Source of the DNA: a virus | IMG/VR virus record: IMGVR_UViG_3300021335_000108 | Span: 1 to 21,892 of that record | Length of the DNA: 21,892 nucleotides | Direction: 5' to 3' (one strand) | Shown: positions 1-21,892 of the stretch, one piece after another | Numbering within the stretch: position 1 is the stretch's first letter | Layout: each line of letters opens with the position of its first letter | The notes under the pieces: model-generated | What the model saw: only the letters and a program-made list of their open reading frames with translations | What the model was told of the DNA's origin: nothing | Database searches by the model: none | Program-made: the position numbers and the translations under genes

Positions 1-384
1 ATCAAGATCGGTTGTATCTCTTGTAAAGCCGGTAAAACTACTGCTGCTATACGCCGCATCTCCCGCCATCAATGCCCACAAAACTTCCTCTACAGCATGG
101 TGACTATTAGCAACAGTATTTACTGCTCCTGTACCAGCGCCTGCAGATTTAAAAGGACGAACATATGTAGAAAACGACCATTCAGCTGGGGCTAATGAGT
201 CATTAAAAAATGCTCGACCACGACGGGATACTCCCGCACTACTTTCCATTTCAGCCAAAGTAACTTCAGTTGAGTTAGAATCTTGAGAAAAGCTAAATCC
301 ATCAAGTACAGGAAGTTCCCATACGTCGGATCCAATTTCAACATAAAGTTTAGTATCTCTACTAAAATACAATACGTCAGCCAT
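1..384 (-). CDS. Tail tube / major tail protein, partial (3' end missing)
   Basis: The first 128 codons of a gene that runs off the left edge of the window. The start is an ATG at 384 preceded by AGGAG about 6 nt upstream. The product begins MADVLYFSRDTKLYVEI and continues with a region rich in S, T, E and aromatic residues. A short N-terminal beta segment, a 'W-x-L-P-V-L-D-G-F-S-F' stretch and position right after the tail-terminator gene fit a phage major tail (tube) subunit, which polymerises into the tube around the tape measure. No catalytic motif is visible. The assignment rests mainly on gene order (portal, capsid, connector, neck, terminator, tube) and only weakly on sequence; another tail structural protein is possible. 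Confidence 0.6.
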   Translation of the reverse strand, partial: MADVLYFSRDTKLYVEIGSDVWELPVLDGFSFSQDSNSTEVTLAEMESSAGVSRRGRAFFNDSLAPAEWSFSTYVRPFKSAGAGTGAVNTVANSHHAVEEVLWALMAGDAAYSSSSFTGFTRDTTDLD

Positions 385-445
385 AGTAATCTCCTATGCA
401 TCTTGAAAAGACTTGGACGTGAACATTTGTTCGTGCCAGTATTTT

Positions 446-901
446 CTAATATTGAACCTCAATGAGTATTTCTCCTACTCCTAAAGGTTCCAAAACACCT
501 TCGTCAGTATCTATACTAACTACTGTGATTTGTTGAGTTTGAAAGATGTTATTTAAAGAGTCAAAGTACTCTAACCTAGAGTTTTCTTCTACTACAGTTT
601 CAATATCTTCCATTAATTTATTTAGGGCTTCTTGAGCGCCTTCTTCATTGACATAACAACGAATAGTTATTACTAAAAATCTATCTTTAAAGCCGCCGCC
701 CTGATAAGTTCTTGTCTCACTTCCTGCGTTTAAATGTACTGCAGGAAACTCGTCTACCTCGTCCCAAAACTTTAAAAAAGGAAAAACTTGGTTATTTAAA
801 TCAACCAAGTATTGACCTGCGCCATTGATGTCTTTTAGTTTTGCCGTCAAAGCTTCTACAATATTAGATCGCCTAGAAGTGTATACGCGTTCCGTAGCCA
901 T
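446..901 (-). CDS. Tail terminator / tail completion protein
   Basis: A 151-aa protein with the layout of phage tail-terminator (lambda gpU-like) proteins: an N-terminal helix (SRRSNIVEALTAKLKDI, about 9-25), a middle part with 'EFPAVHLNAGSE' (about 51-62), a beta strand 'DRFLVITIRCYV' (about 73-84), a helix 'AQEALNKLMEDIETVVEEN' and a C-terminal strand ending ILIEVQY. These proteins form a ring that caps the tail tube and sets the joining interface with the head. The ATG at 901 shares a base with the stop of the upstream gene, so the two are translationally coupled. It lies between the neck-type gene and the tail-tube candidate, as expected. Function comes from fold pattern and gene order; there are no active-site residues to check. 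Confidence 0.65.
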   Translation of the reverse strand: MATERVYTSRRSNIVEALTAKLKDINGAGQYLVDLNNQVFPFLKFWDEVDEFPAVHLNAGSETRTYQGGGFKDRFLVITIRCYVNEEGAQEALNKLMEDIETVVEENSRLEYFDSLNNIFQTQQITVVSIDTDEGVLEPLGVGEILIEVQY

Positions 902-2241
902 TAATTTCTCCTAGTATACAATCGTGTAGTTACTAACTGTGCTGCTATCTGTCGTATAGACGCATCTATTAAAGTTCTAGGATCTCTTTCGACATCACTA
1001 AATCTGGAGCCGCTGGTACTCTCATAAACTTGATAAGGGCTCTTCTCGTAGGTATATCCCACGCTCATATAACCTTGTCGAGTTTTAGAGATATCAGTAA
1101 CTCTTACGCTACTTGCGAATCTCCCCGTTCTATTTTCGAGTCTCGGGGGCTTCATATTTTTTACTACTGTTTCTGGTAGCTTGGAGTTTAGCAAAGCAAA
1201 CAAGGTTATATTAGATTGCTTTCTACTTTCATCCCCTCCAAACTTTATAGCTCCTGCTTTTACATTATCTTTAAACGCTGCACCTTTAGTTGCTTTTGTT
1301 TTAGAAGATGTGCTCGCTTTAGAGCCTTTTTTTACTACTTTTTTCTTTTTAATATTTGATTTGACTTTGCCCTTTTTTGACTTAGATACTTCAGCAAAAC
1401 CATTTAAAATTTCCGCTTCTCTTATCTCTCTACTACTCATGGAACCTTTTAGCTCTGTCAATTCTAACTTATTGGTAAGGGCTAAAAGTTTTTTATTTAT
1501 AGCGCCTGCCTCTTTAGAGATAGAAGCACCATGTTTTTTATTCTCAAAAGTGCTTTCTAGAGAGATCTCAATATAATCTTTTCCCTTACCGAATCTTTTA
1601 GTAGCAGACAACTCTATATCAGTAGAGAGTTCTTTTATGTATTTTTTAACTGTCGGGTCATTCTTAGAAGAAAAAGTAAACAGAGCATCTTTAACCGCAG
1701 CTTTTCTTTGATTAGAAATAGCTGAGCCTTCTGAGTGCCCAATATCTATAAAGTCTCTAGGATCTACTTCTTCTAGCTTATTTGTTCTACTGTTATTCAA
1801 TCTTCTTATTTGCTGGTTTAAGTTTTTTACAAGAGACTTCTGAGCTCTTTGTTTAATTCTCCTAAAATATGCAAATACATTTCTAGTGCCCTTCCCCTCT
1901 TTTACACCTATCATAACAGTAAGTTTACTATTTGTAGCCTTAAAGTCGGAGGTATAGTAGGTTTTTCTATTACCCTCAAAGTTTGAGGGGTGAAGAGCCT
2001 TTTTAAAGTAGTCAAACATAACGTCGACTTCAGTATCAATAATTTTTTCTATACTATCTGGGAGGCTTTTAAAACCTCCTCTGCGTAGCATTTGTGTTTT
2101 AATTTGTTTTTTTAAGTCATTCTTTTCTACAGTTAGAGCATGTACTTTTGTATCAGATACTAACCGTCTATACTCAGCTGAATCTTTTTTTAAATCTTTT
2201 TCTAAAGATACGAGTAAGTTATATAGATCTCTTTTTGCCAT
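901..2241 (-). CDS. Neck / head-tail joining protein with HK97-gp10-like C-terminus
   Basis: A 446-aa protein with no catalytic motif. The N-terminal two thirds are lysine-rich and predicted helical, with a strongly basic low-complexity stretch at roughly residues 285-325 (KSKKGKVKSNIKKKKVVKKG and onward). The last about 85 residues carry 'PPRLENRTGRFASSVRVTDI', then 'GYTYEKSPYQVYE' and 'RDPRTLIDASIRQIAAQ'. That pattern of small head-tail joining proteins of the HK97 gp10 type is usually a stand-alone protein of about 130-150 aa, so here it seems fused to a long basic N-terminal extension. Position between the connector and the tail terminator supports a neck role. The extension is of unknown function; DNA contact near the portal exit is a guess from its charge. 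Confidence 0.5.
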   Translation of the reverse strand: MAKRDLYNLLVSLEKDLKKDSAEYRRLVSDTKVHALTVEKNDLKKQIKTQMLRRGGFKSLPDSIEKIIDTEVDVMFDYFKKALHPSNFEGNRKTYYTSDFKATNSKLTVMIGVKEGKGTRNVFAYFRRIKQRAQKSLVKNLNQQIRRLNNSRTNKLEEVDPRDFIDIGHSEGSAISNQRKAAVKDALFTFSSKNDPTVKKYIKELSTDIELSATKRFGKGKDYIEISLESTFENKKHGASISKEAGAINKKLLALTNKLELTELKGSMSSREIREAEILNGFAEVSKSKKGKVKSNIKKKKVVKKGSKASTSSKTKATKGAAFKDNVKAGAIKFGGDESRKQSNITLFALLNSKLPETVVKNMKPPRLENRTGRFASSVRVTDISKTRQGYMSVGYTYEKSPYQVYESTSGSRFSDVERDPRTLIDASIRQIAAQLVTTRLYTRRN

Positions 2242-2822
2242 TAGAAATTCTTGTATAAGTCCAAAACTCTTTTTATATGGTCCGGAAATCCTATATTGCC
2301 TGCCACGCTAGTAGTAGGAGAATTTTGTATTGAGGCTCCCCCTAGAGTTTTTCTTTCTCTGTGTTCTCTCTTGAAATAATATGTAATCAAATCAATTACT
2401 GCAAGTTTAAGATCTGTAGGCAAAGTAGCATAGCCTGCAGTATAAGTTACTTTTACAGAGCCAGCTCCTTTAGGCCAATTTCTGTAACCACTACCTAAAA
2501 CATAGAAAACACTATCTGTATCTGAGTCTAAATAATAATCCGTACTTGCAAGAGTAGTGTAACTTTCTGTCACAGAATCTCTTGTCTCTACGGATACAAT
2601 TGAATTTACAGGACTCTCTGTAAGCTGAACAACATGAGTACCCCAGTTAATAGAGAATTCTTCTACCTTATTGGTAGAAAAGAAATCAATAAAAGAGTTA
2701 CCACAATAAGTTTTTACTAATTCACTTATAGAAGGAATAAGAGTTTGAATACGCAAATCATCCTTAGGATTAGACATGCCCTCCGCCTCTTTATACTGCG
2801 CTAATGTGATTAAATTTGCCAT
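2241..2822 (-). CDS. Head-tail connector (HK97 gp6-like adaptor)
   Basis: A 193-aa protein with features of the gp6-type adaptor ring that docks under the portal: an N-terminal helical part with 'LITLAQYKEAEGM' and 'DLRIQTLIPSISELVKTYCG' (about 4-41), a central beta-rich insertion, and the typical 'VTYTAGYATLPTDLKLAVIDLITYYFKRE' segment (about 125-153), where the Y-x-x-G-Y-x-x-x-P-x-D-L-K core recurs in this family. The ATG at 2822 follows a strong terminator hairpin (2842-2861), so expression downstream of the capsid gene is probably attenuated. The stop overlaps the next start by one base. Family membership is fairly clear; no experiment-like evidence is in the sequence. Confidence 0.75.
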   Translation of the reverse strand: MANLITLAQYKEAEGMSNPKDDLRIQTLIPSISELVKTYCGNSFIDFFSTNKVEEFSINWGTHVVQLTESPVNSIVSVETRDSVTESYTTLASTDYYLDSDTDSVFYVLGSGYRNWPKGAGSVKVTYTAGYATLPTDLKLAVIDLITYYFKREHRERKTLGGASIQNSPTTSVAGNIGFPDHIKRVLDLYKNF

Positions 2823-2834
2823 AAGTATATTAGT

Positions 2835-2861
2835 AAAAACTTGGGGCGGCGAACCGCCCCA
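2835..2861 (-). terminator. Intrinsic terminator/attenuator after the capsid gene
   Basis: On the minus strand a 7-8 bp GC-perfect stem (GGGGCGG with CCGCCCC) closes on a TTCG tetraloop and is followed by AAGTTTTT. It sits in the only sizeable gap of the head-gene run, between the capsid stop (2883) and the connector start (2822). A partial terminator here would let the capsid be made in excess over connector and tail proteins. Confidence 0.8.
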
Positions 2862-2882
2862 GGTTATAGAGCTTAAGTAAGC

Positions 2883-4295
2883 TTAAGCTACTGCAAGAAG
2901 AGCGATAACTGACTTATCAGTTGCAGTGTCGGGCACTAGCTGATTAAAGCCAAGAGACTGAGTAGCAACAATAACGTTACGCTGATTCATTACTTCGTAG
3001 TCTTGCTCTACATTCACGCCGCGAAGACGTGGAATAGCAAAGTTACGAACGTTGACTGCAAGGCCTACAGCAGCATCATCAGCTTCTGCTGGGAAGTTAT
3101 CAGACACGATCACAGGAGTACCAAAGATCGCACCTACTTGACCAGTAAGCTTGGTAGCAACGTCTGAACCTACATCTGTGATGTCCGCAAAACCAGCATC
3201 AGCAATCAGGTCATAGTAACGATTCTGAGAAACTACATATACCAACTCATCAGGCATCATGCCGTACTTGCCCATCTGCTTACGAGCGGATAGGAAGTCT
3301 GCTGCATCTACTGCGGTTCCGCCCAAGTTAGCTGCTGATACTGAAGTATCGAAGGTGTTGGTTCCAGCAATCTTGATCAAGCCATCAAAATCATCAGAGC
3401 CGCCGGTGGCAATATGATTTAGAAGAGCGTCGTCTACTGCACGAGCATGAGAGCGAGCAACAGACTCAACAAGCATAGGCATCAAGTTAATAAGAATTTC
3501 CTCATCAACATGGTTATCCATCAACGTGGTTGAGATCAAACGGTAAGCTTTAAGCACTACCTGCGCAGGCTGAGGAGTTGCACCGCCACGAGTCGTCAAG
3601 TTACCATTTTGTTGAGAATTTGATGCTCCGGTACCAAAGGTAGCCAAACCAGTATCTTGCTGAATTGGCAGTACTTGTGCTTGTGAATTGATTTGAATTT
3701 CACGGAAGGCGCGTGCAAGGCGAAGCTCTCGCATAATTTCCTTCTCAATCTGACCCGATACTTCCGTAGCGATGTTAGGTTGAGCAGAGGCATACGTTAC
3801 GCCAGCTTTCTCAATTACATCACGACCATAAGCAGTGTTCTCTAGACCCTTGCCGGTCATTACACCAAGAAGGTGTGCGTGCATAAACTGCTGGCCCCAC
3901 TTAGAGATAGTATCTACGCCCTCAGAACGATCTGAGAAAACGCGCTTAGATTCACGCATTTTTGTGATTTCTTCGTTCTTCTCTTCAAGCTCTTTCTGAT
4001 GCTTGGCTACGATCTCACCAATATCAGCGTCTTTTTGAGAAATTTTGGCTTCAACATCAGCCAACAACTTTTCTGCGCCCGTCTCAACCGCAGTTACTAC
4101 TGCGCTTTTAACTTGCTCTTCTTGTTGAGCTTTCGTTTCAGCTTCTGCTTTAGCTTGTTCAATAGCTTCTTGTGCTGCGGTTTCATCCGCGGCTTTTTGT
4201 TCGGCTTGCTTCATTGCAATCTTTGCAGCAGTTTCTTCTGCTACTTTCTTAGCAAATGCTTCCAAGTCGATTTCTGGAGTATTAACTTCAGACAT
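2883..4295 (-). CDS. Capsid precursor from an internal start inside the protease-capsid ORF
   Basis: In frame with the 674-aa ORF, Met205 (MSEVNTPEIDLEAF) is preceded on the minus strand by AAAAGGAGATCCAAATG: an AAGGAG Shine-Dalgarno (4302-4307) six bases before the ATG. The start falls at the boundary between protease and delta/capsid domain, exactly where a separate capsid gene would begin. The predicted product is 470 aa: delta-type coiled coil plus capsid domain. This would make many capsid precursors per protease-fused chain, in the way lambda uses nested in-frame starts for its protease and scaffold (C/Nu3). The site is seen directly; its use is an inference. Confidence 0.65.
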   Translation of the reverse strand: MSEVNTPEIDLEAFAKKVAEETAAKIAMKQAEQKAADETAAQEAIEQAKAEAETKAQQEEQVKSAVVTAVETGAEKLLADVEAKISQKDADIGEIVAKHQKELEEKNEEITKMRESKRVFSDRSEGVDTISKWGQQFMHAHLLGVMTGKGLENTAYGRDVIEKAGVTYASAQPNIATEVSGQIEKEIMRELRLARAFREIQINSQAQVLPIQQDTGLATFGTGASNSQQNGNLTTRGGATPQPAQVVLKAYRLISTTLMDNHVDEEILINLMPMLVESVARSHARAVDDALLNHIATGGSDDFDGLIKIAGTNTFDTSVSAANLGGTAVDAADFLSARKQMGKYGMMPDELVYVVSQNRYYDLIADAGFADITDVGSDVATKLTGQVGAIFGTPVIVSDNFPAEADDAAVGLAVNVRNFAIPRLRGVNVEQDYEVMNQRNVIVATQSLGFNQLVPDTATDKSVIALLAVA

Positions 4296-4907
4296 TTGGA
4301 TCTCCTTTTGAACCTCTTCGGTTCCGTCCGGTGTATCACTAGCTACGCTAGAAGTATTAACTTCGTCTTTAGCCAGAGTCTGACCGGCTAGATCTACACG
4401 ATTTGTGAAAGTTTTCTTGAATTCTTCATACTCATCCATAGAGTCAAAAGATTTCGCTAGTGAGAAAGTAGCCTCTTGATTGCAAGGAACGGATACAACC
4501 GATACTTCAAACAACTCAGCGTCCTTTATCTTTAGTCCGTCAGTTTCCGATAGATAATCAGCATCCTTGACTCGGAAACCAACAGAAAATGCTCCAAGGA
4601 TACCTTCTTTAACTAATTCGCAAACATTAGCAGGTGCAGATTTGCTAATTTTTGCTTCTAACTCTAGACCTGCTTCTGTTACTTTTAGGCCTGTAGCTCG
4701 ACCAATAGGTCTATCATAATCATGATTGAAAAGAATAATAGGATTCTTTTCAAAGTTTTTTAACCCACCTTTTGCCCATGCTTCTGCAGAGATAGTATCT
4801 CCTGCACGGTCAAAATCGCAAGTACTTGCCATCCCACGGATCATCACGCTTCCATCTTCGGAAGGCAATGATTTAAACGTAGACGTTAAATTAAATATTT
4901 TTTCCAT
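2883..4907 (-). CDS. Prohead protease - delta domain - major capsid protein fusion (HK97 fold)
   Basis: A single 674-aa ORF combining functions usually split over two genes. Residues about 1-165 are an HK97-type (U35-like) prohead protease: 'ILFNHDYDRPIGRA' holds the probable catalytic His62, 'LGAFSVGFR' the probable Ser108, and 'AELFEVSVVSVP' the family's conserved strand. Residues about 205-320 are a long Ala/Glu/Lys-rich coiled coil typical of the scaffolding delta domain. From about residue 322 (KRVFSDRSEGV) to the end is an HK97-fold capsid domain, with 'REIQINSQAQVLPI' and the C-terminal P-domain region 'GTPVIVSDNFP'. The protease would cleave off the delta domain during maturation. Inside, at 4295, an in-frame ATG with a strong ribosome binding site could give a separate capsid precursor (see next entry). 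No frameshift is apparent. Confidence 0.9.
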   Translation of the reverse strand: MEKIFNLTSTFKSLPSEDGSVMIRGMASTCDFDRAGDTISAEAWAKGGLKNFEKNPIILFNHDYDRPIGRATGLKVTEAGLELEAKISKSAPANVCELVKEGILGAFSVGFRVKDADYLSETDGLKIKDAELFEVSVVSVPCNQEATFSLAKSFDSMDEYEEFKKTFTNRVDLAGQTLAKDEVNTSSVASDTPDGTEEVQKEIQMSEVNTPEIDLEAFAKKVAEETAAKIAMKQAEQKAADETAAQEAIEQAKAEAETKAQQEEQVKSAVVTAVETGAEKLLADVEAKISQKDADIGEIVAKHQKELEEKNEEITKMRESKRVFSDRSEGVDTISKWGQQFMHAHLLGVMTGKGLENTAYGRDVIEKAGVTYASAQPNIATEVSGQIEKEIMRELRLARAFREIQINSQAQVLPIQQDTGLATFGTGASNSQQNGNLTTRGGATPQPAQVVLKAYRLISTTLMDNHVDEEILINLMPMLVESVARSHARAVDDALLNHIATGGSDDFDGLIKIAGTNTFDTSVSAANLGGTAVDAADFLSARKQMGKYGMMPDELVYVVSQNRYYDLIADAGFADITDVGSDVATKLTGQVGAIFGTPVIVSDNFPAEADDAAVGLAVNVRNFAIPRLRGVNVEQDYEVMNQRNVIVATQSLGFNQLVPDTATDKSVIALLAVA

Positions 4908-4908
4908 A

Positions 4909-5208
4909 TTATTTCTCGTCTTTGCTCGTTACTTTTGGAGCGCTTTTTGGCTTCGGAGCATCTTCAACAACAGGCTCCGGAGCGGATTTTGGTACGGGTT
5001 GCTCAATAAGGTCTGAGTGCTTAATACGTAACGCATGCAGCAAATATTTCCATGCTTTAAAGCTTCTCTTTACAGAAATAGCATGAATTGCTTCTTTTGG
5101 CCCTAAGATACCCACATAACTTTTATAGTCTATGTCCAAAGGAAGCTGGAACTCCTTAAAATGCTTATAAGCTGTATCCAGTATTTTTTGTTTTTGACGA
5201 ACTGCCAC
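4909..5208 (-). CDS. Conserved-position hypothetical protein between portal and protease-capsid
   Basis: A 99-aa protein that I do not recognise. It starts with GTG at 5208, directly after the portal stop (TAG at 5209-5211), and ends two bases before the protease-capsid ATG, so it is certainly in the same transcript and probably translationally coupled. The first about 67 residues look helical (KILDTAYKHFKEFQLPLDI, RSFKAWKYLLHAL). The last about 30 are a low-complexity Pro/Lys/Glu tail (PKSAPEPVVEDAPKPKSAP) that is probably disordered. Position suggests a head-assembly role, for example a portal- or scaffold-associated factor, but nothing in the sequence proves it. Confidence 0.7.
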   Translation of the reverse strand: MAVRQKQKILDTAYKHFKEFQLPLDIDYKSYVGILGPKEAIHAISVKRSFKAWKYLLHALRIKHSDLIEQPVPKSAPEPVVEDAPKPKSAPKVTSKDEK

Positions 5209-6405
5209 CTAACCTTCTCCTTCTTCTATAGGTCTACCACCCTCTTCAGGATTTGTAGCACTTCCTGCTATATTAGCAGGTACTCTTATTTGATCATGCC
5301 CCTCTAAAGGCTCCATTCCGAGCCGTACCCGCGCTTCATTAGGGGCAATAATTCCGCCATTTACTAAAGAAGTGTAGTATGCAGCTGCGTCACGAAGTTC
5401 AGGCTGCAACGCTGGGATATTCGTAATGTCTTCTGACATTTGATATCCAAAATATCTTTCTGTCGCAAAGTTTATCTTTCTAACTATAGGTAAAATAGTT
5501 TCTAGATAATACATTCTCATGTTTGGACGAATATTTGCATTATTACCAGAGTCCAACATAATTGGGGGAACTCCTAATGCTTTTAAAATAATTTTTTCAT
5601 TTTCAGCGATGGCAGATTGAAAGTCTAACTCTTTAAAGTTTACATTAGAAACTTTGTCTAGCTCTATGCCCCCGTCTAGTATAAGAGGTCTCTTACCTCC
5701 GGAGTCTGGGCTATATCTTGCCGTCCAAGATTGTATCATTCTTTCTTTTATTTTCTCGGATAAAGTATTAGGAGATTTTAGTACAAGCCCCGGAACTGCT
5801 CCGTTCTTAAAAAAGTTATCTTGAAAACCTCGCATTCTGCTCATCAGTACCATAGTACGTAGTGCAGGTTTAAGTCTAGAAACTCCTCGATATATTGAAT
5901 AAAAAGAGTTGTCTTTTACATGAATTATTTCGCTAGGGCTGTACGTTACGGTCTCATTAAAAGTAAATTTTTCGATGTAGGTACTATCGCTAGCATGAAT
6001 TGTGACTTTATTTGCGGGTAAGTGATAAAGATGGACCCCGTCAAAATAAATAAAAATATTCCCATCAATTATAAAATCTGTTATAAGATTTCGCCGAAAA
6101 GTGCTAATATCCTGGAACGGGTTTGGCTCTTTGTTTAATAAAAGAGAGACTCTCGACCTTTTTATACCTTTTGTAACACTCTGCAGTCCTACTACTTGAG
6201 GCCCTACTGCAACTGGTACTTCAGAGGCGTCATCTACAATAAGATTTACTCCTCTATTTACTATCTCTAAATCCTCATAAGCCTTCTCATAACTTATTGT
6301 ATGCTCTCTAGAAGGATTAGTTTTATGGTTATAGTATGGTTGAGCAGGATTTAGTTTTTCCTCCACCTCAGATGATCTACCTATAAATCTGTCATACCAT
6401 GCCAT
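5209..6405 (-). CDS. Portal protein (HK97 family)
   Basis: A 398-aa portal protein, about the usual length for the HK97/SPP1-like family. It forms the dodecameric ring at the capsid vertex through which DNA enters and leaves. Recognisable stretches are the N-terminal 'EKAYEDLEIVNRGVNLIVDDASEVPV' region (about 40-65), 'YHLPANKVTI', the 'IIHVKDNSFYSIYRGVSRLKPAL' segment (about 160-182) and the clip/stem part 'FFKNGAVPGLVLKSP' with 'KALGVPPIMLDSGNNANIRP' (about 275-294). The C-terminus 'NGGIIAPNEARVRLGMEPLEG' is the very characteristic end of the family. It overlaps the HNH gene upstream by 14 nt and abuts the next gene. Confidence 0.93.
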   Translation of the reverse strand: MAWYDRFIGRSSEVEEKLNPAQPYYNHKTNPSREHTISYEKAYEDLEIVNRGVNLIVDDASEVPVAVGPQVVGLQSVTKGIKRSRVSLLLNKEPNPFQDISTFRRNLITDFIIDGNIFIYFDGVHLYHLPANKVTIHASDSTYIEKFTFNETVTYSPSEIIHVKDNSFYSIYRGVSRLKPALRTMVLMSRMRGFQDNFFKNGAVPGLVLKSPNTLSEKIKERMIQSWTARYSPDSGGKRPLILDGGIELDKVSNVNFKELDFQSAIAENEKIILKALGVPPIMLDSGNNANIRPNMRMYYLETILPIVRKINFATERYFGYQMSEDITNIPALQPELRDAAAYYTSLVNGGIIAPNEARVRLGMEPLEGHDQIRVPANIAGSATNPEEGGRPIEEGEG

Positions 6406-6754
6406 GTTTTTCTCTTTGTATCCTTACCCAGTTCTTTTGCTTAGTAGCAGTGCCTAGTCCTGGATTTCTTCCGTAAATGGAGTGCAACTGTAAGTGATGT
6501 TCATGGCAGAGAGTAACCGTATGTTCGTAAAGTTCTGCTCTATGCTTTTGTATAAACTCATCCCTAAAAGAAAGTATATTTTGAGGATCTAGTCTGTTTT
6601 TTGCTATATAAGTATGGACTAAAGGGCTCAAAGTATAGTAATGGTGAAAATCAAGTTTTACTTTCGATTTACAGATCTCGCATTCAGTACCTTTTTCATA
6701 AGCATTTTTTGCTTTATCTCTTATGTATTTTACGACGTCTCTTTTTAAATCCAT
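6392..6754 (-). CDS. HNH endonuclease
   Basis: A 120-aa nuclease with paired zinc ligands 'CEIC' (C25, C28) and 'TLCHEHH' (C83 onward), and an HNH-type core 'LDFHHYY' (H37-H38). The catalytic His would be in the HH pair and the metal-binding C-terminal part in 'CHEHHLQLH' (83-91). HNH proteins encoded beside the large terminase and portal are known in HK97-type phages to stimulate terminase cleavage and packaging, and position here, between terL and portal, fits that role rather than a homing enzyme. Its ATG lies only about 14 nt after a good minus-strand -10 box and has no visible Shine-Dalgarno, so the leader is very short. Confidence 0.85.
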   Translation of the reverse strand: MDLKRDVVKYIRDKAKNAYEKGTECEICKSKVKLDFHHYYTLSPLVHTYIAKNRLDPQNILSFRDEFIQKHRAELYEHTVTLCHEHHLQLHSIYGRNPGLGTATKQKNWVRIQREKHGMV

Positions 6755-6768
6755 TTTCTAATACCAGA

Positions 6769-6797
6769 ATTATATCGAGTTTGAGGTACCATGTCAA
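6769..6797 (-). promoter_or_regulatory. Minus-strand sigma70-type promoter before HNH-portal-capsid
   Basis: On the minus strand TTGACA (6792-6797), a 17-bp spacer and TATAAT (6769-6774), all consensus. It lies between the terL stop and the HNH start and would give an extra input of transcription into the head genes. The predicted transcript begins about 7-8 nt before the HNH ATG. Confidence 0.75.
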
Positions 6798-6820
6798 ATA
6801 TTATTTTTAAGATGGTATCG

Positions 6821-8122
6821 TTAAAAGCCACTGTTTGATGTTTCAAATGAATATAATGCATATCTGATAGCATCTGCCATGTGCGAGGCTTTATTGTGTT
6901 TTGGTTTTTCTTTAAGTAGGTTAGGATTAGGATCCCATTGATACTGGTCAAGAGCAGATAGAGTTTCCTTGCATTCTTGATCTACGTAGAGCTTATCATT
7001 ATCTACGATTCCTTCTACATAAGCAATTCCATCCAACACTGACTTCTTAGCATTATTAGTACTAATATCATAGTTCTGTGCAAAATCAAAACGAGTTTGT
7101 TGCGCGGCAGAATCGATGAATATGTAATCAATATCCCACCTATCTATGAGTTTTTGTATTTCACCCGCGTGTTGTTCGGTGGTACGCTCCGCATCTAAGT
7201 ACTCATCTACTAAATAATATTTTTCTTCATCCCAGTCATACGCAATTACACACAAAGCAGTAGGATCTCTATACCCTACGTCGAGCCCTGCAAAGACATC
7301 CATCTTGCTTATATCCATATCTTGGAACGACCCCGTACATTCTTCGTAGTTATAGCTCCAGACCTGACCTTCGTAAGTATTAAAGTCAGCCTCGTACTCT
7401 TGACGAAATTCGGCCTCAGACATGCTCTTACGGGCTTCTGCTATGTCTAGTTCGGACATTCGGGGGTTTGATTTGTAAGTGGCACGAATAGATGCCCACT
7501 CAGGAAACTCTGGATCGAAACCTCTATGAAAAAACTCTGAAAACCAGTTGTTTTTTCCACGAGGAGTAGAAATAAAGATTGCTTTGGAGTTGTCTTTGTC
7601 AAGCGTGGGTCTCAGTGCCACATTAAAAGCATCCCTACCATCGGCAAGAGCTGCTTCATCAAAAATAATCAAATCGTAGGATCTACCTACACAGGAGTCA
7701 ACTTGATTGACTGACCCCATACGCACAGTAGATCCGTTCGATAGTTCTATAACTTTATCTTTTGCATTATCTTTGACTACTTCAAGATCAAAATGTTTAA
7801 TCAGTGTTCTTTGCAAGTCGAAAGATATTTGCGACAAAGCATAGTTAGGCGACATAATTAGAATGTTAGAATTAGGAATAAGAGATACTAGCTGTCCAAT
7901 AATATTGGCAATGTAAGTCTTTCCCTGTCTACGAGAAACAGCCGCACAGACAAATCGATATTTAGGGCTATTAATAGCATTAATGATCGCTGTCTGGGAA
8001 GGTAGTGGGGTAATACCTAGCAAGTCCAAATAAGGATCGATAGGCAACTTCAAAAACTTGTCTTCCTGTGTGTAATCACAAATATAATCAGAGATTATAT
8101 CTTTGCGGCTAATTTCAATCAT
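6821..8122 (-). CDS. terL: Terminase large subunit (ATPase and nuclease)
   Basis: A 433-aa packaging motor. The N-terminal ATPase has a Walker A variant 'SRRQGKTY' (63-70), Walker B 'LIIFDEA' (151-157) with catalytic Glu156, and coupling motif 'ISTPRG' (184-189). The C-terminal RNase H-like nuclease has acidic residues in 'GLDVGYRDP' (Asp281), 'FIDSA' (Asp337) and 'HMADAIRYAL' (Asp417), so both activities appear intact. It uses ATP to push DNA through the portal and cuts concatemers. The ATG at 8122 immediately follows the stop of a 51-aa gene (TAG at 8123-8125). The small terminase is not adjacent but about 2.4 kb upstream. Confidence 0.95.
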   Translation of the reverse strand: MIEISRKDIISDYICDYTQEDKFLKLPIDPYLDLLGITPLPSQTAIINAINSPKYRFVCAAVSRRQGKTYIANIIGQLVSLIPNSNILIMSPNYALSQISFDLQRTLIKHFDLEVVKDNAKDKVIELSNGSTVRMGSVNQVDSCVGRSYDLIIFDEAALADGRDAFNVALRPTLDKDNSKAIFISTPRGKNNWFSEFFHRGFDPEFPEWASIRATYKSNPRMSELDIAEARKSMSEAEFRQEYEADFNTYEGQVWSYNYEECTGSFQDMDISKMDVFAGLDVGYRDPTALCVIAYDWDEEKYYLVDEYLDAERTTEQHAGEIQKLIDRWDIDYIFIDSAAQQTRFDFAQNYDISTNNAKKSVLDGIAYVEGIVDNDKLYVDQECKETLSALDQYQWDPNPNLLKEKPKHNKASHMADAIRYALYSFETSNSGF

Positions 8123-8278
8123 CTAGTCTTGTCCCATGGATCTTGTCTTACTGTATTTTCTACAATAATCCATCTCCGTTCGTGCTTCTTCTGTATCTAC
8201 TTGCTTTGGTGGTTTAATATAACTTTTATATTCTTCCAAATGCTCAATAACTTTTCTAGCTTTTCGTTGCTGATCCAT
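8123..8278 (-). CDS. 51-aa basic protein upstream of terL
   Basis: A short gene of 51 codons: MDQQRKARKVIEHLEEYK, then YIKPPKQVDTEEARTE and a tail DYCRKYSKTRSMGQD. Its ATG overlaps the stop of the EF-hand gene (TAATG at 8276-8280) and its own TAG directly precedes the terL ATG. Such a seamless fit between two real genes argues strongly that it is translated. It looks like one helix followed by a disordered basic tail. I do not recognise a family; a packaging accessory is possible by position only. Confidence 0.75.
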   Translation of the reverse strand: MDQQRKARKVIEHLEEYKSYIKPPKQVDTEEARTEMDYCRKYSKTRSMGQD

Positions 8279-8601
8279 TATTTTTTCGATTGCCATGCTG
8301 ATGCTCCAAAAAATGCGGCCACTAAGCCCGCGATTGCTACAAAATAGACACTTGCTATATCTCCCAATATAACAGCTGCCTGCTCCAATTTAATAAAAGA
8401 ACAAATCACAATTAAGGATGGATACAATAACATCCCAAAAAGAGCGAACCAAGCCATTGCTCGTTGTGCATCAGCTTTATCGTGAGCTAGCTTTAGTTCT
8501 TGTAAATGTTGACTTGTTTCTAATTCTTCATCAGTAACGATACCATCTCCGTCAGTATCATACTCTGCATACTCTGAATCTTTCTCTAAACGTTTATTCA
8601 T
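8278..8601 (-). CDS. Membrane protein with one canonical EF-hand
   Basis: A 107-aa protein with a perfect 12-residue calcium-binding EF-hand loop at 15-26 (DTDGDGIVTDEE: Asp at loop positions 1, 3 and 5, Gly at 6, hydrophobic at 8, Glu at 12), then a polar helix and two hydrophobic segments at about 47-70 (AMAWFALFGMLLYPSLIVIC) and about 75-103. The predicted form is a two-pass inner-membrane protein with the EF-hand on the same side as the C-terminus. Size and two TM segments would suit a holin or holin modulator, with calcium sensing as an attractive idea, but neither is shown. It overlaps the next upstream gene by four bases (ATGA) and the 51-aa gene by one. Confidence 0.8.
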   Translation of the reverse strand: MNKRLEKDSEYAEYDTDGDGIVTDEELETSQHLQELKLAHDKADAQRAMAWFALFGMLLYPSLIVICSFIKLEQAAVILGDIASVYFVAIAGLVAAFFGASAWQSKK

Positions 8602-9056
8602 TGTAATAATACAGCAAACGCTGCTCCAATCAATATACCTCCGATAAGAAGGGTTCCAAATCCAACAGCTAGTTGTTGCATTAGTATTTCCCTCTCCTTT
8701 CTCTTTCTAGCAAGCATTTTTAAATGCTGCTGGCGTTGGTGCTCTTGCTCTGCCTTGGCCTCTTTAAAAGCCTCTAGCATCTGAGGATCTGCAACCAGTA
8801 ATAGGTCATGCACATCCTTCCAGTATCTTTCATAAGATTTTTTAATCATAGTGAGTTTTAATATTTCACTTTGACTAAGAGACTTAAAAGTGCTGGATTT
8901 ACGCTCTAACTCAAAATTAGTTATGGCTTCCCCAAAATCGCTAATAGTACCCATTAGCTGCTGCATACCTTGTCCGGTTTCATTGGCTTGTTTTATTAAA
9001 CCATTAATAGACGAAAGAATAGCGCTAGCAGCCGCTACAGATTCAATAATCATCAA
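8598..9056 (-). CDS. Helical protein with C-terminal membrane anchor
   Basis: A 152-aa protein, family unknown. The N-terminal half is amphipathic helix (SVAAASAILSSINGLIKQAN), the middle is highly charged and predicted to be coiled coil (AFKEAKAEQEHQRQQHLKML, ARKRKEREILMQQ; about 93-126), and the end is a single hydrophobic segment (LAVGFGTLLIGGILIGAAFA, about 129-148) preceded by positive residues, so the bulk should be cytoplasmic. It overlaps the EF-hand gene by ATGA, implying co-translation; the two membrane proteins may form one complex, possibly of lysis type. The assigned start uses the first of two adjacent ATG codons. Confidence 0.75.
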   Translation of the reverse strand: MMIIESVAAASAILSSINGLIKQANETGQGMQQLMGTISDFGEAITNFELERKSSTFKSLSQSEILKLTMIKKSYERYWKDVHDLLLVADPQMLEAFKEAKAEQEHQRQQHLKMLARKRKEREILMQQLAVGFGTLLIGGILIGAAFAVLLQ

Positions 9057-9117
9057 TGTTACTCTAAGCCTTTAAGGGCTTCTTATACTAATTTTTAGTT
9101 TTTGATGTAGACATTTT

Positions 9118-9423
9118 CTACCACTTGACTTTATCAGCCCAATATGCTGCGGACATCTTGCCTTTTGCAATATTCTTTGCATGGCGGGCTTTGAATGAAG
9201 CGCGTTTACGCTTCATTGCTTCGCTTTCTCCTTTCTTAGGTTTACCGGCTGTCTTTGCTCCTTGTTGTCCAAAACGAATAGTTTTAACTTTAGTACCTAC
9301 TTTTGCTACAACAATATGAGATTTTTTTGCGTGTCCCGGAGTTCTTTTAGGCTTATTGTACCCAGACACTCCAGCTTTCTTTAATCTTGGATCTTTTTTC
9401 TTACCTTTTCTTTTTACCGCCAC
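9118..9423 (-). CDS. Lys/Arg-rich small protein (101 aa)
   Basis: A highly basic protein: MAVKRKGKKKDPRLKKAGVS, then GYNKPKRTPGHAKKSHIVVA, a beta-like segment 'KVGTKVKTIRFGQQGAKT' and a C-terminus 'SFKARHAKNIAKGKMSAAYW'. The 'IRFGQQGAKTAG' and 'SFKARHAKNIxKGKMSAAYWADKxKW' signatures recur in small proteins of many marine phages annotated only as domains of unknown function; I recall the pattern but will not assign a DUF number. It overlaps the upstream gene by 23 nt and belongs to a run of small basic genes. Charge suggests nucleic-acid binding, perhaps inside the head. Confidence 0.8.
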   Translation of the reverse strand: MAVKRKGKKKDPRLKKAGVSGYNKPKRTPGHAKKSHIVVAKVGTKVKTIRFGQQGAKTAGKPKKGESEAMKRKRASFKARHAKNIAKGKMSAAYWADKVKW

Positions 9424-9682
9424 GTTTTTTTCTCTTTACAAAGGTACGAACCATGGTGGGTTTGCCCCCTGGATTGCCGGCCGCTCTTTTTCTACGGACA
9501 GCTGACTTTCGTTGCTTTTCAGTAAGACCAGCGGCTTTGGCAGCAGGAAGACATTTTGGGTAACGTTTTTTTCCTGATTTGGTTCTTCCGCATTTTTCAA
9601 AGCCGCCGCTCTTTTTAGGTCTGGATATATCTACCCAATCTTCTTTAAACCACTTTGTTAAACCTCCACGAGGCTTTGCCAT
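9401..9682 (-). CDS. Small basic protein with KWFKEDWVDISRP signature (93 aa)
   Basis: A 93-aa Lys/Arg-rich protein starting MAKPRGGLTKWFKEDWVDIS, followed by 'GGFEKCGRTKSGKKRYPKCL' and 'KSAVRRKRAAGNPGGKPT', ending in an RKKR-type tail. The two cysteines (in EKCGR and YPKCL) are spaced 14 apart. The combination of 'W-x-x-E-x-W-V-D-I-S-R-P', a Gly/Cys turn and 'RYPKCxP' is a recurring domain of unknown function in phages and large DNA viruses. GGGAG precedes the ATG by about 8 nt. Probable virion or DNA-associated protein, by charge and by position near packaging genes. Confidence 0.8.
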   Translation of the reverse strand: MAKPRGGLTKWFKEDWVDISRPKKSGGFEKCGRTKSGKKRYPKCLPAAKAAGLTEKQRKSAVRRKRAAGNPGGKPTMVRTFVKRKKRGGKKKR

Positions 9683-9693
9683 AGTTATCTCCC

Positions 9694-9831
9694 TCAGCCC
9701 TTTCTTTTGCCCTTCTTCTTTTTCTTTTTGTGAGCAGAGTCTTTCATTAGCTTACCATTAGGCATATAGTGATAGCCTTTTGGTGCTTTTTTGCGACGAG
9801 TTGTTTTCTTTCTTTTAGTATGGTACGCCAC
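9694..9831 (-). CDS. 45-aa very basic peptide (GTG start)
   Basis: A 45-codon gene: MAYHTKRKKTTRRKKAPKGY, then HYMPNGKLMKDSAHKKKKKK and GKRKG. It begins with GTG at 9831, directly after the stop of the preceding gene (TAA at 9832-9834), and ends 11 nt before the next gene's ATG. About half of the residues are Lys or Arg. The perfect abutment is the best evidence that it is real. No known fold; charge neutralisation of packaged DNA is a possible role. Confidence 0.7.
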   Translation of the reverse strand: MAYHTKRKKTTRRKKAPKGYHYMPNGKLMKDSAHKKKKKKGKRKG

Positions 9832-9975
9832 TTAGCGCCTCATCTTTTTTAAAATTGCTTTCTGTAAAGCGGGTGGAAGTTTTTTCTGCTTGGCCGTTAG
9901 ACCTTTCTTTTTCTTCCCATTTTTCTTAGGCTTCTTTTTGCCCATAGGCTTTTTCTTTCCGTAATGTCCAGGCAT
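9832..9975 (-). CDS. 47-aa basic peptide (MPGHYGKKK type)
   Basis: A 47-codon gene: MPGHYGKKKPMGKKKPKKNG, then KKKKGLTAKQKKLPPALQKA and ILKKMRR. The first half is almost pure Lys/Gly/Pro; the second half is an amphipathic helix. The 'GLTAKQKKLPPALQKAIL' motif is familiar from small phage proteins of unknown function, sometimes found as the tail of larger proteins. The ATG overlaps the upstream stop by one base (TAATG) and the TAA abuts the next GTG. Confidence 0.75.
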   Translation of the reverse strand: MPGHYGKKKPMGKKKPKKNGKKKKGLTAKQKKLPPALQKAILKKMRR

Positions 9976-10163
9976 TACTTTACTCCCATGCGGTATTTTC
10001 CGCCTTTGGCTTTATAAGTTTTTACAAGCCAACCATTAGCATAAGCAGAAGGATAAACTGCAAACTTTCGTTTAGCCTGAGCCTTGACCCGTGCATAGAG
10101 CTTTTTATTTGTAGGAACAGGCTTTTTCTTTGCGACCTTTTTTCGTCGCTTACGAACAGCCAT
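9975..10163 (-). CDS. 62-aa basic protein with VYPSAYANGWLVK motif
   Basis: A 62-aa protein with a Lys/Arg-rich N-terminus (MAVRKRRKKVAKKKPVPTNK) and a compact C-terminal domain 'LYARVKAQAKRKFAVYPSAY' followed by 'ANGWLVKTYKAKGGKYR'. The 'K-x-K-F-x-V-Y-P-S-A-Y-A-N-x-W-L-V' core is a recurrent small domain in phages and phycodnavirus-like viruses with no known function. The ATG at 10163 abuts the stop of the 53-aa gene, so this whole run reads as one polycistronic unit. Nucleic-acid binding is likely from charge alone. Confidence 0.8.
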   Translation of the reverse strand: MAVRKRRKKVAKKKPVPTNKKLYARVKAQAKRKFAVYPSAYANGWLVKTYKAKGGKYRMGVK

Positions 10164-10325
10164 TTAAGCGTCCGCAGAAAAAAGGTCCTTATCATCGATG
10201 GATACAGTGTCTTTTTTCTCAGGCTTTTGCCCCGTATATTCTAACGCCTCATCTTCTGTATCAAAACGATGCATACCAAAGTCATCATGAACTAGCCAAT
10301 AGTCTGCTTTCTGTTGAATTTGCAT
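10164..10325 (-). CDS. 53-aa acidic small protein
   Basis: A 53-codon gene: MQIQQKADYWLVHDDFGMHR, then FDTEDEALEYTGQKPEKKDT and VSIDDKDLFSADA. In contrast to its neighbours it is acidic. AGGAG lies about 8 nt before the ATG and its TAA is immediately followed by the next ATG. The 'YWLVHDDFGMHRFDTEDEAL' part looks like a small beta-hairpin plus helix. Function unknown; an acidic partner for the adjacent basic proteins is conceivable. Confidence 0.7.
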   Translation of the reverse strand: MQIQQKADYWLVHDDFGMHRFDTEDEALEYTGQKPEKKDTVSIDDKDLFSADA

Positions 10326-10335
10326 TTTTTATCTC

Positions 10336-10542
10336 CTACACTTGGAATGCAAGTGTTACTACTAGTCCTGCCAGGAATAGTATTAGTGCTCCGCCAACCT
10401 GTACTTGGCGCTGTTCCATTCTATCTAGCTTTTCGTCAATATCATCCAGTCTATTAAATGTAGTTTTCCACCTCTCTTCACACTGTACTTCATGACGTAA
10501 AAACTGCTCTACAACTCCTTCGAGCTTTGTATCATTAGACAT
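10336..10542 (-). CDS. Coiled-coil protein with C-terminal TM segment (XhlA-like layout)
   Basis: A 68-aa protein: N-terminal charged helix, a heptad-like stretch 'RLDDIDEKLDRMEQRQVQ' (about 31-48) and one hydrophobic segment (GGALILFLAGLVVTLAFQV, about 50-68) that ends the protein. This is the general layout of XhlA-type cell-surface haemolysins and of small phage lysis accessories, but similarity is of architecture only. It overlaps the small-terminase gene by 8 nt. A dyad (ACACTT...AAGTGT, 10338-10356) falls at its 3' end just before the next gene's ribosome binding site. Confidence 0.7.
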   Translation of the reverse strand: MSNDTKLEGVVEQFLRHEVQCEERWKTTFNRLDDIDEKLDRMEQRQVQVGGALILFLAGLVVTLAFQV

Positions 10543-10993
10543 CTTTTAACAACTTCTCCATGAGCTTACCATAGTTGCCCTGACCGAAAGGTACACCTTC
10601 ATTTATTTGAACGTTTGTTTGACTCTTTACGTTTGTAGCTTGAGCTTTTTCAAGATCAGCTTGAGCTTTAATCTCGTCCATTCTCATCTTATGTGCCATC
10701 TGTAACAAGTCTGCTAAATCCTTACTAGAGTAAACTCCTGTTTCTTTTGCTTCGTCAAGCTTACTTTCAATCATCTCGTCCAGTAAACTTGCAATATTAT
10801 TTTTGTTGCGATACCCCATATCTAAGTAAACAGTATCAATATACTTTTTTACTTCACGTTTGTTGAGCAGCTCTACAACTTGGTTTTCAGAAACCCCGAG
10901 AGATTGCACTACCCCGTTGATATTGCCGAACTGAAGGTAACTATTGGCTACTTCGAGTCCTTCTGGGGAAATTGTAGTTAATTCTTTAGCCAT
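10535..10993 (-). CDS. Probable terminase small subunit
   Basis: A 152-aa protein with an N-terminal helix-turn-helix-like region (NGVVQSLGVSENQVVELLNK, about 26-45), followed by 'REVKKYIDTVYLDMGYRNKN' and a long helix 'LLDEMIESKLDEAKE'. This is the plan of small terminases: a DNA-binding head that recognises the packaging site plus a helical oligomerisation part. The C-terminus is charged and Gln/Asn-rich. A perfect promoter ends only 7 bases before the ATG, so its mRNA is probably leaderless. terL lies about 2.4 kb downstream instead of next door. Assignment is by pattern and position, not by a decisive motif. Confidence 0.65.
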   Translation of the reverse strand: MAKELTTISPEGLEVANSYLQFGNINGVVQSLGVSENQVVELLNKREVKKYIDTVYLDMGYRNKNNIASLLDEMIESKLDEAKETGVYSSKDLADLLQMAHKMRMDEIKAQADLEKAQATNVKSQTNVQINEGVPFGQGNYGKLMEKLLKDV

Positions 10994-11000
10994 GTTTCAA

Positions 11001-11029
11001 ATTATAGTTGCTAAGGGGTAGAATGTCAA
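11001..11029 (-). promoter_or_regulatory. Minus-strand sigma70-type promoter for the packaging/head operon
   Basis: Minus strand: TTCTTGACA (-35 hexamer at 11024-11029), 17-bp spacer, TATAAT at 11001-11006. Transcription should start about 7 nt after the -10, which is at or one or two bases before the ATG of the small-terminase gene (10993). Confidence 0.85.
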
Positions 11030-11046
11030 GAACTATTTTTAAAGTC

Positions 11047-11541
11047 CTATCGTAAAAAGCTGGGGGGAGTAGGCCACGCTACATCCTCAATAGTTGCAGG
11101 ATTACCAAGATTATCTGTTATATTCCGTAAAGCCGTTCTGTATGTTGCAGCTTCTGATCTCTGTTCTGCAGTTAAAGAATTATCAGTAAGTTGAGTCCAG
11201 TCGGACCTAAATAACATATTTTGTCTAACTTTTCGTATATCATCTAGTACGCCGGAGGCATCCCAGTCCCAAGAAGAGGTGGAAAAATTCCAAGTAGCAT
11301 AGTCATTAATAGGCTTTCCTATATGTACAAACTGTAACGTTGTTGGATTAAAATAGTGTTCCTCTACAAAGTACCCTATATCTTCGCAATCTAAGGGAAG
11401 GTTACTATCTGTTACATACAAAATTCTACGATTCTGAGCCTCATCCACACCTTCGGGCTCTGGGCTTATATTTGGAAAGACTGCCCCAAGTATTTTTCCT
11501 GTCGAATGTTCAATTGTTACTATATATCTTATATTATTCAT
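11047..11541 (-). CDS. Tail fibre assembly / tail assembly chaperone-type protein
   Basis: A 164-aa protein. Its C-terminal part 'RKVRQNMLFRSDWTQLTDNS' (about 103-122), then 'YRTALRNITDN' (134-144) and 'VAWPTPPSF' (154-162), matches the hallmark pattern of tail-fibre assembly and related small phage tail proteins: R-x-x-x-L-x-x-S-D-W-T-Q ... Y-R-x-A-L-R-x-I ... W-P-x-x-P. The N-terminal part is beta-rich and probably varies with the fibre. It follows the two fibre-like genes in the same transcript (6 nt gap), as expected for a chaperone of their products. Confidence 0.75.
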   Translation of the reverse strand: MNNIRYIVTIEHSTGKILGAVFPNISPEPEGVDEAQNRRILYVTDSNLPLDCEDIGYFVEEHYFNPTTLQFVHIGKPINDYATWNFSTSSWDWDASGVLDDIRKVRQNMLFRSDWTQLTDNSLTAEQRSEAATYRTALRNITDNLGNPATIEDVAWPTPPSFLR

Positions 11542-11546
11542 AATTA

Positions 11547-12233
11547 CTACCTTGTCTGTGCTATTAGTGTTGGAGGAATAGTACCGCTTCCTCCCCCTAC
11601 TGACCCCGCTACGGCGCCTGCGCCTGCATTTTCGGATACATTAAGAGACCAGAAGTTCGAAACATAGGTAACTCCAAAAGAGTTCCATATGAGCCCTGAT
11701 CTACTTTCTCCAAACGCTGCTGTGCCAACAGGTTCCACATATGCATTAAGATCTGTTGTAACTATACTACCACTAGACCCATTCAAAGTATAGAACTCTT
11801 TTATATAAAAACTGACATTTGTTTGCAATCGTCTGGAATCAAAAGCTACGGAGCCGTCTGATTTGAAAATTTGAAGACCGTAATCCCCCGCACTTCCTGT
11901 AGGTACAGGTATACTCTTTGCTTCTGCTATTACAAAATAGTATAAGGAGATAGGAGCAGTTGTTATAGTTACAGCCGTAAAAGTTGAAAAATCTGGATTA
12001 TGGGTCACTGTTACTTGCTGAAACCCATAACTATTACTTCCTTCATTCACTATAATGGTTCTGCCCGGCAAATTTTTACTATTAATAAAAATTTTAGAGT
12101 TCGAACCGACTTTAGGAGCACTGGTGCCATAGCCTATAGCTGTTACTACGAAGTGGCTTAAGTTTAGATCAGTATTAGCTATTGTGAACTGACCCGAGGC
12201 ATCCACCCCTTTTACTTCTACTCCAAAAGACAT
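11547..12233 (-). CDS. Tail fibre / tail tip structural protein
   Basis: A 228-aa beta-rich protein with the short virion-associated motif 'YGLQIFKSDGSVAFDSR' (about 118-134), which occurs in many phage tail-tip and fibre proteins and also, in altered form ('YGLIVYGIDGSTPVFGIDR'), in the neighbouring 701-aa fibre. The end is a Gly/Ala/Ser-rich segment (GAGAVAGSVGGGSGTIPP), a probable flexible linker. Its ATG overlaps the stop of the fibre gene. The shared motif suggests that the two proteins contact the same partner or are related at their ends. Confidence 0.65.
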   Translation of the reverse strand: MSFGVEVKGVDASGQFTIANTDLNLSHFVVTAIGYGTSAPKVGSNSKIFINSKNLPGRTIIVNEGSNSYGFQQVTVTHNPDFSTFTAVTITTAPISLYYFVIAEAKSIPVPTGSAGDYGLQIFKSDGSVAFDSRRLQTNVSFYIKEFYTLNGSSGSIVTTDLNAYVEPVGTAAFGESRSGLIWNSFGVTYVSNFWSLNVSENAGAGAVAGSVGGGSGTIPPTLIAQTR

Positions 12234-14338
12234 TAGCTTATCCTATTTGCAATGACCCGTCCGGATCGCGTAGCTGAAGAGGTGTTTGTTATGCTAAAAC
12301 TGGTTGTATTTTTACTTACTGCTACATCATTTTGCCTGCCTATGTTAATGCCGGCACCATTAACTTTCATCTCTATTAAAACTTTACTAGAATCGTTCGC
12401 ATTGGCACAGGCAAACGTGTGGCTCTGGCCTCCTGCGAGAGAAAAAGTTTCATCTACCTGCAAAGAAGCGGTCCGGTCAATACCAAAAACAGGAGTAGAT
12501 CCATCTATTCCATATACTATAAGGCCGTAGCCTTCCTGCGCTGTCCCAGAACCTGGAGTAGTGGTGCCCCCTGATCCCGGTGATGTTGTATCTCCAGGAG
12601 AGGTAGTAGCTCCTGTAGTTACAGTAAAGGTTCTGGTCAAGGAGCCTATGGTAACGCTTGTAGAAGTAGTAGATAGCACAAAATCACTTGCTTGTAATTT
12701 AACCCAAACGTATTGATTATTTTGTACTGTCTTAGGGTTGCTAGTAAAAGCGCTATTTGCAGGTAGAGAATTGCTACTACTTATTGCAAAACCTGAGACT
12801 CCCCCGGTTATACTCACAGGAACAGGATAGCTATTTTCTACTCCAGTAACTTGAACTTTAGTGAAAACGGACGACGAGGTCACCGCACTAGTAACGCTAG
12901 GAAAAGAAAAGTTAGTTGGAGTAATATCAGGGTCTCGTGTTGTAATATTCCATAACGTACCAATGCCCCCCACTGATAGTAGCCCACTTATTGTTGAATT
13001 ATAAGCATTAGAAGAGGTCAACCTTACCCACAAATAATGATTTGGTTCTATACTACCCGGCCCATTGCCAAACGAGCTTGAAGAAGGCTGACTATTTGTT
13101 GATGATGTTGCATATTGAATAGTACTGCCTCCAAAAACAGAGATTAGTGCCGGAGAGTTAATTCCAGTTATTTGAACGCTTCGATAAAACGTATAGTTTA
13201 ATGCAGCGCCAGTAATGTTTGTAAAACTAAAGCTATCAGGAATCGAATCTACAGCAACGGTTGTAACAAAGAAAGAAGCTGCACGGTTTCCTACCTTCAT
13301 AGTTCCGCCCGTAGTAGTACCTGCATTTCCTGCCCGCACTCTAATATGAAGATATTGCCCTGAAGTAATATTATGGGGCTGCGACTGAAATTGTACTCCG
13401 CTAAGACTGGAGGAGTTTGACACGTCCCATTGTAAATCTGGAACAGTTCCTCTAAAACTAGTCGTATCCGACGCAGCCTGCAAAGTACCTGTAAACCCTA
13501 ATATTCTAGCAGATCTATAATGGTAACTTCCTATAGCTGCCCCTGTTACATTGGTCCCAAAAGTATAAACATTGGGTAGCACATCCTGCGCCCCAGTTGT
13601 TACAGTCCATGTAGCAGAAACTCCATTAACACTTACAGTTCCGAAAACAGAACTATCAAAAGAGGTCGAAGCTGTCATCTTCACCCAAAGACGTTGGCCA
13701 CTTGAAATATTCTTAGCAGAAGAAGTAAACGAACTCGAAGAAGGCAATGAGCTACTAGCTGACGTTACTGCTGTAGTAATACTTCCGGATGTAACAATTA
13801 CACTTTCTGTTGTAGTAAACCCAAAAAGATCAGTAAAAGTATAATATGTTGTTCCTGGGCTGGCATTTATTTTAGGGCTAAAACTAAAATTGTTGGGTAC
13901 ATCATCTGCCCATCTAAAAGCAATTTCCGTAGTATATGTCTGACCTGAAATAAAGGCCTTGATACCCGGGGCTGCTCCTTGTAGGACTAATTTTCCGGAT
14001 CCTATTGAGGTGCCTCTTTCCAGAGTGAAAGTCTTGTCATAGTAAGCTGAAACAGTTCCTAAAATCTCCGTCGCATTAACATTAATATAATGTTTACCAG
14101 TATCTCCGCCTGAGGAGATAGCGTCATTACCTGCTGTTGCTCCACTAATACTCGCTAGAATAGTAGGTACTCTTTCAATTTCTACAGTGCCGGGCCAAAA
14201 ATCATTGTTAACTAAAGACGCTGGAGCTCTTATGGTTATATTAACTTTATCACTATTATTCCAGTTAAGATTTCCAATATTACTTGTAATACTGTAATCA
14301 TTTCCTAAAGTTATAATTCCTGTACTATAAGTCGCCAT
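12233..14338 (-). CDS. Large tail fibre / adhesin with four tandem beta-sandwich-like repeats
   Basis: A 701-aa Ser/Thr/Gly-rich protein. Four divergent repeats of about 105-110 residues can be aligned by eye at roughly 146-250, 252-360, 364-467 and 471-576. Each opens with 'D-x-x-P-x-x-F-S-F', has a 'Y/V-x-x-V-x-V-T-G' strand, a 'xQYLWVKLxAS' strand and ends in a 'F-x-V-T-T' strand. This resembles stacked Ig-like or fibronectin-like modules of adhesins. After a Thr/Ser/Pro/Gly linker (about 577-600) a distinct C-terminal domain begins with 'YGLIVYGIDGSTPVFGIDR' and may bind the receptor. It overlaps the GNAT gene by 14 nt. Receptor binding is inferred from architecture. Confidence 0.7.
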   Translation of the reverse strand: MATYSTGIITLGNDYSITSNIGNLNWNNSDKVNITIRAPASLVNNDFWPGTVEIERVPTILASISGATAGNDAISSGGDTGKHYINVNATEILGTVSAYYDKTFTLERGTSIGSGKLVLQGAAPGIKAFISGQTYTTEIAFRWADDVPNNFSFSPKINASPGTTYYTFTDLFGFTTTESVIVTSGSITTAVTSASSSLPSSSSFTSSAKNISSGQRLWVKMTASTSFDSSVFGTVSVNGVSATWTVTTGAQDVLPNVYTFGTNVTGAAIGSYHYRSARILGFTGTLQAASDTTSFRGTVPDLQWDVSNSSSLSGVQFQSQPHNITSGQYLHIRVRAGNAGTTTGGTMKVGNRAASFFVTTVAVDSIPDSFSFTNITGAALNYTFYRSVQITGINSPALISVFGGSTIQYATSSTNSQPSSSSFGNGPGSIEPNHYLWVRLTSSNAYNSTISGLLSVGGIGTLWNITTRDPDITPTNFSFPSVTSAVTSSSVFTKVQVTGVENSYPVPVSITGGVSGFAISSSNSLPANSAFTSNPKTVQNNQYVWVKLQASDFVLSTTSTSVTIGSLTRTFTVTTGATTSPGDTTSPGSGGTTTPGSGTAQEGYGLIVYGIDGSTPVFGIDRTASLQVDETFSLAGGQSHTFACANANDSSKVLIEMKVNGAGINIGRQNDVAVSKNTTSFSITNTSSATRSGRVIANRIS

Positions 14339-14876
14339 CTAGTATTTTTCCAATATGGTCCTTGAAGTCTTCCGCATCTACCCTATAATATACTGCTCCC
14401 GCATTTGCACTAAAGGGAACTGCTTCAGGCAACATTGCAGTACTAAGAGATTTTATATGATTAGGAAAATTACCCTCTTCGAATGTATTAAGTTGATTGT
14501 AGTATCCGTGAAAGCTATTTAGTTCTCTTTGATCTACAGCATATTGCAATAAGTCATGAGCTAACTGGTTTCTAAAATTTTGCCCTCTAAAATTGGGATG
14601 AACGGCTATTAGGTGGCCTATGCTCTTTCCTGCAATTCGATCCTCGGTAGCACAGTGGAATAAAACTTCTTGATTATTGTGTGACCAAATTCTAGAAAAA
14701 GTCATTACTAAAGATATTTCTGTAACAGGTTCTACTATAAAAACTTCAGCTGATGTGAAAAAAGATCCTTCAAAAGCTTCAGTTATCCAAGGCAGATCTT
14801 CTCTTTCCGCCAGTCGGCTCGTCCACGGCCCTAAGGTTGGAGTTATAAGCTGAGTTATCTCTTGTTCCGTATACAC
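14325..14876 (-). CDS. GNAT-like acetyltransferase domain protein
   Basis: A 183-aa protein with the GNAT acetyl-CoA-binding core: strand 'GKSIGHLIAVHPNFRGQNF' (about 83-101) followed by helix 'RNQLAHDLLQYAVDQ'. The pyrophosphate loop normally reads R/Q-x-x-G-x-G/A; here it is R-G-Q-N-F-R, so it is degenerate and catalysis is uncertain. The start is GTG at 14876 with GGAG about 8-11 nt before it, and a strong promoter (14906-14934) lies just upstream. GNAT-like proteins beside tail fibre genes are seen in other phages, where modification of fibre or host surface is suspected but not proved. Confidence 0.7.
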   Translation of the reverse strand: MYTEQEITQLITPTLGPWTSRLAEREDLPWITEAFEGSFFTSAEVFIVEPVTEISLVMTFSRIWSHNNQEVLFHCATEDRIAGKSIGHLIAVHPNFRGQNFRNQLAHDLLQYAVDQRELNSFHGYYNQLNTFEEGNFPNHIKSLSTAMLPEAVPFSANAGAVYYRVDAEDFKDHIGKILDGDL

Positions 14877-14905
14877 TTTAGTCTCTCCTATTTCATTAAG
14901 TTACA

Positions 14906-14934
14906 ATTATAGTGGAAGTCGCATAAAATGTCAA
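14906..14934 (-). promoter_or_regulatory. Minus-strand sigma70-type promoter for the fibre operon
   Basis: Minus strand: TTCTTGACA (-35 hexamer at 14929-14934), 17-bp spacer, TATAAT at 14906-14911. It lies between the terminator at 14959-14984 and the GTG start of the GNAT gene, so the fibre genes form a separate unit. Confidence 0.85.
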
Positions 14935-14953
14935 GAAGTTTTTTTGAGGTGGT

Positions 14954-14984
14954 GCAATAAAAAGGGCCCCGAAGAGCCCTTTTT
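14954..14984 (-). terminator. Intrinsic terminator after the secreted beta-barrel gene
   Basis: On the minus strand AAAAAGGGCTC closes on a TTCG tetraloop and pairs with GGGCCCTTTTT, and the T tract continues as TTTTTATTG. It lies 9 nt past the stop of the secreted protein gene and insulates it from the fibre operon. Confidence 0.88.
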
Positions 14985-14992
14985 GCTGAATG

Positions 14993-15328
14993 CTAGAATG
15001 AGAAACGAATCTCAGTTTCCAGCTTGGAGCCGATTGGATCAACTTCGTCGATCTTAGAACCTTCCCACTTACCTTTGAATGTAAGAGGGCCATTCTTAAC
15101 CTTATATCCAACTTCTCCTGAGTAGCCATCAGTGCGAGGACCTACTTCGAAGTACAAGTTCTTGTTGCTATCTCCAAATAAAGTGCCGAAACGCAGGTGG
15201 TGAACAGTGTCATCACTCAAAAACTCGTCGTCTAAAAATTTCAGCTCATTTTTGTATTCCACATATGGGCCAGCCATTGCAGCGCTGGAAAATACCATAA
15301 GACTGATAAAAGTTAGCATATATTTCAT
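14993..15328 (-). CDS. Small secreted protein, probable outer-membrane beta-barrel or barrel fragment
   Basis: A 111-aa protein with a textbook signal peptide: MKYMLTFISLMVFSSAAMA, cleavage expected after AMA. The mature part of about 92 residues has alternating polar/hydrophobic strands (GPYVEYKNELKFLDD, VHHLRFGTLFG, NLYFEVGPR, YSGEVGYKVK, LTFKGKWEG) and ends '...TEIRFSF' with a C-terminal Phe, the classical outer-membrane-protein sorting signal. The ATG at 15328 is chosen over an upstream in-frame one at 15394 because AAGGAG precedes it and the signal peptide starts there. It is a single-gene unit with its own promoter and terminator. Surface exclusion of other phages is a plausible role; that is inference. 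Confidence 0.8.
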   Translation of the reverse strand: MKYMLTFISLMVFSSAAMAGPYVEYKNELKFLDDEFLSDDTVHHLRFGTLFGDSNKNLYFEVGPRTDGYSGEVGYKVKNGPLTFKGKWEGSKIDEVDPIGSKLETEIRFSF

Positions 15329-15401
15329 GTTTTTCTCCTTAGTAGGTCCAAAACAGGAGCATACAGGATGTCGCTCCCTCCATTTTTTCTCCACTTTTCA
15401 A

Positions 15402-15430
15402 ATTATATGAAGTATAACACCAATTGTCAA
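15402..15430 (-). promoter_or_regulatory. Minus-strand sigma70-type promoter for the secreted protein
   Basis: Minus strand: TTCTTGACA (-35 hexamer at 15425-15430), 17-bp spacer, TATAAT at 15402-15407. It leaves a leader of about 66 nt before the ATG at 15328. About 50 bp upstream of it are two dyad repeats that may be operators. Confidence 0.85.
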
Positions 15431-15480
15431 GAATTATTTTTGGTTGGTATAGATTTTAACTTTTACACCGTTTTATATCT

Positions 15481-15515
15481 ACACAAATTGTGTACACACC
15501 CGCACAAATTGTGTA
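15481..15515. promoter_or_regulatory. Pair of identical dyads, candidate operators
   Basis: CACAAATTGTGTA occurs at 15482-15494 and again at 15503-15515, 21 bp apart, two helical turns. Each copy holds the inverted repeat CACAA/TTGTG around a central A. They sit between the last minus-strand promoter and the first plus-strand promoters, which is the natural place for a switch operator. No other copies were seen. The repressor that would bind them is not identified. Confidence 0.6.
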
Positions 15516-15617
15516 GTTCGATTTTTGAAAAAACCCAAAGTCGTACGTGAGGGGGAGCCGCGCGGCCGCTTAGAACTTTTTGGTCTATTAACCGCCCTCC
15601 CTTATAACAAAATGTTC

Positions 15618-15646
15618 TTGACCGCGCGCGCCGGGTGTGCTCTAAT
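15618..15646 (+). promoter_or_regulatory. Rightward promoter candidate 1
   Basis: TTCTTGACC (-35 hexamer at 15618-15623), a 17-bp GC-rich spacer and TCTAAT (15641-15646). It shares the TTCTTGAC form of the other phage promoters, with one mismatch in each hexamer. Confidence 0.5.
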
Positions 15647-15702
15647 AATCAAACTTAATAACGGGCAGGGAGGCTGTCCAACTTTTGTCCAGCTTATGGG
15701 CG

Positions 15703-15730
15703 TTGACTGAATCGCTCAATTTGCTATAAT
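15703..15730 (+). promoter_or_regulatory. Rightward promoter candidate 2
   Basis: TTGACT (15703-15708), a 16-bp spacer and a perfect TATAAT (15725-15730), ending 27 nt before the first gene of the GC-rich island. Confidence 0.7.
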
Positions 15731-15757
15731 ACTCGCACACTAACCAAGGGGACTACT

Positions 15758-16051
15758 ATGTCTAACTACACTGAAAAAATGATTGCCACCATGAAAGCGG
15801 CGGCTCCCTTAAATCTTGCCAAGGCCCAAGACCTTGCTTCCGATTTTGGCGTCAGCCATCGCTCGGTTATCTCAAAAGCCAAGAGCGAGGGCATCGAATA
15901 CGTTGCCGCGACTCGCAAGGCTGCAAGCAAGCCAAGCGGCCCGACCAAGGCCGACATCTTGCGCGGTATCCGCGAGGGATTGAGCTTAGGCGACCGCGAA
16001 GGCGACCTAACCAAAACCGAGCTTGTCGCCATCTTGGAGCATATCGGGTGA
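15758..16051 (+). CDS. NYTE-motif small protein, putative HTH DNA-binding (copy 1)
   Basis: A 97-aa protein: 'MSNYTEKMIATMKAA', a helix-turn-helix-like stretch 'AQDLASDFGVSHRSVISKAK' (about 23-42), 'SEGIEYVAATRKA' and a Thr/Leu-rich C-terminal helix. It aligns by eye over most of its length with the protein at 19532-19870, and its first part with the partial gene at 21798: N-Y-T-E ... L-A-x-x-F/L ... R-S-V-I-x-K-x-x-S-x-G-I. GGGG lies 9 nt before the ATG. A small sequence-specific DNA-binding or transcription factor is likely but unproved. Codon use is GC-richer than in its homologue. Confidence 0.75.
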   Translation: MSNYTEKMIATMKAAAPLNLAKAQDLASDFGVSHRSVISKAKSEGIEYVAATRKAASKPSGPTKADILRGIREGLSLGDREGDLTKTELVAILEHIG

Positions 16052-16254
16052 AGGCGGCCCGCCTCTTAATAGATTGGTTGGGAGCAGCAGCGTTATGCTG
16101 CGCTCCTTTCATAATCGACACGACCGAGGGCAAAGCCCTCGCCATCGTGGGGCTGGCACTTTTGACGTTGCAAGCGTTGCGCGTTTCGTGCTATAATCTG
16201 GTTTTCTTAAACGTGATCGGCATTGGAGGATACTTATATGCGATTTATTTTTGA
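16048..16254 (+). CDS. Small membrane protein (68 aa, GTG start)
   Basis: A 68-aa hydrophobic protein beginning with GTG, which overlaps the TGA of the upstream gene (GTGA at 16048-16051). Two or three membrane segments can be seen: about 6-22 (LLIDWLGAAALCCAPFI), about 28-44 (GKALAIVGLALLTLQAL) and about 51-68. 'APFIIDTTEGKALAIVGLAL' is a stretch I associate with small phage membrane proteins of unknown function. It overlaps the start of the phosphatase gene by 17 nt, which supports translational coupling. Confidence 0.7.
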   Translation: MKAARLLIDWLGAAALCCAPFIIDTTEGKALAIVGLALLTLQALRVSCYNLVFLNVIGIGGYLYAIYF

Positions 16255-16720
16255 CCTAGACGATACTGTCATAGACAGCAGCCACCGGCAGCGTTTGCTG
16301 TCGGGCGGTTCAATCGACCTTGACTATTGGCGAGCGCATTCGACTGTGGGCATGATTGCTCGTGATTCGCTGCTCCCGCTGGCTGTCAAGATGCAAGAGG
16401 CGATTGCCGATGGCTTAGACGTTTGGATTTGCACGTCCCGCGTGATGGGCGCGGCTGACTATGCATTCCTTCGTATGCATGGCTTGCACCCTCGCGGCGG
16501 CATTATCTCTCGGCTGCAAGGCGACGAGCGCGGCTGTGGCGAGCTTAAACTTGCCAAACTTCGAGCGGTAGCCGCTGGCATGGGTCAGGCTTGGCCTGTG
16601 TTTGCGGGGAACTCAATCATGTTTGATGATTCCGCCGAGGTTCAAAAAATCGTTGGTGGCGCTGGATTGCGTGTTGTTAATCCGGTACAATATAATTTCA
16701 CAATGCAAAAGGTAGGCTAA
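16238..16720 (+). CDS. HAD-superfamily phosphatase (polynucleotide 3'-phosphatase/nucleotidase type)
   Basis: A 160-aa protein of the haloacid dehalogenase superfamily. Motif I 'FDLDDTVIDSS' has the nucleophile Asp6 and the acid/base Asp8. Motif II is 'VWICTSR' with the Thr/Ser about residue 69, a lysine region 'ELKLAKLRAV' follows, and the late motif 'IMFDDSAE' supplies the metal-binding Asp pair (about 133-134). Overall size and the early motif resemble phage phosphatases related to the 3'-phosphatase half of T4 polynucleotide kinase or 5'-nucleotidases. The start at 16238 is preferred over 16223 because GGAGG lies 8 nt before it. Next to an exonuclease, a nucleic-acid end or nucleotide processing role fits. 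Confidence 0.82.
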   Translation: MRFIFDLDDTVIDSSHRQRLLSGGSIDLDYWRAHSTVGMIARDSLLPLAVKMQEAIADGLDVWICTSRVMGAADYAFLRMHGLHPRGGIISRLQGDERGCGELKLAKLRAVAAGMGQAWPVFAGNSIMFDDSAEVQKIVGGAGLRVVNPVQYNFTMQKVG

Positions 16721-16723
16721 ACT

Positions 16724-17449
16724 ATGACCATTCAAACTAACACCATTTTGGTGCTCGACACCGAGACTTGCGACCTTCAAGGCCACGTTTATGATGTGGG
16801 CTATACCATCGCCAACAAGCGAGGCGAGATTGCTTTGACCCGCAATTGGCTGGTTCAGGAAATCTTCACCGATGCTAGCAAGATGATGGGCGCATTCTAT
16901 GCTCGCAAATTGTTTAGCCATTATGCTCCGATGCTGGGACGCGGTGAGGTTGAATTGGTGCCTTGGAACGACATTGTTGACACGATGCGCGGCGACATTG
17001 CCGAGCATGGCGTTAACATTCTGGCAGCATATAATCTCGGCTTCGACCGTCGCGTTATGCGTCAGACCCACGGCTTGCTGGGTGATGGCTCGCCTATCTT
17101 CGGCGCTGGCACTAGGCAGCTCGATTTGTGGCAATTTGCCTGCGAAACCAAACTTTCGCAAAAGGCGTATAAGCGAATCGCGGAGGAGAACGGCTGGGTG
17201 TCTTCCGCTGGCAACATCAAGACGGGCGCAGAATTTGCCTATCGGTTTTGCTCTGGCGACTTCGGATTTATCGAAGACCACACGGCTTTGTCCGATGCGC
17301 TTATCGAAACCAAAATTATGGCGGATTGCTTTGCGACCAAGCGCAAGATTCCTTACGGCATTGTTAACGGTTCGCCTTGGCGGATTGTCAACAAAAAAGC
17401 GTCGGGCAGCGACCCCGACATTCACGGCTCAAAGGTAGCCGGTAACTAA
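16724..17449 (+). CDS. DEDDh-family 3'-5' exonuclease (DnaQ-like)
   Basis: A 241-aa exonuclease with all motifs of the DEDDh class: Exo I 'LVLDTETCDL' (Asp12, Glu14), Exo II 'AYNLGFDRRV' (Asp108) and Exo III 'EDHTALSDALIET' with His186 and Asp191 in the required H-x4-D spacing. It should remove 3' nucleotides from DNA or RNA with two metal ions, as in DnaQ or RNase T. No polymerase is in the window, so proofreading cannot be judged. It starts 4 nt after the phosphatase stop and shares its GC-rich codon use; the two probably act on the same substrates. A terminator follows directly. Confidence 0.88.
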   Translation: MTIQTNTILVLDTETCDLQGHVYDVGYTIANKRGEIALTRNWLVQEIFTDASKMMGAFYARKLFSHYAPMLGRGEVELVPWNDIVDTMRGDIAEHGVNILAAYNLGFDRRVMRQTHGLLGDGSPIFGAGTRQLDLWQFACETKLSQKAYKRIAEENGWVSSAGNIKTGAEFAYRFCSGDFGFIEDHTALSDALIETKIMADCFATKRKIPYGIVNGSPWRIVNKKASGSDPDIHGSKVAGN

Positions 17450-17455
17450 ACCACT

Positions 17456-17482
17456 AAGGGGCGGAAACGCCCCACCATTTTT
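17456..17482 (+). terminator. Intrinsic terminator after the exonuclease
   Basis: GGGGCG, a GAAA tetraloop and CGCCCC (17458-17473), followed by ACCATTTTT. It ends the rightward operon of the GC-rich island. Confidence 0.8.
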
Positions 17483-17496
17483 GCTAAGGGGCGACC

Positions 17497-17598
17497 ATGA
17501 AAGGATCAATCATAATTGCGAAAATTTATCTGGCTTATTCTATCCTGACCGATGGCATTATATGGGGAGGCGCTTTCTGGTATTTTCTTGGCGGGTGA
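17497..17598 (+). CDS. Possible 33-aa membrane peptide
   Basis: A short frame MKGSIIIAKIYLAYSILTDG followed by IIWGGAFWYFLGG, almost wholly hydrophobic and able to form one membrane helix. AAGGGG lies 8-9 nt before the ATG, an acceptable ribosome binding site. It follows the terminator, so it would need readthrough or another promoter. Its TGA ends exactly where the parS palindrome starts. Real coding status is uncertain; length alone gives weak support. Confidence 0.5.
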   Translation: MKGSIIIAKIYLAYSILTDGIIWGGAFWYFLGG

Positions 17599-17614
17599 TG
17601 TTCCACGTGGAACA
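17599..17614. other. parS: parS site (perfect ParB-binding palindrome)
   Basis: TGTTCCACGTGGAACA is a perfect 16-bp palindrome and matches the chromosomal parS consensus TGTTNCACGTGNAACA, which is conserved from Bacillus to proteobacteria and bound by chromosomal-type ParB. It lies in a gene-poor region with no ParA or ParB gene in the window. Chance occurrence of this exact 16-mer in 22 kb is very unlikely. That host ParB binds it is inferred. Confidence 0.85.
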
Positions 17615-17668
17615 GGCACCGGCAGCAACGGACTCGCCGGTGCTTGACAACAAAATTTTGGCGCGGGG

Positions 17669-17775
17669 GCGCCAGTAGTAGTACGACGACGATTTCCCAC
17701 AGGTACCCTGCGCCAGAGTAAGTGCAAAAGCTAGCAATGTCAAGTCTTTTTTGCGGGTGTGGGCAAAATTGTTTG
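17669..17775. repeat. Composite direct repeat, copy 1
   Basis: Begins with a 21-bp sequence (17669-17689, starting GCGCCAGTAGTAGTACGACG) that recurs identically at 17795. It continues with GGTACCC, then GCGCCA (about 17711), a 24-nt variable part and TCAAGT-C-TTTTTTGCGGG, and ends in GCAAAATTGTTTGCA, an imperfect dyad. Confidence 0.75.
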
Positions 17776-17794
17776 CAATTGCAGAGGTCTTCCT

Positions 17795-17945
17795 GCGCCA
17801 GTAGTAGTACGACGATGACCCCGCAGAGGTACCCAGGCGCCGCCGCCCCTTAGTACAACTGTTAGCATGTGGGGCGGGCGCCATTGTACGCGCAATGCAG
17901 TGCAAAGTCAAGTGTTTTTGCGGGGTTAGCGCAAATTAATTGCAG
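17795..17945. repeat. Composite direct repeat, copy 2
   Basis: Same element order as copy 1: the identical 21-bp start (17795-17815), GGTACCC, GCGCCA (about 17877), exactly 24 nt, then TCAAGT-G-TTTTTGCGGG and GCAAATTAATTGCA. About 40 extra bases lie between GGTACCC and GCGCCA. The conserved order and the identical 24-nt distance argue for duplication under constraint. Confidence 0.75.
17883..17911 (-). promoter_or_regulatory. Minus-strand promoter candidate inside repeat copy 2
   Basis: Minus strand: TTGACT (17906-17911), 17-bp spacer, TACAAT (17883-17888). The equivalent position in repeat copy 1 keeps the TTGACA but has a poor -10. It would drive an RNA leftward over repeat copy 1 and parS. 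Confidence 0.45.
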
Positions 17946-17970
17946 ATTGACAAGTCTTACGCAGATGTGA

Positions 17971-18015
17971 GATAATTGTAGAAAACCCCGCAACGGGTGC
18001 GATAATTGTAGAAAA
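17971..18015. repeat. 15-bp direct repeat, two copies, 30-bp period
   Basis: GATAATTGTAGAAAA at 17971-17985 and 18001-18015, separated by a 15-bp GC-rich spacer that includes CCCCGCAACGGG. AT-rich repeats beside GC-rich blocks suit an iteron or melting region; no function is shown. Confidence 0.7.
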
Positions 18016-18108
18016 TTTTAGAAGATTCGACCAAAATAAATCTTGACACGAAAACCCCGCGCGGCGCGCCCCGGAGTTAAGCTGCGTTGGCTTGAACGAA
18101 AAAACTTC

Positions 18109-18137
18109 TTGACATAAATTGCAGGATACAGTATAAT
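18109..18137 (+). promoter_or_regulatory. Rightward sigma70-type promoter
   Basis: TTCTTGACA (-35 hexamer at 18109-18114), 17-bp spacer, TATAAT at 18132-18137, both hexamers consensus; 27 nt before the ATG at 18165. Confidence 0.88.
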
Positions 18138-18164
18138 GGTTACATTAAATAGGAGAAGATACAC

Positions 18165-18365
18165 ATGGAATACAAGTACGTTAGCTTTGACATCGCGGAC
18201 CAATCATTTAGTTTCTACACGGCTATAGACTGGCACAACCTTATTGCGGAAGCAAAGGAAGAGCTAGTTCGCGGCTTTGGTGAAGAGTACTGGGCCGATG
18301 CTACATTAGAAGAGCTACTGGAAGGCATGTACGGCGACGAATTCTTTTGGGAAGAGATAGGATAA
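18165..18365 (+). CDS. Strongly acidic 66-aa protein
   Basis: A 66-aa protein with many Glu/Asp and very few Lys/Arg: MEYKYVSFDIADQSFSFYTA, then 'LIAEAKEELVRGFGEEYWAD', 'ATLEELLEGMYGDEFFWEEI'. It begins with two short strands and continues as a helix. AGGAGAAG precedes the ATG and a perfect promoter of its own lies upstream; another promoter follows right after the stop, so it is a one-gene unit. High negative charge and early-type expression recall DNA-mimic inhibitors such as Ocr, but there is no sequence match to a known one. Confidence 0.8.
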   Translation: MEYKYVSFDIADQSFSFYTAIDWHNLIAEAKEELVRGFGEEYWADATLEELLEGMYGDEFFWEEIG

Positions 18366-18370
18366 AGTTC

Positions 18371-18399
18371 TTGACATATTTTGCAGCACCCAGTATAAT
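18371..18399 (+). promoter_or_regulatory. Rightward sigma70-type promoter for ppk2
   Basis: TTCTTGACA (-35 hexamer at 18371-18376), 17-bp spacer, TATAAT at 18394-18399. Sequence around it (GCAG...CAGTATAATRGTTACAT) is nearly a copy of the promoter at 18109, suggesting promoter duplication. Confidence 0.88.
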
Positions 18400-18423
18400 A
18401 GTTACATAATTTAGGAGAAGTAG

Positions 18424-19047
18424 ATGACCCCATTAGAACAGCAACAAGCCCGACTCAACCAACTCGTCATGTCCGAAAACTTTGGACCTGTAGCAGTAGT
18501 GCTTGAAGGGCGTGATACTGCAGGCAAGTCATCTACTATTCGGGAGGCTACTCACTATCTGCCTATGAACAAGTTTAGTGTTCAGCTGTCTGCCAAGCCT
18601 AGTAAAGAAACTATGGATAATTGGCTAGGCTACTGGAAGACGAAGATGCCTTCTGGCCCTCAGATGGTATTCTATGATCGCTCTTGGTACTCTAGAGCTA
18701 TGGTTCAAAAGATCAATGGGTGGTGCACAGATGAGCAGTACAAAATCTTTATGGAAACGGTAGAGGCATGGGAAATCTGCCAGCCCGTTCACATGATTAA
18801 ATTTTGGCTGTCTATCAGCGAAGAAGAGCAAGCTGCTAGAATTGACGAGAGAAGACACTCTCCCTTAAAGTTCTGGAAACTATCTCCTAACGATGAGAAA
18901 GCATTGTCCTACTATGATCAGATGACTTTGCTTAAAGAGCGTGTGGTAACCCGAGGGGACTGGCATACGATTGATTACAACAACAAAGCATCGGGCAAGC
19001 TAGCTCTTATTACTAGACTATGCGATGTATTAGAACAAACGAACTAA
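18424..19047 (+). CDS. ppk2: Polyphosphate kinase 2 (PPK2) family protein
   Basis: A 207-aa P-loop kinase of the PPK2 family, which transfers phosphate between inorganic polyphosphate and nucleotides. Walker A is 'LEGRDTAGKSSTIR' (27-40; family form E-G-x-D-x-A-G-K-x-x), Walker B-like segment 'MVFYDRSWYSRAMVQKI' (81-97) contains the invariant D-R-S-W-Y, and the lid region is 'IKFWLSISEEEQAARIDERR' followed by 'SPLKFWKLSP' (125-155), matching K-F-W-L-x-I-S-x-x-E-Q. It is a little shorter than typical PPK2 (about 230-300 aa), mostly at the C-terminus. AGGAG precedes the ATG and it has its own promoter. It may make ATP/GTP from host polyphosphate during infection; the direction and nucleotide cannot be read from sequence. 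Confidence 0.88.
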   Translation: MTPLEQQQARLNQLVMSENFGPVAVVLEGRDTAGKSSTIREATHYLPMNKFSVQLSAKPSKETMDNWLGYWKTKMPSGPQMVFYDRSWYSRAMVQKINGWCTDEQYKIFMETVEAWEICQPVHMIKFWLSISEEEQAARIDERRHSPLKFWKLSPNDEKALSYYDQMTLLKERVVTRGDWHTIDYNNKASGKLALITRLCDVLEQTN

Positions 19048-19056
19048 GGAATAGGT

Positions 19057-19461
19057 TTGGGAAAAGTAGTACAAAACCATAATCTGCAGATTGCATCACA
19101 GGTTGTACATATGGTTGCAGCTTACTTCGATTTGGATGTAGAAGTACATCTAACAGTGGGAAACCTAGGAGATAGCTGGGCTGAGTCCATATGCTACTGT
19201 GAGGGATTTGGAGAGATTGAGTTCGATAAAGAATTTATTCGTAACGCAAGTCGTGGCGAAGTAATAACTGTAACAGCGCATGAAATGGTGCATATTAAAC
19301 AGTACGAGTGTGACGGACTTATGTTGTCAGAGAAAGCAGCATATTTCAAAGGAAAAAAGTGGAAGGGCGAGTATTGGTTCTCTCCCTGGGAAGTAGAAGC
19401 AAGGGGTCATGAACAAGCATTTTTACATTTCTTTGACCAACTTCAAGAAAATTTTTCTTGA
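19057..19461 (+). CDS. Zincin-like metalloprotease (TTG start)
   Basis: A 134-aa protein with an HExxH zinc motif 'TVTAHEMVHIKQYECDG' (His75, Glu76, His79) and a probable third ligand Glu in 'SPWEVEARGHE' (Glu112 or Glu114), which is the gluzincin/SprT-like arrangement. It is close to minimal size for such a fold, lacks a signal peptide and so should act in the cytoplasm. The start is TTG at 19057 with AAGGA about 8 nt before it; no later ATG keeps the whole domain. It follows ppk2 by 9 nt and is probably in the same transcript. Target unknown. Confidence 0.75.
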   Translation: MGKVVQNHNLQIASQVVHMVAAYFDLDVEVHLTVGNLGDSWAESICYCEGFGEIEFDKEFIRNASRGEVITVTAHEMVHIKQYECDGLMLSEKAAYFKGKKWKGEYWFSPWEVEARGHEQAFLHFFDQLQENFS

Positions 19462-19486
19462 CTTTCAACCCCTCAACCACTATAAT
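19458..19486 (+). promoter_or_regulatory. Rightward sigma70-type promoter
   Basis: TTCTTGACT (-35 hexamer at 19458-19463), 17-bp spacer, TATAAT at 19481-19486. The -35 box overlaps the stop of the metalloprotease gene. It drives the NYTE gene and probably the tmRNA and tRNA-Cys behind it. Confidence 0.8.
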
Positions 19487-19531
19487 AGATTCATAAAATA
19501 AAGAAACAAACAAAATTTAAGGAAAAATTCA

Positions 19532-19870
19532 ATGAGCGACTTTACCGCAAAACCATCAAGCAACTACACTGAAGACATGATCTCTATGATGGAAGAGATG
19601 TACACGAATGCTCCATCACGAGCAACTGCAGAAGCCCTAGCTGCAGAGTTTGACAAGCCAGTACGTAGCGTTATTGCTAAGCTGTCAAGCCTAGGCATTT
19701 ACAAAGCCGAAGCACGAGTAACCAAGCAAGGTACTCCAGTGGTTCGCAAAGAAGAGCTGGTAGCTCAGATTCAGGCATCAGTTGGTGTGGAAGTACCTAC
19801 CCTTGCCAAGGCTACCAAAGCTGACTTACAAACGCTTCTAACTGCAATCTCAACAGTAGCAGTTCAATAA
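19532..19870 (+). CDS. NYTE-motif small protein, putative HTH DNA-binding (copy 2)
   Basis: A 112-aa protein: 'SSNYTEDMISMMEEMYTNAP' (about 9-28), 'ATAEALAAEFDKPVRSVIAK' (31-50), 'LSSLGIYKAEARVTKQGTP' and a C-terminal helix 'KADLQTLLTAIS'. It is a homologue of the proteins at 15758 and 21798. The region L-A-x-E-F-x-x-x-x-R-S-V-I-x-K-L looks like a helix-turn-helix. AAGGA precedes the ATG by 7-8 nt. Its stop is only about 14-20 nt before the tmRNA acceptor domain, so the tmRNA precursor is probably cut from the same transcript. A regulator of phage or host genes is likely but untested. Confidence 0.8.
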   Translation: MSDFTAKPSSNYTEDMISMMEEMYTNAPSRATAEALAAEFDKPVRSVIAKLSSLGIYKAEARVTKQGTPVVRKEELVAQIQASVGVEVPTLAKATKADLQTLLTAISTVAVQ

Positions 19871-19929
19871 TTCGATGAAGCTAAAGTAGGATTGAGTGGA
19901 CGGGGGTTCGATTCCCCCCTCCTCCACCA

Positions 19930-20002
19930 AGAGTACTCTGATACGTTTCGGCGTCAGTAAGTCGGGTAGATTCGCAATCTTCCGCTACAGAGTGCTCTTG
20001 AT
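19930..20002 (+). other. Intervening segment removed from pre-tmRNA
   Basis: Lies between the CCA of the acceptor piece and the G1 of the coding piece. AGAGTACTCTG at its start pairs with CAGAGTGCTCT near its end with one G-U pair, so the precursor would be one long hairpin on top of the acceptor stem. RNase P (at 20003) and 3' processing after CCA (19929) would remove it. Confidence 0.85.
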
Positions 20003-20099
20003 GGGGGAGCACGGTTTCGACAAGCAATCTCAGGTTAGTGGAGAATCGTCAACAGTGCCGGATCAAAGACGTTAACAACACTCCGGAAATAAACTAAAC

Positions 20100-20132
20100 G
20101 CAAACGATGACGTTTATCAACTAGCTGCATAA
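20100..20132 (+). other. tmRNA tag reading frame, peptide ANDDVYQLAA
   Basis: Frame GCA AAC GAT GAC GTT TAT CAA CTA GCT GCA TAA encodes ANDDVYQLAA. The Ala resume codon follows the usual adenine-rich ..CTAAAC context, the AND start and LAA end match functional ssrA degrons recognised by ClpXP/ClpAP and SspB. It looks more like gammaproteobacterial tags (ANDENYALAA) than like the usual alphaproteobacterial ones. Confidence 0.93.
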
Positions 20133-20249
20133 GCTAGCGGGGAGAGCCTTTCGCCTTGTTACCCAAAGGAGAGGCACTTAGTAAGCATACTGAGGTTTTG
20201 GCTAGTACCATGTAATCAGTGCCCTTAGTATGTTTTCTAAGTTAATTTT

Positions 20250-20323
20250 CTAGGGGTGGCGGAGAGGCTACGCAACGGACTGCAACTCCGTGTACGTCGG
20301 TTCGATTCCGACCTCCTAGTCCA
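20250..20323 (+). tRNA. tRNA-Cys (GCA)
   Basis: Full cloverleaf: acceptor CTAGGGG/CTCCTAG (one G-U pair), D arm GCG...CGC, anticodon arm ACGGA-CTGCAAC-TCCGT with anticodon GCA, T arm GTCGG-TTCGATT-CCGAC, discriminator T and encoded CCA. U73 plus GCA are the main CysRS identity elements, so it should be charged with cysteine. A second CCA follows directly (20324-20326). It lies about 10 nt after the end of the tmRNA, probably on the same precursor. Confidence 0.95.
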
Positions 20324-20333
20324 CCAAAAACAT

Positions 20334-20362
20334 TTGACATGAAATGCGTGAGCTTGTATAAT
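20334..20362 (+). promoter_or_regulatory. Rightward sigma70-type promoter
   Basis: TTGACA (20334-20339), 17-bp spacer, TATAAT (20357-20362); 23 nt before the ATG at 20386, with AGGGAG between. Confidence 0.83.
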
Positions 20363-20385
20363 ATACGCATATTCAGGGAGAAAAG

Positions 20386-20580
20386 ATGACAGATTCACAG
20401 TTTGAACTATTCATGATGCACAATGGCATGATGACCGAAGGTCTCAAATCAGAAGAAGCACTTGCTTTTATCTTGAGAGCACGATTAGCAACACCTGCAG
20501 ATATCGCTTGGTTGGTCGAGCATCGAGCAATGAGCGCATCCGCAGCAGCAGTAGCAAAGAAGGAGGCAGTAAATGGCTAA
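20386..20580 (+). CDS. 64-aa hypothetical protein
   Basis: MTDSQFELFMMHNGMMTEGL, then 'KSEEALAFILRARLATPADI' and 'AWLVEHRAMSASAAAVAKKE'. Predicted all-helical, with no family that I recognise. It has its own promoter and an AGGGAG ribosome binding site 9-10 nt before the ATG, and overlaps the next gene by 8 nt, so it is very likely translated. It lies between the two phage tRNA genes. Confidence 0.75.
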   Translation: MTDSQFELFMMHNGMMTEGLKSEEALAFILRARLATPADIAWLVEHRAMSASAAAVAKKEAVNG

Positions 20581-20719
20581 ACGACTAGCACAAGTACAAC
20601 ACGAGCCTGGGCCACCTAAAAAGTCCAGCTCTAGTGGTAAACCTAACATGGTGAAGTTTTCTTCTATGAACAAGCATAAGAAGCGTTCATACAAGAAGTA
20701 TCGGGGCCAAGGACGATAA
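20573..20719 (+). CDS. 48-aa basic protein
   Basis: MAKRLAQVQHEPGPPKKSSS, then SGKPNMVKFSSMNKHKKRSY and KKYRGQGR. AAGGAGG lies 7 nt before the ATG, one of the strongest ribosome binding sites in the window, and the frame overlaps the preceding gene by 8 nt. The C-terminus (NKHKKRSYKKYRGQGR) is ribosomal-protein-like in composition and likely to bind nucleic acid; RNA binding would suit its place between tRNA and ncRNA genes but is not shown. Confidence 0.75.
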   Translation: MAKRLAQVQHEPGPPKKSSSSGKPNMVKFSSMNKHKKRSYKKYRGQGR

Positions 20720-20725
20720 AGTTTT

Positions 20726-20799
20726 AGGTGGGTGGTGTAATGATAACACGTCGATTTCCAAAATCGAAAATTGCAGTTTAATTCTGTGCCCACCTGCCA
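20726..20799 (+). tRNA. tRNA-Trp (CCA)
   Basis: Acceptor AGGTGGG/CCCACCT, D arm GTGT...ACAC, anticodon arm TCGAT-TTCCAAA-ATCGA with anticodon CCA, T arm TGCAG-TTTAATT-CTGTG (two G-U pairs), discriminator G and encoded CCA. Anticodon CCA with G73 are the TrpRS identity elements. The T loop reads TTTAATT instead of the common TTCRANT, a mild irregularity. Confidence 0.92.
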
Positions 20800-20810
20800 A
20801 AAAATAGTTC

Positions 20811-20839
20811 TTGACGAACATGTTATATTTCGATATAAT
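20811..20839 (+). promoter_or_regulatory. Rightward sigma70-type promoter for the structured ncRNA
   Basis: TTCTTGACG (-35 hexamer at 20811-20816), 17-bp spacer, TATAAT at 20834-20839. Transcription should start near 20846. No start codon with a ribosome binding site follows before the terminator. Confidence 0.85.
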
Positions 20840-20845
20840 ATACGC

Positions 20846-21195
20846 TCAATTCAAGGGAAGCCAGGGACTCTGCGAGGGGTACCACTCATACGAGATAAGG
20901 CAGTAAAGATGCAGTGAAGGCCACTCCTATCTGCAGCCCTTCCTACCCACGAAGGATGGCCGTGGGGGTTTGCTCTACCGAAGAGCCGTTGCTTTGCTAT
21001 TAAGATATCGTTAATTGCGTAATATAGCTCCTGGAACTCGGGTTATGAGTCACAGCTCGCTGAACTACCCCAATCAGACGAGTGGGAGAGGTTGCAACCT
21101 AGTGTCGCCTCTGCTAAGTGGAAAGACGGAGGCAGCCACTTACCCTTGTTAGTGTAGAAAATCCTCAGATAAGAAATTGTCTGGGGATTTTTTTA
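20846..21195 (+). ncRNA. Unidentified structured ncRNA of about 350 nt
   Basis: A region with its own promoter and terminator but no credible reading frame. It contains two compact H-type pseudoknots: CCTTC (20938-20942) with GAAGG (20951-20955) interleaved with CCCAC (20946-20950) and GTGGG (20962-20966); and GCCTCT (21107-21112) with GGAGGC (21128-21133) interleaved with TAAGTGG (21115-21121) and CCACTTA (21136-21142). Further helices: TGCAG/CTGCA (20910-20914/20931-20935), GCTCT/AGAGC (20972-20976/20982-20986), and GGGGTA/TACCCC (20876-20881/21066-21071) as a possible long-range pair. I do not recognise it as RNase P, 6S, SRP, a group I intron or a riboswitch. It sits after phage tmRNA and tRNA genes. 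Confidence 0.75.
21160..21195 (+). terminator. Intrinsic terminator of the structured ncRNA
   Basis: AATCCTCAGA (21160-21169) pairs over 10 bp with TCTGGGGATT (21180-21189), one G-U pair, followed by a run of T to 21195. Confidence 0.88.
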
Positions 21196-21215
21196 TGCGT
21201 GTTCAAAAAAATTTC

Positions 21216-21244
21216 TTGACAAAATTTCCTATGTCCAGTATAAT
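21216..21244 (+). promoter_or_regulatory. Rightward sigma70-type promoter
   Basis: TTCTTGACA (-35 hexamer at 21216-21221), 17-bp spacer, TATAAT at 21239-21244; 24 nt before the ATG at 21269. Confidence 0.87.
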
Positions 21245-21268
21245 AGATGGTTCATAAGGAGAGATTCT

Positions 21269-21586
21269 ATGGCACAAATAATTCAATTCCCTGAACGTAA
21301 AGAAAAGGTACAGCTAGAAAGACAGATGGAGGAAATGCAGGAGTCCCTAACTGAACTCTATGAAGCTATCCGCCGAATAGACCAAGGATTCCAAGCAATT
21401 CAACAAAACACTCTAGAACTAGAAGATTCTTACCAGGAACTAATACAGGTTTACGCCGACATTGTTGGCCCAGAAAATGTGGAGGTAAAATGGTTGGAGT
21501 TCTGTACTTTTGTTTCTATGATTCAAGGAGCTGATGGAGAAGTAGAGATATCATTCACACCACCAGAAGACGGAGAAGACTTATAA
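21269..21586 (+). CDS. Coiled-coil protein (105 aa), function unknown
   Basis: Residues about 10-65 form one long charged helix with heptads (EKVQLERQMEEMQESLTELY, then 'EAIRRIDQGFQAIQQNTLEL'), followed by a small C-terminal part 'VEVKWLEFCTFVSMIQGADG' and an acidic end. AAGGAGAG precedes the ATG and the gene has its own perfect promoter. Its stop overlaps the next ATG (TAATGG). Likely an oligomeric regulatory or structural accessory protein; no family is recognised. Confidence 0.8.
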   Translation: MAQIIQFPERKEKVQLERQMEEMQESLTELYEAIRRIDQGFQAIQQNTLELEDSYQELIQVYADIVGPENVEVKWLEFCTFVSMIQGADGEVEISFTPPEDGEDL

Positions 21587-21801
21587 TGGCTAAGCAGGAT
21601 AATTATTTTTTATTGGAAGCACTAGTACAAAAGCTAGAAGGTGAAGTAGCAGTACATAGAGCAAACATTCAAGTATACATGCAATCGGCAACGGGGATAG
21701 GCGAACATCCACAACTCATTGAAGCCGTAGAAACAGAAGTAGCAAAGCTGGCAGAAGCCCAGGAAAAAATTGACACAATACAAGAACACTTTGACCTATG
21801 A
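21586..21801 (+). CDS. Helical protein (71 aa), function unknown
   Basis: MAKQDNYFLLEALVQKLEGE, then 'VAVHRANIQVYMQSATGIGE' and 'LIEAVETEVAKLAEAQEKID'. Two helices with a turn at GIGEHPQ suggest a helical hairpin. The start codon overlaps the stop of the previous gene, and the stop overlaps the next start (ATGA), so the three genes are translationally coupled. No known family. Confidence 0.8.
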   Translation: MAKQDNYFLLEALVQKLEGEVAVHRANIQVYMQSATGIGEHPQLIEAVETEVAKLAEAQEKIDTIQEHFDL

Positions 21802-21892
21802 ACTACACACAGAATCAGACAGAGTACATGATCGAAGAGTATTCTAAGAAGCCTACTCGAATTACAGTAGAAAGGCTAGCAAAAGAGTTAGA
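21798..21892 (+). CDS. NYTE-motif small protein, putative HTH DNA-binding (copy 3, partial)
   Basis: The first 31 codons of a gene cut by the right edge: MNYTQNQTEYMIEEYSKKPT, then RITVERLAKEL. It matches the N-terminal part of the 112-aa protein at 19532 (N-Y-T-E-D-M-I ... E-E-M-Y-T ... P-S-R-A-T-A-E-A-L-A-A-E-F), so it is a third member of this family in the window. ATG at 21798 overlaps the previous TGA. Confidence 0.7.
   Translation, partial: MNYTQNQTEYMIEEYSKKPTRITVERLAKEL

Follow-up and report, generated by a model that had tools for sequence, protein, structure and literature searches.

A circularly permuted tmRNA gene lies at ~19869-20236 on the plus strand of the window, which is the whole stretch of DNA that was analyzed and a complete IMG/VR virus record of 21.9 kb. 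The gene was confirmed by two independent approaches. ARAGORN called a permuted tmRNA (tmRNA*) at 19833-20223 (+) with the tag ANDDVYQLAA* and the Rfam model for permuted tmRNA, RF04321, matched 19869-20132 with 90.4 bits (E 1.5e-16) against a cut-off of 47. Both results bear out the original prediction, made from the sequence alone, of a circularly permuted tmRNA with this tag, and chance is excluded as the source of the tmRNA features. Two-piece tmRNAs of phages have already been published and the window gene extends that known class; it appears to be of the betaproteobacterial structural class, and its exact tag was found in phages only. What is new comes from comparison. Unrelated phages can resemble each other more closely in the spacer between the two pieces, a segment presumed to be waste from processing, than in the adjoining tRNA-like piece, and near-identical phages can differ wholly in this spacer. 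This combination of likeness and difference makes the role of the tmRNA spacer directly testable.

The features of the gene and its surroundings are given in Table 1. Both the sequence reading and the ARAGORN call place the CCA-bearing acceptor piece ahead of the coding piece. All seven of the acceptor pairs form, and the third is the G20005-U19923 pair (G3-U), as had been predicted. The tag frame, for which ARAGORN and the alignment give the same peptide, starts with the resume codon GCA and ends with alanines followed by the stop codon TAA. The predicted cut points at 19929 and 20003 coincide with the piece boundaries read from the sequence. The predicted limits of 19884-20240 were slightly off on the 5' side, where the pairing region of the first piece begins at ~19869-19873. 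In relatives, compensatory changes are seen in the helix between the pieces (for example, G-C to C-G and U-A to A-U), and in the T4-like clade some of its consensus pairs are not formed. A one-piece gene was considered because the standard model RF00023 matched 20003-20326 with 51.3 bits, and this candidate was rejected as the 3' end of the match is the 3' half of the neighboring tRNA-Cys.

Table 1. Positions of the permuted tmRNA, its parts and the adjacent features in the window.
Feature	Position	Strand	Basis or remark
Sigma-70-like promoter, TTGACT-17-TATAAT	19458..19486	+	11/12 matches; consensus scan only, transcription from it inferred
112-aa ORF directly upstream	19532..19870	+	weakly similar to DNA-binding proteins of phages (phrog_1725, E 1e-4)
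First (acceptor) piece	19869..19929	+	ARAGORN, RF04321, sequence reading; 5' end approximate
5' strand of inter-piece helix	within first piece, 19869..19929	+	compensated changes in relatives
T arm	19902-19918	+	sequence reading
Acceptor 3' strand, CTCCTCC	19919-19925	+	sequence reading
Discriminator A	19926	+	sequence reading
CCA	19927-19929	+	sequence reading
Spacer (intervening sequence), 73 nt	19930..20002	+	sequence reading, comparison
Second (coding) piece	20003..20236	+	ARAGORN, RF04321, alignment, RF01850; 3' end approximate
Acceptor 5' strand, GGGGGAG	20003-20009	+	sequence reading
Inter-piece helix 3' strand, tag frame, then pseudoknots	inside 20003..20236	+	
Tag frame, GCA..TAA, ANDDVYQLAA	20100..20132	+	ARAGORN, alignment
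tRNA-Cys (gca)	20250..20323	+	just downstream of the tmRNA; a tRNA-Trp also follows

The contig itself is, judged by its genes, a T5-like phage. The terminase, the portal and a fused protease/capsid protein encoded on the same contig as the tmRNA resemble phage packaging and head proteins, in agreement with the prediction of a phage-borne gene, with 30-50% identity to T5-like phages (Demerecviridae) for the terminase and the capsid. The prohead protease and major capsid regions are contained in a single 674-aa ORF (2883-4907, minus strand); in the T5-like Vibrio phages that were examined these are separate genes. The stop codon of the ORF directly upstream touches the 5' piece of the tmRNA. 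By consensus scan, no strong promoter lies closer upstream of the tmRNA than the one in Table 1; additionally, four perfect TTGACA-17-TATAAT sites, all on the plus strand, are located at 18109, 18371, 20334 and 21216, within 3.7 kb of the right arm. A tRNA-Cys at the same place was observed in three contigs (L010, L028 and L031) and is missing in the close relatives L003 and L011. When 20243-20322 is compared with L003, the tRNA-Cys is cleanly present in the one and absent from the other, the second such difference from the sister phages and one that adjoins the tmRNA.

The class of the gene was determined by comparison with the clade-specific Rfam models. The betaproteobacterial model RF01850 (beta_tmRNA) was the best clade model for the window, with 68.6 bits (E 9.6e-21), which falls short of the model's cut-off of 84 bits. 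This cut-off is exceeded in relatives that have the same tag, at 90.9 bits in L005 and L008 and 96.7 bits in L012, and for these three and the window RF01850 was the best of the clan among the matches listed. The gene is thus best explained, from sequence comparison, as a permuted ssrA of the betaproteobacterial structural class. Since RF01850 and not the alphaproteobacterial model RF01849 fits best in the window and its relatives, the alphaproteobacterial-like source that was originally proposed is not supported; the covariance-model check proposed along with it gave a match to the permuted form. In common with the RF01850 tmRNAs, the window gene has the helix between the pieces and the stretch that follows the tag (GCUAGC..GGG..GCCUUGUUACC). 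The two differ in the tag region, which is ANDEHFAMAA in the model consensus, and in the 3' hairpin, which the model has and the window lacks. A search for a cellular donor in 369 genomes of one class, which covers few genomes, found no close donor; the one gene that was clearly permuted, in L273, has the tag ANDDNFEVALAA and is of the beta class. Three other matches over the cut-off in that search were standard tmRNAs and were rejected.

Several known systems resemble the window gene in part. Buchholz et al. (2022, PMC9004378) found 53 two-piece tmRNA cases in phage genomes with ARAGORN, mostly marine or aquatic. The OM43 phage Melnitz, like the window, carries a permuted ssrA with a tag frame; however, the Melnitz gene groups with alphaproteobacteria and has a predicted glutamine riboswitch (PMC9004378), whereas the window gene is assigned to the beta class and comes from an apparently T5-like phage. 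No riboswitch match was found in Rfam for the window gene. A tRNA-Ala gene lying within the intervening sequence of a permuted tmRNA has been described, and the authors called this feature unique (PMC11915505). That case and the window agree in that the intervening sequence can hold another RNA, but in the published case, from a genome that is nominally archaeal, this RNA is an intact tRNA, and here it is an unannotated structured RNA shared between phages. The tmRNAs of Bacillus phage G and of mycobacteriophages (PMC4131195) are also phage-encoded, but they are one-piece genes of the standard form in unrelated phages.

Relatives of the neighboring ORF led to further tmRNAs with the tags ANDDVYQLAA or ANDDVYSLAA. 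One of the contigs with a related tmRNA, L005, carries gp32, a gp59-like helicase loader and a late-transcription regulator, and L004, L008 and L012 match it at ~99% or more over kilobases. These four therefore appear to belong to a phage type other than that of the window, namely T4-like, and no DNA in common with the window was detected outside the tmRNA in L005, L008 and L012. Five T5-like Vibrio isolates had no permuted tmRNA over the RF04321 cut-off; matches of 22-26 bits in known T5-like Vibrio phages sit in tRNA arrays and were rejected. When the phage collection was searched at the nucleotide level with the window gene, the tRNA-Cys and short tRNA-like pieces were returned and nothing else. 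Hundreds of viral contigs hold a permuted tmRNA. In a set assembled from three collection scans of at least 120 each and filtered with ARAGORN, 359 of the 372 collected loci were called permuted, among the matches listed. The filter removed false catches of the text pattern such as L337, which is a tRNA array, and L135, which is a standard tmRNA after a tRNA.

The exact tag ANDDVYQLAA was found in 12 other viral contigs, some of them T4-like, in the tag search of phage sequences that had been suggested, and in 0 of the 84,980 species genomes searched. The pattern ANDDVYxLAA occurs at 112 loci of the genome collection, all with ANDDVYALAA or ANDDVYSLAA, and the permuted form was recognized at none of the 112. 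These records are mostly gammaproteobacterial by title. The description of the tag as gamma-like was correct. The proposal that the tag had been remodelled is an unneeded assumption, since ANDDVYQLAA is one residue from the cellular tags ANDDVYALAA and ANDDVYSLAA and is present in the 12 other viral contigs. Because the tag is common to these contigs it appears to be a trait of the phage lineage.

The spacer of the window, the most unusual feature of the gene and one that the original prediction did not mention as structured or exchangeable, is predicted to be a folded RNA with compensatory changes. It consists of an outer stem (19930-19940 with 19988-19998) and a head of two hairpins, and with one flanking base on each side it folds with an energy of -25.8 kcal/mol (z -3.2). 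Across five sequences, five of its base pairs are changed on both sides, a number reached in 0 of 500 shuffles, and 98.5% of the cells are paired; all five of these two-sided changes come from a single divergent member, L383. A model of the spacer head (R1) run on 300 loci strongly matched only L383, which was among its training sequences, so that no wider family was found there. In viral contigs the exact spacer core was found inside tmRNA genes only. In five sister contigs (L003, L009, L011, L017 and L018) the spacer is replaced by the four nucleotides CGAT. The flanks of four of these are ~85-96% identical to the window, and L018 is similarly close upstream. The T4-like L012, on the other hand, has a spacer identical to that of the window at 72 of 73 positions, together with an identical T arm and acceptor, and L005 has a different spacer of 105 nt though it is 98.9% identical to L012 over 3.5 kb. 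The exchange of the window's spacer across phage types rests on one contig, L012. This comparison shows that the structured spacer has apparently been gained, lost or exchanged independently of the remaining gene. Because sister phages have the 4-nt form, the spacer would be dispensable for making the tmRNA, provided that the 4-nt forms are functional.

The same behavior is seen across the viral permuted tmRNAs. Among the matches listed for 351 confirmed genes, spacers of 55 nt or more with an identity of at least 85% are found in 151 pairs; pairs of 4 nt with 4 nt are an artefact of the length threshold and were excluded from the counts. In 59 of the 151 pairs the coding piece is less than 80% identical, and in 20 there is no match in either 1.5-kb flank. 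The 20 represent about seven spacer families and not 20 independent events. In most of them the spacers are 87-97% alike, compared with 80-93% for the tRNA-like piece. The reverse is observed for L038 (4 nt) when compared with L310 (76 nt) and L347 (90 nt), where closely matching flanks enclose unrelated spacers. An assembly artefact is improbable for spacers whose flanking pieces are themselves different, but is possible for single contigs. Among the matches listed, spacer lengths range from 3 to ~126 nt, a distribution that is not unbiased, and many spacers have in common an outer stem and end in TTGAT or a similar sequence. Some spacer elements are seen again in other permuted tmRNAs, where they lie in the 5' leader.

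The reading that we favor, and consider highly probable, is that the phage encodes a beta-class two-piece tmRNA that is processed by the host and works with host SmpB during infection. The tmRNA would be co-transcribed with the upstream ORF from the host-type sigma-70 promoter. Host RNase P would cleave at 20003 and processing of the 3' end would occur at 19929, which would remove the 73-nt spacer. The two pieces would remain paired, be charged with alanine and, with host SmpB, release ribosomes that stall in the course of infection; the tag added in the process would be one belonging to the phage lineage. No smpB was found in the 15 tmRNA-bearing phage contigs (the window and 14 others), which are partial so that smpB may lie outside them; this fits the use of host SmpB. 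A decayed or inactive copy carried along by the phage, as phages can carry gene fragments, is very improbable, given the complete relatives in viral contigs with tag frame, acceptor and T arm all kept and the compensated changes in the inter-piece helix. It is also possible, but unlikely, that redirection is the main benefit and that the phage tag gives proteins a protease fate unlike that of the host tag, for example for the recycling of host proteins. The restriction of the exact tag to phages, its presence in both T5-like and T4-like phages and a comparable idea published for phage Melnitz (PMC9004378) are in keeping with this, but an ordinary degron is simpler for a tag that ends in LAA and is one residue off the cellular tag.

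These alternatives and those for the spacer concern different parts (the tag, the spacer and the whole gene), so the likelihoods assigned to them overlap. For the spacer, gain, loss and exchange would most simply occur by recombination through the conserved flanking pieces. We consider it somewhat probable that the spacer either is a passenger or helps processing, its outer stem lengthening the acceptor helix for RNase P and for 3'-end processing, and that it is swapped by ordinary recombination. The shared outer stem and TTGAT-like ending, the wide range of lengths among the matches listed and the identical T arm and acceptor in the window and L012 all argue for this, but alone it leaves unexplained the heads that are more conserved than the tRNA-like piece and the elements found in tmRNA leaders. 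Those two observations, together with the compensatory changes, would fit functional cargo, a small RNA freed by tmRNA processing that is under selection and traded between phages. This is a tentative suggestion only, as sister phages manage with 4 nt and recent exchange alone could account for the high identity. In its broadest and equally doubtful form, the spacers of phage permuted tmRNAs might serve as a docking site, from which small structured RNAs would be freed by processing to act during infection, and unrelated phages would trade these RNAs, with the 73-nt spacer of the window being one of them. 

Some further elements were observed during the comparison. A 68-nt spacer element occurs in the tmRNAs of otherwise unrelated phages (L316, L357, L373, L388 and L418) and also in tmRNA leaders (L447, 9900-9963; L478, 284-347), with stem changes that by eye are compensated. 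An unannotated structured RNA of ~65 nt with the core CAGYACnGUGGGAnGYRCAG..GACAA..ACAAGGUUCGAAUCCAA is present in 118 viral contigs (for example, L371 3524-3586, L042 2762-2828 and L327 3826-3891) and had no match in Rfam up to E 5. Copies sit in the spacer of a permuted tmRNA or in its 5' leader, and are found more frequently close to tRNA genes of phages. The closing stem varies widely yet is still paired across 63 distinct sequences. Upstream of the tmRNA, the window also carries a PPK2-family polyphosphate kinase gene (18424-19047, plus strand; PF03976, E 1.6e-40), a family that is present in only 15 of 50,697 phage records.
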